Shown in pieces: positions 1 through 64,000 of a stretch of 64,000 nucleotides of DNA. The notes below the pieces were generated by a model. That model saw only the letters and a program-made list of their open reading frames with translations, was not told the DNA's origin and made no database searches. Numbering within the stretch: the stretch's first letter is position 1; the number at the start of each line of letters is the position of its first letter. A program made the position numbers and the translations under genes. Origin of the DNA: an uncultured Cohaesibacter sp. (GTDB lineage: Bacteria; Pseudomonadota; Alphaproteobacteria; Rhizobiales; Cohaesibacteraceae); NCBI RefSeq assembly GCF_963682185.1, contig NZ_OY821667.1, forward strand, positions 4,291,501 through 4,355,500, in the 5' to 3' direction.

Positions 1-49
1 GCAGGCCATGCCCGCAGGGGAAGACGAGATGGCGGTAAAAGAAGCGTGA
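1..49 (+). CDS. 3' end of a gene cut by the window edge
   Basis: An open frame enters from the left edge and stops with TGA at 47-49; its last residues read QAMPAGEDEMAVKEA. Too little is present to name it. The next genes are arsC and a MIP channel, so an ArsR-type repressor would fit the usual arsenic operon order, but that is inference from context only. Confidence 0.5.
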   Translation, partial: QAMPAGEDEMAVKEA

Positions 50-186
50 TCTAATCCACCAGATCCCGCTCCTTCGCCAAAAAAGTGTGGTGTTTGTCTG
101 CCTATCTTTCTAATGTAGCAAGGGACAATCCCGCCCCAGTGACGCCTCCAGTGTCACCCTCAGAGCGCCCCTGAGAAGGACCCCAA

Positions 187-693
187 ATGCAGAATGTGCT
201 ATTTCTATGTACTGGCAATTCATCCCGCTCTCTCATGGCCGAGGCTATTCTGGGGCGTATGGGGCAGGGACGTTTCAAGGCCTTTTCCGCAGGCAGCCAG
301 CCAGCCGGTCAGCCCAACCCGTGGGCCATCCAATTGCTCGAGCAGTTTGGCTATCAGATCTGTCGGCTGCGCTCGAAAAACTGGAGCGAATATAGCCGTC
401 CGGGATGTCCGCAGATGGATCATATCATCACGGTCTGTGACAGGGCGGCGGGTGAAACCTGCCCCGTCTGGCCCGGCAACCCCGCCACTGCGCATTGGGG
501 CATTGCCGACCCTGCTGCTGAAGTGGGGGACGACAAGGATATGCAACTGGCTTTCCTGACGGCCTATGCGCACCTGTCCGATCGTATCGGCCGCTTTGTC
601 GCTCTGCCCATCGAAAGCATGGATGCAGAAACCTTGCGGCAGGCAATGCAGGAGATCGGCAATCTTTCGGGAGCAACCGGAGACCACATTTAA
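187..693 (+). CDS. arsC: Arsenate reductase, thioredoxin-coupled (LMW-phosphatase fold)
   Basis: Cytoplasmic enzyme reducing arsenate to arsenite. The N-terminus carries the low-molecular-weight phosphatase P-loop CTGNSSRS (Cys8, Arg14 of the CX5R motif). A later pair of cysteines in VCDRAAGETCP matches the second and third redox cysteines of the thioredoxin-dependent ArsC class, and WGIADPA supplies the usual Asp-Pro loop. At 168 residues it is slightly longer than the 130-145 typical of the class. An AAGGA ribosome site lies about 6 bases before the ATG. The stop overlaps the start of the next gene (TAATG), so the two are translationally coupled. A tyrosine phosphatase is the alternative for this fold, but the extra cysteines and the neighbour argue for ArsC. 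Confidence 0.9.
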   Translation: MQNVLFLCTGNSSRSLMAEAILGRMGQGRFKAFSAGSQPAGQPNPWAIQLLEQFGYQICRLRSKNWSEYSRPGCPQMDHIITVCDRAAGETCPVWPGNPATAHWGIADPAAEVGDDKDMQLAFLTAYAHLSDRIGRFVALPIESMDAETLRQAMQEIGNLSGATGDHI

Positions 694-1355
694 TGGCTTA
701 TACTCTGAGGGCTCAGCTTTTGGCTGAATTCTTGGGCACAGGAATACTTCTTTGTACCATCATCGGCTCCGGCATCATGACCGGCAGCCTTTCTCCAGAT
801 AATGCAGGCGTCGCGCTCTTTGGCAACACAGTGCCACCGGCTGCGATCCTGTTCGTCCTCATCACCATCTTTGCCCCCATTTCGGGTGCGCATTTCAACC
901 CGGCGGTGACGCTAACCTTCGTCGTGCGTAAAGAATTTCCGCCACGCAAGGCGCTGATGTTTGTCGCGATGCAGCTTCTTGGTGCCGTAGCGGGAACGAT
1001 GCTGGCCAACTTCATGTTCAGCGAACCGCTTATTTCCATGGCAACCTATCAACGTTTCGGCCCTCAGCAATGGGTGGGTGAGCTGGTTGCCACCGGAGGG
1101 CTGTTGCTTACGATCCTTGTCTGCATGCAAACCAAGCCTCAATCGATCCCGCCTGCCGTTACGCTTTATGTGACGGCAGCGATCTGGTTTACCTCATCCA
1201 CCTGTTTTGCCAATCCTGCTGTTTCCATCGGGCGGGCTTTTTCAAATACATATGCGGGGCTTAGACTGCAGGATGGCATTGTCTTTGCGGTGTGTCAGTT
1301 GATCGCGGTTTTCCTTGTTCTGCCGCTGGTTAAACTGGTGCTTGAACAAAAATAG
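693..1355 (+). CDS. aqpS: MIP/aquaporin channel, arsenite-efflux type (AqpS-like)
   Basis: Inner-membrane channel of the major intrinsic protein family, 220 residues with about six hydrophobic segments. Both half-helix signatures are visible: HFNPAVTLTF near residue 68 and CFANPAVSIGRAFSNT near residue 175. It starts inside the stop codon of arsC. In rhizobia an aquaglyceroporin (AqpS) replaces the ArsB pump in the ars operon and lets arsenite leave down its gradient; gene order here suggests the same job. No arsB or arsH is seen nearby. Family membership is clear; arsenite as substrate is inferred from linkage. Confidence 0.85.
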   Translation: MAYTLRAQLLAEFLGTGILLCTIIGSGIMTGSLSPDNAGVALFGNTVPPAAILFVLITIFAPISGAHFNPAVTLTFVVRKEFPPRKALMFVAMQLLGAVAGTMLANFMFSEPLISMATYQRFGPQQWVGELVATGGLLLTILVCMQTKPQSIPPAVTLYVTAAIWFTSSTCFANPAVSIGRAFSNTYAGLRLQDGIVFAVCQLIAVFLVLPLVKLVLEQK

Positions 1356-1525
1356 GGCAGGTACTGGCAGTGTTAGATGCCTTTGTCTGGGCCTCTTTCA
1401 CTCGGCTCTTCCGCCGGTTGCCTAAAAACCTGTTACAGATGACTGCTATTCTGTCTTGACCGAAACAGGGGTGATCGGCTTACTTGGAAGCAGGGAGCAG
1501 ACACCTGGGATAAAGGACCATACCC

Positions 1526-2890
1526 GTGGCTGACACACAGACCAGACTGGCCAAGGCGCGCCTCAATCACAGCCAGCGCGCGCCGATGATTGCCGAAATG
1601 CATGCGCGCCCTTTCCTCAAACTGGGAGCACCCAGCCGGCTGGCCTTCATTGCGCTCAAACCGGAAGAGGATGGCATTCACACTCCGGCACTGGCCCGCA
1701 AGCAGTTGATTGCCTTTCTCGATCAATTCGGTGTGGAGCATCCGCACGATGATGCCGTCTATCACATCGCCCAAATCGGCGAGGAAGAGGGGGGCATGAT
1801 TCTGAAGTGGGAAAACCACTCCGAATTCGCCACCTATACACTCTATAGCTACGCACCCCGGCCCGATCATCTGGGGCCGGACAGCTTTGCCACGGATCTG
1901 CATGATCATTTCACCATCGAATGGCTGGAGGCTTTCCCTGGCCGGATTGTCTCTTCTGTTTCGGCTCGCATTGAGCAGGTGCAGAATCAGACAGCCCTTG
2001 AAGAACAGATCTCCGGTGTGGCTCACAGCTGGTTCGGCTCGGCTTCAAGCTTTGCCGCCGCCTATGTCAGCGATGGCGACGCGGCCATTGCAGCTGATTT
2101 CGATCTGGACCACAGAGGGCAAATCAGGCTGGTGGTTTTGGCATGCAGCGAAGTCAGTTCCAGCCGTCTGGGGCGCATCATCCAGCGCTTTCTGGAGGTG
2201 GAAACCTACCGCGCCATGTCGATGTTGACGCTGCCAGCGGCACGCCATGTGCTTGGCAACATCAAGGATCTCAATATAAAGCTCAGCGAGACAGTCGCCC
2301 GGATCGGTGACGAGAAGGAAAGTGACAAGGTGGTGCTTGACGAATTGCTGGGCATCTCTGCAGACCTTTCGCTTCTGTCCACCAGCAGCTCCTCACGCTT
2401 CAATGCCGGTCGTGCCTATGAAGACCTGGTCATGCAGCGTATCGAGCTTTTACGCGAGAAGCGCATTCTGGATCGGCAGCTCTTTTCCGAATTCATGAAA
2501 CGGCGTTACATGCCCAGCATGCGCACCTGTCGTTCGGCACAATATCAGCTCGACGACATGACCTTTCGCGCCGCCCACGCCTCTGAATTGCTGGGCACGC
2601 GGGTTCAGGTGACAACCACCGATCAGAACCGGCAATTGCTGGCCCAGATGGATCAGCGGGCTGCCCTTCAGATCCGCTTGCAGGAAACCGTGGAAGGCTT
2701 GTCCGTGGTGGCCATTTCCTATTATGCCGTCAGCTTGCTCACCTATTTGTTCACGCCCTTTGCCAAGGCCTTCCATCTGGAGAAAACGACGATGGCCGCT
2801 GCCCTCGTGGTTCCTGTCGTGGCTCTCATCTGGCTTTCGATGAACCGGCTCAAAAAGCGGCTTATTCGCAAAACAGGCAAGGGTGATTAG
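1526..2890 (+). CDS. DUF3422 family membrane-anchored protein
   Basis: A 454-residue protein matching the DUF3422 family, widespread in Alpha- and Betaproteobacteria and without an established function. The N-terminal half is soluble and starts with the typical segment rich in R, H and P (NHSQRAPMIAEMHARPF). Two hydrophobic helices lie near the C-terminus (about residues 393-415 and 423-442), followed by a basic tail, so it is probably anchored in the inner membrane with most of the protein in the cytoplasm. The start is GTG with AAGGA 9 bases upstream; no better ATG exists. It converges on ispE, 34 bases away, and appears to be a single-gene unit. Confidence 0.75.
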   Translation: MADTQTRLAKARLNHSQRAPMIAEMHARPFLKLGAPSRLAFIALKPEEDGIHTPALARKQLIAFLDQFGVEHPHDDAVYHIAQIGEEEGGMILKWENHSEFATYTLYSYAPRPDHLGPDSFATDLHDHFTIEWLEAFPGRIVSSVSARIEQVQNQTALEEQISGVAHSWFGSASSFAAAYVSDGDAAIAADFDLDHRGQIRLVVLACSEVSSSRLGRIIQRFLEVETYRAMSMLTLPAARHVLGNIKDLNIKLSETVARIGDEKESDKVVLDELLGISADLSLLSTSSSSRFNAGRAYEDLVMQRIELLREKRILDRQLFSEFMKRRYMPSMRTCRSAQYQLDDMTFRAAHASELLGTRVQVTTTDQNRQLLAQMDQRAALQIRLQETVEGLSVVAISYYAVSLLTYLFTPFAKAFHLEKTTMAAALVVPVVALIWLSMNRLKKRLIRKTGKGD

Positions 2891-2924
2891 GTTCGGCTCT
2901 TGGCTTGTGTCCGCTCAGAAATGC

Positions 2925-3809
2925 CTATTGCACGCCGCCATGGCTGACCCACCAGTTGGGGTGGGAAAAGGCGAGGCGGCGGGCTGCATATTCGGCATGT
3001 TTGACGCTTGCGAACAGTCCAAAACAGGTCGCCCCCGAGCCAGACATGCGCGCAAACAGGCAGTCGCCATCATCTTCCAGTGCCTGCAAAACCGTTTCTA
3101 TGACCGGGGCCTGTTCGATGGCCGCCATCTCCAGATCATTGCGCTGATCGTCAAGCCAGTCTGCCAGAGCAACTGCCGAGAGAAAGGCAGAGGGCACAGG
3201 TCCCATAGGCTTGTTGTCCTTGCGCTTGAGGCTTTTGAAAATGCTTGGCGTGGAAATCGGCACGCGCGGATTGATCAGCACCATGCCCAGATTCTTGGGC
3301 AATCGGGGGCCCGCGCTCAGCTCGTCGCCGACACCGCCTGCAATGAGGCAGGAACCTTCAAGACACATGGGCACATCCGCGCCCAGCTTAAGAGCAATCA
3401 TGCGCAGCTTGTCATCATTGATCGTCCGCTGCCACAGACGCAAGAGACCCAGCAGCGTCGCCGCCGCATCTGAAGAGCCGCCGCCGATACCCGCAGAAAT
3501 GGGCAGGGATTTATCCAGCGTCATATCTGCTTCTGGCTTGCATTTGAGCTCTGCTGCAAGCAACCGCGCAGCCCGGACCATCAGATTGTCCGGCTCCTGC
3601 CGCAGGCCCTCGGCGAAGGACCCCTTGACCGACAGATGCAAATGCCGCGAAGGCTTGAACTGGATGCGATCTTCCGCGCCGCCAAAAACCACCAGAGATT
3701 CCAGCAAGTGATAACCATCATCCCTCTGACCCGTGATATGCAACGCGAGATTGATCTTCGCTGGTGCGGTCAAGGTGAGGATGGATTGGTCTGTTGCCGT
3801 TTTGGTCAT
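2925..3809 (-). CDS. ispE: 4-diphosphocytidyl-2-C-methyl-D-erythritol kinase
   Basis: GHMP-superfamily kinase of the MEP isoprenoid pathway; phosphorylates the 2-hydroxyl of CDP-methylerythritol using ATP. The 294 residues include the start motif APAKINLALHITGQRDDGYH, the glycine-rich ATP loop LPISAGIGGGSSDAAATL near residue 105, and the C-terminal MSGSGATCFGLF motif. Length is normal. The minus-strand polyprenyl diphosphate synthase about 3 kb upstream uses the products of the same pathway, with a TPR protein gene between them, an arrangement common in rhizobia. No obvious oddities. Confidence 0.95.
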   Translation of the reverse strand: MTKTATDQSILTLTAPAKINLALHITGQRDDGYHLLESLVVFGGAEDRIQFKPSRHLHLSVKGSFAEGLRQEPDNLMVRAARLLAAELKCKPEADMTLDKSLPISAGIGGGSSDAAATLLGLLRLWQRTINDDKLRMIALKLGADVPMCLEGSCLIAGGVGDELSAGPRLPKNLGMVLINPRVPISTPSIFKSLKRKDNKPMGPVPSAFLSAVALADWLDDQRNDLEMAAIEQAPVIETVLQALEDDGDCLFARMSGSGATCFGLFASVKHAEYAARRLAFSHPNWWVSHGGVQ

Positions 3810-4316
3810 TACAAGCAGTCTGTCTCAAGCGGTTTGAAGGTGCGCGATCTCTGGGTTCCATTGCTGTTGCTGGGGAAAGATCTCTGCTTTGCCTGAAGGC
3901 GCTTTTTGCCGGTGCTGTTAAGCTGTGTGAGCCTGTCCGGTATCGCTGCGTTTTCCAAGCATCTGGCTTGATCTGCTCACCCGGCGCAACCATAAGATGA
4001 TTCTCACCCCGCTGTCGCCAACCTGATAGGCAAATAACTTGAAACCTCGCAGACGAAAGCGAACAAGCCATTGCGCCAGATGAATTTTCCCTTCAAATCA
4101 CAAGCATATGGACATCAATTGAGCTTGTCCAGATCGTTTGCGGAAGGCTGGCCAAATACGTATTAGACACTAGCATAATTGCTGTGAGCGACCAGCAGCT
4201 GTCGCTTGCTTTTGGCCATCACTGTCGGAGATAGGATCAAAGACATGAACAGGGTAAAGAAAAACGCTGCGCGGATAATTCGGCGCAGCGTTCAGGTGTT
4301 TCAACTTGTAAGCAGG
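3810..4316. other. Intergenic region between ispE and the TPR gene
   Basis: About 500 bases with no convincing gene. It should hold the ispE promoter; no clean -35/-10 pair stood out. The only clear element is the terminator of the TPR gene at its distal end. Confidence 0.5.
4253..4292 (-). terminator. Rho-independent terminator of the TPR gene
   Basis: A perfect 10-bp stem (AACGCTGCGC at 4263-4272 with GCGCAGCGTT at 4283-4292) and a 10-base loop. Read on the minus strand, it is followed by a run rich in T (TTTTTC), about 25 bases beyond the TPR stop codon. Confidence 0.85.
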
Positions 4317-6239
4317 TCAGTCAGCAAGGCCGTTGGCAATCTTGTCATCGACCGATTTAAGCAGGTCTTCATCAGGCTGCATGGTCTTGACGCGCTGCCA
4401 CTGGAAGGTGGCCTCGTTCTTGCGACCAGCCCGCCAATATGCGTCGCCCAGATGGTCCGTTATGGTCGGGTCCTCAGGACGCAGTTCTACCGCCCTTTCA
4501 AGGAAGTTGACCGCCTCTTCATATTGCTCGAGGCGATAATGGGCCCAGCCGAGAGAATCCACGAAGAAGCCATCAAACGGGCGCAACGCCACGGCCTGAC
4601 GGATCATTTCTATGGCCTTGTCCAGATTGATGCCGCGATCCACCCAGCTATAGCCCAGATAGTTCAGCACAGTTGGCTGATTGGGGAACAGCTTGAGAGC
4701 CGCCAGCATATCCTTCTCGGTTTTGTCCCAGTCTTTGAGTTGATCATAGGCAGAGCCGCGCAGGAAGTAGAGCGACCAGTGGATGTCCCGCTTGACCTTG
4801 ATGCTATCCAGCCCGTGGGTCAGAATATCAATCGACTCCTGAAAGCGCCTTTCGGACTGATAGATCCGCGAAAGCACCGAAACGGTTTCAAGATCGGAAT
4901 AATCTCCTTCCAGCAGAGTTTTGAGCCGATCAATAGCCTCGTCGGGGCGGTCCAGCCGCGCCAGAACAAAGGCACCACGACGCTGGGCCTTGCGATAGAC
5001 CGGGCTACCGGTTTTGATCGTGTCATAGCGGGCAAGGGCCAGTTCATTCTTTTCAACGCGCTCGAGCAGTCGCGCCAAAGAAAAACTGGTCATGTCATTA
5101 TTCGGGCGCAGATAGTCGGCAAATTGCAAATAGAGCGCCCCACCTTCAATGGCGCCTTCTTCGGTCAGCGCATTGCCAAGGGTCGAGAAATATTCTGCGG
5201 CACCGTCTTGTGGTGTGCGAATGGTGCTGGCGATCGGCTTCATGGCAGAGAAGGTGGTCATCAGCCATTGTTTCTCTTCCACGTCAGCGGCGCTGGCCGC
5301 AAATTCCTCGATAACCTGACTGGCCCGTTTTTCATTGCCTGCCTTGAGCAGATTGTTGACGAGGGCTGTGGCCGTTGCCAGAGAATTGGGGTCGGCATCA
5401 AGGCTCTGCTGAAGCAGGGTTGTCGCTTTGGTGTAATCCTTGGCATAAGACGCCACGAGCCCGGCATGAAGCGAGAAGAAGAACTGGTTGACCTCGCTCT
5501 CTTCATTAGCCTTGAGCATTTCCAGCGCTTTGGGAAGATTGCCCCGATCCTGCCCGATGCTTGCCCATGCTTCCAGAACGGTCTGGGAGATGAGGGCAAA
5601 GGGGCCATATTGCGCGGAGGCACTCAGCAGGCGCGGATCATTGAGGTTCCGCCGCAGGGGCGAACGCGCGATCAACTGGACTGGATTGTCCTGCATGATC
5701 TTCACGCCATTCTGGAACTGGATTGACGCACTGGAATAATTCCGGCCCTTGAGGGCCTTTACACCAAGAGCCAGATGGATCATCGGGGCGATGCGTGCGT
5801 TCAGCTCGCTGGTCTCCGCCGAGACTTCTTCCTCTTGCTCATCCGTGGCATCCTTCGCTTTCTTGGCAGCAGGATGATTGCTCATGGCGGCCATCTTGTC
5901 TGCAAGCGCAAAGGCTTCATCATGGCGACCGGTTGCCAGCATCAGGGCAAAGTTTCGCTCCAGCAGCAGTAAATTCTCGGGATCTTTTTCAAGTGCCTGT
6001 GCATAGAAATGCGCCGCCAGCTCCAGATCCTGTTCGTCCTGTGCCAAGCGCGCTGAAAGATAAGTGCCCGTCAGGGTGGTCGGCACATCAGACAAAGCCT
6101 CTGGAATGGATGCCGGCGTATTCTCGGGCGCTTCGGTGGTCGCTCCGGCCAGTGAGGCCGGTCCTATCAACAAGGCAAATCCTACAGCGCCAGTCAGGAG
6201 GTGTTTTCGAAACATCTTGAGGGAAAATCGAAAGTGCAT
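4317..6239 (-). CDS. Exported tetratricopeptide-repeat protein
   Basis: A 640-residue protein with an N-terminal Sec signal (basic start, hydrophobic stretch about residues 14-32, AGA cleavage region), followed by many TPR helices. Clear repeat segments are LELAAHFYAQALEKDPENL near residue 75, and KAIEMIRQAVALRPFDG, EEAVNFLERAVELRPEDP and NEATFQWQRVKTMQPDED in the last 130 residues. TPR arrays bind proteins; family members in this group are large periplasmic or membrane-associated scaffolds of unknown partner. The start is supported by AAGG 8 bases upstream. Position between ispE and the polyprenyl synthase is conserved in many rhizobia but does not reveal the role. Confidence 0.8.
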   Translation of the reverse strand: MHFRFSLKMFRKHLLTGAVGFALLIGPASLAGATTEAPENTPASIPEALSDVPTTLTGTYLSARLAQDEQDLELAAHFYAQALEKDPENLLLLERNFALMLATGRHDEAFALADKMAAMSNHPAAKKAKDATDEQEEEVSAETSELNARIAPMIHLALGVKALKGRNYSSASIQFQNGVKIMQDNPVQLIARSPLRRNLNDPRLLSASAQYGPFALISQTVLEAWASIGQDRGNLPKALEMLKANEESEVNQFFFSLHAGLVASYAKDYTKATTLLQQSLDADPNSLATATALVNNLLKAGNEKRASQVIEEFAASAADVEEKQWLMTTFSAMKPIASTIRTPQDGAAEYFSTLGNALTEEGAIEGGALYLQFADYLRPNNDMTSFSLARLLERVEKNELALARYDTIKTGSPVYRKAQRRGAFVLARLDRPDEAIDRLKTLLEGDYSDLETVSVLSRIYQSERRFQESIDILTHGLDSIKVKRDIHWSLYFLRGSAYDQLKDWDKTEKDMLAALKLFPNQPTVLNYLGYSWVDRGINLDKAIEMIRQAVALRPFDGFFVDSLGWAHYRLEQYEEAVNFLERAVELRPEDPTITDHLGDAYWRAGRKNEATFQWQRVKTMQPDEDLLKSVDDKIANGLAD

Positions 6240-6778
6240 TTAGTCAGCCTTGTTGTTGCGCAATCCGAAGCGATTGTAACCATAGCGCCATGACGACGGC
6301 GAGCAATGCGCTTTCTTGCTGCTTGCAAGCAAAGAAGCGCCCGGAGCAATCAAACAAGCAATTGTTTGCGCGGTTCGCTCAGTCATGGCTGTGACCCGAT
6401 ATTGATGCGGCTCATAGCGAATTAGGAATGTAGCATGGCTTTTTTGAGGCCCTGTCGCAAGCCCCACTCTTTAGCCCTGTACATAATAAAGAATGTTAAA
6501 AATCAATAACCAAAATGCCCCACCCGGGTGGCAGAAATTTGACCTTTTCAAAAAAGTAGACTCATTTTTGCTAGCGGATTGGTCTTCAAGGGGCAACCTC
6601 ATCGCTGTTTTACCGTTTGATCTGCAACGGATACCCTTTGCATTCGCCAATGCGGACCGCGTGGTTCTTGCCCTTTAGGCCAGAAAACAGTCTGATCATC
6701 GGAAAGACGCTACAGTCAAGCGCCGTTCCATCGCTTTTGCGGTCTGCAAAGGGAAAGGCTCACCTCTCACCGAGCAAA
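6240..6778. other. Intergenic region with an imperfect inverted repeat
   Basis: Roughly 540 bases without a credible gene, separating the TPR gene start from the end of the polyprenyl synthase gene. A 33-base imperfect inverted repeat at 6308-6340 (GCGCTTTCTT pairing with AAGAAGCGC around a GCTTGCAAGC core) lies 70-100 bases upstream of the TPR start and could be a terminator remnant or an operator. Confidence 0.45.
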
Positions 6779-7807
6779 TCAGTGCCCGCGCGCAATGCAG
6801 AATTCCACCGCATCGATGAGCGCTGACTTATAGGCGCTATCCTCGAACACATCCAGAGCGGCAATGGCCGTGGCGCCGTGGGTGCGGGCTTGCTTCAGTG
6901 TATCTTCCAGCGCGTTGGTTTTCTTCAGCAGCCCCATGGCAAAGTCTAGCGCACCGTCGGTGACATCCTTGCGCTCTTCCATCACCCGCTTCCAGAAAGC
7001 CTTGTCCTCTTCCGAGCCACGCTCATAGGCCATGATCACCGGCAGAGTGATTTTGCCTTCGCGGAAATCATCGCCGACATTCTTGCCAAGTGCGGCTGCC
7101 GATCCACCATAATCCAGCGCATCATCGATCAGCTGGAAGGCGTTGCCCAGTTCCATGCCATAGTCGCGCAGGGCCGAGATCTTGGCTTCATCGCTTGCCG
7201 CAATGATCGGACCCACTTCGCAAGCCGCTGCAAACAGGGCTGCGGTCTTGGAGCGGATCACCTGCATGTAATCCTCAACCGTGGTCTTCATATTCTGAGC
7301 CACGGACAGCTGCAAAACCTCGCCCTCGGCGATGACACAAGCTGCCGTAGAAAGAACGTCGAGCGCCCGGATGGAGCCGACATCCACCATCACGCGGAAG
7401 GCCTGACCAAGCAGGAAGTCACCCACCAGAACGCTGGCCTGATTGCCCCAGAGCATACGGGCGGCGAGTTTGCCCCGGCGCATATCGCTCTCGTCGACCA
7501 CATCATCATGAAGCAGCGTGGCCGTATGCATGAATTCGACAGCCATGGCCAGCTTTACATGACCGGCAGAGGTGGTGTCGTCATAGCCGCACATGTTGGC
7601 TGCGGCGAGGGTCAGCATCGGGCGCAGGCGCTTGCCCCCTGAATCGATCAGATGCTTGGCCACTTCCGGAATCATTTCGACATCCGAGCCAGCTTTTTCG
7701 AGAATCAGATCATTCACGCGGCTCATATCCTGTTTCACCAGGTCGATAAGCGGCTGAATGCTGGCTTGGGATTTATTTGTCTCATTGAGAGGTGGGACAA
7801 CGCTCAC
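6779..7807 (-). CDS. ispB: All-trans polyprenyl diphosphate synthase (ubiquinone side chain)
   Basis: Prenyl-elongating enzyme building the long isoprenoid diphosphate used for ubiquinone, and fed by the MEP pathway. Both aspartate-rich motifs are present: HTATLLHDDVVDESDMRRG (first DDxxD-type motif) near residue 97 and FQLIDDALDYGG (second) near residue 225. The GGKRLRPML motif near residue 57 binds isopentenyl diphosphate. At 342 residues the length is typical of octa/decaprenyl synthases. The start is GTG with GGAG 8 bases upstream. Chain length cannot be told from the sequence by eye; decaprenyl is common in Rhizobiales. Confidence 0.9.
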   Translation of the reverse strand: MSVVPPLNETNKSQASIQPLIDLVKQDMSRVNDLILEKAGSDVEMIPEVAKHLIDSGGKRLRPMLTLAAANMCGYDDTTSAGHVKLAMAVEFMHTATLLHDDVVDESDMRRGKLAARMLWGNQASVLVGDFLLGQAFRVMVDVGSIRALDVLSTAACVIAEGEVLQLSVAQNMKTTVEDYMQVIRSKTAALFAAACEVGPIIAASDEAKISALRDYGMELGNAFQLIDDALDYGGSAAALGKNVGDDFREGKITLPVIMAYERGSEEDKAFWKRVMEERKDVTDGALDFAMGLLKKTNALEDTLKQARTHGATAIAALDVFEDSAYKSALIDAVEFCIARGH

Positions 7808-8103
7808 GCGGCGGCTCCAATTTTGTGACTTTTCTTTTCGGTCGCGAGAATAGGCGGGTCACCGGACAACGACAAGGGGCAGGCGCAGAAATGTTACTGA
7901 ATCACGTTGAAAATTATTCCTTTGTCTGCATTTTTCTTTCGCATTCTTGGACCAATGTATTGGATCTCGGGCAATCAGGCTGGAGAACATCCTGCAAAGG
8001 GCCTTTGCCAGCCCATAAGTCTCTTTTCTCTCCAAGCTTTTCAATTTATGGTTCGGCCCATCTGCAAAGCTGATTTCAATGGTCCTAGCACAAGGATACT
8101 GGC

Positions 8104-8340
8104 GTGGAAGAACTCATCAAGACGAACAATCCAGTGACCCTTTCCTTCGTGGAAGCCCTGCTCAAGGATGCCGGTATTCCCTATCAGTCTCTCGATCACA
8201 ATATGAGCACGCTTTACGGCAACACCCTCAATTCCATTGCGCGCCGCATTCTGGTGGATTCCGATTATCTGGAGCGCGCGCGCCAGTTGTTGCGCGATGC
8301 GGATCTGGAAAAAGAAGCGGACTGGTCGCTCGGCGAGTAA
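8104..8340 (+). CDS. DUF2007-type putative signal-transducing protein
   Basis: A 78-residue acidic cytoplasmic protein matching the DUF2007 family (MEELIKTNNPVTLSFVEALL, then GIPYQSLDHNMS and a VDSDYLERARQLL segment). These small proteins have a PII/GlnB-like fold and no proven function. It lies 48 bases upstream of a TrmN6-like methyltransferase gene on the same strand, an arrangement recurrent in Alphaproteobacteria, and is divergent from the polyprenyl synthase. Confidence 0.8.
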   Translation: MEELIKTNNPVTLSFVEALLKDAGIPYQSLDHNMSTLYGNTLNSIARRILVDSDYLERARQLLRDADLEKEADWSLGE

Positions 8341-8388
8341 TCCTCTCGCAAAAACGCTTTTTGCAAAGACATATCAGAAAGACAGACT

Positions 8389-9240
8389 ATGCCTTCCAAT
8401 TCAGCCGTGCCCGCATCCGCACCCACTCCCTTACTGACCGACGTGCCGACTGTGGCGGCCGCTGGCGTCCCGGCAGATGTCGCAATGAGTGAGGATGACT
8501 TCCTAGGCGGGCGCATTTCGCTCCTGCAGCCGAGAAAGGGGCATCATCGCTCGGGCACGGATGCGGTGTTGCTGGCGGCCTGCACGCCCGCAAAACCGGG
8601 CGATCTGGTGGTCGATCTGGGCTCGGGGGTAGGCGCTGCGGGCCTCTGTGTGGCGGCGCGGGTCGGTGGCCTTCGACTGCTTGCGGTTGAAATCGATCCA
8701 GAGATCGCGGTCATCGCTGCGGCCAACATGGCCCGCTCCAAGGCCTTTCTCGCTCAGGCTTCGGTTATCAGCTGCGATGTCGCCTTGCGGGGCGAGCCGC
8801 GCAAAGCGGCCGGGCTTGTCGAAAATCTCGCTGACCATGTCATCGCCAATCCGCCTTACTATCGACCAGAGAATTTCCAGACCTCCCCCAACGAGGCACG
8901 CGCCACGGCGCATATGTTAACCGACGAAGGCATGGAGCCGTGGTTTCGAACCGCCGTTTCCATCCTCAAGAGCAAAGGCACTTTCACCGTTGTCCAGCGG
9001 GCAGATGAATTGCCCACGCTGCTTAAACTGATGGAAGGGCGCTTTGGCGGCGTCACCGTGCAGCCTTTCTCGGCGCGAGAAGGCGAGGCTGCCCATCGGG
9101 TGGTTATTCAGGGCAGGAAGCAATCCCGCGCACCATTCCGCCTGTTGCCAACCATCGCCCTGCATGATGCTGGCTCAGACACCCCCGGTGCACAGATAGA
9201 AGCCGTTCACCGCCATGGAGCGGCGATTGATCTTGGGTGA
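8389..9240 (+). CDS. TrmN6-like SAM-dependent N6-adenine methyltransferase
   Basis: Class I methyltransferase resembling tRNA1(Val) A37 N6-methyltransferase. Motif I is VVDLGSGVGAAGLCVAARV near residue 70; the amino-methyltransferase catalytic motif NPPYY is near residue 155, the form used by enzymes that methylate exocyclic amines. The body begins at FLGGRISLLQPRKGHHRSGTDAVLL, the characteristic family opening. The first 32 residues are low in complexity and an internal ATG at 8485 (MSEDDF) is a possible true start. Probably co-transcribed with the DUF2007 gene. Substrate tRNA is inferred from the family. Confidence 0.8.
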   Translation: MPSNSAVPASAPTPLLTDVPTVAAAGVPADVAMSEDDFLGGRISLLQPRKGHHRSGTDAVLLAACTPAKPGDLVVDLGSGVGAAGLCVAARVGGLRLLAVEIDPEIAVIAAANMARSKAFLAQASVISCDVALRGEPRKAAGLVENLADHVIANPPYYRPENFQTSPNEARATAHMLTDEGMEPWFRTAVSILKSKGTFTVVQRADELPTLLKLMEGRFGGVTVQPFSAREGEAAHRVVIQGRKQSRAPFRLLPTIALHDAGSDTPGAQIEAVHRHGAAIDLG

Positions 9241-9323
9241 TTGCCCAACAAAGGGCATAGGTCTTCTATCGGCATGCAGGAGAGCCGCACTTCTGATCGC
9301 ATCGTGGAGGTGACAGATAGGCT

Positions 9324-9848
9324 CTATATGCCAAACTCTTTCTGCATGACGAAATTGAGATAGCGCCCGTCTTCAATCTCAAACCAGCTTTCTCCAAGCG
9401 TTTTAAAGCCTTTGGCCAGATAGTAGGAAACCGCTTCCTTATTCTCTGCATTGGCGCTGAGAAAGGCTTCTTTATGCCCGGCTTGGCGCATGTCAGCGTA
9501 GCTTGCCCCTAGCAGTGCTGAGCCAATGCCTTGCCCCTTATGGCGCTCGCGCACATAAAGCGTGTCAATTTCCGCAGCTGGGCAGGTTGGGAGGGGCCGC
9601 TTTGAAGGACAACACCAGCGCAAATAGCCACGTAATCCTTCCTGTCCGGCATAGTCCACCCCATCAACGAGCAAATGCTGGTCTTTGTCCGCAATCAGCG
9701 CTGCCATGTTAGCAGGTGTGAAGGTTTCCAGCGCATAAGCCGCAAAAACCGGCGGAATACCGGGTCGGCAATAGGTATGCAGCCAGACCTCGATGCAGAG
9801 CGCCGCCAGTGCGCCGGCATCCTCCTTGTTTGCCATGCGTATCGCCAT
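9324..9848 (-). CDS. GNAT family N-acetyltransferase
   Basis: A 174-residue acyl-CoA-dependent acetyltransferase. The acetyl-CoA loop reads RERHKGQGIGSALL, preceded by a strand ending IDTLYV, and followed by AENKEAVSYYLAKGFKTLG, the usual C-terminal GNAT signature. The start at 9848 (MAIRMANKEDAG) overlaps the stop of the upstream M20 gene in a TGATG arrangement, which supports this start over a longer open frame and shows translational coupling. Substrate unknown; coupling to an amidohydrolase suggests an acylated small molecule. Confidence 0.85.
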   Translation of the reverse strand: MAIRMANKEDAGALAALCIEVWLHTYCRPGIPPVFAAYALETFTPANMAALIADKDQHLLVDGVDYAGQEGLRGYLRWCCPSKRPLPTCPAAEIDTLYVRERHKGQGIGSALLGASYADMRQAGHKEAFLSANAENKEAVSYYLAKGFKTLGESWFEIEDGRYLNFVMQKEFGI

Positions 9849-11053
9849 CAGCCCAACCGGTCGCGGAGGATGCGCTCGAAGATGCGGGCACCAACCAGCG
9901 TCAGGCTGTCTGGGAAGTCGAAATCCGGGTTGTGCAACTGTGGCTGGCTTTCTCCCGACCCGAGCACGAACAGGGTAGAGGGGCAATGATGGCCGAACTG
10001 GCCGAAATCCTCAGACCAGCGCATGGGCTCGCTCTGCTCTTCTGTTGTGATGCCCTCAGCCTCAAGCGCCTTGGCAACCAGATCTGTGGTCTCGGGCGCA
10101 TTGGTGCAGGCTGCGAATATGTCGTCCTGTTCGATCTGAAGGGTAAGACCTGCCTCTCTTGCCGCGACAGTTGCCAACTGCTCGGCGGACGCCACCAGAC
10201 TACCCATCACATCGTCACTGACGGTGCGCAGCGTGGCCCATATTTGTCCTGTGCCGGGGGCAACCCCGAAGCAGGGCTCACCAACACTCATATGGGTGAT
10301 GGTGACCAGCTTGTAGCTGTCATCAAGGGCCTGTCCGACGTCAAGACCATTGGTCAGGGCATTGAGGCCTGCGGCGATTGTCATCATCGCTTCGACCGGC
10401 GAGATGCCATCCTGCGGCATGGATGCATGGGAGGTCTTGCCCTCTAGCAGAATGCGGATGCCACGAGACGCACAGCACATGGCACCCGATTTGAGCGCCA
10501 CCGTGCCAAGCGGCAGGCCAGGCAGGTTATGAAGGGCAAAGGCCATGTCCGGTTTGGGGACATCTGCCGAAAATACGGGGTCGCCAAGCAAGGCAGAGGC
10601 GCCCTTGCCGGTTTCCTCGGCAGGCTGGAACAGAAGCACAACCCGCCCCGAGGCCGGGCGCTGACGGGAAAGCCGCATGGCCAGAGCCAGAAGAATGGCC
10701 ATATGGCCATCATGGCCACATAGATGGGCCTTGGTTTCCAGCTCGGAGCGATAGGCAAGATCGGATTGTTCCTGAATGGGCAGCCCATCGAGCTCACATC
10801 GGAAAAGCAGGGTCGGGCCATCTTGCCCCGAGTCAAAGGTCGCCGCGATGCCGGTGCCGCCAAGCGCTGTGCCGTCCGGCTCTGTCCACGGGCCGAGCCC
10901 CGTCACGATGCTGTCCGGTGACAGCCTTTGCAATTCCTCAATGACCGTTTGCGCTGTTGCCTTCTCGTAGCCCGAGAGATCCGGGCGACGATGGAGCGCT
11001 TGCCGGAAAGCAACCAGATGGTCGATCTCGGCATTGGTCAGCTGTGTGCTCAT
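9848..11053 (-). CDS. M20D-family amidohydrolase (hippurate/N-acyl amino acid hydrolase-like)
   Basis: Zinc-dependent amidohydrolase of 401 residues that releases acyl groups from amides such as N-acyl amino acids. Metal-site motifs are visible: HLCGHDGHM near residue 110, the catalytic pair in FQPAEETGKGA near residue 142, ALHNLPGLPLGT near residue 172 and the late WSEDFGQF. The dimerisation domain lies in between (HASMPQDGISPVEAMM). No signal peptide, so cytoplasmic. It overlaps the downstream GNAT gene by one base. The natural substrate cannot be assigned. Confidence 0.88.
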   Translation of the reverse strand: MSTQLTNAEIDHLVAFRQALHRRPDLSGYEKATAQTVIEELQRLSPDSIVTGLGPWTEPDGTALGGTGIAATFDSGQDGPTLLFRCELDGLPIQEQSDLAYRSELETKAHLCGHDGHMAILLALAMRLSRQRPASGRVVLLFQPAEETGKGASALLGDPVFSADVPKPDMAFALHNLPGLPLGTVALKSGAMCCASRGIRILLEGKTSHASMPQDGISPVEAMMTIAAGLNALTNGLDVGQALDDSYKLVTITHMSVGEPCFGVAPGTGQIWATLRTVSDDVMGSLVASAEQLATVAAREAGLTLQIEQDDIFAACTNAPETTDLVAKALEAEGITTEEQSEPMRWSEDFGQFGHHCPSTLFVLGSGESQPQLHNPDFDFPDSLTLVGARIFERILRDRLG

Positions 11054-11340
11054 ATTGAATTATCCACGTTTGCTTCTTGCTGCGGTGCCTTGGTGACCGC
11101 TTTGTCAAAGCTCACTGTAAAGTCCCAACTGCGGCAAAAGAAAGAGAAAAGCACAGTAAACTGTTGGAAAAGCTGAAAATCGGCATGCAATGTGCAGATT
11201 TCGAAACCAAACCTCAACAGCTCTGCGCTTATGACAAGAATCATCAGGGCAGGGCTGGAAATACCCACGGCCGCAGCCTAAGTAAAAGCTATTAAAAGAT
11301 TTGATGTGCCTCGACCACAAGTAACCAGAGGATGTTTGCC

Positions 11341-12261
11341 GTGAAAATCATGAAATATATCAGGAAAGCCATTCCCAACAGCATTCTCCCTGAAAAATGG
11401 ACGAAAGAGCCGGTAGTCATCCCTGTGGTTCGCATGGTTGGCCCTATCATGGTCAATCAGGGCGGTCCGATGCGGTCTCATCTGAATATGGCCTCCATCG
11501 CAGGGCCTTTGCAAAAAGCCTTCGATATCAAGGACGCGCCCGCTGTGGCGATTGCCATCAACAGTCCGGGGGGCTCACCGGTGCAAAGCCGTCTCATTCA
11601 CGAGCGCATCCGGCAGTTGGCCATCGAGAAGGAAAAGGACGTCATAGTCTTTTGTGAAGACGCGGCAGCGTCCGGTGGTTACATGATCGCTGTTGCTGGC
11701 GATGTTATCGTTGCTGACCCCAGCTCCATTGTTGGATCAATCGGTGTTGTGTCTGGCGGTTTCGGCTTTGTCGATGCCATCGAAAAGCTCGGCATCGAGC
11801 GGCGCATCTATACGGCAGGCACACAGAAAGCGATGCTCGACCCCTTCAAACCGGAAAATCCAGAGCATCTGGCCCATCTGGATGAATTGCTTCAGGATCT
11901 GTTCGAAAGCTTCAAGGAGCTGGTGCGGGGGCGCCGTGGCGACAAGCTGACCGAATCCGAGGACAAACTCTTTACCGGTGCTTTCTGGACCGGCAACAAG
12001 GCGCTGGACTATGGCCTCGTTGATGAGCTGGGCGACATGAACAGCTATCTCAAGCGCCGCTTTGGCGAAGATACCAAGCTGAAACTGATTTCCCAGTCTT
12101 CCGGTTTCTTTAGCCTGTTCCATTCCAGCTCGCTCTCCATGGGGGCAAGTCACAACGCATCTGTGGGCGATCCGGTTGATCGCATCGCGGCAGGGCTGTC
12201 AGCTGACAAAATCCTTGCAAGCCTTGAAGAACGCGCATTATGGTCCCGCATCGGATTGTAA
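11341..12261 (+). CDS. S49 signal-peptide-peptidase-like serine protease (SppA/SohB type)
   Basis: Short-form S49 peptidase with a Ser-Lys dyad: the nucleophile in DAAASGGYMIAVAGD and the general base in AGTQKAMLDPF, plus the GSIGVVSG motif and the substrate loop NSPGGSP. It probably cleaves remnant signal peptides or membrane proteins. No strong N-terminal membrane helix is visible, so it may be cytoplasmic or peripheral. Start choice: an ATG at 11332 is in frame, but AGAGG at 11327-11331 abuts it; the GTG at 11341 sits 9 bases from that site and is preferred. Fifty-odd bases downstream follows a small membrane-protein gene. Confidence 0.87.
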   Translation: MKIMKYIRKAIPNSILPEKWTKEPVVIPVVRMVGPIMVNQGGPMRSHLNMASIAGPLQKAFDIKDAPAVAIAINSPGGSPVQSRLIHERIRQLAIEKEKDVIVFCEDAAASGGYMIAVAGDVIVADPSSIVGSIGVVSGGFGFVDAIEKLGIERRIYTAGTQKAMLDPFKPENPEHLAHLDELLQDLFESFKELVRGRRGDKLTESEDKLFTGAFWTGNKALDYGLVDELGDMNSYLKRRFGEDTKLKLISQSSGFFSLFHSSSLSMGASHNASVGDPVDRIAAGLSADKILASLEERALWSRIGL

Positions 12262-12316
12262 TCACACCAAGGATTCTGATGATCCTTGAAGGGGCGCGCT
12301 GAAAGGAACAGGGCAG

Positions 12317-12550
12317 TTGATCGCGAAATTAATGGTAATGCTGGCCGCGCTGGCCGCCCTCTGGATCTTTTCAAAGCTGCTAACGAAAATTCGCGCGCAG
12401 GGCACAGAATTGAACCGCCGTCGTCAGGCCGAACTGATGCGCCAGAAAGCTGAAGCCCTAAAGCAAGAGAGCGAAAAGGCAAAGCGCGAGGCGGATATCA
12501 TCGATCTGGAGCAGGATCCCGAAACCGGTGATTTCCGCGAAAAGCGATAG
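12317..12550 (+). CDS. Small single-pass membrane protein, unknown function
   Basis: A 77-residue protein with one N-terminal transmembrane helix (about residues 4-23, MLAALAALWIFSKLL) followed by a highly charged, helical tail (RRRQAELMRQKAEALKQESE), probably a cytoplasmic coiled coil. The start is TTG, supported by AAGGA 9 bases upstream; there is no in-frame ATG giving the same helix intact. Located 55 bases after the S49 peptidase gene, so it is likely in the same transcript and might be a partner or adaptor; this is inference. Confidence 0.7.
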   Translation: MIAKLMVMLAALAALWIFSKLLTKIRAQGTELNRRRQAELMRQKAEALKQESEKAKREADIIDLEQDPETGDFREKR

Positions 12551-12593
12551 GGCCCCAAGGACACGTCTGGCATTTCAGGCGAGTCTAGCCGGG

Positions 12594-12614
12594 GGATAAG
12601 TTTTTTACTTATCC
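12594..12614. other. Short perfect hairpin after the small membrane gene
   Basis: GGATAAG (12594-12600) and CTTATCC (12608-12614) form a 7-bp stem around a loop of six T and one A. With the strong terminator 20 bases further on, it probably belongs to the 3' untranslated region. Confidence 0.55.
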
Positions 12615-12633
12615 TCACGGCCATGAATCATGA

Positions 12634-12689
12634 AACAAAGGAAAAGGGAGCGAGCGCACCGATATCGGCTTGCTCCCTTTTTCTTTGTT
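12634..12689. terminator. Strong bidirectional-type terminator
   Basis: An almost perfect 18-bp inverted repeat: AACAAAGGAAAAGGGAGC at 12634-12651 and its complement ending at 12689, with A-rich and T-rich flanks. It ends the S49/small-membrane-protein transcript. Confidence 0.85.
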
Positions 12690-12922
12690 GGGGTATGTGG
12701 ATTTTTCGCCGTTTCTCCACCAAGCATGCACAGTTTGTGCAAGCACTTGTGAGCACTGATATGGAGAAACTGGTCCTTTACCTGCTGCTAACAGCTGCCT
12801 GAGCGCTTTGTCTACCAATAGGCTATGGCAGGCTCTTGCCAAAAAGACCGGCTGACTAATAGCATTGATGGGCTCACGCTCGTCATGCGGGTGAGCGTCG
12901 CCTGTGGGGGAGGGGCGTCATC

Positions 12923-13861
12923 ATGTCGGTTCTTGATCAAATTCTGCCAATTCTGTTTCTCATTCTGGCGGGCGCGTCGCTTCGCTTGTTCAATGTCCTG
13001 TCGCCGCAGATCATGGAAGGCCTGACCAAGCTTGTGGTCAATCTGGTTTTGCCCAGTGTGCTGTTCACGGTCTTTCTGGATATGGCGATGAAGGCCTCCT
13101 ATCTGGGTGTCTTCGTGGTAACGGCGGCCATTTGCGGCGGACTTTATGCGCTAGGGCGGATCGTTGGGCCGAAACTGGCCCCCAACCACCCGTATTTTCC
13201 CTTTCTGATGACGGGCTTTGAATATGGCATGCTCGGGGTCAGCCTGTTCGGTGGCGCTTATGGATTGCAGGCGGTGGGCTATATCGCAGTGGTCGATCTG
13301 GCCCATGAGCTGTTCATCTGGTTCATTTTCGCGCCCATGCTGATGATCCGCCGCGACGGGCAGAGCGATCCGGCAACGATCCTGAAAATGTTCGCAACCT
13401 CGCCGGTGGTCATCGCTCTGGTCGCTGGTCTGGTGTGCAATGGTCTCGGTCTGTCGGATTTCATCAAGACGACGCCGGTTTTCTCAAGCCTCTATGGCAC
13501 CATGAAGCTGCTGGCTGGTATGGCCATTCCGCTCATCCTGCTGGTGGTGGGCTATGGCATTCGCATCCATCGCGAGGGGCTGGGCGATGTTTTGAAAATG
13601 GTCGCCCTGCGCTATGGCATTCTGGTGCCATTGGCTCTGCTGCTCAATATGTTTGTGCTGGATGGCCTGCTCGGCCTTGGCGAACCCTTTCAGATGGCTT
13701 TCTTCACCCTGCTGATATTGCCACCCCCATTCATCATTCCACTCTTCATGCAGAAGGCATCCGAAAGTGAGAAGGCTTATGTGATCAATGCGCTGGCGGT
13801 ATCCACCGTAGTAAGCCTTGCGCTGTTTGCCATCTATCTGGGGTTCCACCCAACCCTGTGA
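12923..13861 (+). CDS. AEC family transporter (auxin efflux carrier type)
   Basis: Integral inner-membrane protein of 312 residues with about ten hydrophobic helices and the inverted-repeat layout of the AEC/bile-acid-transporter superfamily. Family features include the N-terminal ILPILFLILAGASLRLFN, KLVVNLVLPSVLF near residue 37 and the second-half GMAIPLILLVVGYGI. Bacterial members export or import carboxylates such as malate; substrate not decidable here. GGAGG lies about 9 bases before the ATG. It converges with a LysR gene. Confidence 0.85.
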   Translation: MSVLDQILPILFLILAGASLRLFNVLSPQIMEGLTKLVVNLVLPSVLFTVFLDMAMKASYLGVFVVTAAICGGLYALGRIVGPKLAPNHPYFPFLMTGFEYGMLGVSLFGGAYGLQAVGYIAVVDLAHELFIWFIFAPMLMIRRDGQSDPATILKMFATSPVVIALVAGLVCNGLGLSDFIKTTPVFSSLYGTMKLLAGMAIPLILLVVGYGIRIHREGLGDVLKMVALRYGILVPLALLLNMFVLDGLLGLGEPFQMAFFTLLILPPPFIIPLFMQKASESEKAYVINALAVSTVVSLALFAIYLGFHPTL

Positions 13862-13898
13862 GGGGAGGCGCGGGTCGGCTGCTGCGGGGGGAACCAGA

Positions 13899-14861
13899 TT
13901 ATCCCCATAGCGGGTCGAGCACATCGGCGGCCAGATAGCCGTCGTCACCGAGACGACCATATCTGGCGAGCCACTCAAGAAAGATCATCGCACTCTGGCT
14001 GGGCTGGGGGCGCTCCGAGGAAGGACGCACAATGAGGCCTTCCTTGAAACAATAGAAGCCGGCAGGCGCTATCAGCGTGCCACTTTTCAGCTCTTTCTCG
14101 ATGAGAAATTTGGGGGCCAGTGCCACGCCCATGCCCCGCTCGGCAGCCTCATAGGCGAGCCCCGCCAACTCGAAGGTCTGCTGGCTCTCGCAGGACAGCG
14201 TAAGGCCGGTCATCTCCGACCATTGCGCCCAGCCACTTTCCGAGCCGCGCCGGTCAAGGCGGTTCTTGAAGGCCAAATGTCCGTCTTCAAGATGATGCGG
14301 ATAGGAAGGCGATAGCACCGGCCCGATATGGACATCCCCCAAGGTGGTGCCATTCGGGTGGGCTTCTTCTGGGCTCACAAAGCGATCCCATGAAAGCACC
14401 AGATCTACCGAGCCGTCGAAGGAGTGGGAATTGAGCGGGATGGTCAGGGTTATCTGGATCTCGATATCGGGATGATGTCGGTTGAAACGCGCGACAATGG
14501 GAATGGCCCAGACGCGGGCAAAGGTTGAACTAACCTTGATGGAGACTTTCTGCTGCGTCCGCTCAAGGCGCAAACTGTCATAGCCCTTGCGAATATCGGA
14601 CAGACCATCCGCAACAATTGAGGCAAATTTCTGCCCCTGAGGCGTGAGCTTGATGCCCGAACCGTTCTTTTCAAAGAGCGGCGTTCCTGCATGATCCTGC
14701 AGCTGATGCAGTTGCTTGCTTACCGCACTGTGGGTCCGGCCAAGCCTGTTGGCCGCTCCCGTTACCGAGCCGCTGTGATACAGCGCTTCAAAGGCTAGCA
14801 GGGAGGCAAGGGGTGGCAATTGCGCCATGGATAGTGGAAGCTCCGGCATATGTGAGGGCAT
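13899..14861 (-). CDS. LysR-type transcriptional regulator
   Basis: A 320-residue regulator with an N-terminal winged helix-turn-helix (SVTGAANRLGRTHSAVSKQL near residues 32-51) and a C-terminal periplasmic-binding-like effector domain. The layout resembles GcvA-type LysR proteins (the LRFNRHHPDIEIQI-like core is present as VARFNRHHPDIEIQITL). The first 11 residues precede the usual LysR start; an internal ATG at 14828 (MAQLPPLASLLAF) may be the real one. It converges on the AEC transporter and diverges from the DUF1127 gene; either could be a target. Confidence 0.88.
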   Translation of the reverse strand: MPSHMPELPLSMAQLPPLASLLAFEALYHSGSVTGAANRLGRTHSAVSKQLHQLQDHAGTPLFEKNGSGIKLTPQGQKFASIVADGLSDIRKGYDSLRLERTQQKVSIKVSSTFARVWAIPIVARFNRHHPDIEIQITLTIPLNSHSFDGSVDLVLSWDRFVSPEEAHPNGTTLGDVHIGPVLSPSYPHHLEDGHLAFKNRLDRRGSESGWAQWSEMTGLTLSCESQQTFELAGLAYEAAERGMGVALAPKFLIEKELKSGTLIAPAGFYCFKEGLIVRPSSERPQPSQSAMIFLEWLARYGRLGDDGYLAADVLDPLWG

Positions 14862-15002
14862 GGGATCATGTCACTTTTTCTCACATATAAGGTGCGTATT
14901 TTTCAATTTTATTACAGTCAAAAAGACGCAATAATTGCACCAGCTCGGGCGAGACGAATCCGATAGCAAAAAGATAACAAAAACAATGAAGGAGAGAAGG
15001 CC

Positions 15003-15257
15003 ATGAAGACGAGCTTTGAGGGCGATTTCAATCGCATGAGCCATCATGAGGCGCTGGCTTTGATCGCCAGCTATGGGCCAGAGCGGCAAAGAAGCCTGAG
15101 ACAGACGCTGGCTCTGTGGCTTGGCCGCCGCAAGGAACGTCAGCAGATGCGGTGCGATCTTAAAACGATCGGCTTTAACGATGCTGTGCTGGAAGATTGC
15201 GGTATGACCCGGCAAGAGGCGGAAAAGGAAGCCTCAAAATATTTCTGGCAGGCCTGA
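15003..15257 (+). CDS. DUF1127 (YjiS-like) small basic protein
   Basis: An 84-residue protein whose C-terminal half matches the DUF1127 pattern: an arginine-rich helix (LWLGRRKERQQMRCDL) followed by LEDCGMTRQEAEKEASKYFW. DUF1127 proteins in Alphaproteobacteria act in RNA turnover, stress and phosphate/metabolic control, and their mRNAs often generate small RNAs. AAGGAG lies 8 bases upstream of the ATG. A perfect 8-bp inverted repeat with a 7-base loop (15247-15269) overlaps the stop codon and may stabilise the mRNA end. Divergent from the LysR gene. Confidence 0.8.
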   Translation: MKTSFEGDFNRMSHHEALALIASYGPERQRSLRQTLALWLGRRKERQQMRCDLKTIGFNDAVLEDCGMTRQEAEKEASKYFWQA

Positions 15258-15330
15258 GACCTGCCAGAAAAGCAATTCAATCAAATCCTTGCCTCGCACG
15301 CCAGAGCCGGCCCACGATGCAAGTCCCCCA

Positions 15331-15912
15331 TTAGCCGATGTCGGTGTGTGAGGTGATGATTTTGGAAACGAGGCCATACTCTTTGGCTTCTTCAGAAGAA
15401 AGCCAGTAATCGCGGTCGGTATCGGCTGCGATTTTTTCAATCGACTGCCCTGTCGCTTCCGAGAAGAGCTTGTTGAGGCGCTCATTCATCTTGATGATTT
15501 CGCGTGCCTGAATCTCGATGTCAGAGGCCATGCCGCGCGCACCACCCGATGGTTGGTGCAGCAGGAAGCGGGTGTTTGGCAGGCAAACGCGGCGCTCTAC
15601 CGGAACGGAAATATAGATAAGGGCACCCGCAGAGGCGACCCAACCGGTTCCGATGATCCAGACCTTCGGTTTGATGAATTTGATGATGTCATGCATGCAG
15701 TCGCCAGACTCGACATGGCCACCTGGAGAATTGATGAAGACCTTGATGTCTTCGTCGCTTGTGGCTGCCATGGCGAGCAACTGGGCGCTCACCTTCTGGG
15801 CCATTTCCTGCGTCACTTCACCGTAAATGAAGACGGATCGGGATTTGAACAGGGCCTCGGCCGCATCCTTGCCCATAGAGTCTTCCGACTTTTTTTCATT
15901 TTCTTCGCTCAT
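15331..15912 (-). CDS. ClpP-family serine protease paralogue
   Basis: A 193-residue protease related to the proteolytic chamber subunit of Clp. All three catalytic positions are recognisable: Ser in [11 protein letters not shown], His in [10 protein letters not shown], and Asp in [16 protein letters not shown]. The oxyanion loop is present as [12 protein letters not shown]. It lacks the canonical housekeeping ClpP N-terminus and is not next to tig or clpX, so it is a divergent paralogue that may form mixed rings or act with another unfoldase. Start chosen at 15912 (MSEENEK) because GGGAG lies 9 bases upstream; a longer frame to 15981 is unlikely. Confidence 0.85.
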
Positions 15913-16316
15913 GGTGCGAACTCCCATCTGGCAATTGACTTTGCCCTTTTGGCATTTGGCGCAAACCGGGCGTCGAATCAAACATAGTTCGCGCCCACCT
16001 TAATAACAACTCGTGAACAAGTCCTTTTATCGATGCAACAAAATGGCGCTCCATCCATACACAACTGTTTGCGGATGAAGGGCATGAAGGTTCGAACGGA
16101 CAAGAGCCCATGAACGTCTTGCAATGAAAAGTAAGAAACTGGTTGATGAAATGCCGGATTTGTGGAATCTACTGGGTGCACCCTAATCTAAATCTCTGTT
16201 TTTTAGAGCTTTTCTACGTATAAATCTGTTCTTGAACAGCGGATTGTCTATATTTGAAAACATCCGGAATTGTGCGGCAGCGCAGACCGCTTCTTCCGGA
16301 ATGGGAGAGTATAATC
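15913..16316. other. Intergenic region with a perfect 10-bp palindrome
   Basis: About 400 bases between divergent genes, AT-rich near its right end. GGGTGCACCC at 16174-16183 is a perfect palindrome and could be an operator. No gene or RNA is convincing here. Confidence 0.4.
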
Positions 16317-16646
16317 ATGAAAGTCAATTTTCTTGCTGCCACGATTGCCGGCCTGACCCTCGCTGCGACAAGCTATGCCTTTGCGGCAGACAGAAACGTA
16401 ACCATCAAAAACCAGACCGGATATGCTATCGTTGAATTTTATGGCTCCAATAGTGGCACGAATGAATGGGAAGAAAATATTCTGGCAGGTCAGCGACTCA
16501 ATCATGGAGAATCCGTTGAAATCAACTTTGATGACGGAACCGAAAACTGCATGTTCGATTTTCTTGCCGTGTTTGAAGATGACGACCGGGTTACACAGGA
16601 AAATGTCGATGTCTGCAAGATCGGCACTTTCACCTTTGGTGAATAA
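16317..16646 (+). CDS. Small secreted protein of unknown function
   Basis: A 109-residue protein with a clear Sec signal peptide (MKVNFLAATIAGLTLAATS, cleavage after AFA near residue 23). The mature part is acidic, rich in aromatic and Asn residues, and contains two cysteines (in ENCMFDF and VDVCKIG) that could form a disulfide in the periplasm. GGGAG lies about 8 bases before this ATG, and the signal peptide is intact only with it. Short beta-rich proteins of this look are common in Hyphomicrobiales; no named family was recognised. It has its own terminator. Confidence 0.75.
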   Translation: MKVNFLAATIAGLTLAATSYAFAADRNVTIKNQTGYAIVEFYGSNSGTNEWEENILAGQRLNHGESVEINFDDGTENCMFDFLAVFEDDDRVTQENVDVCKIGTFTFGE

Positions 16647-16680
16647 GGGATATCCGCTGGAATAAAGACTTGTTGAGGAG

Positions 16681-16701
16681 AGGGGCTGCGGCCCCTTTTT
16701 T
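16681..16701 (+). terminator. Rho-independent terminator of the small secreted protein gene
   Basis: AGGGGC, a four-base loop, GCCCCT, then a run of T at 16696-16701; 35 bases after the stop codon. Confidence 0.9.
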
Positions 16702-16842
16702 CGCATCTGCTGTGCGTCAGTGATGCAAGACAATAATTTTGTTCTTGATATGTTCCATCTTCTGCCGCATCATTCTCACAGAACAAAACGCTAACAGAAT
16801 CGACGGGCGCTCGCAAGCGCTCGCGAGAAGCGATGGAGACTG

Positions 16843-18006
16843 ATGAGCATGGCCCCCGCCAAAGCAAACGCTCGCAACCAAGGTTTGGAGGACGCAGATC
16901 CGTTTGTCGGTTTTCAGGTCGACCCCGACCTGCATAAGGGCAAACGCATTCGCGGCAGGGGAACCCGTTCCAACAAGACGGGACGGTTCGAGCCCTACCA
17001 GACAGAACCGGTCGATGATGGCTGGTCTTACCCGGATGGGGAAGAGCCGCTGCCGCCTCTGCGCACGGAGGTGCAGGAAGAGAAGGCTCGCACCATCATT
17101 ACGCGCAATGACTCGCCGGACATCCCTTTCGACCGCTCGATCAACCCTTATCGCGGCTGCGAGCATGGCTGCATCTATTGCTTTGCCCGGCCGACCCACG
17201 CCTATATGGGGCTTTCTCCGGGTCTCGATTTCGAAAGCAAGCTTTTCGTCAAGCCCGATGCCGCCAACCAGCTGAAGAAGGAACTCTCGGCCCCTGGTTA
17301 TCGACCACGCCCGATTGCCATTGGTACCAATACCGATCCGTATCAGCCTGTGGAGCGCGAGTATCGCCTGATGCCCGATATTCTTGATGTGCTGGAAGAA
17401 ACGGGCCATCCGGTTGCGATTGTCACCAAGTCTGCGCTCATCCTGCGCGATCTGGACAAACTCAAGGCACTCAATGAGCGCAATCTCGTCAAGGTGGCTC
17501 TTTCTGTGACGACGATGGACAATCGCCTGTCCCGCGCCATGGAGCCACGTGCAGCGAGCCCGAAACGACGTCTCGAAACCATCTCGCGGCTGGCCGAGGC
17601 GGGCATTCCAACCTCCGTCATGGTGGCGCCGGTCATCCCTGCGCTCAATGACAATGAGGTGGAAACCATCCTTACCGCGGCCTATGAAGCAGGGGCGCGG
17701 GAAGCTGGCACCATTTTGCTACGCCTGCCCAATGAAGTTAGCCCGCTATTTCAGGATTGGCTGCTGCATCATTATCCTGATCGCTACCGTCACGTGATGA
17801 ATGTCTTGCGCTCCATGCGCGGTGGCAAGGACTATGACAGTCGAATGGGGCAGCGCATGAAAGGAACAGGGCCTTTTGCTGAGCTTCTTCACAAGCGCGT
17901 GGATGTTGTGTGCAGAAAGCTTGGTTATAACTCCAGACGCACACGTCTATCCTTGAAACATTTTGCGGCCCCAAAAAGAAACGAGGCCCAATTATCTCTA
18001 TTCTGA
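16843..18006 (+). CDS. PA0069-family radical SAM protein (SplB-related)
   Basis: Radical S-adenosylmethionine enzyme of 387 residues. The cluster motif CEHGCIYCFARPTHAY near residue 106 binds a 4Fe-4S cluster through three cysteines. The family shares the fold of spore photoproduct lyase but occurs in non-sporulating bacteria, with unknown substrate; DNA or nucleic-acid repair has been suggested. The N-terminus (KGKRIRGRGTRSNKTGRFEP) and the strictly conserved INPYRGCEHGC stretch identify the PA0069 subgroup. GGAG lies 4 bases before this ATG and 10 before a second in-frame ATG at 16849, so the protein may begin two residues later. Confidence 0.9.
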   Translation: MSMAPAKANARNQGLEDADPFVGFQVDPDLHKGKRIRGRGTRSNKTGRFEPYQTEPVDDGWSYPDGEEPLPPLRTEVQEEKARTIITRNDSPDIPFDRSINPYRGCEHGCIYCFARPTHAYMGLSPGLDFESKLFVKPDAANQLKKELSAPGYRPRPIAIGTNTDPYQPVEREYRLMPDILDVLEETGHPVAIVTKSALILRDLDKLKALNERNLVKVALSVTTMDNRLSRAMEPRAASPKRRLETISRLAEAGIPTSVMVAPVIPALNDNEVETILTAAYEAGAREAGTILLRLPNEVSPLFQDWLLHHYPDRYRHVMNVLRSMRGGKDYDSRMGQRMKGTGPFAELLHKRVDVVCRKLGYNSRRTRLSLKHFAAPKRNEAQLSLF

Positions 18007-18789
18007 CAGAAGCACTGATTAAAGTTTCTTATGCATGGCAATACTCGGTATTCAGAATGCTTATATTTGCTCTCAGGCGTCTTTAACGCCTGATTAAGTG
18101 TTATAATTTTGGATAAATGTGAGTAAATCAAAAATGTTCTATCTTTGGAGAAAGATATCATTTGTACTCTTCACGGAATCACTTTAGGAGCCAACCCAAT
18201 TAGGTTAATCAACCGGATGCTCCGGTTTTTAAAAGGGTTATAGCAGGGACACGCCGCATCGTTCCTGCTGCGCGGTGAATGTGGCTTCCCTTCACTGCGC
18301 CTCCAGCTGCCCCGCTCGATCGCCGACTGGCGGTTTGATCGGGGCAGCCTATTTTTTTCAAAATATGGCAGATTTTCTGTGATAGTGGCCCACCCTATCG
18401 ATTCTGACTTAATCCCGCGTCCCTTGAGTTTTAGCCTTGGTCAATCATTGGCGTTGAAGCGAAAAATGTGGGCTTTAGATTATTATCTTGATGTCTCAAA
18501 GTGCGCGAAAAAGCGTGCAAGCTATCGTAAATAGCCCACACCCTCTTGTGAAACACTTTTCTCCGCCCCTCCGGCATACTACGCTAACGAAGTGTTAACT
18601 GTTTGATTCGTCGCTTTGAGCGCAGAAACAGGGATTTTCAGCAGTACTGAGCAGGCTGGAATTTGAAAAATATGGGCTTTACGCCCGATGAGTAGCGGCA
18701 GCGAGTAAGGCGATTGATCGTCCCGCGAAGCTGAAGATGTAACTAGTAAAGCAGCGGGGGCACGAAATGCCTGTAACGGAGATGAAAAC
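18007..18789. other. Intergenic region holding a candidate small RNA
   Basis: About 780 bases without a gene. The centre (18,185-18,358) carries tandem stable hairpins and a terminator, listed separately. The remaining 430 bases up to the EAL gene include its promoter; nothing else is clear. Confidence 0.5.
18185..18358 (+). ncRNA. Candidate structured small RNA with CU-rich loops
   Basis: Four consecutive stem-loops with no coding potential. First, ACCGGA/TCCGGT (18212-18226) followed by TTTT. Second, AGCAGGGAC/GTTCCTGCT (18242-18269; 9 pairs, one G-U). Third, GCGCGGTGAA/TTCACTGCGC (18270-18300; 10 pairs, one G-U) with the loop TGTGGCTTCCC. Last, a terminator with GCTGCCCCG/CGGGGCAGC (18306-18348) and seven T. 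Unpaired CUUCCC and CCUCC are complementary to ribosome binding sites, a property of alphaproteobacterial regulatory RNAs of the anti-Shine-Dalgarno kind. The 5' end was not determined. It could also be a long trailer of the radical SAM mRNA. Confidence 0.55.
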
Positions 18790-20844
18790 ATGCAAAGGCT
18801 AGGGGCCGTTTTTATCGCCATTTGTATGGTCGCCATCTCCATGTCTATTGGTGCGATGCTGCATTTCAAATTCGGCTTGTCTATTACTGAGGCCTCTCCT
18901 TTTTCCTTTGGCATTTTGCTCACACTTCTGTTGGTGCACTACCAGATTTCCCGCGTGCGTGATCGCATGATGCTTGATGAGCAGATGGATGATCTCACCC
19001 GCCTAAAACTCGCCTTGACCAAGGAAGTGCAGGATGTGCGCGAAATGGCGCGTGAGCTGGATAGCACTGTATCGAGCCGCCTTGAAAAAGAGGTGGAACC
19101 CATTCTGGCAGAGCTGGATGTGATTGGCACACTGGTCAAGCAATTGGCAGAGAGCTGCGCCGATCTTGATGAGCGGATGCAGCAGGGCGAAGGACAGGTG
19201 GCTGAGGTCAACGCCAAGCTGATTGCCGCCACCAGTTCCGTAAAGGAATTGGAGGAACATCTGCGCGCCAACGCGCGCTCTCTGTCCGCAAAATATGAAA
19301 GACCGGCCGAGAAGCCTGTCCAACCAGCAGCCCAGCCCGTTGCCCCGAGCTATTCCGAGCCCGCACATCGGTATGATGAGCCCGAGGAGCAGGATGACCG
19401 CCCGTCGCCGCAATCCGCAGCGACAGAAGGGGCCCCGACCAGTCCCTTCGCAGAGACGCGGGAACAACCGGTGACGTCGGAAGACGAAGCCAAGGTGCGG
19501 CGCGCTCTGGCCCTTGGTCATATCGAGCTGTTCATGCAGCCGATTGTTGCCCTGCCCATGCGCAAGCCACAATATTATGAAGCCCTGACACGGCTCAAGG
19601 CCGACGATGGCGAATTGATCACGCCAGACATCTTTTTGCCGGTCTGTCGCCAGAACGGCTTCCTGCCCATGTTGGATCGACTGGCCGTCAATGAGGCATT
19701 CCGCCTGTTGCGGCGTCTGTCAGATCGGGGCCATCCGGTGGAGCTATTCTGCAATCTCGCGCTGGAGAGCCTTGCTGATAGCGATTTCTTTGCCCTGATG
19801 CGCGATCTGTTCGATCAGAACCGCGATTTGGCCCCCCATGTGATTCTCGAATTCTCGCAGGCCGATCTGCGCAAATTCGGGTTGATGGAAGAAGAGACCC
19901 TCAAGCTGCTCAGCTCCATGGGTTTCCGCTTCTCGGTGGACCGTGTCACCAATCTGGCCGCCGGATTTGATGAATTTGCCCAGAAGGGCGTTAAATTCGC
20001 AAAGGTTGCCGCGCCAATCCTGACCCATAGGGAAGCCGGTCGCGGGCTGGACATACACCCTGCCGATTTCTCTCGCCTGCTGTCGCGTAAAGGTTTGGAT
20101 CTGATCGTCACCCATGTTGAAAGCGAGCGCGACCTGGTCAATCTGATCGACTATAATGTGCATCTGGCCCAAGGGGATCATTTCGCGCCAGCCAAGGCGC
20201 TGAAGGGCAATCCGGCCACGGTGCGCGGCCCCTTGCAGGCAGGAACCGTTTCCCAGCAGCAACAGGCCGCCGCAGCCTCTCGTCCGGCGATCCGCCCCTC
20301 TCAGGTTGCGCGGATGTCCGGGGGCGGCAATGAACCGGCTCCAAACCGGGCTTCGCCAGTTGATCGCCTGTCCCAGTTTCCCGAGCAATCCCGGCTTCAA
20401 GCGCCGACATCCCCTTCATCCAGACCGGCCACACCATCGCGTATGCCAAATGGCTCAGGGGCGCCACGCGCGCCACAACGCCCATCTCAGTCTGCTTCCT
20501 ACGCCAATGAACCAACGGCCGGAGCCGGGACCAACGGGGCAGAGCGCACGCTGGGAGAAAATCCGCGCATAGCCGAGGCCCTGCGCGCCATGGCAGCCGA
20601 GGATACCAACAACAGCGAAACCCGCGATCATTTCCGTGCTGTTCTGGCCGAGGCCGCAGGGCTAATTGCTCCGGGCGAAGCATCAGGGCAGCCCGGTGGC
20701 GGAGCCGCGCCAACCGTTCGCGCTGCGTCTCAAGATCGTATGCAGCCACAACGCAGCGTAGGCCAGTCAGAGCGTCTGCCTGCTGCTGATGATTTCGGCC
20801 TGCAAACGGGAACGGATCGCGGCCAATATATCGAGGTGTCCTGA
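18790..20844 (+). CDS. TipF-like membrane protein with degenerate EAL domain
   Basis: A 684-residue protein: two N-terminal membrane helices (about 5-25 and 36-54), a long coiled coil (about 65-165), a Pro/Glu-rich linker, an EAL domain (about 235-470) and a disordered Pro/Gln/Ser-rich tail of about 200 residues. The EAL motif is YYEALTRL and the first metal-binding positions survive (NLAL, LEFSQ), but the usual DDFGTG is VDRVTN, so phosphodiesterase activity is doubtful and c-di-GMP sensing more likely. This layout matches TipF, which recruits flagellar parts to the pole in Caulobacter. No flagellar genes adjoin. GGAG lies 9 bases before the ATG. Confidence 0.8.
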   Translation: MQRLGAVFIAICMVAISMSIGAMLHFKFGLSITEASPFSFGILLTLLLVHYQISRVRDRMMLDEQMDDLTRLKLALTKEVQDVREMARELDSTVSSRLEKEVEPILAELDVIGTLVKQLAESCADLDERMQQGEGQVAEVNAKLIAATSSVKELEEHLRANARSLSAKYERPAEKPVQPAAQPVAPSYSEPAHRYDEPEEQDDRPSPQSAATEGAPTSPFAETREQPVTSEDEAKVRRALALGHIELFMQPIVALPMRKPQYYEALTRLKADDGELITPDIFLPVCRQNGFLPMLDRLAVNEAFRLLRRLSDRGHPVELFCNLALESLADSDFFALMRDLFDQNRDLAPHVILEFSQADLRKFGLMEEETLKLLSSMGFRFSVDRVTNLAAGFDEFAQKGVKFAKVAAPILTHREAGRGLDIHPADFSRLLSRKGLDLIVTHVESERDLVNLIDYNVHLAQGDHFAPAKALKGNPATVRGPLQAGTVSQQQQAAAASRPAIRPSQVARMSGGGNEPAPNRASPVDRLSQFPEQSRLQAPTSPSSRPATPSRMPNGSGAPRAPQRPSQSASYANEPTAGAGTNGAERTLGENPRIAEALRAMAAEDTNNSETRDHFRAVLAEAAGLIAPGEASGQPGGGAAPTVRAASQDRMQPQRSVGQSERLPAADDFGLQTGTDRGQYIEVS

Positions 20845-20987
20845 TCACCCATCAATGACACCTAAGAGGCGCGGCATTTTTGCGCACATTTTTGCGATCA
20901 AGGACCTCATCTATCTCTTGACCTTGTATTTTTAACAAGAGACAAGAGGAAGAACCTGAAACCATTTCTCGATTTAAAGGGACTGCC

Positions 20988-21845
20988 ATGTCTTCCCGCA
21001 TCGCTGGCCTTTCAGCCATTGCGCCGAATTACAAGGGACTATTGTCCGATATCTGGGGTGTTCTGCACAACGGGCAAACCGTCAACGACTGCACAGTTGA
21101 AGCGCTCGGTAACTTCCGAAAGGATTATGGCAAGGTCATTCTGATCACCAACGCGCCGCGCCCTTCTGCCCAGATTTGCGAGCAACTTGATAGCCTTGGC
21201 GTGCCGCGCGACTGCTATGATGCGGTCGTCACCTCGGGCGATGTGACAAGAGCCGAGCTTACCAAAATCGGAAAAAAGAAGGTGTTCCATCTGGGGCACG
21301 AGCGCAATTTGCCGCTGTTTGAAGGCCTCGGGCTGGAACTCGTAGGGGAAGACGAAGCGGAGATGATCTGCTGCACCAGTCTTCTGGACAATCTCACTGA
21401 GACCCCAGACGATTACGACGCTCTTCTGCATCGTCTTGCCAAGAGGCATCTGCCCTTCGTCTGCGCCAATCCAGACAGGATTGCCGACCAGGGGGGCAAG
21501 TTGGTCTATTGCGCTGGCGCATTGGCTGACCGTTATGAGGCCTACGGTGGTGAAATCGTCATGGCGGGCAAACCGGAAGCCCCGATCTATGAGGCGTCTC
21601 TTGCCAAATTTACCGAGATCAATGGTGCACCGATTGCCACGTCCGATATTCTGATCATTGGCGACGCTATGCCGACAGATATGCGCGGCGGACATTATCA
21701 GAAGATCGACGCCCTGTTCATCACAGCAGGCATTCATGCCCAGGATTTCGGCCCCATGGATGCACCTGACGATGATCGCGTCAGCCTGCGTCTGACCCAT
21801 GAAGACGTGGAAACGGTCGGCTTCATGACACGCCTTGCCTGGTAA
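20988..21845 (+). CDS. HAD-type hydrolase, TIGR01459-like (HAD-IIA)
   Basis: A 285-residue phosphatase-fold protein. Motif I is GLLSDIWGVLHNG (nucleophile Asp near residue 21), motif II is ILITNAPRP, the lysine-containing GKPEAPIYEASL follows near residue 190, and motif IV is LIIGDAMPTDMRGG. It falls in the alphaproteobacterial subfamily of HAD-IIA enzymes related to NagD; substrate unknown, probably a sugar or nucleotide phosphate. Cytoplasmic. Gene spacing of about 110 bases to ygfZ suggests possible co-expression. Confidence 0.87.
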   Translation: MSSRIAGLSAIAPNYKGLLSDIWGVLHNGQTVNDCTVEALGNFRKDYGKVILITNAPRPSAQICEQLDSLGVPRDCYDAVVTSGDVTRAELTKIGKKKVFHLGHERNLPLFEGLGLELVGEDEAEMICCTSLLDNLTETPDDYDALLHRLAKRHLPFVCANPDRIADQGGKLVYCAGALADRYEAYGGEIVMAGKPEAPIYEASLAKFTEINGAPIATSDILIIGDAMPTDMRGGHYQKIDALFITAGIHAQDFGPMDAPDDDRVSLRLTHEDVETVGFMTRLAW

Positions 21846-21957
21846 GAAGACGCAGCTCTTTGCGCGGGCGGTTGGATTGGCCGTCCGGCTATCCTATATT
21901 CCTGTAGAATAGGGTGGCATGCGTGCCGCCATGCGCCGACAGGAAAAGGAATATGTT

Positions 21958-22797
21958 ATGCCTCAGGATCAGATCCTTCATCTCGCCAATCGTGTTGTGG
22001 TCCAGCTGTCCGGCTCCGAGGCTGAAAGCTTCCTGCAGCGGCTTATCACGGTTGATCTGAACGATCTGAAACAGGGTGAGCTTCGGCATGGCGCCTTGCT
22101 GACACCGCAAGGGAAAATTGCCATCGATTTTCTGCTCTCCAGAGAAGATGGACTCTTCCGCTTTGATCTGGACAGGGAGCAGCTGGGCACGTTCACAAAA
22201 AAGATGACGCTCTATCGTATGCGCTCCGATGTGACGATAGAGGAAAGCAGCGAGCGCGTTGGCGTCGCTTTTGCGCCCAATGCCGATAAGGAGGCGCTCG
22301 CCCTGCGTGATATCCGGTCCGATCAGCTTGGCTGGCGGCTTTACGGTGAAGGGGCCAACTGGCAAACCTCGCCGGAGTTGGAAAATGCCTATCTGGCGCG
22401 CCATATCGCGGCCATTGTGCCGCAGGCCGGTCTGGACTTTTCTCTCGAAGACGCATTCCCCCATGACATCAATATGGATTTCCTTGGTGGACTTGATTTT
22501 GCCAAGGGGTGCTATGTTGGGCAGGAAGTAGTCTCGCGCATGCAGCATCGCGGCACAGCCCGCAAGCGCCTTGTACGCCTTGAAGCGGACATGCCAATTC
22601 CATCGACTGGTACCAAAATCCTTGCCGGAGAAAAACCGGTCGGCGAAGTCGGGGCGGTGCTCGACAAACGCGCTCTGGCCATAGTGCGGCTGGATCGTGT
22701 GGCCGATGCCCTCAAGGATGGATTGGCTCTGACGGCAGGTGGTGTGCCCTTGCGCGTAGAGCTGCCAGAGTATGCCGACTTTGCTCTCCCTGCCTGA
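21958..22797 (+). CDS. ygfZ: Folate-binding YgfZ/GcvT-like Fe-S cluster assembly protein
   Basis: A 279-residue GcvT-fold protein of the YgfZ/IBA57 family, which helps assemble or repair 4Fe-4S clusters using folate. The diagnostic motif KGCYVGQEVVSRMQHRGTA is near residue 180, with its essential cysteine present. The start at 21958 (MPQDQILHL) is chosen because AAGGA lies 7 bases upstream; an in-frame ATG 39 bases earlier lacks such a site. Ends with a strong terminator. Confidence 0.9.
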   Translation: MPQDQILHLANRVVVQLSGSEAESFLQRLITVDLNDLKQGELRHGALLTPQGKIAIDFLLSREDGLFRFDLDREQLGTFTKKMTLYRMRSDVTIEESSERVGVAFAPNADKEALALRDIRSDQLGWRLYGEGANWQTSPELENAYLARHIAAIVPQAGLDFSLEDAFPHDINMDFLGGLDFAKGCYVGQEVVSRMQHRGTARKRLVRLEADMPIPSTGTKILAGEKPVGEVGAVLDKRALAIVRLDRVADALKDGLALTAGGVPLRVELPEYADFALPA

Positions 22798-22834
22798 GCG
22801 GGGTTTTCTGCCAACTCTTGTTGCAATTTGCATG

Positions 22835-22871
22835 AGGCCGTCATTGCTTCTTTGGTGATGACGGCCTTTTT
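22835..22871 (+). terminator. Rho-independent terminator of ygfZ
   Basis: AGGCCGTCAT (22835-22844) pairs perfectly with ATGACGGCCT (22858-22867), followed by TTTT. Confidence 0.92.
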
Positions 22872-23015
22872 GCGCCGGTTCGGTTGCATAACTGCCCAAT
22901 TGCTCCTCTATTTTTGGTCCATGCTTAACAAAATTACAAGTTGTGGGTATCCTTCAATGCTTTATTAAGCATCTCTCCTTAGGCTGATGGGCATTGGGGA
23001 CGAGGGATTGCTAAA

Positions 23016-23351
23016 ATGTCGACGGACTTGCTTGTACTGGATTCATTGGTTGCAGACATCGCTGATTTTGCCAAAAAGCAGATTGATGAAGGTGATCTTT
23101 CAGGGCCGCGCTTCGGCGCCTATGTGAAGCTGGCCTGGTGCACGCAGTCTGGCACACCATGCTATTCCGATTGCCAGAATATTACCGAAGCTCTGCAAAC
23201 CCTGCGCGATCTGGAGCAGAATGAGCAGGTCGATAGCTTCTATGTGGCCATGACCGCAGCCGGCATGGAAGCCTTCCCGCAAATGAATACACCGCTCAGC
23301 GATTTTGATGCGATCCGCCGCATGGGCGCTGCCTTGCGCGAGGTTGCCTGA
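23016..23351 (+). CDS. Conserved-looking small protein, function unknown
   Basis: A 111-residue acidic soluble protein, not assigned to any family. It has a GAGGG site 9 bases before the ATG, normal codon use and its own terminator, so it is very likely expressed. Two cysteine-containing segments, AWCTQSGTPCYSDCQN, make three cysteines within 14 residues, which might bind metal or form a disulfide. No signal peptide or membrane helix. It sits alone between ygfZ and moaB. Confidence 0.7.
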   Translation: MSTDLLVLDSLVADIADFAKKQIDEGDLSGPRFGAYVKLAWCTQSGTPCYSDCQNITEALQTLRDLEQNEQVDSFYVAMTAAGMEAFPQMNTPLSDFDAIRRMGAALREVA

Positions 23352-23395
23352 CGCTCGCCTACTCATAGGATCGGCAGTAAGTCTTGATCAGGATT

Positions 23396-23416
23396 GGCCC
23401 CATTCGGGGCCTTTTT
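23396..23416 (+). terminator. Rho-independent terminator between convergent genes
   Basis: GGCCCC, four-base loop, GGGGCC, then TTTTT; the T-run reaches the stop codon of the convergent moaB gene. Confidence 0.9.
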
Positions 23417-23985
23417 CATGAGCGCAACTTGGCCCGTTTGAGATGCTCATCAAGGCGGGGCATGATTTCAACGAAATTGCACGGTTGATGGCGATAATCG
23501 AGCTGATGGACGAGGATCCCATCCCAAGCATCCTTGCAGGCTCCGCTTGAGCCGGGAATGCAGAAAATGAAGGTGGTTCCAGCCAGTCCGGCCGTGGCCC
23601 GCGACTGGATGGTCGATGTGCCGATGGTTTCAAACGAGATCTTGTGAAACAGCCACGAAAAGCCGTCCATCTGTTTGTCAAACAGCGGGGTCATGGCTTC
23701 CGGCGTTACGTCGCGGCCGGTAAAGCCGGTGCCTCCCGTCGAAATGATGACATCCACGCCCTCATCGGCAATCCACGCCTTGGCTTGCGCCTGAATCGCC
23801 TCGACATCGTCTTTCACGATGGCTCTGTCAGCGAGGCTATGCCCCGCAGCCTGCAAACGGTCTACGAGAGTTTGACCGGATTTATCATCCGTTAGCGTGC
23901 GCGTATCGGACACCGTCATGATGGCAATTTTCATCGGAATGAAAGAGCGGGGCGCATCGGAATCGGGAGAATGGGAATAGGCCAT
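23416..23985 (-). CDS. moaB: Molybdenum cofactor biosynthesis protein B (MoaB/MogA family)
   Basis: A 189-residue protein of the MoaB/MogA family, which adenylates molybdopterin before metal insertion. The substrate-binding motif [18 protein letters not shown] is near residue 82, and the second signature [13 protein letters not shown] near residue 152. The start at 23985 ([10 protein letters not shown]) has AGGAAAG about 6-10 bases upstream; a longer frame to 24024 has no such site. No other moa genes are in the window. Confidence 0.88.
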
Positions 23986-24121
23986 AGGTGTCTTTCCTGT
24001 CGGTCTTTGGCAAAGGAGCATCAAGCGTGAGCCGATTGAATGGTCTAACAGCTTGTCCTGTCAAGATGCAAAAGCAGACCTCAACTCTGCAGCGCTCATC
24101 CGCTCATACTCCGTTTACACG

Positions 24122-24763
24122 CTAGCGCCCGATATAGCGATCGCGCCGGTGATTGATGGCGATGATGGAATTGAGCACGATGGAGCCCAGAACCGACCAG
24201 GCGATGATGGGCCAGGGGAAGAAAAACAGCGCGGTGGCGAAAATAGCCAGATCCAGCAACTGCTGCACATAGCCAGCCCGAAAGCCGGTAAACTCCTGAA
24301 TGGTGACTGCCATCGCTCCAACGCCGCCCAGACTGCCCTCATGACGAATGATGGCCAGAAGCCCGGCCCCCACCATGGCGCCGAAGGCGAGAATGCCAAC
24401 AAGCGGATCCAGATGCTCGAAGCTGATGGCAGGGGAGACAAACTTCATCATGGCCGACATGCCAACAACGCAAATAATGGACTTGATGGTAAAGCGCGTG
24501 CCCATGCGATGATAGGTGAACCAGTAGAAGGGAATGTTGACCAGGAAGAAGACCGTTCCAAAATCATAGTCCGTCAAATAGGAAATCAGCAACGCAAGCC
24601 CAGCGGTCTGTCCGGTCAGAAAGCCCAAATGGGTTAGAAACACCATACCGAGCGAACAGGCAAAGACACCGAATGTCAGCCCTTGCACATCGTCAAGCAG
24701 GCTGTGCTTTTCACTGTTCTTATGGGGTTCTTTGTTCTCTGCGCGGGGCTTTATGTTCATCAT
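24122..24763 (-). CDS. YitT family membrane protein
   Basis: A 213-residue inner-membrane protein with five or six hydrophobic helices, matching the YitT (DUF161) family without the C-terminal DUF2179 domain that longer homologues have. Recognisable segments are GFLTGQTAGLALLISYLT and GIGAGLL-like GAMVGAGLLAIIRHEGSLGG. Function unproven; some homologues are proposed anion or amino-acid related transporters. The start is uncertain: two adjacent ATG codons at 24763/24760, or an ATG at 24814 that would add 17 residues; none has a strong ribosome site. Confidence 0.8.
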   Translation of the reverse strand: MMNIKPRAENKEPHKNSEKHSLLDDVQGLTFGVFACSLGMVFLTHLGFLTGQTAGLALLISYLTDYDFGTVFFLVNIPFYWFTYHRMGTRFTIKSIICVVGMSAMMKFVSPAISFEHLDPLVGILAFGAMVGAGLLAIIRHEGSLGGVGAMAVTIQEFTGFRAGYVQQLLDLAIFATALFFFPWPIIAWSVLGSIVLNSIIAINHRRDRYIGR

Positions 24764-25528
24764 GGCCAATTGGCATCCGTGGAAATGGGCGTGTGAAACT
24801 TGTTTCCTGTGCATCTAAAGAAAAGACGCCTTGGATACCAGAAGAAATATTCAAAATCCGGTCTCGTCATTGCAGACCTGCTTCAAACGCTGGGCGAAGC
24901 AGAAAAGGTCGATCAGAATGCGTGATAGGGAGAATGGGAAAGGGCGAGCCTCAAAGAAGGCCAGCAAAGCAGAGCAAAGCAAAAAGATTGGTTGCGATCC
25001 ACTTTCGGAACATTGCGCGTTTGGGGGACGCTTGGAAGGGCAATTTCACCGCGAAACCAGTGCGCATCAGCTATCACATTGGGGACGAAGAAAGCTGTTG
25101 CATAGTCTAAGCGGAGCCAAAAGTGGATCGCTGGCTCGACTGTCAGCAAGGACAACCGGACCAAGAAGTTCAATGGATATTGGGAGTATTTTTTTATCGT
25201 ATCAGAAAACGCCGCATCTTCTGATCACGTTGGCGGCCTTATAATGCATCGAACCTGAATGAAATCTGAGTGCATCATTCATTTAGCGTTCATGTTGGCA
25301 TCGAGAAGCAAGAAGGTGTTGCCTAAATGAGAGCGTAGCGAATATATTTGTGCTGGTCCAGCGGAAATTCGCTATATTCCTGCGCCCTAAACGGTCGGTG
25401 GAGGCGAGAAGATAATCACAGCGCAAAATCGCGCTTTTCTTATGATCCCGATTGCATTAGGGTCCGCTCGAGCCTTCGGGACACCGAGTACTGAATTTTT
25501 TCCACTTTAAAAGAGACACTTTAGGAAG
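24764..25528. other. Intergenic region upstream of glyQ
   Basis: About 760 bases with no reliable gene; open frames here have no family features. It should contain the glyQ promoter. A small hairpin AGCGC/GCGCT followed by TTTTCTT lies at 25423-25442, some 90 bases before glyQ, and might be a leader terminator; the stem is only 5 bp. Confidence 0.4.
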
Positions 25529-26476
25529 ATGACCGACATTCTTGCCCCTCACATGCAGCCGGAACGTTCTTTTCAGGGCATGATCCTGGCGCTGCAGAAA
25601 TATTGGGCCGATTACGGCTGCGCAGTTCTCCAGCCTTATGATATGGAAGTCGGTGCTGGTACTCTCCATCCGTCAACCACCCTACGTGCCCTTGGTCCGC
25701 GCCCGTGGAACGTTGCTTATGTGCAGCCATCCCGCCGGCCAACCGATGGGCGCTATGGCGAGAACCCCAACCGTCTGCAGCATTACTACCAGTTTCAGGT
25801 GCTTTTGAAGCCGAGCCCGCAAGATCTGCAGGATCTTTATCTTGGTTCGCTGAAGGTGATTGGTATCGATAGCTCTATTCATGACGTTCGTTTCGTGGAA
25901 GATGACTGGGAGAATCCAACGACAGGCTCATGGGGGCTTGGTTGGGAATGCTGGTGCGATGGCATGGAGGTCTCCCAGTTTACCTATTTCCAGCAAGTGG
26001 CCGGTATCGAATGTGCGCCTGTCGCTGGTGAATTGACCTATGGGCTGGAACGTCTGGCCATGTATGTGCAGGGCGTGGACAATGTTTACGACCTTAACTT
26101 CAACGGCCGCGATGGCGCCGAGCGGATTACCTATGGTGACGTTTTCCTGCAAACCGAGCAGGAATATTCCCGCCATAACTTCGAATATGCCAACACCGAA
26201 ATGCTATTCCGTCACTTTTCTGATGCGGAAGCCGAATGCCGGTCTCTTCTTGAGCAGGGAGAGAAAGCAGGCAGTGAAGCTGGCATGCATTACTGCGTTT
26301 TCCCGGCCTATGATCAGTGCATCAAGGCATCCCACGTCTTCAACCTGCTTGATGCGCGTGGCGTCATCTCGGTGACTGAACGTCAGAGCTATATTCTACG
26401 CGTGCGCGAATTGGCCAAGTCTTGTGGTGAAGCCTTCCTCAAGACCAAAGCCGGTGGCCTTGGCTACGAGAGCTGA
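25529..26476 (+). CDS. glyQ: Glycine-tRNA ligase alpha subunit
   Basis: Catalytic alpha subunit of the bacterial alpha2-beta2 glycyl-tRNA synthetase; forms glycyl-adenylate and charges tRNA-Gly. At 315 residues it has normal length, and the family opening ([20 protein letters not shown]), the [19 protein letters not shown] stretch and [19 protein letters not shown] are unmistakable. It is unusual that no glyS (beta subunit) follows; instead it ends at a shared terminator facing a convergent FecR-domain gene, so glyS must lie elsewhere. Confidence 0.96.
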
Positions 26477-26508
26477 TCGCGACTGATATCAGCAAACAGG
26501 ATTGATAC

Positions 26509-26542
26509 AAAAAACCGGCCCCAAGCGAGAGGCCGGTTTTTT
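26509..26542. terminator. Bidirectional terminator between glyQ and the FecR gene
   Basis: AAAAAACCGGCC (26509-26520) pairs with GGCCGGTTTTTT (26531-26542) around a 10-base loop; it serves both convergent genes. Confidence 0.92.
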
Positions 26543-26572
26543 CATGACATGATCCAGGGGCGTTTCGAAGCC

Positions 26573-27775
26573 CTATTTCTTTTTGCCGGCATTGCTGTTT
26601 GCGTTGCTTGATGCATTGCTGTTTGCGTTGCTCGATGCATTGCTGTTTGCGTTGCTCGATGCATTGCTGTTTGCGTTGCTCGATGCATTGCTGTTTGCGT
26701 TGCTCGATGCATTGTTGCTTGCGTTGCTCGATGCATTGTTGCTTGCGTTGCTCGATGCATTGTTGCTTGCGTTGCTCGATGCATTGCTGCTTGCGTTGCT
26801 CGATGCATTGTTGCTTGCGTTGCTCGATGCGTTGTTGCTTGCGTTGCTCGATGCATTGCTGTTTGCGTTGCTTGATGCATTGCTGCTGGCATTGCTCGAC
26901 GCATTGCTGGAGCGAGCTGACGCTCTGGAGTGGCTTGATGATTCACTGCTTCTGCTGTGATCATCATCATCATCACTGACGCTGGAGTAGCTGCTCGATG
27001 CTGACGACGCTCCGCGCCCATTGCTGCTGTTGCCATTCGATGAGGCGGATGAGGCTGAACTTGAGAGTTCCGATCGGGCTTCCTCCACCGATGTGGTCGC
27101 AGTCTTGCTGCCAGCCTTCAAGGCTAGGGTCTGGCCCTTCACTTCAACAGTCGCATAAAAATCCGGTTTCGTGATCTTCGACTTGATCTGTTTGATGGTC
27201 GGTTTCTTGCCCTTGGCCTGAACCGTCATATTCGTCTTGCCGGATGCGGCCTTGGTAACAGCAGCCTTTTGCCCGCGGCTGATTTCTGTCGTGTTGCCGG
27301 TTGCCCCGTCGGAGACCTCCACACGGCCTCTGTTGACGGATACCTCTGCGCGGTTCTGTGCCACGTCGACGGTAAAAATGGTGCCTTTGACCACAGCAGT
27401 CAGATAGGGCGTCTTCACGGCGAAATGCTTCACGTCCTGTTTATTGACGGTCAGCTGAATACGGCCACTCTGTTGCAGAATGAGGGTTTTGCCAGACTGG
27501 ATATATTTTGCGGGCGGAATGGCCATGATAGCACCAGATCCGACCTGAATGCGCTCTTTGCCTCGGATCAGCAACAGGCGAGTACGGCTCTTGGTGGATA
27601 GTGTTTGGCCGGGATGCAGCACAGACCCTTTGCGCACCTTGATCGCCTTCTCGCCCTTCTGGGCAATATAGGCGACACCGGTGATTTTCTGCACGGTCCA
27701 GCTCGCGCCGGATTGCGCTTGAGCGTGTAAAGGCAGGACGAGAAGCAGAACGAAAGCGAATAGAATGCGCCGCAT
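26573..27775 (-). CDS. Exported FecR-domain protein with Ala/Ser/Asn tandem-repeat tail
   Basis: A 400-residue protein. A Sec signal (RRILFAFVLLLVLPLHAQAQ) leads into a FecR domain (about 40-200) with the typical VRKGSVLHPGQTLSTKSRTR and AVVKGTIFTVDV segments. A Ser-rich linker with a DDDDDH stretch follows, then 13 exact-length 8-residue units of the type NASSNANS or NASSNASN and a basic GKKK end. FecR domains without an anti-sigma part are found in surface or periplasmic proteins; the tail could be a flexible stalk. AAGGA lies 10 bases before the chosen ATG; a longer frame would bury the signal peptide. Confidence 0.8.
   Translation of the reverse strand: MRRILFAFVLLLVLPLHAQAQSGASWTVQKITGVAYIAQKGEKAIKVRKGSVLHPGQTLSTKSRTRLLLIRGKERIQVGSGAIMAIPPAKYIQSGKTLILQQSGRIQLTVNKQDVKHFAVKTPYLTAVVKGTIFTVDVAQNRAEVSVNRGRVEVSDGATGNTTEISRGQKAAVTKAASGKTNMTVQAKGKKPTIKQIKSKITKPDFYATVEVKGQTLALKAGSKTATTSVEEARSELSSSASSASSNGNSSNGRGASSASSSYSSVSDDDDDHSRSSESSSHSRASARSSNASSNASSNASSNANSNASSNASNNASSNASNNASSNASSNASSNASNNASSNASNNASSNASNNASSNANSNASSNANSNASSNANSNASSNANSNASSNANSNAGKKK
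26594..26905 (-). repeat. 24-bp coding tandem repeat, 13 copies
   Basis: Thirteen contiguous 24-bp units encode 8 residues each in the tail of the FecR-domain protein. The five units nearest the 3' end of the gene are almost identical at the DNA level, pointing to recent slippage or unequal crossing-over; middle units differ mainly at one codon (Ser/Asn swap). Confidence 0.92.
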
Positions 27776-28068
27776 GGCATGCGTTTCCTTGACAATTTTT
27801 CCAAGGCTGGGAATCTTTAGATTTTTATTAAAAGCAAAATGACAAGGATGCCTAAATGCCTGATTAATAGGCACGTCGATATAATATTATTTCTAGTGTT
27901 TCTAGGTGATTCCACAGAGTAGTATTAACGAATTATTGACGGGATGAATAGCATTTGAATGGTCTGGGCAAATAGGGTGCCCAGAGCCAATCTTGGGGAT
28001 ACATATTGGACAGGTGCGTTCATGAGTTGCGTGGATAACTGTCTGTTCGTGGCTCTGCGCTCGGCTAT

Positions 28069-29157
28069 CTATTCGTCGGCTTTTTGCTTCTTGCCATGCC
28101 GCATTGCTTCCAGTTGGGTTTTGAATTCGTCACAGGGGTCTTTTTCATCCAACCGTGGCGTAAACCAGATCCAGTCATAAAGGGCATCATCAAAAGCGGT
28201 ATAGGCCGAAGGCTTGTCTTCTCCCCGTGCGACCTCGACAAAACCTATGGATACCACGCGGGCGTCGGCCTCCAGAAACATCGGCACGCCTCGATCCTTG
28301 CGGGTGTGGCCTTTGCCTGCCACAAGGATGGCGACGGACCCGTCCTTATGGCTCCTGCGCATGGCACGGGCCATATGCGCATCCTTGAGCCGTTGCATCT
28401 CCATCATGGGGCCAACGGCATCCCGACTGATCATGCCGCAGTGGGCGGCGACCAATTCATCTGTCAGGCTCTCGCTCTGAGCCTTGTCATAGGTGATGTC
28501 CCATTTCAGATCCTCCCGAAGACGCTCGGGCACCTTACCAGTCTTTCCCAAAGCGCGTAGATCCGTCCGCTCAGGATTCCCGGCAAAGATCGGCATGGCG
28601 TGGGTGATCGCGCTGGCAAAAATGGGTTGATAATAGCTCCAGTCGGGCCAGCCGCGATCGTTCCAATGCAGGTCTTCTCCCAGAGCCGCAAGGCGTTCGG
28701 GCAACTTGGCATTATCGGTCGCACGATTGTGATTTGCATATCTGGTTACCGCATCCACGAGGGGCTGGTGAGAAGGCTCTAACATTTCGAACACGACTTT
28801 CGCCTCGCGGCCCAGCGCACCGATTTCATCGATAATGTGCGCTTGCAAACCATGGTGACGAGGATTGTCATGCTTCTCTCCAAGCAGAAGATAGTCGGTG
28901 CTGCCAAGGGCATCATAAAGCATTTCCGGTGTCGCTCGCTTCCCGGTTTGCATGCGCCAAAGGCTCTCAGACAAAGGATGTTCGTTCAGCAACAAGGGTT
29001 TTCCCTCTGTAACGGTTTGGGCCAAAGACGGCACAGAATATGCGCCAAAAGCAATCAGAAAGGTAAGCCCCAGAAAAATTGCAGTGTGAAGGCGATTGCG
29101 CCACAGTATAAGTTCCTCGCGCGCGCGAGAGAGAGAATGTCTGTTCTTGCAGGTCAT
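28069..29157 (-). CDS. ChaN-like haem-binding/iron-related exported protein
   Basis: A 362-residue protein of the ChaN family (Campylobacter ChaN binds haem at the outer membrane). The signature LLLGEKHDNPRHHGLQAHI is near residue 90, and VSIGFVEVARGED near residue 310. The N-terminus has a long basic lead then a hydrophobic segment (TAIFLGLTFLIAFGAYSVPS) ending SLAQ; no lipobox cysteine follows, so unlike ChaN it appears to be a soluble periplasmic protein. AAGGGG lies about 11 bases before the ATG. Iron or haem handling is inferred from the family. Confidence 0.78.
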   Translation of the reverse strand: MTCKNRHSLSRAREELILWRNRLHTAIFLGLTFLIAFGAYSVPSLAQTVTEGKPLLLNEHPLSESLWRMQTGKRATPEMLYDALGSTDYLLLGEKHDNPRHHGLQAHIIDEIGALGREAKVVFEMLEPSHQPLVDAVTRYANHNRATDNAKLPERLAALGEDLHWNDRGWPDWSYYQPIFASAITHAMPIFAGNPERTDLRALGKTGKVPERLREDLKWDITYDKAQSESLTDELVAAHCGMISRDAVGPMMEMQRLKDAHMARAMRRSHKDGSVAILVAGKGHTRKDRGVPMFLEADARVVSIGFVEVARGEDKPSAYTAFDDALYDWIWFTPRLDEKDPCDEFKTQLEAMRHGKKQKADE

Positions 29158-29388
29158 GGCATGGTGCCCCTTACCTGTTTCGAGTTTGATTGTCTGGTCT
29201 TTGGAACGATCCTAAAGCATCTTGGCTATGCTTGCATCCATCTCGGGCAAGACTTGGGCTAAAGAGTGAGAGCCACAGGAATTGCTGTGTTCCATGCCAA
29301 CTCTTGCTTGCACTTTGTGCCATCTGGGTTACTCTCCGCATAAAGGCCTGTTTGCTGCAAGGCTGGCCAATTCACAGGAGAGATGATC

Positions 29389-29949
29389 ATGGCTATCAGT
29401 TGGGTCCTATTGGGGATCGTGGTTCTTTTGGGCCTTTATGCTATTTCCATCTATAACAAACTGGTCAAGACCAGACAGATGGTCAATGAAGGCTGGTCGG
29501 GAATCGACGTGCAGTTGAAACGTCGCGCCAATCTCATTCCCAATCTGGTGGAAACCGTGAAGGGCTATATGGGCCATGAACGCGAGACGCTGGAAAAGGT
29601 AACAGAGATGCGTGCCCGTGCCGCCAATGCCTCCAAGGGCGGCGCCATGGAGCGGTCTCTGGCCGAGGGCAATCTTTCCAAGGCACTGGTCAATCTCATG
29701 GCCGTGGCCGAGAATTATCCGGATCTGAAGGCCAACGAAGGCTTCCTCAATCTGCAACAGGAACTCTCCGGCGTGGAAGATGAAATCCAGCTCGCCCGCC
29801 GCTATTACAATGGCACCGTGCGCAACCTTAACACAATGATCGATCAGTTCCCCTCCAACATCGTTGCGGGATTCTTCTCCTATGCCAAGAAGGATTATTT
29901 CGAGGTCGAGAATGAAGAAGATCGCGCAACACCTCAGGTGAAATTCTGA
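29389..29949 (+). CDS. lemA: LemA family protein
   Basis: A 186-residue protein with one N-terminal membrane helix (WVLLGIVVLLGLYAISIYN) and a helical-bundle domain facing the periplasm, with the hallmark NEGWSGIDVQLKRRANLIPN and a late YNGTVRNLNTMIDQFPSN. LemA proteins are of unclear function and are commonly paired with a DUF2207/TPM-type membrane protein, as here. AGGAG lies 8 bases before the ATG at 29389 and only 2 before the one at 29383, so 29389 is preferred. Confidence 0.92.
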   Translation: MAISWVLLGIVVLLGLYAISIYNKLVKTRQMVNEGWSGIDVQLKRRANLIPNLVETVKGYMGHERETLEKVTEMRARAANASKGGAMERSLAEGNLSKALVNLMAVAENYPDLKANEGFLNLQQELSGVEDEIQLARRYYNGTVRNLNTMIDQFPSNIVAGFFSYAKKDYFEVENEEDRATPQVKF

Positions 29950-30078
29950 TTCTCTGATCCGCAGCAAAGCCCGGCACGGGCTCTTGTTGCCTATTGATCT
30001 GACATGACGCACTTGGGCTGCCAGGTGCGTTTCGTTATATGTTTGCGCCGATGCTGCTGTCCGAAAAGGGACTTAGAT

Positions 30079-32064
30079 ATGCCATTGCGATTCTCACTTC
30101 ATTTGCTTCTCATCGCTTTTCTCATGCTCGCAGGCTCCGGAGCGGATGCTCTGGCGCGAGAGAGGATTGCCGACTATCAGGTGGCCATCAGCGTCAATAA
30201 GGATCGCTCCGTCGATATTACCGAAACCATCGAAGTGTATGTTGAGGGAGAGCAGATCAAGCGCGGCCTGCTGCGCGATATTCCTGAGACCTATCGGCGT
30301 GAGGACGGGCGGTATGTGAATATCAACCCGCAGGTCAGCACGGTCCGCCGCGATGGGCGGGATGAGCCCTATCAGATAAGCCATGAAGGGCGGTATTTCC
30401 GCCTGCGCATTGGCGATGCCAATATTCTGTTGCAACACGGGCTGCACACCTACGAAATTTCCTACAGTGTCGAAGACTCGATTGGCTTCTTTGATGACTA
30501 TGACGAGATCTACTGGAATGCCATTGGCACCGAATGGGCGTTTCCTATCGAAAGGGCCCGCGTGACGGTACAACTCCCTCAAGGGGCGTCGGTGCTGCAA
30601 TATTCTGCCTATACGGGCCGTTATGGCGAAGGGGGCAACAGCTACACGGTCACGGATCAATCAGATCGGTCTATCAGTCTGGAAGCAACGCGCCAATTTG
30701 CCCCCGGCGAGGGTATGGCCGTTGCCGTTGCCTGGCCAAAGGGTGTGATTGCCGCACCAAGCCAAAGCGAACAGGCAGTGGGTGTCTTTCTTGATAACAG
30801 TCCGCTTTATGTGGTTCTGTTGGGGGCCGCCATCACCTTTATCTGGCTTGTCTATTCTTGGGTGAAAGTCGGACGCGACCCCGATGCCGGTGCTATCATT
30901 CCTCTTTACCACGCGCCGGAGGCGATCTCGCCAGCGATGGCCAGCTATATCGAGGGCATGGGAGAATTTGAAGAGGGCGAACAGAAGACTTTCATTGCAG
31001 CGCTGATCTCCATGGCGATCAAGGGGCTGATCGAAATCAGGGAAGTCGGCAAGAGCGCCGAAATCATTCGCAAGGATGCGCCCGCTGTTACCGTGGCAGG
31101 CAAAAAGCGGCATGTATCAGCGGTCAAAAGCCTGCCTGTGGGTGAGAAGGCTCTGTTCAAGGCCCTGTTTGACGGGCGCGACACAGTCAAGCTGGCTGAC
31201 ATGGAATATCAGCAGATGAGCAAAATCATGTCTGCTTTCACCAGTGCCGTGGATAAGGAAACCGACGAGACCTACTATCACGAAAATCTGGAACGCTCTT
31301 TTATTGGCTTGCTGATCACAATCGTTTCCGCGGCCTTGTATCTGTTACTGAAAAGCTTCTGGGCGCCTCCCTTTGCATTCCCCATTCTTGAAGTTGTGGC
31401 CATGGGGGTTTTGGGCATCTTTTTCACCATCCTGTTCATGGGCGTCACGGCCCTTTTGCCCCACAAGCTCGAGAATGGCTTGAAGGGGCTCATTCTGGTG
31501 GCTCTGGCCGGAACAAGCCTTTATGTGCTGGCTGTCGGGCAGGAAAATATCATTCCGGGTCTTTGGAGTGAGCTGGCCATCGCACCGGTGCTTTTGATCC
31601 TGTTCATGTGGCTGCTATCGTTGGGATTCTATCAATGGATGAAAGCCCCCACCCAGCTTGGTCGACAGGTGATGGACAAGATCGAAGGGCTGAAGCTGTT
31701 CATGACGGTGACCGTTGCCCAACAGGTGGACGAGGCCAATGCGGCCGATATGCCGGAACTGACGCCAAAGCTCTATGAAGATCTGCTGCCTTATGCCATT
31801 GCCCTCGGGGTGGAACGCAAATGGTCCAAGACCTTCGAGGAAAAGGTCTTCTCGCAATTGCCACCGTCCCGGGCCTATCATCCGATCTGGTATGTCGGCG
31901 CCTATAGTGCAGCCCACCCGACGGCAGCTCTGGCACAAATGACCGATGCCATTGGCACGGATCTCTCCAGCGCCATGACACCGCCAGCTTCGTCTTCGTC
32001 CGGCTCTTCAGGCGGCGGTTTTTCTGGCGGCGGTGGAGGTGGCGGCGGCGGCGGTGGCTGGTAG
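30079..32064 (+). CDS. DUF2207 membrane protein with glycine-rich C-terminus
   Basis: A 661-residue protein with a signal peptide (HLLLIAFLMLAGSGADALA), a large periplasmic DUF2207 beta domain (starting RIADYQVAISVNKDRSVDITET), a membrane helix near residue 245, a cytoplasmic segment, two to four further helices (about 410-520) and a C-terminal SSGGGFSGGGG run ending in GGW, which is typical of the family. It follows lemA by 129 bases and the two are usually functionally linked at the envelope; no biochemical role is established. AAGGG lies 8 bases before the chosen ATG; an ATG at 30004 would mask the signal peptide. Confidence 0.88.
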   Translation: MPLRFSLHLLLIAFLMLAGSGADALARERIADYQVAISVNKDRSVDITETIEVYVEGEQIKRGLLRDIPETYRREDGRYVNINPQVSTVRRDGRDEPYQISHEGRYFRLRIGDANILLQHGLHTYEISYSVEDSIGFFDDYDEIYWNAIGTEWAFPIERARVTVQLPQGASVLQYSAYTGRYGEGGNSYTVTDQSDRSISLEATRQFAPGEGMAVAVAWPKGVIAAPSQSEQAVGVFLDNSPLYVVLLGAAITFIWLVYSWVKVGRDPDAGAIIPLYHAPEAISPAMASYIEGMGEFEEGEQKTFIAALISMAIKGLIEIREVGKSAEIIRKDAPAVTVAGKKRHVSAVKSLPVGEKALFKALFDGRDTVKLADMEYQQMSKIMSAFTSAVDKETDETYYHENLERSFIGLLITIVSAALYLLLKSFWAPPFAFPILEVVAMGVLGIFFTILFMGVTALLPHKLENGLKGLILVALAGTSLYVLAVGQENIIPGLWSELAIAPVLLILFMWLLSLGFYQWMKAPTQLGRQVMDKIEGLKLFMTVTVAQQVDEANAADMPELTPKLYEDLLPYAIALGVERKWSKTFEEKVFSQLPPSRAYHPIWYVGAYSAAHPTAALAQMTDAIGTDLSSAMTPPASSSSGSSGGGFSGGGGGGGGGGGW

Positions 32065-32087
32065 GCCCCATCTGTTTGGCGCTGTGC

Positions 32088-32816
32088 TTATGCGCTGTCA
32101 GGTCCGAGCCGTTCATAGATCGGGCGGAAGCTGCGCCTGTGATGGATCGTGACACCAAGCCGGTCCAAGGCCTCCAGATGGGCTTTGGTGCCGTACCCCA
32201 TGTGGGTCTCGAAGCCATAGCCGGGGAAGGCACGCCCCATGCGCATCATCAGATGGTCCCGCGTCACCTTGGCCACGATAGAGGCAGCCGCTATGGAGAG
32301 CGAACGGCTATCCCCCTTGATGACATGCATGCCGGGGCAGGGAGAGGCGGGAGCCACATCGCGCCCGTCAAACAAGGCAAAGGCTGGCGGAATAGACAAG
32401 CCTCGGAGCGCACGCGCCATGGCCCAGAGCGTCGCACCACGAATATTGAGCCTATCAATCTGGCGCGGTGAGGCCGAGGCAACCGACACATGGGCGCTGG
32501 AACAGATCGCCTCGAACAGGGTCTCCCGCTTGGCCTCTGATAATTTTTTGGAGTCGTTGAGCCCCTCTGGGATTGCATCAGGATCGAGCACCACGGCGGC
32601 AGTCACGACTGGGCCAGCAAGAGGCCCACGCCCCACTTCATCAACGCCTGCCACAAGACCGCCATGCTGCTTCATTGCCGCTTCTTCAAGGGCAAAGTCC
32701 GGTCCGGTGGCTGCTCCGGTTCCTGCGCTGGTTGATGCAATGTCAAACAGGGAGCCCTGCTTGCCTTTTCTTTTGCCGCGAACTTGCTTCATCATCTGGT
32801 GCCCGTTAGCTCGCAT
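32088..32816 (-). CDS. rnhB: Ribonuclease HII
   Basis: Removes RNA from RNA-DNA hybrids and single ribonucleotides from DNA. The catalytic motif GVDEVGRGPLAGPVVTAAV (Asp and Glu) is near residue 57, with later active-site aspartates in ALFDGRDVAP and the SIAAASIVAKVTRDHLM helix. At 242 residues it is longer than usual owing to a basic N-terminal extension of about 50 residues. The start overlaps the end of the upstream NAD-regulator gene by 11 bases; an ATG pair at 32795 is an alternative. Confidence 0.93.
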   Translation of the reverse strand: MRANGHQMMKQVRGKRKGKQGSLFDIASTSAGTGAATGPDFALEEAAMKQHGGLVAGVDEVGRGPLAGPVVTAAVVLDPDAIPEGLNDSKKLSEAKRETLFEAICSSAHVSVASASPRQIDRLNIRGATLWAMARALRGLSIPPAFALFDGRDVAPASPCPGMHVIKGDSRSLSIAAASIVAKVTRDHLMMRMGRAFPGYGFETHMGYGTKAHLEALDRLGVTIHHRRSFRPIYERLGPDSA

Positions 32817-33915
32817 CCATCTTGCTGCCGCCGCCCACCCTGAGGCCGGGGGCTGGTCGTTCGACCAGAACCGAGCGGCGGAAGCGATAGAGCTTGGCTG
32901 GGCGGCCTCCCGTGCGTGTGGAAGTGGCGCCGGTTGGCTCGACCAACTGGCCTTGTTCCACCAGCCGCCGGAAATTCTGCTTATGCAAATGACGGCCTGA
33001 AATGGCCTCCACGGTTTCCTGCAATTGGGTCAGGGTAAAACTGTCTTGCAAAAGCTCGAAGATCACGGGGCGATATTTCAGCTTGCTGCGCAAACGCGAA
33101 ATGGCAGTTGCAAGAATGCGCCGGTGATCCATTTGCATCGGCTGGCCAAAGAGCAGCGCATCGGGGGAGGGGGCAATGCCCCGGTCGCGGTAATGCTCGG
33201 GCACAAGACCTGCTTCATAAAGCAGCTCATAGCGTTCCAGTACGCGCTCTTCATCCCACACGGCACCATCAATGCCGAAGGACAGGCGCAAGCGCTGCAT
33301 GGGGCTCAAAGGCTTGTTGCCATCATCGGGCGCAACGGCTGCCCATTTGCGCAAGGCCGGAATCAGTTGGGCGTCAAGCAGTGCAGGGCGGTCATCGCGC
33401 CAGTCTTCCCACGGAAAATGGCTATACCAACTACGCCACCGCCCGCCGAATTGCTCCAGCTGTCCACCCGGGCCGTCTTCGGTTGCCTCAGCCAGTTGCG
33501 TCAGCGCCAGATACCCGATGGATACCTCGTGTATGTCGCTTTCATGCGCTTCCATCCGGCGGCCTCTGTCGCCGAAGGTGTAGAGCTGTTCCACATAGCC
33601 CAGCCGCAAGCCCGTTTGCCTGCGCACCCAGCCACGCAGGCCAGCTTCCAGCGTCCGGTGACGGGCAGGATCAAACGGCCCGAAAGGCAAGGAAGCCTGC
33701 GAGTCATAGGACCGATTTGCTGAATTGGGTGCGTTCGGGGAAGAGGAGGCTGGGGCGGGCGTCAGATCAGCAAGGGAGGAGCCCGGCTTGTGATGCATGG
33801 TCTGGGGCAGATGCACCTCCAGAACCACCGGCGTCAGGTCGCGCACGGCAATAATGGCGGCGTTGAGGCCGACCGAGATAGAGACCATTGAGGCGTTGTC
33901 GGTTTCCTGATCCAC
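32806..33915 (-). CDS. Nudix-derived NAD regulator (NrtR-like)
   Basis: A 369-residue protein with an N-terminal Nudix-like domain and a C-terminal winged-helix domain (LLQDSFTLTQLQETVEAISG, then LHKQNFRRLVEQGQLV and TGGRPAKLYRFRRS), the arrangement of NrtR repressors that sense ADP-ribose and control NAD synthesis. The Nudix box region, LEAGLRGWVRRQTGLRLGYV, has lost the REx2EExGU residues, so the domain should bind but not hydrolyse. A 100-residue insert and linker make it longer than classical NrtR, as in the alphaproteobacterial branch. GTG start with GAGGA 5 bases upstream. Overlaps rnhB. Target genes are not in view. Confidence 0.75.
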   Translation of the reverse strand: MDQETDNASMVSISVGLNAAIIAVRDLTPVVLEVHLPQTMHHKPGSSLADLTPAPASSSPNAPNSANRSYDSQASLPFGPFDPARHRTLEAGLRGWVRRQTGLRLGYVEQLYTFGDRGRRMEAHESDIHEVSIGYLALTQLAEATEDGPGGQLEQFGGRWRSWYSHFPWEDWRDDRPALLDAQLIPALRKWAAVAPDDGNKPLSPMQRLRLSFGIDGAVWDEERVLERYELLYEAGLVPEHYRDRGIAPSPDALLFGQPMQMDHRRILATAISRLRSKLKYRPVIFELLQDSFTLTQLQETVEAISGRHLHKQNFRRLVEQGQLVEPTGATSTRTGGRPAKLYRFRRSVLVERPAPGLRVGGGSKMDAS

Positions 33916-34026
33916 TAGATCCTCGCGCTGTCAGAGACGCAGCTGCCGTGGCTGCAAGAGCAGACACAACAGACCGGCATTGTCTTATGACTACAGCATA
34001 GAGGTTTGAATGAAAACAGTTTCCGC

Positions 34027-34536
34027 TCAGAGGATGTGAGGCATGGCAAAAACATTGCCCTCATAGCAATCAGCGCCGCGGCCAATGCTCTTGATGGCTT
34101 CACTCATGCGCCCGTCGCGCCCGAGCAGATGATCTGCCAGTTCCACCAACCGCCGGTTTGGCGTCGCCGGAGGAGAGGCTTTGCGCAGATCTTGCGCCAG
34201 CAGCATTTCGTCAAGCTCGGGCCGTAAGGCACAGGCTGCAATATATGCCGAGGCCGTGGACCGACTGACACCTGCCCAGCAATGCACCACCATGGGAGCG
34301 CTGCGGTCCCAGTGGCGAAAGAACTCGATCATTTGCTGAACTTGCTGCTCTGAACTCAGCGTAAAGCCCGGGATGGTCGCCGCGATGTCATTCATGCCCA
34401 AAAAAAGATGATTCTCCTTGGCGATACGTCGCGGCCTTTCGACCTCCATCTCGGGGTTGACCACGCTGACCAAGTGGGAGGCTTTGACATCGTCAACCAC
34501 CTTTTCAAGCTTGGATAGAGAGCAAACATAGAGCAT
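34027..34536 (-). CDS. Tyrosine/dual-specificity phosphatase-like protein
   Basis: A 169-residue cysteine phosphatase. The P-loop is VVHCWAGVSRSTASAY (Cys and Arg of CX5R), and the general-acid Asp is probably in LFLGMNDIAATIPGF. No signal peptide. The start at 34536 (MLYVCSLSKLE) has AAGGA 11 bases upstream; a frame extending to 34656 lacks family features at its beginning. Small proteins of this kind are common in rhizobia and their substrates are unknown. Confidence 0.82.
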   Translation of the reverse strand: MLYVCSLSKLEKVVDDVKASHLVSVVNPEMEVERPRRIAKENHLFLGMNDIAATIPGFTLSSEQQVQQMIEFFRHWDRSAPMVVHCWAGVSRSTASAYIAACALRPELDEMLLAQDLRKASPPATPNRRLVELADHLLGRDGRMSEAIKSIGRGADCYEGNVFAMPHIL

Positions 34537-34798
34537 TGAACTGACCGTTCCTTTTTCGCCGATCTGGGACTGGAGAATTTGCTGGTTTTCCAATCCATGA
34601 CCGGGGTGTCTTGGCGCGATGTGCGCAGACTGTGCTTCTTTGTCCTGACAAATCACCCTTTAGGGTCCATAGCAAGACTAGCAGCTTTTCTTCTTTGGTG
34701 GGCATATCGTGCGCTCACCATTTGGTCGCAGATCCTTCGTCTCACGTGCCCGCAGTGGCTCTGGGCAGCGTTCTGGAATGGTCTGCGCTTGTCCTCTT

Positions 34799-35407
34799 TT
34801 ACCCCTCCAGCGCTTTGCGCAATGTGTGGAAACGCTCAAGAAAGGCCTCTTGCGCCTCCCCCGTGCTCCAGGGCGCTATGGGAAGCTCGGCTTCTTTGAG
34901 ACCGTTTGGCGCTCCGAACAATTGCTCCGCTTCCTCTTTGCCAAAACCGGCCAGATGGATCGCCTCGAAATAGGCCGAAATGCGATCTGCCTGCTTGATC
35001 TGCTTTTTAAGGGCCCTTGTGGGGTGGGGCGCGAGACCGAAGCGAATATGGATTGCCGCTTCCAGTCGCTCTTCTATGCGCTTGTAATCTGCGCCGATGG
35101 CCGATTTGAAAGGCGAGATCATGTCACCAACAACATATTCTGCCCCGTCATGCAGCAGACCCATCATCAAGGCTTCAAGCGGCAGAGACGGGAATTTCTG
35201 CCGCATGATCATTTCCACGATCAGGCTGTGCTGGGCTACGGAGAAAGGGTGATCGCCGATGGTCTGCCCGTTCCAGCGCGCAACACGGGCAAGGCCGTGG
35301 GCGATATCCTCGATTTCGATATCGAGTGGGGAAGGGTCAAGCAAGTCAAGCCGCCTGCCAGAGAGCATGCGTTGCCAGGCGCGCGGGGCATCGGATTTTA
35401 CGGGCAT
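34799..35407 (-). CDS. HD-domain hydrolase (YfbR/5'-nucleotidase-like)
   Basis: A 202-residue metal-dependent phosphohydrolase. Conserved metal ligands are seen in GDHPFSVAQHSLIV, MGLLHDGAEYVVGDMISPFK and KQADRISAYFEAIH, the pattern of YfbR-like enzymes that act on deoxynucleoside monophosphates. The ATG at 35407 has GGAG 7 bases upstream and is preferred over a TTG four codons earlier. Divergent from the iron-binding protein gene. Confidence 0.83.
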   Translation of the reverse strand: MPVKSDAPRAWQRMLSGRRLDLLDPSPLDIEIEDIAHGLARVARWNGQTIGDHPFSVAQHSLIVEMIMRQKFPSLPLEALMMGLLHDGAEYVVGDMISPFKSAIGADYKRIEERLEAAIHIRFGLAPHPTRALKKQIKQADRISAYFEAIHLAGFGKEEAEQLFGAPNGLKEAELPIAPWSTGEAQEAFLERFHTLRKALEG

Positions 35408-35654
35408 TGATATCTCCAAACTGTCGCGGGCAGCTTTACCCTAAAGTAGCCGATAATGGTATGGAAAATCGTGCCAGCTTTCCACAAATCCATGCATATG
35501 ATGCAGAGCGTGCATGCATCTGTTCCTGCGCTTCGAAGTGAGAATAGTGGAATGCATGAAAATATGAGCCAAATTTTCAACAATTAAATGAGAGCAAATT
35601 GGAACTCTAAATATGAGAATGAAAGGCAACAATTAAAGTAACTTATTGGCTGCG

Positions 35655-35671
35655 TTTTGAAAAATTCTAAA
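35655..35671. promoter_or_regulatory. Irr-type iron control element (ICE-like box)
   Basis: TTTTGAA, three bases, TTCTAAA: one mismatch from the inverted repeat TTTAGAA-N3-TTCTAAA associated with the iron/haem regulator Irr in Rhizobiales. It lies 132 bases upstream of the ferric-iron binding protein gene. Binding is inferred. Confidence 0.5.
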
Positions 35672-35692
35672 ATAATTTCGACTGGTAGTTTC

Positions 35693-35714
35693 CATAACAC
35701 ACTGTTTTGTTATG
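35693..35714. other. Hairpin with the same stem ends as one in the downstream RNA
   Basis: CATAACA (35693-35699) pairs with TGTTATG (35708-35714), followed by CCTTTTTG. The same 7-bp stem sequence recurs as the outer part of the hairpin at 37085-37111. It may be a short leader terminator. Confidence 0.5.
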
Positions 35715-35730
35715 CCTTTTTGATTGACTT

Positions 35731-35745
35731 TGCGAACAATTCGCA
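35731..35745. promoter_or_regulatory. Inverted repeat TGCGAA-N3-TTCGCA, putative metalloregulator operator
   Basis: A perfect 6+3+6 inverted repeat starting 2 bases after a TTGACT -35-like element (35723-35728), so a bound protein would block the promoter. A near copy, TTGCGAT-N2-ATCGCAA, lies at 38724-38739 between the divergent MFS and permease genes. The half-site resembles Fur-family boxes; the regulator is not proven. Confidence 0.55.
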
Positions 35746-35802
35746 TCAGGTTTTAGCTCAAGAACACCGAGCTGGGCCTTGAACCCAACATTGGAGATAG
35801 AT

Positions 35803-36837
35803 ATGAAACAGTCCTTCCGTGCGACGGTGTGCGTCGCCGCACTTATGGTCTCATCTGCGAGCGTGAGCTTTGCTGCAGATGAAGTCAATATCTACTCCTA
35901 TCGCCAGCCATTCCTCATCGAGCCTCTGCTTGAGGCCTTTACCAAGGAAACTGGCATTCGCACCAATCTGATTTTTGCCAATAAGGGGCTTGAAACCCGC
36001 ATCAAGGCGGAAGGGGAATATTCACCGGCCGATCTGTTGCTCAGCACCGACGTTGGCCGCCTTCAAGCCGCAGCCCAGCAGGGCATTGCGCAGCCAGTGG
36101 TCTCCGATATCCTGAAGGCCAACATTCCGGCTCATTTCCGCGATGGTGACAATCAGTGGTTTGGCCTCACTTCGCGGGCCCGTGTCGTCTACGCTTCCAA
36201 AGAGCGCGTCGAGCAGGACAGCATCACCTATGAAGAGCTGGCTGATCCGAAATGGCAGGGCCGCATTTGCACCCGTTCCGGCCAACATGATTACACCATC
36301 GGCCTGATTGCCTCGATGATCGTGCATCACGGCGCTGAGGAAGCCAAGACATGGCTGGAAGGCGTCAAGGCCAATCTCGCGCGTCGCCCAGCGGGCAATG
36401 ATCGCGCACAAGTCAAGGCAGTCTATGCCGGCGAATGCGATATCGCGCTCGGTAATACCTATTATATGGGCAAGATGCAGACCAACGACAAAGAGCCTGA
36501 GCAAAAGCAATGGGCAGAGTCGGTCCGCATTCTCTTCCCCAACAGTGATGGGCGCGGCACGCATGTGAATATTTCGGGCATGTTGTTGACCAAACACGCG
36601 CCCAACCGCGAAAGCGCCCTAAAGCTGATGGAATTCCTGTCTTCGGAAGAAGCCCAGCAGATCTATGCGGAAGGCAATTTCGAATATCCAGTCAAGGAAG
36701 GCGTAGAGCCATCTGAGCTGGTTATGAGCTGGGGCAGTTTTACGCCGGATTCAATTGAATTGTCCAAGATTGCCGATGCGCGCAAAGAAGCATCGGAACT
36801 GGTTGATATTGTCGATTTTGACGCGGGGGCGAACTAG
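35803..36837 (+). CDS. fbpA: Ferric-iron ABC transporter periplasmic binding protein (FbpA/AfuA type)
   Basis: A 344-residue exported solute-binding protein: signal peptide ending SVSFAA near residue 25, then the family opening EVNIYSYRQPFLIEPLLEAF, TGIRTNLIFANKGLETRI, and the paired-tyrosine iron site region in ALGNTYYMGKM. These residues match the FbpA class that binds free ferric iron. GGAG lies 6 bases before the chosen ATG. The start is preceded by an Irr-like box and an inverted repeat, suggesting iron repression. The downstream trailer is unusually long and structured. The permease lies 2 kb further on, separated by an opposing MFS gene. Confidence 0.9.
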   Translation: MKQSFRATVCVAALMVSSASVSFAADEVNIYSYRQPFLIEPLLEAFTKETGIRTNLIFANKGLETRIKAEGEYSPADLLLSTDVGRLQAAAQQGIAQPVVSDILKANIPAHFRDGDNQWFGLTSRARVVYASKERVEQDSITYEELADPKWQGRICTRSGQHDYTIGLIASMIVHHGAEEAKTWLEGVKANLARRPAGNDRAQVKAVYAGECDIALGNTYYMGKMQTNDKEPEQKQWAESVRILFPNSDGRGTHVNISGMLLTKHAPNRESALKLMEFLSSEEAQQIYAEGNFEYPVKEGVEPSELVMSWGSFTPDSIELSKIADARKEASELVDIVDFDAGAN

Positions 36838-36940
36838 AGTTCGCCAGCGTGTCAGGAAGAGTTTTAAAGGAACAGATTTTTAAGGAGAAGAATTTCCCGA
36901 ATTGGCAGAAGGGAAGCAAGCGTGATTTCACTGCAAAGCA

Positions 36941-37305
36941 AGGTGGGTTGTACTGGTCCTACAACTTTTCTTCGAGCAACCCTTCGCCAATAAAGCGCTT
37001 GGCGGTCGACAGATGCGATACTGGTCCTCTCGCGTCGACTGACTGCTAAGAGCGCTTCCCCTAGCGGTCCTGCATAGATGGCTCCATAACAAAGCTGGTC
37101 CCTTTGTTATGATGCGTCATCAAGTAAACAATCTTATGCTTACCGGGTTTATCCCGGAAAGACAAGAATGTGGGACGGTACATAAAATCAATCGGCCAAA
37201 CTTATGTGGAAAGCTGGTCCCTTTCCCATTCTCCACCTTGTCCGATTGACCCTTTATGGCAAGTGCCACGACGGTTTCTATCCGTCGTGGCACTCTTGTT
37301 TTTGG
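36941..37305 (+). ncRNA. Highly structured RNA with repeated CUGGUCC hairpin loops
   Basis: No coding frame is convincing; instead nearly every segment pairs. Hairpin 1: GTTGTA/TACAAC (36947-36965). Then CGCCAA/TTGGCG (36985-37004); GTCGAC/GTCGAC with inner GCGA/TCGC (37005-37039); a weaker one at 37061-37077; CATAACAAAG/CTTTGTTATG (37085-37111); CCGGG/CCCGG (37143-37157); GGAAAG/CTTTCC (37208-37226) inside TCAATCGG/CCGATTGA (37188-37249); and a terminator. Four of these loops are exactly CTGGTCC (36953, 37021, 37095, 37214); the weaker hairpin shows GGTCC. Stems differ completely in sequence while loops are identical, which implies the loops are recognised. It is either a separate small RNA or the 3' trailer of the iron-binding protein mRNA. 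Confidence 0.75.
37262..37303 (+). terminator. Strong terminator ending the CUGGUCC RNA
   Basis: A perfect 13-bp stem, AGTGCCACGACGG with CCGTCGTGGCACT (37262-37294), a 7-base loop and CTTGTTTTT downstream. Confidence 0.93.
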
Positions 37306-37373
37306 GGAAGGATTCTGACCTCAAATCCTCATCGCGAGGCCTTTAAACTGCGCCAACCTCCTCACTCGATCGA

Positions 37374-38558
37374 TCAGGCTGGAAGCTCTTCGGCGGCAGC
37401 GTCCGTGCGGCGTGTCGCGACCAGCGTTATGATGCCGGCTACAGCAGCAAGGGATGCCGACAGCACAGCAGTACGGTAATCGAAATAGCTGGCAATGATC
37501 CCCATCAGCGAGCCACCAACCAACCCCGAAAGGAACATGGAGTTGGTGTAAAGCGCCATGGCATTGCCTATGAAACCACGCGCGAAGGACTGCATGAAGG
37601 TGATGCTGACCGCGGCAAAAATACCGAAATAGGTGCCTTCGATGGCTGCTGCGATAGACATTTCTGTCAGCGAGTTGATCGTGGAGAGATAGCTATAGCA
37701 GACGACGGCCATGAGGCTTGCCAGAATCATGGCATTGCGCACGCCCATCTTTTTAAGCAAGCCCGGTGTGCCCAGAATCACCACCACTTCAAAGAAGCAT
37801 TTTACAGTGATTGACAGGCCCGGCGCATAGTCCGGCAAATGAACTTCCTTGATCATAAACAGCGGAGCTGAGGATAGGGCCAGCGAGTTGCCAAGCGCAA
37901 TGAAGAAGCAGGCAACGGTAGCGGCCCAGAGAGGGAAGTTGAAGTTGCTGGTCGCTGCCGCGTTGGCTGCAGCTGAAGCCGCATGGGCTGGATGAGTTCG
38001 GCGAAATGGTTGTTTGAGCGTGATATGCCACACCAGAAGCCAGACGCAGCCAACAGAGACCGCCAGCTCGAACACGATCATGTGGCCATACACACTGGCA
38101 AGGGCGAAACAGAGCGCAGGCGCAACCATCCAGGCCAGCGACATCATGGCCCGGACACGAGAATTGAACTTGGCTGAGTCCAAATGGGATTGCTCCGAAT
38201 AAAAGCGGGCAAAGCTCAGAATGGTGCCAATAGCCGAATTGGCAATAGCCAGACAGGCTGCAAAGATTGTCACCAGCGTCCAGTAGCTCGTGACCACCAA
38301 CAGCGAGCTCATGGCTGCCAGATAGCAAAAAATGGAAGCCAGCAGCAGTTTGCGGATGTCCCAGCCCTGATCGATTTTCTTACCCACAAAGCGGTTTGCC
38401 GTAACCGCCAACACTGTGGCCACCAGAGAATAAAGGCTGATCATCATGGGAGACTTCTGCAAGTCTTCGATGATGAACAAACCCATGAAGGGCACGGTTG
38501 CTGCATTGGAAAAGGAACCGACGAACACCAGAACAAGCACGAGATATTGATTAGGCAT
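37374..38558 (-). CDS. MFS transporter, SET/sugar-efflux-like
   Basis: A 394-residue inner-membrane protein with twelve hydrophobic helices in two halves joined by a polar, Ala-rich loop (THPAHAASAAANAAATSN). Features resembling the SetA-type efflux branch of the major facilitator superfamily include GLFIIEDLQKSPMMISLYSL and FARFYSEQS. Substrate unknown; position inside an iron locus makes export of a siderophore, chelator or sugar conceivable. The start at 38558 (MPNQYLVLVLV) fits the first helix but has no clear ribosome site; an upstream frame reaching 38702 lacks family features. It is divergent from the permease gene and convergent with the structured RNA. Confidence 0.8.
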   Translation of the reverse strand: MPNQYLVLVLVFVGSFSNAATVPFMGLFIIEDLQKSPMMISLYSLVATVLAVTANRFVGKKIDQGWDIRKLLLASIFCYLAAMSSLLVVTSYWTLVTIFAACLAIANSAIGTILSFARFYSEQSHLDSAKFNSRVRAMMSLAWMVAPALCFALASVYGHMIVFELAVSVGCVWLLVWHITLKQPFRRTHPAHAASAAANAAATSNFNFPLWAATVACFFIALGNSLALSSAPLFMIKEVHLPDYAPGLSITVKCFFEVVVILGTPGLLKKMGVRNAMILASLMAVVCYSYLSTINSLTEMSIAAAIEGTYFGIFAAVSITFMQSFARGFIGNAMALYTNSMFLSGLVGGSLMGIIASYFDYRTAVLSASLAAVAGIITLVATRRTDAAAEELPA

Positions 38559-38723
38559 GACAATGGACACTTGCAGGATCGCATGGCCACAAAACGGGAC
38601 ATGTGAGATTATTTCAGGGAAGATGGAAAGCCCCAGAGGCTTGAAACGAAACGCGCTTGAAACGATAGAAGCTGGAGGGGGAGTTTCGGGTCTTTGACCC
38701 AAGCTTTAAGCAAAATAATTAAT

Positions 38724-38739
38724 TTGCGATCAATCGCAA
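38724..38739. promoter_or_regulatory. Inverted repeat TTGCGAT-N2-ATCGCAA between divergent genes
   Basis: A 7+2+7 perfect inverted repeat about 165 bases from the start of both the MFS gene and the permease gene. It closely resembles the repeat at 35731-35745 upstream of the iron-binding protein gene (both share TTTGCGA and CGCA arms), suggesting one regulator for the whole locus. Confidence 0.55.
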
Positions 38740-38902
38740 GAGGCGATTGAGTGATTTCCCTGCCAGCATGGCTCATATGCAATGGGCTTACACCTCGCGA
38801 GGCCATAAAGATACTGGGGTTGCGCTTGAAAGCGGAGGGGATTTAAAATATGGATATTATCTTCAAGAATAAGGAATTTCCCCAAGGGGTTCGGGAGGAT
38901 GA

Positions 38903-40630
38903 ATGACCAAGCCAGATGATGCCGCATCCGCCATCACCGCCAACGGTCTGATTTCGCTGTTAAAGAGCAGGCTTTCCGGTTGGGGCTCTCCTCGCGCGAT
39001 GGGTTCGTCGCGGTTGGCCCTCTTGCTGCTGGCCCTCATTCTGTTGATGGTGATTGCACCGATCCTGTCTCTTGTTGTGATTGCTTTTGGCGATGCCGGT
39101 GACGTTTGGCCGCATCTGTTATCAACCGTTCTTCCACGTTCGGTCATGACAACAATCTGGCTGATGCTCGGGGTAGGCGGGTTGACCGCGCTGATTGGTG
39201 TTTCGACCGCATGGCTGGTGACAATGTGCCGCTTCCCCGGACGCGCATTGTTCCAATGGGCGCTGTTGATGCCCTTGGCCATTCCCACCTATATCGTGGC
39301 CTATGCTGCGGTGGATCTGTTTGACTATTCCGGTCCGGCACAAAGCCTGATCCGCAGGCTCCTCGGGGTTCAGAGCGCGCGCGACTATTGGTTTCCCGAG
39401 GTGCGTTCGCTTCCCGGGAGCATTCTGGTCATGAGCTTTGTGCTTTACCCCTACGTTTTCCTGACAACGCGCGCCACCTTCCTGATGCAATCGGCCTGCG
39501 CGCTGGATGTCTCGCGCACTTTGGGCGCCGGGCCTATGCGACTGTTTTTTGCCGTGGCTCTGCCTCTGGCCCGTCCGGCCATCGTCGTCGGGGTTACGCT
39601 TGCCATGATGGAATGCCTCAACGACATCGGTGCGGTGGAGTTTTTTGGCGTCAAGACGCTGACCTTCAGTGTCTATGACACATGGCTCAACAGGGCCAGT
39701 CTGGCAGGGGCAGCGCAAATCTCCACTGTCATGCTGCTGGTGGTTCTGCTGTTGCTCTGGCTTGAGCGGCGCGGGCGGAGGGAGCAGCGCTTTTCGACCA
39801 CAACGCGGCGCTATCAGTCCTTGCCCAGTTTCCGCCTTGGCGGCTGGCGGGCAGGGCTGGCTTTTCTGGCCTGCGCCTTGCCGATCTTGATCGGTTTCCT
39901 GTTGCCTGCGTCCATTCTTATGCGGTCGGTCTTCTTTCATTGGCGCGATAATCTCAATGCCGATTTTCTCGCCGCGATGGGCAATTCGCTCTTTCTGGCG
40001 AGCTTTGCCGCAGTGCTGACGGCCGTACTCGGAACGGCTCTGGCCTATTTCGCCCGCACCCAGAAGAGCGCTCTGGTCAGCGCCGTTACACGTCTGTCAT
40101 CCATCGGTTACGCCGTACCCGGAACCGTGTTGGCAGTCGGCATACTCATTCCTGTGGCTCAATTGGACAATCTCATCGCTGCAAGCATGCGCGATTGGTT
40201 CGGGCTGGCGACTGGCCTTATCCTCATAAGCTCCGGCGCTGCGATGCTCTATGCTTATTGCGTGCGTTTCATGGCCATGTCCTATGGCGCGGGCGAAACG
40301 GGTCTGCAGCGCATATCTCCCAATCTGGAAGCGGCGTCTCGCACGCTTGGGCGTTCATCTTGGCGTACTTTGGTGGAGATTGATCTGCCCCTTATCCGGC
40401 CTTCATTGATATCCGGTGCCTTGCTGGTTTTTGTCGATGTCATGAAGGAACTGCCAGCGACCATTCTATTGCGGCCCTTCAATTTCGATACGCTGGCCAC
40501 GCTGGTTTATGGGCAGGCGTCGCTGGAGGCTTTCGAGAAGGGAGCATTGGCAGCGCTGACAATCGTAGCGGTGGGGCTCGTGCCGGTCATTTTTCTGTCC
40601 CGCACTTCAAGCCACTCGATACACGGCTGA
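38903..40630 (+). CDS. fbpB: Ferric-iron ABC transporter permease (FbpB/AfuB type)
   Basis: A 575-residue double-length permease with about twelve membrane helices and two ABC-permease cytoplasmic loops: the first near SRTLGAGPMRLFFAVALPLARPA and the second SRTLGRSSWRTLVEIDLPLIRPS, each containing the EAA-type LG-x5-F/L-x-P pattern that docks the ATPase. It should work with the periplasmic iron-binding protein encoded 2 kb upstream. GGAGG lies 4 bases before the ATG. No ATPase (fbpC) gene follows, which is unusual; a terminator-like hairpin and AT-rich DNA come next. Confidence 0.9.
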   Translation: MTKPDDAASAITANGLISLLKSRLSGWGSPRAMGSSRLALLLLALILLMVIAPILSLVVIAFGDAGDVWPHLLSTVLPRSVMTTIWLMLGVGGLTALIGVSTAWLVTMCRFPGRALFQWALLMPLAIPTYIVAYAAVDLFDYSGPAQSLIRRLLGVQSARDYWFPEVRSLPGSILVMSFVLYPYVFLTTRATFLMQSACALDVSRTLGAGPMRLFFAVALPLARPAIVVGVTLAMMECLNDIGAVEFFGVKTLTFSVYDTWLNRASLAGAAQISTVMLLVVLLLLWLERRGRREQRFSTTTRRYQSLPSFRLGGWRAGLAFLACALPILIGFLLPASILMRSVFFHWRDNLNADFLAAMGNSLFLASFAAVLTAVLGTALAYFARTQKSALVSAVTRLSSIGYAVPGTVLAVGILIPVAQLDNLIAASMRDWFGLATGLILISSGAAMLYAYCVRFMAMSYGAGETGLQRISPNLEAASRTLGRSSWRTLVEIDLPLIRPSLISGALLVFVDVMKELPATILLRPFNFDTLATLVYGQASLEAFEKGALAALTIVAVGLVPVIFLSRTSSHSIHG

Positions 40631-40662
40631 GACTTTATCAAATTTGACAATCAGGCATACGA

Positions 40663-40782
40663 ATAAAAAATCCCGGCAAAGCCGGGATAGTTGGCGGAAT
40701 ATGCGGACTTATTCTTGTCCGCTTTTCTCGGGTTCATCTCAGTCCAAAAGGCGCTTGAACTAGGATGAACTCCGAAGCTGTC
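40663..40782 (-). ncRNA. Candidate small RNA, three hairpins ending in a terminator
   Basis: Read on the minus strand: first hairpin GTTCATC/GATGAAC extended by CGG/CCG with one bulge (40729-40774), second hairpin GCGGAC/GTCCGC with an 8-base loop (40703-40722), then ATCCCGGC/GCCGGGAT with a 3-base loop and TTTTTT (40663-40688). A TATATA box at 40789-40794 with TTCAAA 18 bases further upstream could be the promoter. No open frame. The plus-strand side of the last hairpin lacks a T-run, so it does not terminate the permease gene well; this favours a minus-strand RNA. Confidence 0.55.
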
Positions 40783-41629
40783 AAAACCTATATACAGCGC
40801 AGTTATATCGAATTTGAAGTATTTTTTTCTTAAAGTGAATTCTATTAGAAATCAAAAGTTAATAGATTAAATCTCTTATTTATAAATAATAAGAATTACA
40901 ACGTGTTGTTGTTTCGATGCTCTCCCAATGATTGTGTTTTATCAAGGAGGGGATGTAAAAGTAAGAGAATAAACTAAATGAATTAGGAAATGTATGTAAT
41001 ATACAAGTTTGATTTCATGAATTTATATAATGCTGGATATGCGGCGATTCCAATGACCAAACTTTAAATTTGGACAAGTGGTCAAAATTAGTCTTGGTGC
41101 AGAATAAGAAACATCATTACTCGATATGCCCCGTTTTTTTCTGGTTGATGATGAGAAATTGTGCATTCGAATTTCTTATGAACATGGGCCATTGGAAATC
41201 TTAATCCCAAAGTGCCGTTGATGAATGATGACGGACTGTGAGAACATTTATGAATTAGCCTCGCATCATTCTTTCCCTGTTGTTAACCAGAGCTAGCTTG
41301 CATTTTAATTTGTACAATTTGCGGCAGAGTGGATAGTATGTGCACGAATTATGGGCACATTATGGTGCCTGTTGGACTTGAATAGTATCGCAGTGATTTT
41401 GTCACGCCACACATCTGATGAAGCCCCCTGGGCTCTTCGATAACAGGCTGAAGTCTTTGTCTGGCAACGATGTCAGCATATGGTCTGCGTCGCATGTCGG
41501 GTGTGATGAGGATCGATCGGGAGCAGGCGCGCGGGACCAGAAGCAGCTTGCCGGGCACATTGGCCTGTTTCAGGCAAAAGATGATGCGCGCTCCGGATAT
41601 TTGATCCCTTTTGAAAGAACGGGTTATTA
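40783..41629. other. AT-rich intergenic region
   Basis: About 850 bases. The part from 40,790 to about 41,110 is clearly richer in A and T than the rest of the window and has no gene. The right part is of normal composition; a 70-residue open frame at 41418-41630 ends in a TAATG overlap with the AsmA gene but matches nothing known, so it is only a possible small gene. Confidence 0.4.
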
Positions 41630-41630
41630 A
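41418..41630 (+). CDS. Doubtful small open frame overlapping the AsmA start
   Basis: A 70-codon frame whose stop overlaps the AsmA start codon (TAATG), the kind of junction seen in coupled genes. The product has no signal peptide, membrane helix or family motif, and no clear ribosome site precedes its ATG. It could be a gene remnant or chance. Confidence 0.2.
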   Translation: MKPPGLFDNRLKSLSGNDVSIWSASHVGCDEDRSGAGARDQKQLAGHIGLFQAKDDARSGYLIPFERTGY

Positions 41631-43630
41631 TGACAAAGACCATACGGATCCGTATCCTGTGGAGTTTGTTGGCCTTTCTTGTTTTGATCGTCGGGCTGGT
41701 TTTGGCCACGCCCTATTTGATCAACACGAGAGTGGTCAAGAAGCAGATTGCCGAGCAGATTTCCGACTGGATGGGCCTGCCGGTGACCGTGAGCGGCGAG
41801 CCGGTTGTTACGGTTTTTCCTTATCTGACAGTCAAACTCAGAGACGTGGAAATTGCATCCGGTCTTGGAGGCAAAGAGCCGCCTTTGGTCTCCACGCAAA
41901 CCCTGCGCGCCGAAATGTACTGGTTGCCGCTGTTGATTGGCGATTTTGAAGTCCGTCGTTTCCATCTCATAAAGCCGAAACTGGAGCTGATAAAGGATGC
42001 AGACGGGGCCTTTTCATGGGACCTGCGCAAAGGCTCTCTGTTCAAAACCGATGATGGCAGTGGCCGTCTAACGCTTTCCGATGTGACCTTGGGTAATTTC
42101 CGTATTTCCGGAGGGGTCGCTCATTATCAGGACCGGACAACGGGCGAAGAAGAGCGCTTTACGGGCATCAACATGATGTTTGACTGGCCAAGCACCGAAG
42201 ATCTTGCTTCGATCAATGGGAGTGCGACTTGGCGGGGGGAAAAGGTTGAGTTGCGCGCGCAATCGGGTAAGCCAATGGAGCTGTTTGGTGGAGGGCTTTC
42301 GCCTCTGTCGGCCAAGCTATCATCACCCATGTTTTCCATGTCTTTCAATGGGTCGGCCGCGACCATTTCGAATTTCCAGTTTGAAGGGGATTTTTCCTTC
42401 GATACTCCAGCACTGGGCAAGTTGGCGCAGTGGTTGGAGCGTCCGTTGCCTGCTGGCCGCGATTTGGGACCTTCGTCCTTGTCTGCCAGAGCCAATCTTA
42501 TTGGTGCGTCCATCGCCTTTTCAGATCTTGACCTGAAGCTTGATGACAATCAGATCAATGGGGTTTTACAACTGGATTTCCGGCAAGAGCGTCCCATGGT
42601 GCAAGGGACCTTGGCCAGCGATGATCTGGATTTGGCGCAATTCGTACGCGTGCCCGAAAGCCTTGAAGACCTGATGGCCTATGATCTGACAACAAGCAAG
42701 GCCGCAAAACTCGATTTTGATATTCGCATCTCCTCGTCCGATCTGAAGCTGGGCCCCATCAATCTTGGACAGACTGCAGCTTCCCTCATGACGCGTGACA
42801 ATCAGGTGTCTGTCTCTATCGGCGAAGCCTATGCCTATGGCGGTCGATTGGAGGCCACGTTCGATATGCGCAAAAGCGCCAATGATCCCACCATCATGAT
42901 CAGCAGCTTGCGCGCCAAGGCCAATGGAATCTCGGCTGGCGGCTTTACGCGGGAAATACTCGGCAACGAGTTTCTCAATGGCACGGCTTTGGTGGAAATT
43001 GACTTGCAGGCTCAGGGCTCCCATGTCAGTGACACGCTGGCAGATGCCCATGGCGCTCTTTCGGTGGTCCTGACGGATGGCGAGCTGCAGCATTTTGACA
43101 TAGATGTCTTCGAGAATGCCCTGCAACAGGAAAAGGATCTCGACAGGGAAAAGCTGCATGAAGGCGATGCCCGCTTTGACGTGCTCTCCATGCGGGGGCA
43201 ACTGGCCAATCAAAGACTTGATGTGGAGGGGCTGCGCCTGACTTCAGGCAAACGGGCTTTGCTAGGGACTGCGCAATATGACTTTGCGAAGGGAGAGTTG
43301 AGTTTTCCCGGCACTCTGGCGATCTATAAGAGTTCTGATCCGGCGACCCATTCCACTGAGCTTCCCGAAAAGGAAATTCCATTTCTGTTGAGCGGCTCGT
43401 TTGATGCGCCGCACATTTCCTTGCGCAAGGTGCAGGATGCCGTTGTGCCTTCTGATGAAGATATTCTGGCGCCTGGCGTTCCTGCAGAAATCAACCCTTC
43501 CGGGTCGGATGCGGAGCCTGCACAAAGTGATGTCAGCCCCATCAATCCTATAGGCCTTGGGGCTTTGCCCCTTGTTATGAGCGATCCCGAATCCGAGCTC
43601 TCAATTAAAAACTCTGTCATCAAGCCTTGA
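41630..43630 (+). CDS. AsmA family envelope protein
   Basis: A 666-residue protein with an N-terminal membrane anchor (ILWSLLAFLVLIVGLVLATP) and a long beta-rich periplasmic part. The AsmA opening is clear (LINTRVVKKQIAEQISDWMG, then VSGEPVVTVFPYLTVKLRDV), and the C-terminal AsmA2-like segment contains LTDGELQHFDIDVFENAL and LRLTSGKRALLGTAQYDFAKG. AsmA-like proteins are thought to move or organise phospholipids between the membranes. It ends with an acidic low-complexity tail. No partner gene nearby. Confidence 0.88.
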   Translation: MTKTIRIRILWSLLAFLVLIVGLVLATPYLINTRVVKKQIAEQISDWMGLPVTVSGEPVVTVFPYLTVKLRDVEIASGLGGKEPPLVSTQTLRAEMYWLPLLIGDFEVRRFHLIKPKLELIKDADGAFSWDLRKGSLFKTDDGSGRLTLSDVTLGNFRISGGVAHYQDRTTGEEERFTGINMMFDWPSTEDLASINGSATWRGEKVELRAQSGKPMELFGGGLSPLSAKLSSPMFSMSFNGSAATISNFQFEGDFSFDTPALGKLAQWLERPLPAGRDLGPSSLSARANLIGASIAFSDLDLKLDDNQINGVLQLDFRQERPMVQGTLASDDLDLAQFVRVPESLEDLMAYDLTTSKAAKLDFDIRISSSDLKLGPINLGQTAASLMTRDNQVSVSIGEAYAYGGRLEATFDMRKSANDPTIMISSLRAKANGISAGGFTREILGNEFLNGTALVEIDLQAQGSHVSDTLADAHGALSVVLTDGELQHFDIDVFENALQQEKDLDREKLHEGDARFDVLSMRGQLANQRLDVEGLRLTSGKRALLGTAQYDFAKGELSFPGTLAIYKSSDPATHSTELPEKEIPFLLSGSFDAPHISLRKVQDAVVPSDEDILAPGVPAEINPSGSDAEPAQSDVSPINPIGLGALPLVMSDPESELSIKNSVIKP

Positions 43631-43800
43631 TGAAGCCCTACAGGCCAGATGAAGGGGCCATTCTATGAGGGGGAAGGCTGGTGCCAAGTTAATAGATATT
43701 AACCTTGTTGCTGTAGGCTTTACGCATAGCGGCACCAGCCGCCGATTCTGCTGTTGCCAAAGCGAGGCCCCGAGATAAAGCGAGACAAGAGGAGAGACCC

Positions 43801-44058
43801 ATGCGCATTGCCAGATTTCTATCCGGATTGGCCAAGGCTCTGCTTGCGTCCCTGATCACCGGATCGGTGCTTGGCTTTCTGGGCATCACGACCCGAGATC
43901 TCTTTCCGAGCATGGCTGTCTATATCGATCGGCTGACCGATGCAGTAGAGCTCACAGTTAACTGGCTTGTTATCTGGCTGGTGCCCAACATTATTGTCGG
44001 AATGGTGGTGATCATTCCGGTCTGGATCATTCTGCTGATCTTCGGCCCCAGACGGTGA
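43801..44058 (+). CDS. Small two-helix membrane protein (DUF6460-like)
   Basis: An 85-residue protein with two hydrophobic helices (LAKALLASLITGSVLGFLGI and VNWLVIWLVPNIIVGMVVII) and a short positively charged end (FGPRR). The pattern, with a LGIT-type turn after helix 1, resembles a short rhizobial membrane family (DUF6460), but I am not certain. GGAGAG lies about 6 bases before the ATG and a terminator-like hairpin follows. Confidence 0.65.
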   Translation: MRIARFLSGLAKALLASLITGSVLGFLGITTRDLFPSMAVYIDRLTDAVELTVNWLVIWLVPNIIVGMVVIIPVWIILLIFGPRR

Positions 44059-44061
44059 AAA

Positions 44062-44093
44062 CAAAAGATGCGCAAAAGACGCGGCTTTTGCTT
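44062..44093 (+). terminator. Likely terminator of the small membrane protein gene
   Basis: AAAAG...GCG pairs with CGC...CTTTT around CAAAAGA, then GCTTTC; imperfect but well placed right after the stop codon. Confidence 0.6.
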
Positions 44094-44162
44094 TCAGATT
44101 GTTGGTCTGAAGATTTGGCCTGGAGATAATGTGAGCGCCATTATGTCTGGGAAGCCTGAGCC

Positions 44163-44609
44163 TCAGGCATCCCCTCGTTTGGACGGATCGATCCAGCGTT
44201 CCAGAACCTGTGTAGCCGAAATATTATAGCCCAGTGTTTCGTAGAAGCTGATGACCTTTTCATTGCCTGTACGCACCATCAGCTGGGACTTCCAGATTCC
44301 CTTTGCCAGATGCCATTCTTCCACGGCCTTCATCATCGACTTGCCAAGACCGGCGCTTTGATGCTCCGGTGAAACGGAAAGATAATAAGTGTAGCCGCGA
44401 TGGCCATCATGTCCAACCATGGCGGAGGCAACAATCGGGCCACCTTCTTCCAACCGGGCAACCAGTACCGCCGAATTGTCATTCGAACGAGCAAAGGCGA
44501 TGTCGTTATAGGGATTATTCCAAGGCCGCGTCAGGCCACATTCCTGCCAAAGTGAGACAACTGTTTCAATCTCATCTTCAGCAATATCGGCAACAACAAG
44601 CTGTTTCAT
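44163..44609 (-). CDS. GNAT acetyltransferase (YpeA-like)
   Basis: A 148-residue acetyltransferase with the acetyl-CoA motif SPEHQSAGLGKSMMKAVEEW and the C-terminal NEKVISFYETLGYN signature, resembling the YpeA subfamily (opening LWQECGLTRPWNNPYNDI). It overlaps the upstream FAD-oxidase gene by four bases (ATGA), so they are translated as a unit. Substrate unknown. Confidence 0.88.
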   Translation of the reverse strand: MKQLVVADIAEDEIETVVSLWQECGLTRPWNNPYNDIAFARSNDNSAVLVARLEEGGPIVASAMVGHDGHRGYTYYLSVSPEHQSAGLGKSMMKAVEEWHLAKGIWKSQLMVRTGNEKVISFYETLGYNISATQVLERWIDPSKRGDA

Positions 44610-46108
44610 TTGTCTTCGTCTTTCTTTGTCGCAATGGCAGATTTGAGCAGTTTGTCGGGATTCATCAATCCCTTGGGATCAAAAAGCTGCTTGATCTGCC
44701 GCATGATGTCCATTTCGACCGGATCTTTCACGGCTGGCAATTCATCGCGCTTCAAGGTGCCAATGCCATGCTCGGCTGAAATAGAGCCGCCCATATCGAC
44801 AACAATGGCATGGACCATGGCGTTGATCTCTTCCCAGCGGGCCAGAAAGGCTTCGCGATCCGCGCCCAATGGCTGGGAGATATTAAAATGCAGATTGCCA
44901 TCGCCCATATGCCCGAAGGGCACAGGGCGGCAGCCCGGAATGGCCTCTTCGCAGGCCGGCAGAGCGCGCGCCAGAAAGGCCGGAATGGAACTGACTGGCA
45001 CGGAGATATCATGCTTGATTGATCCGCCCTCATGCTTCTGCACTTCGCTCATGCCATGACGCAACCGCCAGAAGTCCGCCGCCTGTTGGGTTGTTTCTGC
45101 CAAGACAGCGTCTTCCACGAAGCCAGCCTCGAAAGCTTCCTCGAATATAGCCTCAATCAGCGCCCGTCCGTCGACCGCAGGAGAGCCAATGGAGATTTCC
45201 AGAAGGCAATACCAGGGATGGGGGGCGTCCAAGACGTCACGCGCACCGGGGGCATGCTTGATTGTAAATTCCACCCCCATGCGCGGCATCAGCTCAAAGC
45301 CGGTGAGCATGGACCCGGCATGATCCCGCGCCAGATCAAACAGCGTGAAGGCCTTCTCCGGCGTCTCCACCGCAAAAATGGCAACCTGCTGATCTTTTGG
45401 TCGCGGATAGAGCTTGAGCGAAGCGGCGGTGATGACGCCCAGTGTGCCTTCACCACCGATGAAAAGGTGCTTGAGATCGTAGCCCGTATTGTCCTTACGC
45501 AGGGTGCGTAGGCAATTCATGATCCGACCATCTGGCAGCACCACCTCGATGCCCAGCACCATGTCACGGGTGTTACCATAGGAGAGCACGCTGGTGCCGC
45601 CAGCATTGGTGGAAAGGTTGCCGCCAATCTGGCAGGAGCCTTGCGCGCCCAAGGCCAGAGGAAACAGGCGGTTGGCTTCTTCAGCCGCCATTTGCAATTG
45701 TTCCAGCACCACACCGGCTTCCACGATGGCCACATTGCTATCCGCATCAAGGGAGCGAATGCGGTTGAGCCGTTCTGTCGAGAGAATGATCTGATTACCG
45801 CTTTTATCTGGCGTTTGAGCGCCGACGAGCCCCGTATTGCCGCCTTGTGGCACAATCGCGCAATTCTGCTCATAGGCAAGCTTCATTACCGCGCTCACCT
45901 CTTCGGTCGAACCGGGTTTGAGCACAAGGGCTGTCTTGCCAAAGAATTTGTCGCGCCATTCGCGGCAGTAGGGGTCTGTATCTGCGGAATCTGTCAGGCA
46001 ATTCTGCGCGCCAATCAGCGCTTTGAATTGGTCAAGGATGCGACTGTCAAGCCGAGCTGGCTCCACAGGCATTGGAGAGTGGGATGAATCAATCACTTGC
46101 AACGTCAC
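44606..46108 (-). CDS. FAD-linked oxidoreductase, D-2-hydroxyacid dehydrogenase type
   Basis: A 500-residue flavoenzyme of the GlcD/D-lactate and D-2-hydroxyglutarate dehydrogenase group. The FAD-binding PCMH domain carries PQGGNTGLVGAQTPD and CQIGGNLSTNAGGTSVL; the C-terminal domain has the metal/substrate motifs FGHMGDGNLHFNI and SAEHGIGTLKRDEL. It oxidises a D-2-hydroxy acid to the 2-oxo acid, passing electrons to the respiratory chain. The start is a GTG without a clear ribosome site; an ATG at 46072 (MPVEPARLDS) is a good alternative. Coupled to the GNAT gene. Confidence 0.87.
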   Translation of the reverse strand: MTLQVIDSSHSPMPVEPARLDSRILDQFKALIGAQNCLTDSADTDPYCREWRDKFFGKTALVLKPGSTEEVSAVMKLAYEQNCAIVPQGGNTGLVGAQTPDKSGNQIILSTERLNRIRSLDADSNVAIVEAGVVLEQLQMAAEEANRLFPLALGAQGSCQIGGNLSTNAGGTSVLSYGNTRDMVLGIEVVLPDGRIMNCLRTLRKDNTGYDLKHLFIGGEGTLGVITAASLKLYPRPKDQQVAIFAVETPEKAFTLFDLARDHAGSMLTGFELMPRMGVEFTIKHAPGARDVLDAPHPWYCLLEISIGSPAVDGRALIEAIFEEAFEAGFVEDAVLAETTQQAADFWRLRHGMSEVQKHEGGSIKHDISVPVSSIPAFLARALPACEEAIPGCRPVPFGHMGDGNLHFNISQPLGADREAFLARWEEINAMVHAIVVDMGGSISAEHGIGTLKRDELPAVKDPVEMDIMRQIKQLFDPKGLMNPDKLLKSAIATKKDEDK

Positions 46109-46596
46109 TTGATAAGCAAGGTCTCAGCCGGAGAACCGGTTTTTCAGACCAAGAGGTGGGCTTTTTTTGCGACCCTATCAGAAGACATTTGATGTGAAAA
46201 GAAGTCTTGTAAAACTGCTTAAGACCTTCGGTGAGTACAGTGGGCCAAGGGGGGTAGGGCAGTTCGGTGCAGATGGGTAAAATTACCTAATAAACTGAAG
46301 CGATCATGCCGCCGCTGTGCGCTTCTGCCTTTGCGCTACGCCGCCAAGAGCCCTCGAATTTCCTGAATGCAGCACATGACGATTCGTAACGAGCCGGAAT
46401 GCAACGGAAGTTTTATAAGTTGCCAACTCTTAGCTTGTTAAGTTACGCACAGGGTAATCGTATGCACACGAACAAAATTCAGAAGACTGCAAAATAATAT
46501 CGCGATTTTACGCATAATTCATAGCATTTATGAAATGGATAGTTATAAAATATTCGTTATTGCTATTTGTCTGCATCACAGCAAGGGGACAGCTGG
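46109..46596. other. Intergenic region between divergent oxidase and TetR genes
   Basis: About 490 bases. It must carry both promoters and is AT-rich towards the TetR gene. No gene or clear palindrome was found. Confidence 0.45.
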
Positions 46597-47295
46597 ATGC
46601 CTAATATGGGTTCATCTTCAAGAAAGAGACCTGTTCAGCGTATGAACAGTGCTCGAAGACAGCTTGAGATCGTGAACGCAGCGTTCGACTGTATCGCTGT
46701 GTCAGGACACTTGTCGCTGTCAACAACAGAGCTTGCCTACAAGGTGGGCATTTCACAGCCGGCAATTTTCCGGCATTTCAGGTCAAAGCAACAGTTGCAT
46801 CGAGCCATTCTCGAAGAAGCTAATCTTCGTGTGATCGATGAACTCAAGTTATTGATCTCTCGCTCCGAGATGTGGAGCGATCCGGCGAATCTGATTCAGG
46901 ATGTCGTTGCCCAGATGGGAGGGAGCTTCGAGCGCTCACCCGGGGTATGGCTCACCCTGATTTGTCAGCGCAGCATCGCGGCCGAGGCCGAAATGCCCGC
47001 TGATGAACACGACGGCCGATCGCATAAATGTGCCATATCGCAATTGACCTACACGCTTGAGCGGCTGTTCACGGCCGCAAAGGACAAGGGGCAGGTTGAT
47101 GATCATCTCGGTTCGCATGATGTGAGCAACATCATTCTGTCCATCCTGTTTGGGATGGGGCAGATCTGGCTGAATAGCGAGCGCAATTTCGATCTACAGC
47201 ACCGTCTGGATATCGCATTGAAGGGGGTTCTGGCCGGATATCACTTCCTGCCTGACCAACCAAGTGGGACGATTCCTATCTCGGCGATTGCCTGA
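46597..47295 (+). CDS. TetR/AcrR family transcriptional regulator
   Basis: A 232-residue regulator with an N-terminal helix-turn-helix (LSLSTTELAYKVGISQPAIF then RHFRSKQQLHRAILEEAN), the standard TetR motif, and a C-terminal helical effector domain. The start at 46597 (MPNMGSSSRKRP) has AAGGGGA about 8 bases upstream; a TTG 30 bases earlier is less likely. Divergent from the FAD-oxidase gene, which it may control. Confidence 0.88.
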   Translation: MPNMGSSSRKRPVQRMNSARRQLEIVNAAFDCIAVSGHLSLSTTELAYKVGISQPAIFRHFRSKQQLHRAILEEANLRVIDELKLLISRSEMWSDPANLIQDVVAQMGGSFERSPGVWLTLICQRSIAAEAEMPADEHDGRSHKCAISQLTYTLERLFTAAKDKGQVDDHLGSHDVSNIILSILFGMGQIWLNSERNFDLQHRLDIALKGVLAGYHFLPDQPSGTIPISAIA

Positions 47296-47851
47296 AAAGG
47301 CTTACGCGCAGAGAGCGGCCAGAGTGCGGTATTGTGAAAGAGTGTGAAAGTGCATGAGCAAGCGTGAGATGCCGAGATAGATCGGCGCCTCACCTCTCTT
47401 TGTGTGTCTTATTGCATGACTGCAGTTTGCTGTGCTGGCCTGTTAGGCCGTCCAATCTTGCCTGCTGCGAGTGCCTACAAACCCGTTGCTTCTCAGCTGC
47501 CGGTGTTGTGGCGATCGGTGGTGGTTAAGAAACTGTAACAAAGTTTGAGCAGCCTGCGGCATCGGCACATCTATTTAGGCATTGCAATTTTATCGCAACA
47601 TGGTGGATAAAGGCTCCACAAATCTCGAGATGGATTGCTCGGGGCCTTGGAGCAGGGACTGGATTGGCACAAATATGCCGGTCACGGGACCTGCTATTTT
47701 CTATTGGCACTGTGTCAGAGCCCTTTGGAAACCCGGACCTTAGCAGATTGCGCAACTGCAGCCATCCCGTCTATAAGCCTCTGACAGATTATTGCGTTAG
47801 AGCGCAGACACTACGCGAATCGTTCGCGATGACAGAATCAAGAGGGTTTCT
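47296..47851. other. Intergenic region upstream of fabI
   Basis: About 550 bases; contains the fabI promoter. GGCCTGTTAGGCC near 47438 is a small hairpin. I see no gene or recognisable RNA. Confidence 0.4.
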
Positions 47852-48661
47852 ATGTCTGACAAACCACAATTGTTGAAAGGCAAACGCGGCCTGATCATGG
47901 GTGTTGCCAACAACCGGTCCATTGCCTGGGGCATTGCGAAAGCATGTAGTGATGCTGGCGCAGAGCTGGCTTTGACCTATCAGGGCGATGCCATGAAGAA
48001 GCGTGTTGAGCCGCTTGCGGAACAGTTGGGCGCCTTCGTGGTGGGGCACTGCGATGTAACCGAGGGTGAAACCATTGACGCAGCCTTCGCGACTTTGGCA
48101 GACGAATGGGGAAGCATCGATTTTGTCGTTCACTGCATCGCCTATTCCGACAAGGACGAGCTGACCGGTCGTTATATCGACACCACGGCTGAAAACTTCA
48201 CCCAGTCCATGTTCATCTCGGCCTATTCCTTCACCGCGATTGCACAGCGCGCTGAAAAACTGATGACGAATGGTGGCTCCATGCTGACCCTGACCTATTA
48301 TGGTGCAGAGAAAGTCATGCCGCATTATAACGTCATGGGTGTTGCAAAGTCCGCTCTGGAAACGTCCGTCAAATATCTGGCCGAAGATCTGGGCAAGGAC
48401 AAGATTCGCGTGAATGCCATTTCCGCTGGCCCGATCAAGACGCTGGCTGCTTCCGGCATTGGCGATTTCCGCTATATCCTGAAATGGAACGAATATAACT
48501 CTCCGCTGCGTCGCGTGGTCACCACCGATGAAGTTGGCGATTCCGCTGTTTACCTGCTGTCCGACTTCTCGCGCGGCGTAACCGGTGAAGTGCATCACGT
48601 GGATGCTGGCTATCATGCTGTTGGCATGAAGGCTGTTGACGCGCCAGATATCACGGTTTGA
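47852..48661 (+). CDS. fabI: Enoyl-[acyl-carrier-protein] reductase (NADH)
   Basis: Last step of each fatty-acid elongation cycle: reduces trans-2-enoyl-ACP. Short-chain dehydrogenase fold of 269 residues. The FabI NADH site is GLIMGVANNRSIAWGIAKAC, and the catalytic Tyr-x6-Lys is YNVMGVAKSALE, preceded by LTLTYYGAEKVMPHYN. Target of triclosan-type inhibitors in other bacteria. First gene of a block (histidine phosphatase, small exported protein, aroC, ribB) whose order recurs in Rhizobiales. Confidence 0.96.
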   Translation: MSDKPQLLKGKRGLIMGVANNRSIAWGIAKACSDAGAELALTYQGDAMKKRVEPLAEQLGAFVVGHCDVTEGETIDAAFATLADEWGSIDFVVHCIAYSDKDELTGRYIDTTAENFTQSMFISAYSFTAIAQRAEKLMTNGGSMLTLTYYGAEKVMPHYNVMGVAKSALETSVKYLAEDLGKDKIRVNAISAGPIKTLAASGIGDFRYILKWNEYNSPLRRVVTTDEVGDSAVYLLSDFSRGVTGEVHHVDAGYHAVGMKAVDAPDITV

Positions 48662-48729
48662 TCTGCTTCTGACCCGGGGCTGAAAGAGGCTCCATCAAAG
48701 GGTAAGTGGCAAGCTGCCGCATTTTGCAT

Positions 48730-48773
48730 CCGTGGTCTTCCGAATTTGTCGGTTGACCACGGGTGTTTTTTTT
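48730..48773 (+). terminator. Rho-independent terminator of fabI
   Basis: CCGTGGTC (48730-48737) pairs with GACCACGG (48755-48762), followed by GTG and eight T. Confidence 0.9.
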
Positions 48774-48956
48774 GGCCTAAAGACGTCATCAAGCCGACAG
48801 GCATTTATCGGATCGTGACAATGAAGAGGGTGGCGCGTGTCCCTAAAGGGGGCAGCCAGCGATGCCCTGATGTTTGCCCAACGATGCAGAGGCGATCCGA
48901 AGCCCGCCGCTTCGCATGCACCGAACCAGCCCCATTTGCGGCCCCGAGGAGAAATG

Positions 48957-49553
48957 ATGCCTATCCCGCCACTCTACTATATTCGCCATGGTGAAACCGA
49001 CTGGAATGCTGAATATCGCTATCAGGGCCAAAAGGACATTCCTCTTAATGTGAAGGGAGAGGGGCAGGCGCGCCGCAATGGTCGTGTGCTGGCTGAAATC
49101 CTGCCAGATCCGACGCACACCGACTTATTTTGCAGTCCGATGACCCGCACGCGTCAGACGCTGGCCCTCGTCATGGAGGCGGCAGGCTGGACCGATAGCG
49201 ACTGGGCAAAGAGTGTTCGGTTCGAAGACAAGATCATCGAATTTTCCTTCGGTGACTGGGAAGGTTGGACACTGGAAGAGATCAAGGAGCGCGAACCAGA
49301 GCTCTACTGGGAGCGGGAAAAGGACAAATGGACCACCTGCATGCCCAATGGCGAGAGCTATCAGATGCTTGCAGAGCGGGTCGGGGAGTGGCTCCAGAGT
49401 CTGGATAAACCCACCGTTGTCATCGCCCATGGGGGTGTCTTGCGCATTGTGCGTCACTTCCTTGAAAAGGTACCCGAACTCGAAGCTCCGATGCTGAAAA
49501 CCCCGCAGGACAAGATCTACTATTGGGATGGTCACGAAGCCAGCTGGATTTGA
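48957..49553 (+). CDS. Histidine phosphatase family protein (phosphoglycerate mutase-like)
   Basis: A 198-residue phosphatase with the catalytic RHG motif right at the start (PPLYYIRHGETDWNAEYRYQ), the second arginine in CSPMTRTRQT, and the second histidine in TVVIAHGGVLRIV. The active-site Glu is in FEDKIIEFSFGDWEGWT. Likely a small-molecule phosphatase rather than glycolytic mutase. GAGGAG lies 5 bases before the ATG at 48957 (2 before the ATG at 48954). Conserved position after fabI. Confidence 0.9.
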   Translation: MPIPPLYYIRHGETDWNAEYRYQGQKDIPLNVKGEGQARRNGRVLAEILPDPTHTDLFCSPMTRTRQTLALVMEAAGWTDSDWAKSVRFEDKIIEFSFGDWEGWTLEEIKEREPELYWEREKDKWTTCMPNGESYQMLAERVGEWLQSLDKPTVVIAHGGVLRIVRHFLEKVPELEAPMLKTPQDKIYYWDGHEASWI

Positions 49554-49807
49554 TCCACAGAACCGAAAATGGCGCAAAAAAAGAGATTGTTGCGTTATTT
49601 CAACGGGTTATTTCTGTTATTTGGGGATTGATAATTTTGACAATGGTCACCGCAGATTGAATAGAATTTTCGGTAATTTTTACTTAAGTCTGCTTTCCTA
49701 TTCTGACGAAGACTTAAGATACTTTTGATAAAGTTTATCTTGAGAAACGGGAAATCAGATAGCTTGAAATACGGCGCCCTGCGTCGTGTTTTTGGGGAAG
49801 CGACGAG

Positions 49808-50335
49808 ATGAGAATTATCACGACCCTACCAACAACCCTGTTGATGTGTGTATCCCTGTGTGGCCTTGCTTCGGCGGCTCCGGCTCAAGACATCGTGGCA
49901 TCAATAGCAGGAAGTGAGTTCTTTTGCGAAGGCGGCAATGAATCCTCCGGTCGTGCCTACAAGTTCAAAGTGGAAGACGGGACAGTCATGCGCATTGACC
50001 GGCGCTTTCCTGACAAGGAAGTCGTCTTCCAGATCGGTCGAGCCAGCAAAGGACAGCTGGGTGAATATTGGAGCTACGAGACCCTGAGCGACAAGCGCGA
50101 TAACCGACTGCATCTCTATGAGCGTGTGTCCATGCGCTCACCCGACCAGAGCCGCCATATCTATACCACCTACGAGCTTTACAAGGACTCCCAAGGGGTC
50201 AATATGGTGCTGTATAATGGCGTCAATGGCGCCCGCGACTGGACCCAGAAGACCGTGCGCGATTGCGGCTACATGGTTGGCGACAAGGTCATGCGCAAGG
50301 GCAACCGCTATTGGTCAACGACCTTTGCGCGCTAG
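49808..50335 (+). CDS. Exported protein of unknown function
   Basis: A 175-residue protein with a Sec signal (MRIITTLPTTLLMCVSLCGL, cleavage after ASAAPA or AQ near residue 26). The mature part has two cysteines (SEFFCEGG and VRDCGYM), likely a disulfide, and is rich in charged and aromatic residues with beta-type alternation. No family recognised. The space between the histidine phosphatase and aroC often holds a small exported protein in rhizobia. The ribosome site is weak. Confidence 0.75.
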   Translation: MRIITTLPTTLLMCVSLCGLASAAPAQDIVASIAGSEFFCEGGNESSGRAYKFKVEDGTVMRIDRRFPDKEVVFQIGRASKGQLGEYWSYETLSDKRDNRLHLYERVSMRSPDQSRHIYTTYELYKDSQGVNMVLYNGVNGARDWTQKTVRDCGYMVGDKVMRKGNRYWSTTFAR

Positions 50336-50589
50336 ACGCGGAATTTGTCCTCTTTTCATGATGCGAATGGAGAATGCGGCGGGAATGAAATAATTCCGTC
50401 CGGCGTTTGACCTTTGCGCCCTTGCTCTTTATGACAGTCCCGTTGGATTTCATCATGGCGGTCCTGCCAAAAGGTACGGAATCGCCCGATCATGAGGGCC
50501 AAGGGGGAAAGAGAAAGGCAAATTTGCCTGACCTTTCCTGTCCATGTCTATCTCCTCCATGATCGCTTGAGACGGGAAGCTTGCCGCAC

Positions 50590-51678
50590 ATGTCGCACAA
50601 CAGTTTCGGACATCTCTTTCGCGTGACCACCTGGGGCGAAAGCCACGGGCCGGCCATTGGCTGCACAGTAGACGGTTGCCCGTCCCTGATTGCCCTGACC
50701 CGAGAGGAAATCCAGAAGGATCTGGATCGCCGCCGGCCGGGCCAGTCGCGCTATACCACCCAGCGTCAGGAAGCTGATCAGGTCGAGATTCTCTCTGGCG
50801 TCTTCGCACATCCCGAAACCGGCGAGCAGGTGACAACGGGCACCTCTATCGGGCTCATCATTCACAATACAGATCAGCGCTCAAAGGACTATGGCAACAT
50901 CGCCGAGCGTTATCGCCCAGGCCATGCCGACTATACCTATGATGCCAAATATGGCGTGCGCGACTATCGCGGCGGTGGCCGTTCCTCAGCGCGCGAAACT
51001 GCCATGCGCGTTGCTGCAGGGGCAATCGCACGCAAGGTCGTACCCGGCGTGACAATCCGCGGGGCGCTCGTCCAGATGGGGCCGCACAAGATCAATCGCG
51101 ACAATTGGGACTGGGAAGAGGTGGGTAACAATCCTTTCTTCTGCCCGGACAAGGAAGCGGCGGCTCTCTGGGCGGATTATCTTGATGGTATCCGCAAATC
51201 CGGCTCGTCCATCGGCGCTGTGATCGAGATTGTGGCTTCCGGTGTGCCTGTCGGCCTTGGCGCTCCCATCTATGCCAAGCTGGATCAGGATCTCGCCAGC
51301 GCGATGATGTCCATCAATGCGGTCAAGGGCGTGGAGATCGGCGAAGGCTTCAACGCCGCCTGCCTCACGGGCGAGGAAAATGCCGATGAAATGCGCCTCG
51401 GCCCAGACGGCCAGCCGGAATTCCTTTCCAATCATGCGGGCGGCATTCTGGGCGGTATTTCCAACGGACAGGATGTCGTGGTGCGCTTTGCCATCAAGCC
51501 GACCAGCTCAATCCTGACGCCGAAAAAGTCCATCACCCGCTCTGGTGAGGAAGTTAATGTTATGACCAAGGGACGTCATGACCCTTGCGTAGGCATCCGG
51601 GCCGTGCCGGTTGGCGAAGCCATGATGGCGCTCGTTCTTGCCGACCACACTCTGCTCCATCGGGCGCAACAGGGCTAA
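50590..51678 (+). CDS. aroC: Chorismate synthase
   Basis: Final shikimate-pathway enzyme, converting EPSP to chorismate with reduced FMN. All three signatures are seen: [19 protein letters not shown], the [20 protein letters not shown] region, and [20 protein letters not shown], with [13 protein letters not shown] later. The length of 362 residues is normal. The ATG at 50590 ([11 protein letters not shown]) is the family start; a TTG nine bases earlier is too near the GGGAAG site. Confidence 0.96.
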
Positions 51679-51815
51679 ATGTCCAATTGTTTTTTCGCTG
51701 ACAGTTACTATTTCTTAGCGACAGACAGACGCCAACCAAAGCGCCGCTGAATGATTTGAAAAGAATGCTATAACCAGCACCGAACACGCATAACAAGAAT
51801 GAGGATAAAAACGAC

Positions 51816-52919
51816 ATGGCCGATATGGAACGGGTAGCCAAAGCCATCCGCGCATTTGAAAATGGCGAAATGGTCGTTGTAACCGACGATGATGATCGTG
51901 AAAATGAAGGCGATCTGATTGTTGCTGCGACCAAGATCACTCCCGAGCAGATGGGCTTCATCATTCGACACAGCTCCGGCATTGTCTGCGCGCCCATGAC
52001 AGGGGAGAGCGCTCGCCGGCTGAACCTCAACCCGATGGTGGCTCACAATGATGCGCCACTCTCCACGGCCTTTACGGTTTCTGTCGACTATAAGCACGGC
52101 ACAACCACCGGCATTTCGGCCGAAGAGCGCTGCATCACGGTGCATGGCCTTGCCAATGGCAATGCCGTATCCAGCGATTTCGTGCGCCCGGGCCATATTT
52201 TCCCGCTGATCGCCAAAGAAGGCGGCGTGCTGGTGCGTTCCGGTCATACCGAGGCTGCGGTGGATCTGTGTAATCTGGCCGGTTTGCCACCGGTTGGTGT
52301 CATCTCCGAGCTGGTCAATGATGACGGTACGGTCAAAAAGGGCCCGGACATTATCACCTTCGCTGAGGAGCATGGCATCACTCATGTATCCGTGGCTGAT
52401 CTCATTGCCTATCGCCAGCGCATCGAGCGCCTGGTCGAACAGATCGAGGATTTCCCGATCGACACCCGCCATGGTCCGGCCCGCGCCGTGACCTTCAAGG
52501 CCAAGTTCGACGATATGGAACATGTGGCTTTGATCTTCGGCGATATCCGCGACGGCAAGGATGTTCCCGTGCGTATCCATCAGGAAAATGTGCTGGCCGA
52601 TATTTTTGGCACCTCCGGCACACTGGACAAGATTTCGGAGAAATTTGCAGCCGATCGTGGTGTGCTGGTTTATCTGCGTGACGGCTCCCCTTGTGTGGCC
52701 ACCGGCTCCATGCGTCCGCGTGATGGCTTGGAACTGGCCCAGAATGAAGAGCATTCCAGCGCCAAGGGCCGCGACAATGACTGGCGCGACATCGGCCTTG
52801 GCGCGCAGATTCTGAAGGATCTGGGTATCTCTTCCATTCGCCTGCTTTCCTCGCGCGAGCGCAATTATGTGGGCCTTGACGGCTTCGGTCTGGAAATCAC
52901 CGGCACGGACATCATCTGA
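51816..52919 (+). CDS. ribB: 3,4-dihydroxy-2-butanone-4-phosphate synthase with inactive GTP cyclohydrolase II-like domain
   Basis: Riboflavin synthesis enzyme making the four-carbon unit from ribulose-5-phosphate. The N-terminal RibB domain (about 1-205) has the key acidic loop VVVTDDDDRENEGDLIVAA and the FVRPGHIFPLIAKEGGVLVRSGHTEAAVDL region. The C-terminal domain resembles GTP cyclohydrolase II (RIHQENVLADIFGTSGTLDK) but lacks the three zinc cysteines of active RibA, so cyclohydrolase activity should be lost and another RibA must exist. This degenerate form is common in Alphaproteobacteria. GAGGA lies about 10 bases before the ATG. Confidence 0.92.
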   Translation: MADMERVAKAIRAFENGEMVVVTDDDDRENEGDLIVAATKITPEQMGFIIRHSSGIVCAPMTGESARRLNLNPMVAHNDAPLSTAFTVSVDYKHGTTTGISAEERCITVHGLANGNAVSSDFVRPGHIFPLIAKEGGVLVRSGHTEAAVDLCNLAGLPPVGVISELVNDDGTVKKGPDIITFAEEHGITHVSVADLIAYRQRIERLVEQIEDFPIDTRHGPARAVTFKAKFDDMEHVALIFGDIRDGKDVPVRIHQENVLADIFGTSGTLDKISEKFAADRGVLVYLRDGSPCVATGSMRPRDGLELAQNEEHSSAKGRDNDWRDIGLGAQILKDLGISSIRLLSSRERNYVGLDGFGLEITGTDII

Positions 52920-52957
52920 TCGCTCTCGCGTCAGAAAAACACATCAAGACAAATTAA

Positions 52958-52991
52958 AAACCCGCAGCGCTTTGATAAGCCCTGCGGGTTT
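52958..52991. terminator. Bidirectional terminator between ribB and the PepSY gene
   Basis: AAACCCGCAG (52958-52967) pairs with CTGCGGGTTT (52982-52991); A-rich on the left, T-rich on the right. Confidence 0.85.
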
Positions 52992-53024
52992 CGCTTGCCC
53001 AACCGCTTGTGCAGTTGATCCCGA

Positions 53025-54191
53025 TTAACTGTGCGCTCTCATGGTCGGGGTGGCCTTGGCGCGGAACAGAGGCGTAATGAGGCGCCGCCAGGCCAGAGCA
53101 AACCCGGTCCATACGAGAAACAGGCAGGCCAGAGACGCGATACCCGCAAGGGTCTGCCCGATAACGCCATAGACTTCGCCCGTATGCAGAAAACGGATAT
53201 AGCGGCGAAGGGCCTGCGTTGGCGTGGCCATCTCGTTGGGGCCCTTGACGGAGGCGACATCACCCGTTTCCCTGTCATAGGTAATGGTCTGTTGGGTCTG
53301 TGCCTGTTTGCCATTGCCCGTATCGATCAGAACATCCACGGTCTTTGCCTTGTCAGAGTTTGGCACAATGATGGAAATGCTGTTCCAGCCGCTTTCCACG
53401 CCCTTGGCCTTGTCCAGAATGGACTGGAAGGAAACAAGCTGGTCAACAGGCAACTCAGAGGCGCCACCACCAGAAGATTTCGCCCACATGCCTTTGCCTT
53501 GACCGCGCCCTTGTGGCGCTTCCAAGCCGGCGACGGCAAAGACTGCATTGCTGGCCCACTGATAGGACAACACGGCACCAGACCCGACCACAGCAACAAG
53601 CGGAATGATCACCCAGAAGGAAAAGACATGGTGCCAGTTGAAATCGCGTGCCTTCGATGTCGGCATTTTCTGGAAGAATATCTTCTGTTTGAGGAACGGC
53701 CATTTCCATTTGCGTGGCAGCCACAAATAGGCTCCTGACAGGATGATGAACAGGAAGGCCACATTGCTGATCTTGACGATATCGCCCCCCACAGAGTTAA
53801 AGCCCATGGCCAGATTGCGATGGATATTTTCCATGAAACCGAAGAAGCCCTCGGTGGGGTTGCTCTCGTTTTCAATGAAGCTGCCGTCATACTGGTTGAT
53901 CAGCTTTGAGTCGTGCCGCCCGGCTGAAACGGAGACAGGCTTGCTTGCGTCGCTGTAGAAATTCAGCGTAGCGGTTTGTCCGGGGAAGGCGGGTTTGGCA
54001 ATTTGCAGGATTTCATCGGCAGATAACACCTGCGTCTGGCCCGCGGTAGGTTCAACGCTTGGATCGAACGCGGCCTTAATCTGCATTTCATAGGTCAATA
54101 GAACACCAGTTAAGGCCAGTGCAAAAATAACGAGGCCCGTAGCGACACCCACAATCAGGTGAGCCCAGAAAATAATTCGTCTGAAAGACAT
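53025..54191 (-). CDS. PepSY-associated membrane protein
   Basis: A 388-residue inner-membrane protein with four helices: the first at residues 6-33 (RIIFWAHLIVGVATGLVIFA), others near 145, 195 and 350, and periplasmic PepSY-type domains between. Conserved histidines in the helices (FWAHL, ENIHRNL, FNWHHVFSFW, RFLHTGEVYG) fit haem- or iron-related electron-transfer members, which often reduce siderophore-bound iron next to TonB receptors; no receptor is nearby here. GGAG lies 9 bases before the ATG at 54191. A five-unit 10-bp repeat lies about 100 bases upstream. Confidence 0.83.
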   Translation of the reverse strand: MSFRRIIFWAHLIVGVATGLVIFALALTGVLLTYEMQIKAAFDPSVEPTAGQTQVLSADEILQIAKPAFPGQTATLNFYSDASKPVSVSAGRHDSKLINQYDGSFIENESNPTEGFFGFMENIHRNLAMGFNSVGGDIVKISNVAFLFIILSGAYLWLPRKWKWPFLKQKIFFQKMPTSKARDFNWHHVFSFWVIIPLVAVVGSGAVLSYQWASNAVFAVAGLEAPQGRGQGKGMWAKSSGGGASELPVDQLVSFQSILDKAKGVESGWNSISIIVPNSDKAKTVDVLIDTGNGKQAQTQQTITYDRETGDVASVKGPNEMATPTQALRRYIRFLHTGEVYGVIGQTLAGIASLACLFLVWTGFALAWRRLITPLFRAKATPTMRAHS

Positions 54192-54290
54192 GTCAGCGTC
54201 TCCGCTTAAGAGGTCGTGAGAGGTCATGGCAAGAAACTTTTATCAAGCATATCTCAGACGGTTGCTGGAAAAATCTCGGAAATTTCCATT

Positions 54291-54340
54291 AGTGTCTTCA
54301 AGTGTCTCAAAATGTCTTTTGGTTACATTCGGATACAAAC
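54291..54340. promoter_or_regulatory. Five tandem 10-bp units upstream of the PepSY gene
   Basis: Three AGTGTCTNNA-type decamers in a row (54291, 54301, 54311) are followed in phase by GGTTACATTC and GGATACAAAC. Helically phased direct repeats are typical of OmpR-class response-regulator sites. The last two decamers match the GTTACA-N4-GTTACA pair at 56807-56822. Confidence 0.5.
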
Positions 54341-54528
54341 TTTTCATTCAGAGCTGAAGCTTGATCTGAAGTGGGAATAGGATAGTCGCCCAAAATTCGG
54401 CCAAATTATTCCTTGGAACCATTTGAATTTTGCTTAGACATCCCTAAATATAAGAAAAGCAAATGTTCATCTATGATTCACTTTTGCTTCTTACACTTGA
54501 GGAAATTCCCTAGAAACAGGTGGAAAAA

Positions 54529-54639
54529 ATGGTAAAAAAAGCAGTTGAAAAAAGCGCTTCCATTGATGTCGCCAAATATGCCGCGATGCTGAGTTTGGGA
54601 CTGGTGGCCTATTCCCTGTTTTGGCTCACAGTGCTCTGA
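54529..54639 (+). CDS. 36-residue single-pass membrane peptide
   Basis: Short gene too small for usual gene finders. It begins MVKKAVEKSASIDVAKYAAM with a basic head and then a hydrophobic helix (LSLGLVAYSLFWLTVL) up to the stop. AGGTGG lies 5 bases before the ATG. Codon use resembles real genes. Small membrane peptides of this build often modulate transporters or kinases; the role here is unknown. Divergent from the PepSY gene. Confidence 0.55.
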   Translation: MVKKAVEKSASIDVAKYAAMLSLGLVAYSLFWLTVL

Positions 54640-55031
54640 CCAGGCCTCAAAGGCTATTGTGCAAAAAAGGGAGAGCGTCGCCACAGCGAGCGCAAGGCCC
54701 CGCAATTCCCTGTTTGGTGCAAACGCTCAACAGATAAGGCTCTGCTTCCTGTTTTTATGCGGTCTCGCCAAGTCCTTTTTGAGTCCATGTCAGCTCCAAT
54801 AGAATTTGCTGCTTGACCAATCTTTGCCTTGGCCCTATCTTCCGCTTCATGATGACGAAACCAACCATTGCTGCCGTATCCTATTGGTACCCATCCTTGT
54901 AGATGGGTGGTTGGCTTTTGCGTGCTTAAGACAGACCACCGGGTTCGGTGGTCTTCTTGTTTCTGATGTCTGATCTCCGCGCCCGCTTGAAGGCTATAGG
55001 CCCCAGCAAATAGGGGCACAGGAGACAAGAC
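54640..55031. other. Intergenic region with a structured segment
   Basis: About 390 bases between the small membrane gene and the GNAT gene. The right part contains the hairpins listed as a candidate RNA; the left 200 bases show nothing clear. Confidence 0.4.
54861..54958 (+). ncRNA. Candidate structured RNA or long mRNA trailer
   Basis: ACCCATC/GATGGGT (54889-54908) is stacked directly on CCAACC/GGTTGG (54861-54866 with 54909-54914), leaving a 22-base bulge on one side. A terminator follows: AGACCACCG, loop GGTT, CGGTGGTCT, then TCTTGTTT (54933-54962). It may be the 3' end of the small-membrane-peptide transcript or a separate small RNA. Confidence 0.45.
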
Positions 55032-55553
55032 ATGACGCATTTATCAAAAATCCCCACTTTTACCATAAGGCAGGCAAGCCTTGACGATTTTGACGCCATG
55101 GGCCCGCTATGGCATCTGCTAGATGGCTACCATCAGGGGCAGGACCCCAAGCGCTTTCCCGGTACGCCAAAGGATGCGCCCCGCAGCAAGGCCTATATCG
55201 CCGAGCTGATCCATTGTGCAGACCGTGCCCTGCTGGTGGCAGAACAATGCCCGACGATCGAAGGGGAACGCGGTTCGCTGATCGGTCTCAGTCTCGTGAC
55301 ACTGAAAACCTGCCCTCCCGGGCCTGTCTTTCCGGTTCGGGTGATGTTTGAGATTGACAATCTCGTGGTGGATGAAACCTGCCGTCGGCAGGGTATTGCG
55401 CGTGCCCTTCTGGCCGCTTCGGAGGAGTGGGCAAAAGAGAATGGGGCTAGTGAAATGCTGCTCAATGTCTATGCCTTCAACGAGGGAGCCAAGCGCTTTT
55501 ATGAATCTCTGGGCTTTCAGCCCCTGCGAATCCAGATGGTTCATGCCTTGTGA
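55032..55553 (+). CDS. GNAT family N-acetyltransferase
   Basis: A 173-residue acetyltransferase. The acetyl-CoA loop is ETCRRQGIARALLAASEEW after FEIDNLVV, and the C-terminus has the NEGAKRFYESLGFQPL signature. Opening FTIRQASLDDFDAM is typical. Single-gene unit starting just after the terminator above. Substrate unknown. Confidence 0.88.
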   Translation: MTHLSKIPTFTIRQASLDDFDAMGPLWHLLDGYHQGQDPKRFPGTPKDAPRSKAYIAELIHCADRALLVAEQCPTIEGERGSLIGLSLVTLKTCPPGPVFPVRVMFEIDNLVVDETCRRQGIARALLAASEEWAKENGASEMLLNVYAFNEGAKRFYESLGFQPLRIQMVHAL

Positions 55554-55645
55554 GGTCTGTTTCCCAATAGCCTGACGGGTTGGCTTGGAGTTTCACGTTG
55601 GCATAGACAGGGCAGGGCGACCAAGCTCTCCCCTGTCTTGCGGCT

Positions 55646-56389
55646 TTAACTTGTCTCGTCTATTCCAGTTGCGCGCGCACTTTTGCGGCCAAAGCGTACC
55701 AACGTCTGAAGCAGCAGGCCGATAAAGAGCCCATTGAGCGTGTGCCAGAGAAAATGCGTGCCGAGCGGAAAAGCGCTGCAAACGCGCATGTCGATTGAGC
55801 GGAAGAAAATCGAGATGGTGAACACGACAGCAGCTGCCAAGATCCATCCTCTTGCGGCATGTTTGCGCAGTTGCAAGACCAGCGCGAAGCCATAAAGCGC
55901 GATGATGCCAGGCAGATATTGGGTCGAGCCATTTAGCCCGTCGCCACCGGCGTCCGTTTCATTGGTTGCCAACAGAAACCGTGAGAAAGCGAAAAGAACG
56001 GCGATGATGCAGACAAGCGTAATGCCATAGATCCGGAATGCGCGGACAAGTGATGTGCCCACGATACGGTAGATCGCAAGAAACAGATAATAGGCAACGA
56101 AGGTCCAGATCGGGATGACATCGGCAAAAGAGGACCAAACTTGCGCATGGGTATGAAACAGGAAAGAGCCCACGCCGATAAGGCCTGCCATGAAGATGGC
56201 AATAAGGATCAAAATATCCTCTTTTGTTTCTCCATTTTTCTTGTGCAATCTGTGGTAGGTCCAATATCCCCAAAGAGCAGCAAGTATGAATGACAGGTTG
56301 GTTATCGCATTGATCGGTTCTGACCAATAGCCTGCATCCGTCCGTTCGCAATATATGTCAATTGACGCTATCAACGCTTCTACGGTCAT
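55646..56389 (-). CDS. Ceramidase-domain membrane protein (CREST superfamily)
   Basis: A 247-residue inner-membrane protein with seven hydrophobic helices. Motifs match alkaline-ceramidase-like (PF05875) proteins: IYCERTDAGYWSEPINAITN near the start, VGSFLFHTHAQ with the first histidine of the zinc site, and DMRVCSAFPLGTHFLWHTLN with the final histidines. The family hydrolyses amide bonds in lipids in eukaryotes; bacterial members are uncharacterised and may act on ornithine lipids, ceramide-like lipids or be receptors. The conserved His, Asp and Ser positions suggest an active enzyme. Confidence 0.8.
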   Translation of the reverse strand: MTVEALIASIDIYCERTDAGYWSEPINAITNLSFILAALWGYWTYHRLHKKNGETKEDILILIAIFMAGLIGVGSFLFHTHAQVWSSFADVIPIWTFVAYYLFLAIYRIVGTSLVRAFRIYGITLVCIIAVLFAFSRFLLATNETDAGGDGLNGSTQYLPGIIALYGFALVLQLRKHAARGWILAAAVVFTISIFFRSIDMRVCSAFPLGTHFLWHTLNGLFIGLLLQTLVRFGRKSARATGIDETS

Positions 56390-56806
56390 GGGATCGTCCG
56401 TCTCATTTCTAAAATTTTTTGAGGCGATTGTCAGAAAATATTTAACGAAGAATTAAGTGAACTTTATTTACCAAAAACGACAGGGAATTCAAAAGGATTT
56501 ACGTATGTCTGTTTCTTGTATGTTCTCTTAAATCAAACGATGTTCTGGAGGCGATTCATTTGTTTAAACTTTGTTCTTCTCTTGTTCCTGACAAAATTAA
56601 ATAAATCAAAGTAAATTTACGAAAGAGCTTTACCCTACGGCGAAAGCCCGACGCGGATTTTAAGCGCAAAACTGGTTGCTTTTACCAACTTTCTTTACTG
56701 CTGGCGAGCGCTTTAGACAGGACGGTTTGAATGGCTCGAACCTTGCGTTTTTCTCCCGCCAGAATGGCCTGCGCGTATAGCGCGAACTCTTCCTTTAAAC
56801 GATCCT

Positions 56807-56822
56807 GTTACAGTTCGTTACA
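56807..56822. promoter_or_regulatory. Direct repeat GTTACA-N4-GTTACA
   Basis: Two identical hexamers spaced by one helical turn, the layout of OmpR-family binding sites. It lies 710 bases upstream of an OmpR-type regulator gene, and a similar pair lies upstream of the PepSY gene (54322-54337). Confidence 0.45.
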
Positions 56823-57093
56823 ATTTGCGTGGGTATTGTTACTCAATGACATGTTTTGAACGGATACAATCGCTATTATTGGTTGGATATCAGGATTTTT
56901 GGAGCAGCGTTTTGTTCGGACTGTCAACTCGGAGAGAAACTGCAGAAAGAAGATCACACCTATCCGGCGGCTATTGAATTGGCGAATTTCTTTCTTATAT
57001 GAAAGACATTATTGAAAAATTCTATATGCCGATGGAACCAATCGTCTTTCGGGGCGTTATCGGAGTGTACACTCTGACTATGAGGTAACTATT

Positions 57094-57183
57094 ATGCGCA
57101 ACATGCTTTTCCTGACGGCAATCGGCATATTGTCTAAGCACCTTTTCAAATTGGTAATCGGCGTGAAAAATCGTCTGGCTTAA
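57094..57183 (+). CDS. Possible 29-residue hydrophobic peptide
   Basis: Begins MRNMLFLTAIGILSKHLFKL and ends with a basic tail; GAGG lies 9 bases before the ATG. A nested hairpin follows the stop codon. Evidence is only the ribosome site and composition, so chance is possible. Confidence 0.3.
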   Translation: MRNMLFLTAIGILSKHLFKLVIGVKNRLA

Positions 57184-57531
57184 ACCGGACATTTCACCAG
57201 ATTTATGCATGGTTTATTTGCTGCCTACGGGGCGCCTGTAGGTAAACCGATGTTTGTGTGGCTTTTTTTCTGCTTCCCTTCTTCTCCGGCATGTCTCGCC
57301 GGTTTGAACTTTCCGACAGAAATATTTTCTCACTTTTGTGGCCTTTAAAAGGGCAGTTAAATGTGAGTCTGGCAACCTTAATATTTCTGACAATGTCGCA
57401 TTGTTTCTAATCCTGATATAGAAAACAAAAGAAACAAAAACGATCAAAAATCTGAGAAAAAGATGAATGTTATTTTGATTTTTCGACGATATGCCGACAA
57501 ACATAAGGTTCTATAAACCAGAAGAAACGCC

Positions 57532-58263
57532 ATGCAGAACAATACGCATATCCTTGTCATCGAAGATGACACCGAAATTCAGTCGCTGCTCGCGGCTCTT
57601 TTGCAGCGCAATGGCTGGACAGCTTCGCTGGCTTCCAATGGACGCGAAGCGGACGCTATCTTGGCGCGCAGCTTTGTTGATCTGATTCTTCTCGATGTGA
57701 TGCTTCCGGGAGAGGATGGGCTGAGCATCTGTGCTCGCGTTCGCTCCATATCCACGGTTCCAATTTTGATCCTCTCGGCAAAGGGCGAGGATATTGATCG
57801 GGTTGTCGGGTTGGAATTGGGTGCGGATGATTATATGTCCAAGCCGTTCAATCCACGGGAGCTTGAGGCCAGAATCAAGGCGATGCTGCGCCGAAGCCGC
57901 ATGTCGGTCAAGGACAGCCGCATGCAGGCTCCGATCCTCTATTTTGGCGGAAAATGGCAGCTCGACGTGAGAAAGCGCGAGTTGATGGACTATAATGGCG
58001 TGCAGACCCATCTTACGCCAGCGGAATTCGATTTATTGCGTGTCTTCTGCGAGCGCCCCGGGTTGACCTTGACCCGAGAGCAGCTGATTGAACTGACGCA
58101 AGGGCCGAATACCGGCGCAACCGAGCGCAGTATCGATATTCTCGTTTCTCGGTTGCGGCGCAAGCTTGAAAGTGGCGAAAATGGGCAAAAGCTGATCCAT
58201 ACCGTGCGTTCGGGCGGCTATGAATTTATCGCCGAAGTTCATGAACAGCGCGAGTCTGCATGA
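57532..58263 (+). CDS. OmpR-family response regulator
   Basis: A 243-residue DNA-binding regulator. Receiver domain: acidic pocket VIEDD near residue 12, phospho-acceptor Asp in LILLDVMLPGEDG near residue 55, Lys in YMSKPFNPRELEA near residue 105. A winged-helix output domain follows (LTPAEFDLLRVFCERPGLTL, then RSIDILVSRLRRKLE and TVRSGGYEF). Its stop overlaps the sensor kinase start by four bases, so they form one pair. Signal unknown. Confidence 0.93.
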   Translation: MQNNTHILVIEDDTEIQSLLAALLQRNGWTASLASNGREADAILARSFVDLILLDVMLPGEDGLSICARVRSISTVPILILSAKGEDIDRVVGLELGADDYMSKPFNPRELEARIKAMLRRSRMSVKDSRMQAPILYFGGKWQLDVRKRELMDYNGVQTHLTPAEFDLLRVFCERPGLTLTREQLIELTQGPNTGATERSIDILVSRLRRKLESGENGQKLIHTVRSGGYEFIAEVHEQRESA

Positions 58264-59693
58264 GACAATCCCGCTGGTTTGCATTTCTGAACTCGATTGC
58301 AGGACAGTTGCTTGTGCTGCTCATTCTTGCATCGGCTCTGTTTCTGACCGGTATCTTTATATCTGTGCGTGCGGCTCGTGATGCGCCTGTCGCCCCTCCC
58401 GTCATGCTGTTCACTGAACGTCAGATCGGCATATCGGAGATGCTCGCTCAAATACCGGAAGAGCAGATTGGCGTTTACCTGGACAAGTTGCGGGCGCTAC
58501 ATCCCGGTGTCGAATATCAACACCTTTCCAAGGACGATCCCAGTCTGAATGGGCTAAGGTGGGGCGCGCGCAATCCGGCGCTTAGAGATGAGGCGTATGC
58601 AGCCTCAGTCAATCCTCCCAGCGTGGGCGATGGAAACCCGCCCCAGCCGCCGCGAAGGGATCCCTTTCTAGATGATCTGGCAAACCCACAAAAGACCACT
58701 ATTCCATTGGCGCGGACCTTGTCATCAGAGGTCAGTCAAATAGATGAAGTGACCATCTATTCCCGTTTGCCCGATCAGAGTGTGATCCGAGCCAGCACCA
58801 GTATCCGTCTTCATATGCCACCCAATTTTCAAGTGGAAGGCATTCTGGTCTTTACGATCGTGTGCATCTTCTTGCTGTTGCTTTGGGCCGTTATCTTCCT
58901 CATTCGCCCCTTGCGGCGACTGGCGCAGGCAACCAACAATATTGCCAAGGAAAATGCCACCCCGCAAAAAGCGGATGTGGCCGGACCAACAGAATTACGT
59001 GTAGCGGCTCTGGCGCTTAACAAAATGCAAGACCGCATTCATCAGCTCATTGATGACCGGACCCGCATGCTGGCTGCTGTCGGGCATGATCTGCGCACGC
59101 CTGTCACGCGTTTGCGCCTGCGGGCCGATACTGTGGAGCCGGAAGAGGTGAAAGCCGCTTTCCTTCGTGATCTCAACATGATGGACGGGTTGCTCAAGCG
59201 CCTGATGACCTATTTCAGCAAAGGCGACATGGATGAGGACCCGGTCCGGCTGGAGTTGAGCAGTCTGGTGGATAGTCTGGTTTCTGAATGGGACGATGCC
59301 GGGGAGGCGGTTGAGCTTGTTGGGTACGCCAACATGACGATTTTGGCCCGCCCCAACGACCTGATGCGCATGGTTGATAACCTGATCGACAATGCCATTA
59401 AATATGCAGGCAGTTGCGAGGTGTCATTGAGCCGGGAAGAGAGCGAGAAGGGCAACGTTGCCTGCCTCAGGGTTATCGATCACGGCCCGGGCATTGCTCA
59501 GGAAGACAAGCTTCATTTGCTGGAACCGTTTGAACGCGGCGACAAGGCAAGAACCATGAATGACAAGTCCGGCTTCGGACTTGGCTTGGCGATTGCCCGC
59601 AAGGTGGCTCAGATGCATCAAGCCGCGCTGGAGCTGGCCGATACGGACGGTGGTGGATTGACGGTCGTCGTCCGCTTCCCGATCGCCAGTTAG
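58260..59693 (+). CDS. EnvZ-like sensor histidine kinase
   Basis: A 477-residue inner-membrane kinase: helix 1 (GQLLVLLILASALFLTGIFI), a periplasmic sensor of about 170 residues with a Pro-rich stretch (NPPQPPRRD), helix 2 (VFTIVCIFLLLLWAVIFLI), a HAMP linker, the dimerisation helix with the phospho-accepting His in AAVGHDLRTPVTRLRLRAD, and an ATPase domain with N box DNLIDNAIKYAG, G1 DHGPGIAQ and G2 GFGLGLAIARKV. Phosphorylates the upstream response regulator. The sensed stimulus cannot be read from the sequence. Confidence 0.93.
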   Translation: MRQSRWFAFLNSIAGQLLVLLILASALFLTGIFISVRAARDAPVAPPVMLFTERQIGISEMLAQIPEEQIGVYLDKLRALHPGVEYQHLSKDDPSLNGLRWGARNPALRDEAYAASVNPPSVGDGNPPQPPRRDPFLDDLANPQKTTIPLARTLSSEVSQIDEVTIYSRLPDQSVIRASTSIRLHMPPNFQVEGILVFTIVCIFLLLLWAVIFLIRPLRRLAQATNNIAKENATPQKADVAGPTELRVAALALNKMQDRIHQLIDDRTRMLAAVGHDLRTPVTRLRLRADTVEPEEVKAAFLRDLNMMDGLLKRLMTYFSKGDMDEDPVRLELSSLVDSLVSEWDDAGEAVELVGYANMTILARPNDLMRMVDNLIDNAIKYAGSCEVSLSREESEKGNVACLRVIDHGPGIAQEDKLHLLEPFERGDKARTMNDKSGFGLGLAIARKVAQMHQAALELADTDGGGLTVVVRFPIAS

Positions 59694-59707
59694 CCAAAGC
59701 AAAACGT

Positions 59708-60175
59708 TCAGACCGTCAACTTGCCTGTATGCTTGACCGCACGCAAGGTGAGGGTCGAATTGACGCGTACAACGCCGGGCAGGTTGGTCAGGATGTCATG
59801 ATGGATGCGTTCCAGATCGGCGGCATTGCGATAGATGACGCGCAGCAGATAGTCATACTGTCCCGCCAGAAGATAGCAGTCCTGAATTTCGTTGATGTCC
59901 TTGATGGCTCGCTCGAAACGGGCAAGAGAATCGCGCCCCTGTCCATCGAGCGTAACAAACACGAAGGCCGCTCCGGACATACCACAAGCCTTCATGTCCA
60001 GATGCATGTGATAGCCCGCAACGAGACCGCTGTCCTCCAACTGCTTGACCCGTCGCAGGCAGGCTGAAGGAGAGAGGTTAACCCGCTCGGCCAACTCAGC
60101 GTTGCTTAACCGCCCATTGTCCTGCAAGAGATTGAGAATCTGGCGGTCTCTTTTATCTAATTTCTCAAGGTTCAT
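59708..60175 (-). CDS. Lrp/AsnC family regulator, probably of ald
   Basis: A 155-residue regulator: N-terminal helix-turn-helix (RLSNAELAERVNLSPSACLR) and C-terminal amino-acid-binding RAM domain (DCYLLAGQYDYLLRVIYRNA). It is divergent from alanine dehydrogenase, the arrangement of AldR/AlaR activators that sense alanine and switch on ald. Size normal. Confidence 0.9.
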   Translation of the reverse strand: MNLEKLDKRDRQILNLLQDNGRLSNAELAERVNLSPSACLRRVKQLEDSGLVAGYHMHLDMKACGMSGAAFVFVTLDGQGRDSLARFERAIKDINEIQDCYLLAGQYDYLLRVIYRNAADLERIHHDILTNLPGVVRVNSTLTLRAVKHTGKLTV

Positions 60176-60382
60176 GAAAATTCGATCTTTTTGCTGTTCT
60201 GCGCAATTATATGCAAAAAATCACTGCGCAAACAGCCTTATTTCGCGGCACATTGCGTAATTTTTGCGTCATCATTGATAAGTTATTCGAATTCCCAGAA
60301 GCGCCTTCGATAAGGGGCCTTGGCGTGCCTTCCTATCTTTTAAAAAAGCGCAATGGCAGCAATCACCATGGAGAACTCAACA
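60176..60382. promoter_or_regulatory. Divergent lrp-ald control region with repeated TGCG sites
   Basis: AT-rich spacer with recurring TGCGNAA-like elements: CTGCGCAATTATATGC (60199-60214), CTGCGCAAACAG (60225-60236) and TTGCGTAATTTTTGCGTC (60253-60270). Such phased, loosely palindromic repeats fit cooperative binding of an Lrp-type octamer. Confidence 0.45.
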
Positions 60383-61501
60383 ATGCTTATCGGATGTCCC
60401 AAAGAGATCAAGGACCACGAAGACCGCGTCGGTCTGGTGCCTTCCTCAGTGCTCGAACTGGTCGCCGCAGGCCATGAAGTCATGATCGAAACCAATGCCG
60501 GTGCCGGTATCGGTTGCGCAGATGAAGACTATGTTGCCGCAGGCGCAAAAATCATCGCCACTGCAGACGAAATTTTCGCGAAAGCTGAAATGGTCGTTAA
60601 AGTGAAAGAACCTCTTGCCGTTGAACGCGCAAAACTGCGCTCCGGACAGCTTCTCTTCACCTATCTGCATCTGGCTCCTGATGCAGCCCAGACCGAAGAT
60701 CTGGTCAAATCCGGTGCAACCTGCATCGCCTATGAAACCGTAACCTCGAAAACCGGTGCTCTGCCGCTTCTCTTCCCGATGTCTGAAGTGGCCGGTCGTC
60801 TGGCTCCACAGGTTGGGGCACAGGCTCTGGAAAATAATGGCGGTGGCATGGGCGTTCTGCTCGGTGGCGTGCCAGGGGTTGATCCGGCAGAAGTCGTCAT
60901 CATTGGTGCTGGTGTCTCCGGCACAAACGCTGCCCGCGTTGCTCTGGGCATGGGCGCAAGCGTCACCATGGTTGATCGCAACACTGATGCCCTGCGCGCA
61001 GCTGTTGATCGCTTTGGCACGGCCATCAAGACTGTTTATTCCAACAAGGGCAACATCGCTCGCGTTGTGGAGCAGGCCGACCTCGTGATCGGTACCGTGC
61101 TGATCCCGGGCGCTGAAACGCCGAAACTGGTGACCGCAGAGATGATCAAATCCATGCGCCCCGGTTCTGCTGTTGTTGACGTGGCCATCGATCAGGGCGG
61201 CTGCTTTGAAACCTCAAAGGCTACCACGCACTCGGACCCAACCTATGTGGTCGATGGTGTCGTGCATTACTGCGTGGCCAACATGCCCGGCTGTGTAGCC
61301 CGCACGTCCACCTTCGCGCTCAACAATGCGACCCTGCCATTTGCACTGGCTCTGGCCAACAAGGGCTGGGAACAGGCTTGCAAGGACGACCCATATCTGC
61401 GCACCGGCCTCAATGTGCATGACGGCAAGGTAACTTACGAAGCCGTCGCTAAAGCGCTTGGCTATGACTATACGTCTCCTGAAAGCATTCTGGGGCTCTG
61501 A
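60383..61501 (+). CDS. ald: Alanine dehydrogenase
   Basis: Cytoplasmic NAD-dependent enzyme interconverting L-alanine and pyruvate plus ammonium. The start motif MLIGCPKEIKDHEDRVGLVP contains the substrate arginine; the catalytic lysine is in MVVKVKEP and histidine in YLHLAPD; the NAD site is VIIGAGVSGTNAARVALGMG near residue 170. At 372 residues from the ATG at 60383 it matches family length; GGAG lies 9 bases upstream. Longer in-frame starts exist but add non-conserved residues. Confidence 0.95.
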   Translation: MLIGCPKEIKDHEDRVGLVPSSVLELVAAGHEVMIETNAGAGIGCADEDYVAAGAKIIATADEIFAKAEMVVKVKEPLAVERAKLRSGQLLFTYLHLAPDAAQTEDLVKSGATCIAYETVTSKTGALPLLFPMSEVAGRLAPQVGAQALENNGGGMGVLLGGVPGVDPAEVVIIGAGVSGTNAARVALGMGASVTMVDRNTDALRAAVDRFGTAIKTVYSNKGNIARVVEQADLVIGTVLIPGAETPKLVTAEMIKSMRPGSAVVDVAIDQGGCFETSKATTHSDPTYVVDGVVHYCVANMPGCVARTSTFALNNATLPFALALANKGWEQACKDDPYLRTGLNVHDGKVTYEAVAKALGYDYTSPESILGL

Positions 61502-61566
61502 TGATCTGTCTGGTTTGCATCAGGGCCGGCACTTCCTGATGCGCGACAGAGTCCGGAATGATGTGA

Positions 61567-61600
61567 AAACGCCCGTTCGCATATGCGATCGGGCGTTTTT
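61567..61600. terminator. Bidirectional terminator after ald
   Basis: AAACGCCCG (61567-61575) pairs with CGGGCGTTT (61590-61598); the loop itself contains TCGCATATGCGA, so the hairpin continues inward; T-run follows. Confidence 0.93.
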
Positions 61601-61633
61601 GCTTTCAGAGGCAAAAGTGAGGTGCATGCGCGA

Positions 61634-62113
61634 TCAGGCACGGCGCAAAAAGCGCGGTTTTTCGCATGAGTGGGCATAGTGGAAACAGAAGATTTCGTTC
61701 CAGCCCGTATCATAACCCTCCCGCATCATGCCAGCGATGGCGCCGTAGCAATCCCATCCGCCATGCACCAGTTTGACCAGCGTCCGGTGGGCATTCATTT
61801 CCAGAAAGCTCACTGTGAGATAGGTCGCATGATCCTGCGGTTGGCCCATATGAAAATTGATTGCAAGCGAGCGAGGCTGATCGCAGTCGGCAAAACTGCC
61901 CCAGACATGGCGCGTATCATCCGAGGCAATTTCAATGATCGCGCCCCCAGCCACTGGATCGGTTTCAAGAGCCTTGGCGGGCATGCCGGTGCTATGGATC
62001 GAAATTGAGCGCGTCTCAAGAGGCCACCAGCTGCCCATCCCCATGGAAAAGAGCTGGTAGGCAGCGAGCGCGTCGCAAGGGACTTCAATCACTTTGACGA
62101 TCGGTTTGAGCAT
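61634..62113 (-). CDS. SRPBCC/AHSA1-like protein
   Basis: A 159-residue START-like hydrophobic-cavity protein. Typical segments are VIEVPCDALAAYQLFSMGMGSWWP, GGAIIEIASDDTRHVWGSFA and the late GWDCYGAIAGMMREGYDTGW, resembling the Aha1-domain group. Cytoplasmic, ligand unknown. AGGA lies about 8 bases before the ATG at 62113; a frame to 62155 is not supported. Convergent with ald. Confidence 0.8.
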   Translation of the reverse strand: MLKPIVKVIEVPCDALAAYQLFSMGMGSWWPLETRSISIHSTGMPAKALETDPVAGGAIIEIASDDTRHVWGSFADCDQPRSLAINFHMGQPQDHATYLTVSFLEMNAHRTLVKLVHGGWDCYGAIAGMMREGYDTGWNEIFCFHYAHSCEKPRFLRRA

Positions 62114-62477
62114 GGCACAATCCTGACAATATCGCCCGGCGCCTCCGCAGACCAACGGCGATGGTTCAAAGGTTGAGGAAACGACAAATCGTTTTCCCGT
62201 TACTTTTTACTTGAATGGCCTTCTTACAAAACTCACCTGTCAGGATAGAGATCACGCTCATGGCGCACAAGGCGTCCTTGGTAGGATACCAAAAAGCAAG
62301 AAACACAACCGGTTGTTTTAAATAGGTGTTTTTCTGTCGTAAAACTGGACTTATCGCCTGTTTGCTGCCCGGAAGCTGATTTCATGCGCTGATAGCGACC
62401 CAAATAAGCGCCGAAAAAGACGCACGCCAAGCTTGGTAAAATCGGCAAGTAGGCGGTGTATTCTTACAGAGCAGGCT
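62114..62477. other. Intergenic region, nothing recognised
   Basis: About 360 bases between two minus-strand genes. Some open frames exist but without ribosome site or family likeness. It should hold the promoter of the SRPBCC gene. Confidence 0.4.
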
Positions 62478-62900
62478 TTACCCACAAGGCTGTTTGGCAG
62501 TGCTTTTCGCTGTCCGTTTCTCTTCTCCTGCAGGAGGAGAGGGCGACGCCATCGGGGTGAGGGCGGGATCTTTTCCAGCTGTGCTGCGAGACAAGCCGGC
62601 TTCGGCTTCGCGTTTGCGGCGATGGCGTGTCATCAATGGGCGCGTCGTTTTCAAAACCCGATCAAATGGGCGGCCCGCTCTTTCCTCCAACCATACAAGC
62701 GCGTGATCAAGCCAATCGACATGTTTGCGCAAGCGGCGCACCGCATTGCGCCCGACGCGGCTGTTGGCGATCAGGAGAAAGGCCCCGAACGCCAGCAGTG
62801 GCACGCCGGTTGGAATGGGAAGCCAAATAGTCGCCAACCCTGCAAGCAAGCAGAAGAAGGCGAAGCCAATGATCGCCCATTGCCTGAGATTCGAGATCAC
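62478..62900 (-). CDS. Small membrane protein, PGPGW-like, with repeat-encoded tail
   Basis: A 140-residue protein with two close membrane helices (QWAIIGFAFFCLLAGLATIW and GVPLLAFGAFLLIANSR) around a short Pro-rich turn (LPIPTG), as in the PGPGW group of small membrane proteins, then a basic cytoplasmic part (VLKTTRPLMTRHRRKRE). GTG start with GGAG 9 bases upstream. The last 40 or so residues are Pro/Thr/Ala-rich and are encoded by a REP-like DNA repeat, absent from the paralogue 170 bases away, so they are probably not ancestral. Function unknown. Confidence 0.7.
   Translation of the reverse strand: MISNLRQWAIIGFAFFCLLAGLATIWLPIPTGVPLLAFGAFLLIANSRVGRNAVRRLRKHVDWLDHALVWLEERAGRPFDRVLKTTRPLMTRHRRKREAEAGLSRSTAGKDPALTPMASPSPPAGEEKRTAKSTAKQPCG
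62520..62570. repeat. REP-like palindromic repeat inside a coding tail
   Basis: A 22-bp near-perfect palindrome centred on CTCCTGCAGGAG (62520-62541) followed by GGGCGACGCC and a GGGGTGAGGGCGGG tail, the look of dispersed extragenic palindromes in alphaproteobacterial genomes. Only one copy is in this window. Confidence 0.6.
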
Positions 62901-63069
62901 CGTCTTTCACTCCTACCAGACGGCAGCTTGCCTGAATCGCAAGCCAAGTCCATCAAGCCGACTGAACAAGAATAGAGAATAAAGAGATAGAAGCCTGTTA
63001 TGGCTCTCCATTTTCTTCCATTAGGCTGCATGTATGACAGCATGAAGACAAACAGGGCCGTTGTGAGCG

Positions 63070-63375
63070 CTAAAGATCGAGCTTTTTAATGCCATAGCGC
63101 AGGCGGGATTCCAGCGGCTGAGTGGTTTTCAGAACACGCACCATCTTGGCCTTGCTCTTGCCCTCGAACCAGCGCATCTGGCGATCAATCAGGGCAAAGC
63201 GTCGGCGGGCACCACGTACAAGGGCGCGTCCTCTCCGGCTGTAGGCGATCAGCAGGAAGGTTGCGAAGGTCATAAGAATTGCCCCTATAGGCACGGGAGT
63301 CCAAACAGATCCCAGCCCGACAAGGAACAGCAAGATAGCGAAGGTGATAATCACCCATCGCTTTATATGGACCAT
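63070..63375 (-). CDS. Small membrane protein, PGPGW-like (paralogue)
   Basis: A 101-residue protein with two helices (KRWVIITFAILLFLVGLGSV and GAILMTFATFLLIAYSRRG) around TPVPI, then a basic tail ending VLKTTQPLESR. It aligns along its whole length with the neighbouring 140-residue protein (shared RW/QW start, LLIA-SR-GR, VLKTT-PL), so the two are tandem duplicates. The start at 63375 (MVHIKRW) has AAAGG 11 bases upstream. Function unknown. Confidence 0.7.
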   Translation of the reverse strand: MVHIKRWVIITFAILLFLVGLGSVWTPVPIGAILMTFATFLLIAYSRRGRALVRGARRRFALIDRQMRWFEGKSKAKMVRVLKTTQPLESRLRYGIKKLDL

Positions 63376-63591
63376 TTGGTGGCGACCTTTCAAAGGCAAT
63401 CGGGGTTTACACCCATAACGGTACAAGTCATGCAATATCTAGTCAGCATCATGGCAAGATCAAGTCGATTGATACCAAAAGCCCAAATAATACAGACGGA
63501 AAAAAAACGTGCCGTCTTGCGTCTTTCATTATGGAAAGACCTACCTGGGCACGCAAAAGCGAGCTGCCCGAGGCAGCCCTTTCTGCGATTG

Positions 63592-64000
63592 CTAGCGAGT
63601 GAGCGTCACGACGCATTCTATATGCGGCGAATATAAAAACTGATCGACCGGCGTGACCGAAGCAATTGTGTAGCCACCATCCACCAGAATCCGCAAGTCA
63701 CGGGCCAGCGTGCCCGGATTGCAGGATACGGCAACCACGACCGGTAACTGGGATTTGGCGATCTCCTCGCATTGAGCCTTGGCGCCAGCGCGTGGCGGGT
63801 CGAACACGAGGGCGTCGAATTTCTTCATTTCGGCGGCCAGCAACGGGCGACGGAACAGATCGCGGCGTTCCATCTTGATGCCCTTGAGCTTGTCACCAAA
63901 GCGCCACGCACGTTCAAGTGATTTGAGCGCCGCATCCTCGCCCTCCAGTGCCCAGACTTGTGCTTTTTTCGCCAGCCGCAGGGCGAAGGTGCCCGAGCCA
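63592..64000 (-). CDS. RNA m5U methyltransferase (TrmA/RumA family), 5' part beyond window
   Basis: The C-terminal 135 or so residues of a class I methyltransferase; the gene continues past the right edge. Visible are motif I (GSGTFALRLAKKAQVWALEG), the DPPRAGA motif, the catalytic cysteine in VAVSCNPGTLARDLRIL and the C-terminal FLYSPHIECVVTLTR, all typical of TrmA/RlmC/RlmD enzymes that make 5-methyluridine. Which RNA is modified cannot be told from this part. Confidence 0.88.
   Translation of the reverse strand, partial: GSGTFALRLAKKAQVWALEGEDAALKSLERAWRFGDKLKGIKMERRDLFRRPLLAAEMKKFDALVFDPPRAGAKAQCEEIAKSQLPVVVAVSCNPGTLARDLRILVDGGYTIASVTPVDQFLYSPHIECVVTLTR

Follow-up and report, generated by a model that had tools for sequence, protein, structure and literature searches.

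A conserved RNA with four identical hairpin loops behind fbpA in Cohaesibacter, a candidate iron-sparing regulator

We have analysed a window of 64,000 nucleotides, the whole stretch of DNA under study, from an uncultured Cohaesibacter sp. The locus of interest comprises a gene for an iron-binding protein (fbpA), a structured RNA, an MFS transporter gene and an ABC permease gene (Table 1). FbpA relatives on Sinorhizobium replicons show 63-64% identity, which suggests Hyphomicrobiales as the order. The RNA lies directly 3' of fbpA in all 13 neighbourhoods compared. A homologue of the MFS gene between the RNA and the permease gene was not found in G005, G007, G012 and G016 (of 13), and its place beside the RNA would reflect insertion or loss. 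The window contains no tRNA or tmRNA.

Table 1. Features of the locus (window positions) and genes with a complementary site at the start (loci, L; genomes, G; G000 is the own genome; several loci in one row need not follow the order of the genomes)
Feature	Position or locus	Strand or genome	Basis
Inverted repeat TGCGAA-CAA-TTCGCA upstream of fbpA	35731..35745	.	putative iron-regulator site; perfect repeat
fbpA (P0001), Fe(3+) ABC transporter substrate-binding protein	35803..36837	+	phmmer 7e-111 to FbpA 1q35; Pfam SBP_bac_6
Structured RNA, four YUGGUCCY hairpin loops	36899..37300	+	covariance model, 18/18 genus genomes; covariation
Outer helix P1 enclosing hairpin 1 (arms 36904-36912 / 36981-36988)	36904..36988	+	5/8 pairs change both sides
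Hairpin 1, loop CUGGUCC 36953-36959	36945..36967	+	7/8 pairs change both sides
Helix GCGCTT/GAGCGC around hairpin 2 (37012-37036), loop core 37021-37027	36995..37055	+	consensus fold, covariation
Helix GATGGC/GTCATC around hairpin 3 (37088-37108), loop 37095-37101	37077..37121	+	consensus fold, covariation
Hairpin 4, loop 37214-37220	37208..37226	+	covariation
Intrinsic terminator, 33-nt stem-loop, 13-bp stem, T tail	37262..37294	+	6/12 counted pairs change both sides (13 genomes)
MFS transporter gene, sugar-efflux-like	37374..38702	-	homologue at same place in nine of 13 genomes
Two-domain ABC permease gene, fbpB-like	38903..40630	+	in four genomes lacking the MFS gene there, the RNA is followed by this gene as next window homologue
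Cytochrome c'	L535, L482, L400	G000, G005, G011	Pfam; site at start
2Fe-2S ferredoxin	L433, L462, L572	G000, G005, G011	Pfam (L433, L462); 88-94% identity (L572); site at start
Tat 4Fe-4S protein	L568, L428	G000, G005	Pfam; site at start
Cytochrome c	L421, L588	G005, G012	Pfam; site at start
COX1	L420	G005	Pfam; site at start
ODP (flavodiiron-type) protein	L432	G005	Pfam; site at start
Sulfite/nitrite reductase	L367	G012	Pfam; site at start
Aconitase	L540	G000	Pfam; site at start
ILVD/EDD dehydratase	L530	G000	below Pfam's cut-off; site at start
Fur-family regulator	L537	G000	Pfam; not counted as iron-cofactor protein
ChaN haem-binding protein	L470		Pfam; not counted as iron-cofactor protein

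The heptamer CTGGTCC occurs at 36953, 37021, 37095 and 37214, all on the + strand. These are exactly the positions given by the sequence-only reading, which had described four hairpins with CUGGUCC loops in a densely folded region. The 5.39-Mb genome holds 577 copies of the heptamer with both strands counted, and four copies on one strand within 365 nt would be expected about 0.0002 times genome-wide. On folding, all four copies fall in hairpin loops, and the region folds more stably than every one of 100 dinucleotide shuffles (z = -5.8). Since the opposite strand scores z = -5.4 too, folding energy leaves the strand unsettled; the terminator and the loop motif suggest the + strand.

Several details of the first description needed revision. 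The conserved RNA already begins near 36899 and not at 36941, and the predicted loop of hairpin 2 is larger than seven bases (UACUGGUCCUC), so that the seven-base loop does not describe this hairpin. A fifth, weaker GGUCC (37066-37070) varies, being AGTCC or AATCC in 4 of 13 aligned genomes. The stems had been called unrelated; in the own genome, this does not apply to hairpins 3 and 4, whose stems both end in AAAG/CTTT and share the 15-mer AAAGCTGGTCCCTTT, but across 18 genomes of the genus the stems are diverse, hairpins 1 to 4 being represented by 15, 8, 14 and 11 different 23-mers, respectively.

On the 13-sequence alignment A1, the eight helices of the RNA have 94.8% of cells paired, and both sides change in 33 of 59 pairs, as against 6-12 in slid controls and 14.5 on average in shuffled ones. 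Because the structure comes from the RNAalifold consensus of this very alignment, the comparison is tilted in its favour. The clearest covariation is in hairpin 1, with an invariant loop on a stem in which nearly every pair changes on both sides. A coding region was rejected, as indels between relatives do not come in threes and no conserved ORF was seen by eye.

The loops are far better conserved than the rest of the RNA. When they were located by the expression [CT]TGGTCC, exactly four were found in the region of each of 18 genomes, and UGGUCC is present in 72 of 72 loops. The base before it is C (63) or U (9), and the base after it is U (45) or C (27). In the 13 aligned genomes, whose identity to the window falls to 48.5% overall, all 28 loop columns are invariant compared with 75 of 372 other columns (hypergeometric 1.5e-18). 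This strongly supports the earlier proposal that the loops are under selection for recognition. As a finding that would refute it, the sequence-only reading had named relatives that keep the gene neighbourhood but have lost the loops, and no such loss occurred.

A covariance-model search of related genomes, also proposed at the outset, was run with a model (R1) of the middle part of the RNA, 137 positions, and found the RNA in all 18 genomes of the genus. Among the 397 genomes of the order searched, these 18 included, R1 gave one further match (G308, E = 0.0018), which we judged to be chance as its 3-kb locus is without YUGGUCC on either strand. By blastn against 100 relatives, the region was found in 10 genomes of the genus besides the own, and outside the genus only a 25-base match in another family (G053) was obtained; the plasmids and phages searched gave no homologue outside the genus. 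R1 was silent at 24 fbpA loci of other genera (L284-L307, from 184 genomes with a match), and in these no more than one YUGGUCC is found per 400 nt, whichever strand is read. Scans for three copies of CTGGTCC at set spacing returned at least 117 and at least 120 stretches, mostly from unrelated organisms. We treat these as chance or coding repeats because R1 on 47 loci, 22 of them from these scans and 25 others, gave nothing below E = 0.5. The RNA-bearing DNA is single-copy in its own genome. No Rfam 15 family reached its gathering threshold anywhere in the window, and the sequence-only reading had likewise recognised no named family; a permissive Rfam search of the locus gave only ctRNA_pGA1 over the terminator (26.7 bits, E 0.003, cut-off 45).

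With regard to expression, 84-189 nt separate the C-terminus of fbpA from the first loop downstream of it in all 18 genomes, and in G005 the conserved GAATTGG starts 24 nt past the fbpA stop. By eye, the stretch from fbpA to the RNA is poorly conserved, whereas the promoter region of fbpA is conserved. Considering this spacing and the weakly conserved gap, co-transcription with fbpA is likely, and the RNA probably belongs to the fbpA transcript. In G010, a GC-rich terminator-like hairpin was seen by eye between the fbpA stop and the RNA (AGCCCGGCTCTGGTCGGGCTTCTT; L324 1290-1350), and accordingly the RNA may have its own promoter in that genome. The inverted repeat upstream of fbpA, which may resemble Irr-type boxes, is a possible iron-regulator site. 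Its core GAANNNTTC is present in 11 of 13 upstream stretches; the remaining two (G005 and G012) began inside the gene and were too short upstream. A separate hairpin, UGGG-CCUUGAA-CCCA (35773-35787), stands just ahead of the fbpA Shine-Dalgarno in 13 of 13 genomes, with one loop base different in G007 and variable sequence above it, and it is a possible autoregulatory leader site.

With respect to what the loops recognise, one candidate is a protein. In this case, an RNA-binding protein would recognise YUGGUCCY, and the array would titrate or scaffold it in the manner of CsrB or RsmZ, which likewise carry one hairpin loop several times over. A loop that stays the same while its stems diverge is a classic sign of titration, and each RNA would offer four sites. 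Nevertheless, we consider this reading unlikely. As noted at the outset, the loops lack the GGA core of Csr/Rsm RNAs, being YUGGUCCY in 72 of 72 cases, and clear matching hairpins were not seen elsewhere. A 19-nt hairpin model gave 10-24 matches per genome at E of at most 10 in nine genomes (rough E-values, from the best 150 candidates per genome), up to four of these matches being the array itself, which is no clear excess over the ten expected; such a model would miss unstructured sites. Seven other matches were read; two of these (L354 and L355) are largely intergenic and the other five fall within long ORFs, and no two of the seven looked by eye like the same gene. The match in L355 (1481-1545, G010) is a long hairpin (CGGGTGTCTTTCACA...TGTGAAAGACACCCG) with AAGCTGGTCCCC in its loop.

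It is also conceivable that the RNA acts only in cis, as a 3'-UTR stabiliser or an attenuator that sets the expression of fbpA over fbpB. Its position directly 3' of fbpA with a terminator ahead of fbpB would suit this role, as would the permease gene being the next window homologue in 4 of 13 genomes. However, neither stability nor attenuation needs a fourfold identical loop that is kept down to 48.5% overall identity, and exact GGACCAG is absent between the RNA and the permease gene in the 12 loci that were read. We therefore regard a purely cis-acting element as quite unlikely.

On the other hand, the loops may catch a trans-acting small RNA with GGACCA, as sponges such as SroC or CrfA of Caulobacter do. 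SroC derives from the gltI-gltJ intergenic region, and the setting is alike in that both RNAs have a binding-protein gene on one side and a permease gene on the other. Sponge RNAs are known in Alphaproteobacteria, as described in an excerpt of PMC12559287. The same excerpt gives the alphaR8 core UUUCCUCCCU, which is not complementary to UGGUCC, and the present RNA differs from SroC and CrfA by its four identical loops. A sponge is unlikely in our view, and neither of the two mechanisms named by the sequence-only reading, titration or a sponge, obtained specific support, the hairpin model having given no clear excess in nine genomes. Its further suggestion, that the loops kiss one another to fold or multimerise the RNA, is highly improbable: GGUCC is self-complementary except for one U-U mismatch, but the motif is not a perfect palindrome, and kissing partners could co-vary, which fits poorly with loops that are UGGUCC in 72 of 72 cases.

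The total invariance of the loops, together with edges that may be C or U, argues against loop-loop pairing and fits a partner molecule, which could be a protein or an RNA that places G across from both edges. Such edges around UGGUCC fit pairing in trans, because a G in trans allows either G-C or G-U. Considering the invariant loops, their free edges and the lack of a clear excess of loop-hairpins elsewhere, we sought the complement of the loops at start codons. The pattern RGGACCAR-N(2-9)-ATG, whose AGGA part is a Shine-Dalgarno, was scanned in four genomes and gave 85 sites in G000, 49 in G011, 80 in G012 and 75 in G005. We read all distinct sites of G000 except one inside the RNA, 74 of 75 in G005, 46 of 47 distinct ones in G011 and 16 of 80 in G012. 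Many of the sites precede a short ORF or none. Others stand at the starts of genes for iron proteins (Table 1).

The ferredoxin gene was found in 12 of 18 genomes, and GGACCA lies at -12 or -11 in nine of these 12 with diverged flanks; the site is absent from the ferredoxin genes of G007, G012 and G016. The sites of the aconitase, dehydratase, COX1, sulfite reductase, ODP and Fur-family genes were each found in one genome. There are nine recurring sites, and five are at genes without a known iron cofactor, namely those for citramalate synthase, malate synthase, ComEC, TRAP DctQ and an ABC exporter.

For the statistics, ORFs of at least 60 amino acids at the sites (63 entries with duplicates, covering part of G000) gave 60 proteins for scanning, which were chosen partly by eye, so that a selection bias is possible. 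Of these, 13 had no Pfam match, and the other 47 form 40 orthologue groups by our own count. As controls we took 40 genes from DNA neighbouring G000 loci (the first 40 of a shuffled 51), 33 of which had a Pfam match. With Pfam families that we take to bind iron, there are nine iron-cofactor families among the 40 annotated groups and one among the 33 controls (Fisher one-sided p = 0.016), or two among the controls when ferrochelatase is counted as iron-related (p = 0.049). The single iron enzyme of the controls is of the MbnB/TglH/ChrH family, which we take to be iron-dependent. The 60 proteins include ten ORFs from the later reading of G000, and none of these ten was counted as iron; among them is a U32 peptidase, some relatives of which carry Fe-S. 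Among the 13 pairs or sets of homologous sites, we kept the nine at likely gene starts and dropped NuoG and the U32 peptidase, which are inside reading frames and whose families can both carry Fe-S, as well as two short ORFs. Four of the nine groups kept, with a site at a likely gene start in at least two genomes, are iron proteins (p = 0.005, or 0.013 with ferrochelatase). Pairing at the iron targets was not found to be stronger or longer than at chance sites (one-sided p = 0.98) but the reverse, the predicted duplexes being weaker, with medians of -16.2 versus -18.3 kcal/mol. Complementary sites at the starts of iron-protein genes are thus supported but not proven by these statistics, which are modest and partly hand-picked.

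Overall, the evidence leans toward base pairing with the ribosome-binding sites of mRNAs. That the RNA is an iron-sparing base-pairing RNA from the fbpA transcript, similar to RyhB in logic and not in sequence, is a reading for which we see our belief and doubt evenly balanced. In this reading, the 3' part of the fbpA transcript, or a transcript from a nearby promoter, would yield a conserved non-coding RNA that stops at its own terminator, with the seed YUGGUCCY displayed on each of its four hairpins. Under iron scarcity, fbpA would be transcribed and the RNA would build up. Its loops, possibly with a role for Hfq, would then pair with GGACCA at or just past the Shine-Dalgarno of mRNAs for iron proteins such as cytochromes, ferredoxin, the 4Fe-4S protein, aconitase and the dehydratase, which would stop translation and spare iron. 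Four copies of the seed may provide higher avidity or allow one RNA to serve several mRNAs. To our knowledge, one seed repeated four times is unusual for base-pairing RNAs.

RNAs of the RyhB, PrrF, NrrF and FsrA type target aconitase, cytochromes and Fe-S proteins. Like them, the present RNA would lower the synthesis of iron-using proteins, and the kinds of targets overlap. Unlike them, it is about 400 nt long, has four identical seeds, is alphaproteobacterial and has no Rfam match, and it lies behind an iron-binding-protein gene instead of being a free Fur-controlled gene. These four, the standard iron-sparing RNAs, are named in PMC3751524 and PMC11005374; the former supposes an unidentified iron-responsive small RNA and speculates on an operon giving two. 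The present RNA offers a concrete candidate in other alphaproteobacteria, one whose seed is defined and whose candidate targets can be named. Among the literature matches listed, there was neither an RNA of this kind after fbpA nor an iron-sparing RNA of Alphaproteobacteria.

IsrR of Staphylococcus uses C-rich regions that act on the Shine-Dalgarno regions of iron-enzyme mRNAs and, similar to our RNA, has several such single-stranded regions, and two of these sit in hairpin loops (PMC9410917, in part). According to the same part of this source, the C-rich regions of IsrR number three and differ in role, and the RNA comes from a Fur-controlled gene of its own; the present RNA, by contrast, repeats one YUGGUCCY loop four times and lies 3' of fbpA. 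RusT of Caulobacter is an iron-starvation-responsive small RNA in an alphaproteobacterium, as our candidate would be, but it is 118 nt long and NtrYX-controlled, and many of its targets are outer-membrane transporters, with no iron-sparing set in the portion of PMC11005374 consulted. It is possible, and we lean slightly to doubt, that the present RNA is an alphaproteobacterial iron-sparing RNA behind an importer gene, where one transcript would import iron and silence its consumers, possibly including a Fur-family regulator, through four seed loops. The Fur-family gene of the own genome (L537), Irr-like by eye, carries AGGACCA five bases ahead of its ATG. Should this site be genuine, iron regulation would come under feedback from the RNA.
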